A stretch of 5,233 nucleotides of DNA from Acidobacteria bacterium UBA7540. GTDB lineage: Bacteria; Acidobacteriota; Terriglobia; UBA7540. Positions 1 to 5,233 of the stretch are shown here, piece after piece. Under the pieces are notes generated by a model. The model was not told the DNA's origin. It ran no database searches and saw only the letters and a list, made by a program, of their open reading frames with translations. How positions within the stretch are numbered: the stretch's first letter is position 1; each line of letters starts with the position of its first letter. Location: assembly GCA_002478145.1 (NCBI GenBank), contig DLMI01000110.1, positions 1 through 5,233 on the forward strand, given 5' to 3'. Made by a program: the position numbers and the translations under genes.

Positions 1-75
1 CTTAGAGCAATTCCCAGCGTCGACGTGCGGAGATTGCTGATTGAAAAACCTCTCGCTCTCGGTCCTGCCTGCTGA
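1..75 (+). other. Open reading frame tail at left edge, weak SelA-like motif
   Basis: Frame 1 is open from the first base and stops at TGA 73-75, giving 24 residues that begin LRAIPSVDVRRLLIEKPLA. The string LRAIPSVD followed by RLL resembles the N-terminal motif of SelA (L-seryl-tRNA(Sec) selenium transferase), but in that family the motif lies near the start of a protein of about 450 residues. Here only about 16 codons follow it. If the likeness is real, this is a truncated remnant; otherwise it is chance or the end of an unrelated gene. Nothing upstream is visible, so the start cannot be judged. Confidence 0.15.
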
Positions 76-173
76 GGCTACCTATAAATCTAAGCCTGTG
101 GATTTCTGCTTGTAATACTTGCGTCTCGTCGCTTCAAGCGCAGGGGCGAGGCGCGCGATTTTCATTAATTTTC

Positions 174-200
174 GGGGGTACCCCCCCTCCTCCCTCCCCT
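174..200. repeat. GGGGGTACCCCC palindrome plus pyrimidine tract
   Basis: Bases 174-185 are a perfect 12-bp palindrome, GGGGGTACCCCC. The C run continues to 187 and is followed by a pure C/T tract (tcctccctcccct) to 200. The site sits 41 bases before the 30-bp repeats at 241-300, and the two together look like one composite intergenic element. From memory, C-rich palindromes followed by CAAAATCT-type repeats recur between genes in acidobacterial genomes, but I cannot confirm this here. Confidence 0.55.
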
Positions 201-240
201 GGAAAGTCTTGCCGGGCGCGGGGTTCACAAGAAGTGCTTG

Positions 241-300
241 CAAAATCTAGATGGCAAAGAGCTTAGAGGTCAAAATCTAGAGAATAAGGGACTTATGTCG
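241..300. repeat. Two tandem 30-bp repeat units (CAAAATCTAGA...CTTA)
   Basis: CAAAATCTAGA occurs at 241-251 and again, identically, at 271-281, an exact 30-bp spacing. Aligning 241-270 with 271-300 gives 18 identities in 30, including the first 11 bases and CTTA at unit positions 22-25. The 30-bp period is close to three helical turns, so both cores would lie on the same DNA face. This could be a paired protein-binding site or two units of a dispersed intergenic repeat. There are too few copies and no cas genes, so it is not a CRISPR array. Confidence 0.6.
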
Positions 301-324
301 ACTTGACCCGCGAGGCTACACTGG

Positions 325-339
325 CATCGCTTAGCGATG
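325..339. repeat. Perfect 6-bp inverted repeat
   Basis: CATCGC (325-330) and GCGATG (334-339) are perfect inverted arms around TTA. A run of five T's (349-353) follows, but nine bases separate it from the stem, too far for a standard rho-independent terminator. Its role is unknown; it may be the end of the repeat element to its left. Confidence 0.35.
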
Positions 340-529
340 ATGGACTGATTTTTATTGCATCACAAGGTTAGATGTCACACGTGGTTGTGGATCCTGTGAG
401 GAGGGGACCCCCTTGCACGAACACAAACCAGTGGCGCCTCCGAACCTGCTCCAGCACCTGTAGAAAAACATCGCGATTCTGCGGCCGTCCGAGTAGAGCG
501 CGACGCTGGTAACAGCTTGTGGTGATGAA

Positions 530-613
530 GTGAAGATATCCGGCGCCGTAGTAGCGGTTGCAGCCGTGTGGGCACAGGGGTTTGTAACATTCATGTCCGC
601 TGCTTCGCTCTGA
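530..613 (+). CDS. Possible 27-codon hydrophobic microprotein (weak)
   Basis: A GTG-started frame of 27 codons runs from 530 to TGA 611-613. It reads MKISGAVVAVAAVWAQGF (start GTG taken as Met) and then a further hydrophobic segment ending SAASL. One Lys followed by a long apolar stretch resembles a signal peptide or a tiny membrane protein. GGTGAT (521-526), three bases before the GTG, matches part of the consensus complement of the 16S 3' end (AAGGAGGTGATC) in suitable register. There is no homology evidence, and a frame this short can arise by chance. It could equally be a decayed signal peptide from a lost gene. Confidence 0.15.
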   Translation: MKISGAVVAVAAVWAQGFVTFMSAASL

Positions 614-809
614 CGAGTGAACATGGACTCGAAGTACGCGGTGCCCACCCGTCGAAGACCGCGACAGGTGGGGGCAGCCTCAGTCGTGACAATCCATGGA
701 ACCATCGGGAAGCAAGGGTGGGCCAGCCCCCCGTTTTGTCGGCCCCGGGAAAGAAATAAGCCTGCTTGTTCTGCCCCGCAGTTCCTAGCAACGAAATAGA
801 CCGCCCGCC

Positions 810-875
810 ATGAAACGTTTTTGTTCTCACATCACCATTACTCGTCAGGCTTCACACACTATCGAGGAGTGTTAA
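810..875 (+). CDS. Possible 21-codon leader ORF before the peptidase gene
   Basis: ATG at 810 opens a 21-codon frame beginning MKRFCSHITITRQ and ending TIEEC, with TAA at 873-875. Only one base separates this stop from the peptidase ATG at 877, and the frame reads across the peptidase ribosome binding site (864-869). That arrangement would allow translational coupling. Against it, no Shine-Dalgarno sequence is visible before 810 and the peptide resembles nothing I know. Chance is a serious alternative. Confidence 0.2.
   Translation: MKRFCSHITITRQASHTIEEC
864..869 (+). promoter_or_regulatory. Ribosome binding site of the peptidase gene
   Basis: GAGGAG lies seven bases before ATG 877, near-ideal spacing. 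It fixes the start of the secreted peptidase and agrees with a complete signal peptide beginning at that ATG. Confidence 0.8.
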
Positions 876-876
876 C

Positions 877-2037
877 ATGAAGTGTAGAACGATTGCAGTA
901 GCGTTTGTCGCAGTAGCAGTTCTTTCGATGTGCAGTTTCCCGGGTGTTGCCGCGGCCCAGAGCAACTCCGACCCGGTCCGCGCAATGTACCAAAAATCCG
1001 CTACCGTCCCAACCAACATACCGGGAATATTCAGGTTCCCGGATGCGCCAGCCGGTTTCGATCCCGTAGCCGCGTCGGACCTAGAGCTAGCCGCTTATGG
1101 GTTCCCGCCCCATCCGGATGCGGAGGCCGATCCGAGCGGTTATGCAAGATGGGCTCACGCCATGAAAATGGCCAGGAATCGCTGGCATGGTGATCTGAAA
1201 CCAACGGGCATTTACCACGGCTCGGGGAGAGATGCCAAGGTGCTGGCATCCCAAACCACGAATAAACCGGGGTCCGCCAGTTACTCCAACTGGAGCGGCG
1301 TCATACTCACCAACACGCTAACCAAATACAGCACGAAAACCTCTTTTTACTATGTGATGTCGTACTGGAATGTGCCGTTCGCTCAGCAGGCATTCGACGG
1401 TGATGGAGGCAACGTCTGCGACGGTTTGACCGACTACGTCTCGGTGTGGAACGGTATCGATGGTTCGGGGATTGCAAAGGCCGGCAACGGCGACGTGCTG
1501 CAAGCTGGTACCGACTCAGCCGTGCGATGTGTCGACGGTACCACTACTTATTACACACCGATAGCATGGATCGAATGGTTCCCGGCTGGCGCCATCGGTG
1601 AATTTGACGTGGCGAACGGTGATGACATGTTCGTCGAGACGGTTGAGACGAGTTCCACGACCGGCTTCCTTATTGTCGAAGACCTAACCACGCAGATCTA
1701 TGACCTTATTGGCATTTCTGCCCCTTCGGGAACGGAACTGGTAGGGAGCAGCGCCGAGTGGATCGTGGAGCAGCCGTGCTGCGAGAAGGGCGGCTACAAC
1801 GGCTACTATGACCTGGCGAACTACGTCATGGACTTTACGTTTGGCGGCGAGGCTTACAACAACAACGATCAGGTTTTTTACGCGGGCAGCCAGGCAACCA
1901 GCACATATTTAGGAACGCTGTACGATGGCAGCACGGCCATCTCGTATCCTGTAGCCGGCACGGCAGGAACCGAAGGTAACCAAGGCATCACTTTCTTCGA
2001 TGAGGGTTGCGCGGCGAATGGCGGATGCAGCAACTAG
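877..2037 (+). CDS. Secreted glutamic peptidase, G1 (eqolisin) family, pro-enzyme
   Basis: An acid endopeptidase of the G1/A4 family that should cleave proteins outside the cytoplasm using a Gln/Glu pair. Residues 1-27 are a signal peptide: Lys/Arg start, hydrophobic core, VAAA before Gln28. Residues 28 to about 130 form a pro-region with the FPDAPAGFDP and AAYGFPPHPD strings that I associate with bacterial members. The catalytic domain covers about 136-335. SNWSGVILT (137-145) matches the mature N-terminus of fungal scytalidoglutamic peptidase, so activation probably cuts just before it. VWNGIDG (190-196), VLQAG with catalytic Gln209, WIEWFP (231-236) and SSAEWIVE with catalytic Glu294 are all present. 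The predicted mature part has six cysteines (181, 218, 301, 302, 378, 384), suggesting disulfides. The tail 336-386 is not recognised. GAGGAG at seven bases supports the start, and a terminator follows 33 bases after the stop, so the gene is probably monocistronic. The family call is firm; the substrate is unknown. Confidence 0.9.
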   Translation: MKCRTIAVAFVAVAVLSMCSFPGVAAAQSNSDPVRAMYQKSATVPTNIPGIFRFPDAPAGFDPVAASDLELAAYGFPPHPDAEADPSGYARWAHAMKMARNRWHGDLKPTGIYHGSGRDAKVLASQTTNKPGSASYSNWSGVILTNTLTKYSTKTSFYYVMSYWNVPFAQQAFDGDGGNVCDGLTDYVSVWNGIDGSGIAKAGNGDVLQAGTDSAVRCVDGTTTYYTPIAWIEWFPAGAIGEFDVANGDDMFVETVETSSTTGFLIVEDLTTQIYDLIGISAPSGTELVGSSAEWIVEQPCCEKGGYNGYYDLANYVMDFTFGGEAYNNNDQVFYAGSQATSTYLGTLYDGSTAISYPVAGTAGTEGNQGITFFDEGCAANGGCSN

Positions 2038-2070
2038 CTCTAGAGAATTTAAGAGTCACCTGATCGAACA

Positions 2071-2115
2071 AGGGGCATCTTGCGGCGGTTGTAATGCAAG
2101 GCGCCCCTGTTTTTT
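2071..2115 (+). terminator. Rho-independent terminator of the peptidase gene
   Basis: AGGGGCATCTTGC (2071-2083) pairs with GCAAGGCGCCCCT (2096-2108) around a 12-base loop: 13 positions with one A/C mismatch and one T-G wobble. One base later come six T's (2110-2115). It begins 33 bases after the peptidase stop. The minus strand has no T run after the stem, so it should not stop transcription arriving from the converging kinase-like gene. Confidence 0.88.
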
Positions 2116-2287
2116 GTTCAGCTGGGAACCTCGCCTCGTCCATCGCCTCATTCACAAGGCTGCCTGTGCAAACGCGGCCATTATTGCTTCTTCTCCAAGG
2201 GGTGTGCAAGCGTAGCGGTTGGAGTAGCCAGGTGCGAATAGACGGAATGATGACTTCTGAAAGATTCAGACTTTAGACAAGGGCCAA

Positions 2288-4771
2288 CTATTCGTGCTGA
2301 AGAACTTCGTCGATGACGGCTTTGCCGCCTTTGTCCACGGTGATGACCTTGTGAATGGGCGCATAGCCGGTGAGCGTGATGTCGACGACATAGTTGCCGG
2401 GGTCGAGCACGAAATCAACGGGCGAGCCTTTATCCAGCATGTGCTGGTTGACAGCCACTTGGGCTCCCTTGGGCTGGGTCTTGACGCTGACCGTACCCAT
2501 GCCCTGCGCTTCCTTGCCACCAAATAGTTTTTTCATTTTGCCCACGGTCTTGATGTCATCGACGTTGCCCAGCGAGCGCAGAGTGGGCGAGAAGCTGACG
2601 GTCTGGGCGAGGACGAACTGCGCGCTGGTGGTCTCGTCGATGAATCCAGCTTTGCGCACGAGCACGACGTGCTGACCTTTATCCACGGAGACTTGCGCGG
2701 GAGTGAGCTTGCCGGTATCTCTGCCATCGACATAGACATTGGCGCCGACGGGCGTGCTGGTAACCGAAAGCGTGGCCATAAGCTGCACGAGATGGGTCAC
2801 GACAAATGACTTGCTGCCAGAAGCAACGTCGACGGTACGAGTGTCGGTAGAGTACCCTGGCTTGCTGACGGTAACGCTGTGCTGGCCGGGGTTGAGTCCC
2901 GACAGAGTGAACGGTGTAACCCATGAGGGATCTGTTTTCCCGTCGAGCTGGACTTGCGCTCCCTGTGGAGTGGAGTCAATGGCCATTTGTCCGGGGACGA
3001 CGACGGGAGCGATCGGCGCAGCTGATTTCTTCTTTGAGTTCCTGCCTCTCGTCGCAGCGGCAGCCACGTGAGTGGGCGCTGGCTGAGATTCCTCCACGGA
3101 CTCCGCAGGTTGAGTTTGGGCGGGCACGCTGCTGGGCTGAGGTACTTGCACCTGCGCCGGCTGAGATGGTGCTGCGGGCTGACTTGCTGCCGCTTGGTTA
3201 GCCGGCTCGGCGGCTGGACGAGGGAAGTCGTCGTCACTATTCAAATGGTTGATGTGCAGGACCAGAGCGATCGCGATGATAAGGATCAAGACGGCCGCAC
3301 CGGCGATGGAATAAACCATCAGGCTGGGTGGAACGTTCTTGATTTCCTTGATTGCCTTTTCGGCGACTTCGCGTGGCTGAACCTTCGGCTTCTCCGGTTC
3401 CGAACCCGCGTGAAAATTTGGCGTGAGAGAAGGTTCCTGCTGGAGCGCGGGAGGTGGCGGAGGCGGCGCGATGTAGACCTCCTTCAGCGGAGGAAGTTCG
3501 GTCATCTCCGAGAAACTGACGCCGTTGCCGCGCGATGGGGCGTCGCCAGCCATCAGGGGATCCACAGCGATTCTGGGCGGCTCGGGGCTGGGAGCTTCGA
3601 CTGCGGGCTCATCGAGCACGGCCGACGACATGGAAGCCGATGGTGGCAGGGCATCGTTGATCGCTTCGGCACGCGGAGCAATGTGCGGATTGGGCGCATC
3701 AAGGTGAGGTGAGGAGGACGAAACTTCGGCTCCTGCCCAGCCTACTGCGGCGGCGGCAGCCTTACGCGCGGGTTCCGGTTTAGCAACTGCCGGGGGTGGC
3801 GATGCCGGGCGTGACGCCACTGGCGGCTGAGGGACAGCGGGTTTCTTTTCTACCGGTCTCGGGGGCGTGGACGCGAACTTGGTTTGAGCTGCAGCTTTCA
3901 CCGGAGCTGCAACCGCTGGAGCCTTGGCTGGCGCTGCCGGAGCTTTCGCAGCCTGCGGTTTCGATTCCTTGCATTTCTCCAGATCGTCGAGCAGTTCCCT
4001 CCCGGTCTGGTAGCGTTGGCCCGGATCCTTGGCCAGGGCCTTCATGATGAGATCGCTGAGTAGCGGGTGAAGTTTGGAGTTCACATGCATCGGGGGCACG
4101 GGCATGCTCTCGAGAATGCTCAGGCGCAGGGATTCGGAATCCTCACGATCGAAAGCCTTGCGGTCGGTCACCATTTCGTAAAATAGCGTGCCCAGACTAA
4201 AAATATTCGAGCGCGCATCGATATTCTCGCCGCGAACCTGTTCCGGTGACATGTAGTGCAGAATGGATGGGACCTCTGGCATCTCCGCGGTGAACTTGCC
4301 CACGCTGGAGACGCCGAATCCCAGAATTCTGACAGTGCCGTCCCAGCCGCACATGATTTTGGCGGGCTCAAGACTATAGTGAAAAACGTTCTGGGAGTGA
4401 GCGTAATCGAGGCCGCTGCACACTTGCCGTCCGATGTCGAGCAAGTCCCAGATGGAAAATCCTTCTTTGCGCGCCAACATGGTAGCAACGCTGTTGCCCT
4501 GGATGTACTCCATGGCGGCACAGAACTGGCCTTCCATTTCTCCGGCGCCGTAAACGGGTGCGAGGTTGGGATTGCTCAAGACCTTGGTGGTCTCGGCCTC
4601 TTCCAGAAGGCATTTTTCCAGATCGGCGGCGCGTTCACCAAAGGCCGACAACTGAATCGCTTTGAGAGCGACGGTTTGGCTGGTTTGCGGATCGTTGGCC
4701 TTGTAGACCGCGCCCGTGGCAGACTTTGACAGTTCACTCAGGATTTCGAAGTGGCCGATTTTCGTGGACAT
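2288..4771 (-). CDS. Membrane PEGA-repeat protein with Ser/Thr kinase-like (probable pseudokinase) domain
   Basis: 827 residues. A bacterial Hanks-type kinase fold spans about 8-265 and keeps the VALK lysine (K37), the helix-C Glu (E58), SPE of the APE motif (E177) and its partner R253. Catalytic residues are altered: the glycine loop reads SKSATG (15-20), HRDLKPxN reads HYSLEPAK (131-138), DFG reads GFG (151-153), and the DxxS aspartate is N189. Phosphotransfer is therefore unlikely, and a scaffold or nucleotide-sensing role fits better. A Pro/Ala-rich linker (271-480, six prolines at 436-441) leads to one transmembrane helix (about 484-506). A second Pro/Gln/Ala linker with a basic patch (RGRNSKKK, 575-582) leads to three PEGA domains (about 595-663, 666-733, 758-825), probably periplasmic, with a Lys-rich spacer (739-753) between the last two. 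TGA lies five codons upstream in frame, so ATG 4771 is the first start. GGAG sits only three bases away and TGAGG at ten. Stop is TAG. Confidence 0.9.
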   Translation of the reverse strand: MSTKIGHFEILSELSKSATGAVYKANDPQTSQTVALKAIQLSAFGERAADLEKCLLEEAETTKVLSNPNLAPVYGAGEMEGQFCAAMEYIQGNSVATMLARKEGFSIWDLLDIGRQVCSGLDYAHSQNVFHYSLEPAKIMCGWDGTVRILGFGVSSVGKFTAEMPEVPSILHYMSPEQVRGENIDARSNIFSLGTLFYEMVTDRKAFDREDSESLRLSILESMPVPPMHVNSKLHPLLSDLIMKALAKDPGQRYQTGRELLDDLEKCKESKPQAAKAPAAPAKAPAVAAPVKAAAQTKFASTPPRPVEKKPAVPQPPVASRPASPPPAVAKPEPARKAAAAAVGWAGAEVSSSSPHLDAPNPHIAPRAEAINDALPPSASMSSAVLDEPAVEAPSPEPPRIAVDPLMAGDAPSRGNGVSFSEMTELPPLKEVYIAPPPPPPALQQEPSLTPNFHAGSEPEKPKVQPREVAEKAIKEIKNVPPSLMVYSIAGAAVLILIIAIALVLHINHLNSDDDFPRPAAEPANQAAASQPAAPSQPAQVQVPQPSSVPAQTQPAESVEESQPAPTHVAAAATRGRNSKKKSAAPIAPVVVPGQMAIDSTPQGAQVQLDGKTDPSWVTPFTLSGLNPGQHSVTVSKPGYSTDTRTVDVASGSKSFVVTHLVQLMATLSVTSTPVGANVYVDGRDTGKLTPAQVSVDKGQHVVLVRKAGFIDETTSAQFVLAQTVSFSPTLRSLGNVDDIKTVGKMKKLFGGKEAQGMGTVSVKTQPKGAQVAVNQHMLDKGSPVDFVLDPGNYVVDITLTGYAPIHKVITVDKGGKAVIDEVLQHE

Positions 4772-4774
4772 TTG

Positions 4775-4786
4775 CTCCGTGCCTCA
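4775..4786 (-). promoter_or_regulatory. Weak or offset ribosome binding site of the kinase-like gene
   Basis: On the minus strand the bases before ATG 4771 read TGAGGCACGGAGCAA. GGAG (4775-4778) is only three bases from the ATG, closer than usual; TGAGG (4782-4786) is ten bases away. Either may serve. There is no upstream in-frame alternative because a TGA interrupts the frame five codons before the start. Confidence 0.5.
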
Positions 4787-4792
4787 TCACAG

Positions 4793-4831
4793 AAAAAAAG
4801 CCGCGCAGTTTCCTGTTGAGAAGCTGCGTGG
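4793..4831 (-). terminator. Terminator-like hairpin in the leader of the kinase-like gene
   Basis: Read on the minus strand, CCACGCAGCTTC (4831-4820) pairs with GAAACTGCGCGG (4812-4801), a 12-position stem with two mismatches around a 7-base loop. It is followed by C and seven T's (4799-4793), the classic form of a rho-independent terminator pointing toward the kinase-like gene. Only 21 bases separate the T run from ATG 4771. It either ends a short upstream minus-strand transcript or acts as an attenuator in the kinase leader. A competing GGGTT/AACCC hairpin (4830-4842) shares the base of the stem. Confidence 0.7.
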
Positions 4832-5046
4832 GTTAAAAACCCGGGGCAGGGTATGGTTAGGATAGCGCTGTCGAGAGGAGGGTTCGAGTTACCAAAGTAC
4901 TGAAAATAAAGAGTGTGAAAACGATAGGCCGACTGTATTTGGTCATTCAGTCCGAGGAGCGTCGTTGGTATGGCAAGAATAATGCCCTGGCTCGCGCCGT
5001 GACCTTTTGCCAGGCGAAACGTTTAACTCTGTAAGAAGAAATGAAG

Positions 5047-5060
5047 GTGACATTTGTCAC
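5047..5060. promoter_or_regulatory. CRP/FNR-type operator-like palindrome
   Basis: GTGACATTTGTCAC is a perfect 14-bp palindrome with 6-base arms. It contains GTGA-N6-TCAC, the core of the CRP/FNR-family consensus TGTGA-N6-TCACA; the outer bases are G and G instead of T and A. It lies 276 bases before the kinase-like ATG and about 100 bases before the possible rightward gene start at 5164. Regulator and target are inferred only from the pattern. Confidence 0.4.
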
Positions 5061-5163
5061 GTGGGCCGGATGACGATCTCCACTGGCGGGCAGGAACGGG
5101 CGGGTCGAGCATAGGGTTGTGCCGGAACGCAGTCGCATGAGGGTTGCCGCTCGGAGGCTAGTT

Positions 5164-5233
5164 GTGGGGAGCGCGGTCCTTCGTTTATCCTTGAGGCCGG
5201 CATGGACTAAGCTTTTCCGCAGTCCAGCACACC
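5164..5233 (+). CDS. Possible 5' end of a gene cut by the right edge (weak)
   Basis: GGAGG (5153-5157) lies six bases before GTG 5164, and the frame stays open to the window end, about 23 codons beginning MGSAVLRLSLRPAWTKLF (GTG as Met). An in-frame ATG at 5137 is an alternative start with a poorer ribosome binding site. The residues match no family I recognise, and an open frame of this length is expected by chance in G+C-rich DNA. The inverted repeat at 5203-5226 lies inside it. Confidence 0.18.
   Translation, partial: MGSAVLRLSLRPAWTKLFRSPAH
5203..5226. repeat. Inverted repeat at right edge
   Basis: TGGACT (5203-5208) and AGTCCA (5221-5226) are perfect 6-base arms. An inner GC/GC pair can extend the stem past a two-base bulge, leaving a TTTTCC loop. 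No T run follows inside the window. Its function is unknown. Confidence 0.35.

Follow-up and report, generated by a model that had tools for sequence, protein, structure and literature searches.

A membrane protein of a soil Acidobacteriota bacterium is probably a pseudokinase that works by binding partners, not by phosphorylating them

What does a membrane-anchored protein with a kinase fold do when the residues of its active site have been replaced? The question is raised by the window, the whole 5,233-nucleotide stretch of DNA that was analysed, which carries on its minus strand (2288..4771) a gene for an 827-residue protein comprising a kinase fold, a linker, a transmembrane helix and a PEGA region. 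Our reading is that this membrane sensor of a soil bacterium probably acts through the partners it binds and does not phosphorylate them, and we place the probability that it is a catalytically dead receptor pseudokinase or scaffold of the cell envelope, acting as a docking platform, at roughly 0.6.

A first-pass annotation, made from the DNA letters, had proposed a kinase fold in an intact 827-residue frame, joined through the membrane to three PEGA domains, and all three elements were borne out. The frame runs unbroken from an ATG at 4771 to a stop that ends at 2288. Pfam Pkinase (PF00069) matches residues 12-255 with 116.9 bits against a cut-off of 31.7, placing the domain (residues 8-265; 3977..4750, minus strand) within the protein kinase-like fold, and its AF2 model, built on an alignment of 101 rows that included 61 of the 80 relatives' domains and 39 of the 120 active PEGA kinases introduced below, is PknB-like, with PknB the nearest solved fold; for the full-length protein, AF2 with 22 close homologues gave a pLDDT of only 35.8. 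PEGA (PF08308) scores 129.7 bits over three stretches, all within a predicted periplasmic region (residues 594-827; 2291..2992, minus strand) that also holds a PF13620 match at 621-655. One transmembrane helix is predicted at about residues 486-507 (3251..3316, minus strand), a call made from hydropathy only, as a single hydrophobic helix with a maximum of 2.95 over 19 residues. The linker between kinase domain and membrane is rich in proline and alanine and poorly conserved, with the exception of one motif, SFS[ED]xxE[LM]PP[LM]. Sequencing error was considered and ruled out, both by conservation and by an identical protein encoded on contig PLHQ01000022.1 of Acidobacteriaceae bacterium isolate bog_206 (locus L001). 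Compared with the PASTA kinases of the PknB/Stk1 type, the protein has the HRD Asp, the loop Lys and Asn and the DFG Asp replaced, and carries PEGA instead of PASTA; the PknB/Stk1 equivalog model NF033483 scores 183.9, short of its cut-off of 450, and no PASTA match was returned.

The active site is where the protein departs from a working kinase. Every residue that had been named there at first pass (S15, S17, K37, E58, E135, K138, E177, N189 and R253) was recovered, as were the codon positions of H131-Y132-S133 (4381-4373), G151-F152-G153 (4321-4313) and N189 (4207-4205). On the minus strand, the glycine-rich loop has degenerated to SELSKSATGAV (residues 12-22; 4706..4738), a pseudo-catalytic loop HYSLEPAKIM (residues 131-140; 4352..4381) takes the place of HRDxKPxNIM, GFG (residues 151-153; 4313..4321) that of DFG, and Asn189 (4205..4207) that of the subdomain IX Asp, while the beta3 Lys37 (4661..4663) and the alphaC Glu58 (4598..4600) are kept. 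None of the usual metal ligands, nor the catalytic base, remains in the domain. A pseudokinase is defined, in the accessible text of PMC12599244, as lacking one or more of the beta3 Lys, HRD Asp and DFG Asp; with S133 and G151 in place of the last two, and K37 kept, the window protein falls within that definition.

These replacements are shared by a large clade of Acidobacteriota with the signature H-x-S-L-E-P-x-K and [GS]-[FY]-G. In an alignment of the query with the best 120 of 4447 matches (71-100% identity; one of them, P0003, is identical to the query, which is thus counted twice), S17, K37, E58, H131 and N189 occur in all 121 proteins, S133 in 119 (one of the remaining two has N, the other G), E135 in 120 and K138 in 118; residue 151 is always G (99) or S (22), and A35, F/Y152 and G153 are kept alongside K37 and E58. 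Close homologues with intact HRD or DFG motifs were searched for, and Asp at 133 or 151 occurs in none of the best 120 of 4447 matches. The same picture emerges from 80 loci, retained from 86 relatives in a genome collection, whose titles are those of Acidobacteriota: S133 is present in 76, E135 in 79 and K138 in 79, and Asp151 is restricted to L079, an active paralogue counted among the 80, and L036, a clade member that combines it with the HYSLEPAK loop. A further 37 orthologues, retrieved with either the whole protein or its PEGA half as query and defined by E135 and K138, so that those two residues are fixed by the selection of the set, have S133 in 35 (G in two) and G or S at 151 in 37/37. 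Judged from these sequences, the replacement pattern is far beyond chance. The protein had been called unusual; it is not isolated, and belongs to a sizeable family.

Active relatives provide the counterpart. K-D-K-N-D at positions 37/133/135/138/151 is found in 149 of 150 active kinase domains, the remaining one having a gap at 37; 30 of these domains come from four of the genomes bearing the 80 loci (of 30 kinase loci there, 29 yielded a domain and one of them two) and all 30 conform, as do 119 of the 120 listed PEGA kinases, the other being the gap. The paralogue L079 is likewise K-D-K-N-D. Where active relatives have a letter at residue 17 it is G (19/19), and at 189 it is D in all 20 non-redundant rows. 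Of the active kinases used for comparison, the closest shares 41% identity over the domain. Active PEGA kinases of Acidobacteriota (P0123-P0242, L079, L116, L120) have the same domain order as the window protein and lie on the sister side to the pseudokinases in trees, yet they lack both the linker motif (0/120) and Trp108 (0/121), features that the window's clade possesses.

Whether the HYS/GFG pattern marks a clade of its own was answered affirmatively by three trees, in each of which pseudokinase and active rows fall on opposite sides of a single branch. The first covers 150 domains and took in 40 of the 120 listed active proteins; its 79 pseudokinase rows are set apart with an SH-aLRT of 100, and their stem measures 1.31 changes per column. 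The second, built from the membrane/PEGA half (the last 340 residues, with no kinase domain), parts 40 pseudokinase from 26 active rows at 100/99, and a kinase tree trimmed of the columns for the glycine loop, Lys/Glu, catalytic loop, DFG, subdomain IX and patch parts 41 from 31, also at 100/99. Since generic active kinases fall on the active side of the trimmed tree, the pseudokinases form a clade if those kinases are taken as the outgroup.

The order in which the active site was dismantled can be read from 65 further loci (the best 30 of the membrane/PEGA-half matches plus 35 hand-picked regions, so that the states are no census), which comprise 37 window-type proteins, nine active kinases, 17 other pseudokinases, one repeat (L174, of L114) and one locus without a kinase domain (L122). 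Besides these last two, L079 was excluded from pseudokinase counts as active, L060 and L074 from the motif count as too short, and L104 for want of a kinase domain over the coverage cut. The 17 other, deeper pseudokinases all lack the HRD Asp (HPE, HPN, HRN, HGN, HHF/HNF, HKR and similar), 14 have Arg at residue 37, and 16 keep Asp151, the exception being L119 with GFG. As 16 of the 17 have lost the HRD Asp and retained the DFG Asp, the HRD Asp was lost first, and once. Changes required on the trimmed tree agree: one for the HRD Asp, two each for the DFG Asp and loop Asn, three for the loop Lys, and four each for the beta3 Lys and alphaC Glu; we take the two DFG Asp changes to be a single loss and, separately, the Asp found in L036. 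On this phylogenetic reading, the catalytic base is gone first and once, the metal ligand later, followed by a nearly fixed ExxK loop in the window's lineage. The many independent losses proposed at first pass are thus real as losses, but stepwise, with the HRD Asp preceding DFG. L119, which has the linker motif and F105/W108 with a different catalytic loop, lies inside the HYS group in the PEGA tree (93/82) and sister to it in the kinase tree (97/85). The kinase trees carry a long-branch warning for L161 with the L159 group, and support is weak (66/80) for how the other pseudokinases branch at the deepest level. The sequences describe an old family and not a decaying copy.

If catalysis has gone, what has been gained? 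Conservation within the clade is highest at residues 91-112, a clade-specific patch between alphaD and alphaE, QGNSVATMLARKEGFSIWDLLD (core EGFSIWD; 4436..4501, minus strand). Loci L001-L080 were found with the peptides MEYIQGN and KEGFSIWD, and patch conservation drawn from them is partly circular; the patch was re-scored on the 37 sequences found via the PEGA half or whole protein (L126 among them is the identical protein). In 33 non-redundant members of that independently gathered set, block 101-110 scores 0.94, the top of 27 blocks, against 0.57 in 20 non-redundant active kinases. Phe105, Trp108 and Trp143 (4343..4345, minus strand) are each present in 37/37 clade sequences. Across 160 active domains (9 + 121 + 30), Trp108 and Trp143 are absent and Phe105 occurs twice; among the 17 other pseudokinases Trp108 occurs in one (L119) and Trp143 in eight, which makes Trp143 older than F105/W108 and the linker motif. 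The model places these residues in the alphaD-alphaE linker, where alphaE begins, and between strands beta7 and beta8; in MAP kinases the docking groove is bordered by these parts, according to the available text of PMC4370755.

The second clade-specific feature is the linker motif, SFSEMTELPPL in the window protein (residues 419-429; 3485..3517, minus strand). Its pattern was widened twice: a strict form was found in 50/81 proteins, a relaxed form in 75/77 loci, and a third admits the remaining two (L055 and L071), which are one-letter variants. The widest form occurs in 120/120 (the best 120 of 4447 matches) and 37/37 clade proteins and in one of the 17 other pseudokinases (again L119), and was absent from the active kinases searched (0/120 and 0/9); a narrower pattern was found in none of 896 neighbouring open reading frames. 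That F105/W108 and the motif arose together on one stem suggests that they may touch. Such co-occurrence is no proof of contact, because both arose on one stem and constitute a single event.

A non-catalytic role is, on these sequence comparisons, very likely. Our confidence is lowered by IRAK2, which is said, in the part of PMC2686265 available, to retain activity although it has neither an HRD nor a DFG motif, so that a kinase cannot be declared inactive from missing motifs; CASK is given there as active without the DFG Asp, and the retained K37 could be a hint at retained chemistry. We envisage that the PEGA region would read the envelope or periplasm, and that the cytoplasmic pseudokinase domain would serve as a conformational docking platform coupling the envelope to a cytoplasmic partner. 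That partner, or the protein's own SFS[ED]xxE[LM]PP[LM] peptide, would engage the alphaD-alphaE/beta7-beta8 surface, the position matching that at which MAP kinases bind docking peptides (PMC4370755, accessible text). That the docking surface is the output of the protein we regard as an even bet; that groove and linker motif bind each other is more doubtful.

The emptied pocket invites comparison with STRAD-alpha, described in the available portions of PMC2686265 and PMC4718504 as having Ser195 for the HRD Asp, His200 for the loop Asn and GLR for DFG, and as binding ATP without Mg2+ by means of basic residues. The window protein has Ser, Lys and Gly where STRAD-alpha has Ser, His and Gly. The two differ in that STRAD-alpha, on the same accounts, carries Arg in place of the beta3 Lys but retains the loop Lys, whereas the window protein keeps the beta3 Lys and has Glu135 for the loop Lys. 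K138 and G151 are compatible with a STRAD-like, Mg-independent nucleotide binder, and the pocket, with Lys138 at the place of a metal ligand, may bind nucleotide without Mg2+ as STRAD-alpha does, or may be self-locked by its charges. Glu135, occupying the position of the Lys that contacts the gamma-phosphate in STRAD-alpha as so described, could prevent ATP from binding, and makes ADP, a different ligand or a self-locked pocket no less plausible than ATP. By this analogy Mg-independent nucleotide binding is a tentative proposal, at somewhat less than even odds. Improbable as a whole, at least in its entirety, is the fullest version of the idea, in which a kinase emptied step by step became a membrane-tethered docking switch, its own or a partner's peptide lying in the new groove and gated by metal-free nucleotide; if true, it would combine a MAPK-like docking groove and a STRAD-like pocket in a bacterium, both reached independently. 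We know of no homologue of STRAD-alpha's partner for the window protein.

Bacterial pseudokinases are not without precedent: PMC12599244 describes, in its accessible text, seven families out of 42, several of them membrane-tethered. Compared by those text descriptions, the window protein fits none of the seven. ActPs3/MviN has all catalytic motifs degraded, the beta3 Lys included, with bulky residues in the pocket, and ActPs1 and ActPs2 have the beta3 Lys substituted (in ActPs2 by Arg in almost all), whereas K37 is kept in 121/121 of the window's clade. The GLW family has GLW for HRD and a bulky residue for the beta3 Lys, in contrast to H131-x-S133 and K37; the DYD family has a beta3 Arg, no alphaC Glu and a DYD motif, in contrast to K37, E58 and GFG; CP1 is a COG3899 fusion with no transmembrane region, unlike a protein with a transmembrane helix and PEGA; and DLHK keeps the HRD Asp and loop Asn and has no transmembrane region, where the window protein has S133, K138 and a transmembrane helix. 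A term search of the accessible text found no mention of Acidobacteriota or PEGA, and none of the papers listed by our literature searches deals with an Acidobacteriota PEGA pseudokinase; the original 42-family classification, which lies outside those listings, may hold these proteins under another name. We file them, on sequence features, as a putative new pseudokinase family with a stepwise history, a STRAD-like site and a clade-specific docking surface.

Other explanations must be weighed against a docking platform. The best surviving is a phospho-scaffold on the MviN plan, in which an active kinase phosphorylates the linker motif and an FHA-type protein is recruited, much as the pseudokinase tail of MviN works in the description available in PMC12599244. 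The motif would offer suitable sites, Ser421 being Ser in 75/75 and Ser419 in 74/75, with an acidic residue after; Thr424, by contrast, is Thr in only 28/75 (otherwise D, A, S, E or N) and cannot be a general site, and no FHA domain was found among 12 annotated neighbour clusters. We consider this reading unlikely. HER3 is a pseudokinase that acts as the allosteric partner of an active kinase. By the same logic, the window protein might pair with an active transmembrane kinase through the back-to-back N-lobe face of the PknB type and switch it on or off. Active-like features are kept (K37, E58, F/Y152, G153), PknB is the nearest solved fold, and candidate partners would be plentiful, with 47, 30, 34 and 46 PF00069 matches in the four genomes counted. 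The face itself tells against such pairing: the position of PknB Asp76 is Asp in 20/20 non-redundant active PEGA kinases but Gly in 29/33 pseudokinases, and the top conserved block is alphaD-alphaE, not the N-lobe. In addition, the draft genome with the identical copy (G001) has, among the matches listed, no other kinase in frame with an over-cut-off PEGA. An allosteric partnership accordingly seems to us rather improbable.

Less probable again is a repurposed or residual enzyme, whose ExxK loop and K37 would carry out a metal-independent or non-phosphoryl reaction or an unusual kinase activity. The replacements are nearly fixed rather than random, as in a new active site, K37 and E58 are kept, and there are precedents in CASK and IRAK2 (as above, PMC2686265) and in SelO and SidJ (PMC12599244, accessible text); set against these, no usual metal ligand or catalytic base is left, and the residues at these sites vary among the deeper relatives, as under relaxed constraint before re-use. 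A decaying kinase gene without function, for all the catalytic residues lost, can be set aside as having a negligible chance, given nearly fixed replacements of one old origin, full-length frames in relatives down to about 45% identity, no internal stop among the matches listed, and a kinase-domain dN/dS of 0.041-0.162 (36 pairs from nine close relatives; the ratios are rough, with dS up to 1.31). Of the earlier proposal of selection for a non-catalytic role, purifying selection is what these ratios support, and the role itself is a conclusion we draw from sequence.

On the reading of a non-catalytic docking protein, the family is misannotated, since its members are very probably unable to phosphorylate and yet many of the names given to them by their sources are serine/threonine kinase. 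The wider value of the family lies in a natural series of kinase death, from active PEGA kinases, through relatives without the HRD Asp but with DFG, to proteins with neither and a nearly fixed new loop, so that a general question can be put to the test: which of the catalytic residues is the first to be lost, and at what stage does a pseudokinase acquire its new interface? Given the parallel with the STRAD-alpha substitutions, a single binding assay would reveal whether the binding of nucleotide without metal arose on two occasions.

Two neighbours recur beside the gene. Upstream, 35 of the 48 loci that extend 6 kb or more on that side have a divergently oriented MacAB-type exporter (clusters 4 and 5); downstream, 32 of 52 have a receiver-helix-TonB_C protein (cluster 2) on the opposite strand. 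The neighbourhood was considered as a clue to function and rejected, neither orientation making an operon with the pseudokinase gene. As for distribution, of 299 genomes sampled from the class, 6 contained a strict DNA pattern for HxSLEPxK[IV]M (reversed control 0/299). At the level of the order the membrane/PEGA half matched in 80/298 genomes (E<=1e-45), and at that of the family the whole protein matched in 56/120 (E<=1e-60), both counts mixing orthologues with other PEGA kinases.

Of the 52 loci of relatives whose sequence covers 6 kb downstream of the pseudokinase gene, 32 have in that flank an opposite-strand gene for a protein that carries a TonB_C domain, a hydrophobic helix and, at its N-terminus, a receiver-like region (L001:12774-14603, reverse strand, on the contig encoding a protein identical to that of the window). 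At times, these genes occur as a tandem pair. In 13 loci, which fall within L042-L077, the pseudokinase gene is directly followed on its own strand, at a distance of 19-302 bases, by a gene for a small protein of a cyclic-nucleotide-binding-domain cluster (e.g. L053:10552-11154, forward strand). Within the window, the adjoining gene is convergent with the pseudokinase gene and encodes a peptidase family A4 protein (877-2037, forward strand; PF01828, 74.9 bits) whose N-terminus resembles a signal sequence. In L001, this gene falls in no neighbour cluster common to other loci.

Inspection by eye shows a GC-rich hairpin (stem CCACGCAG/CTGCGCGG) with a run of T after it, some 20 bases 5' of the pseudokinase start codon (window 4793-4831, reverse strand). 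It was not among the matches of a terminator scan that admitted short loops only. Judged by eye, stem letters vary in several close relatives whilst pairing is seemingly kept, and the hairpin and T run could constitute an attenuator-like leader.

Within the clade, one member (L036:2031-2888, forward strand) carries the HYSLEPAK loop together with an intact-looking DFG, the Asp of which may have been either retained or regained. Two further groups of PEGA pseudokinases (L162-L166, L170 and L159; L158 and L168) have recurrent loops of their own: in the one, the loop is for the most part H[HN]FLNP.N and goes with LDFGLLR or the like, and in the other, HGNLVPWN goes with DFGLA; in both groups, Arg replaces the beta3 Lys.
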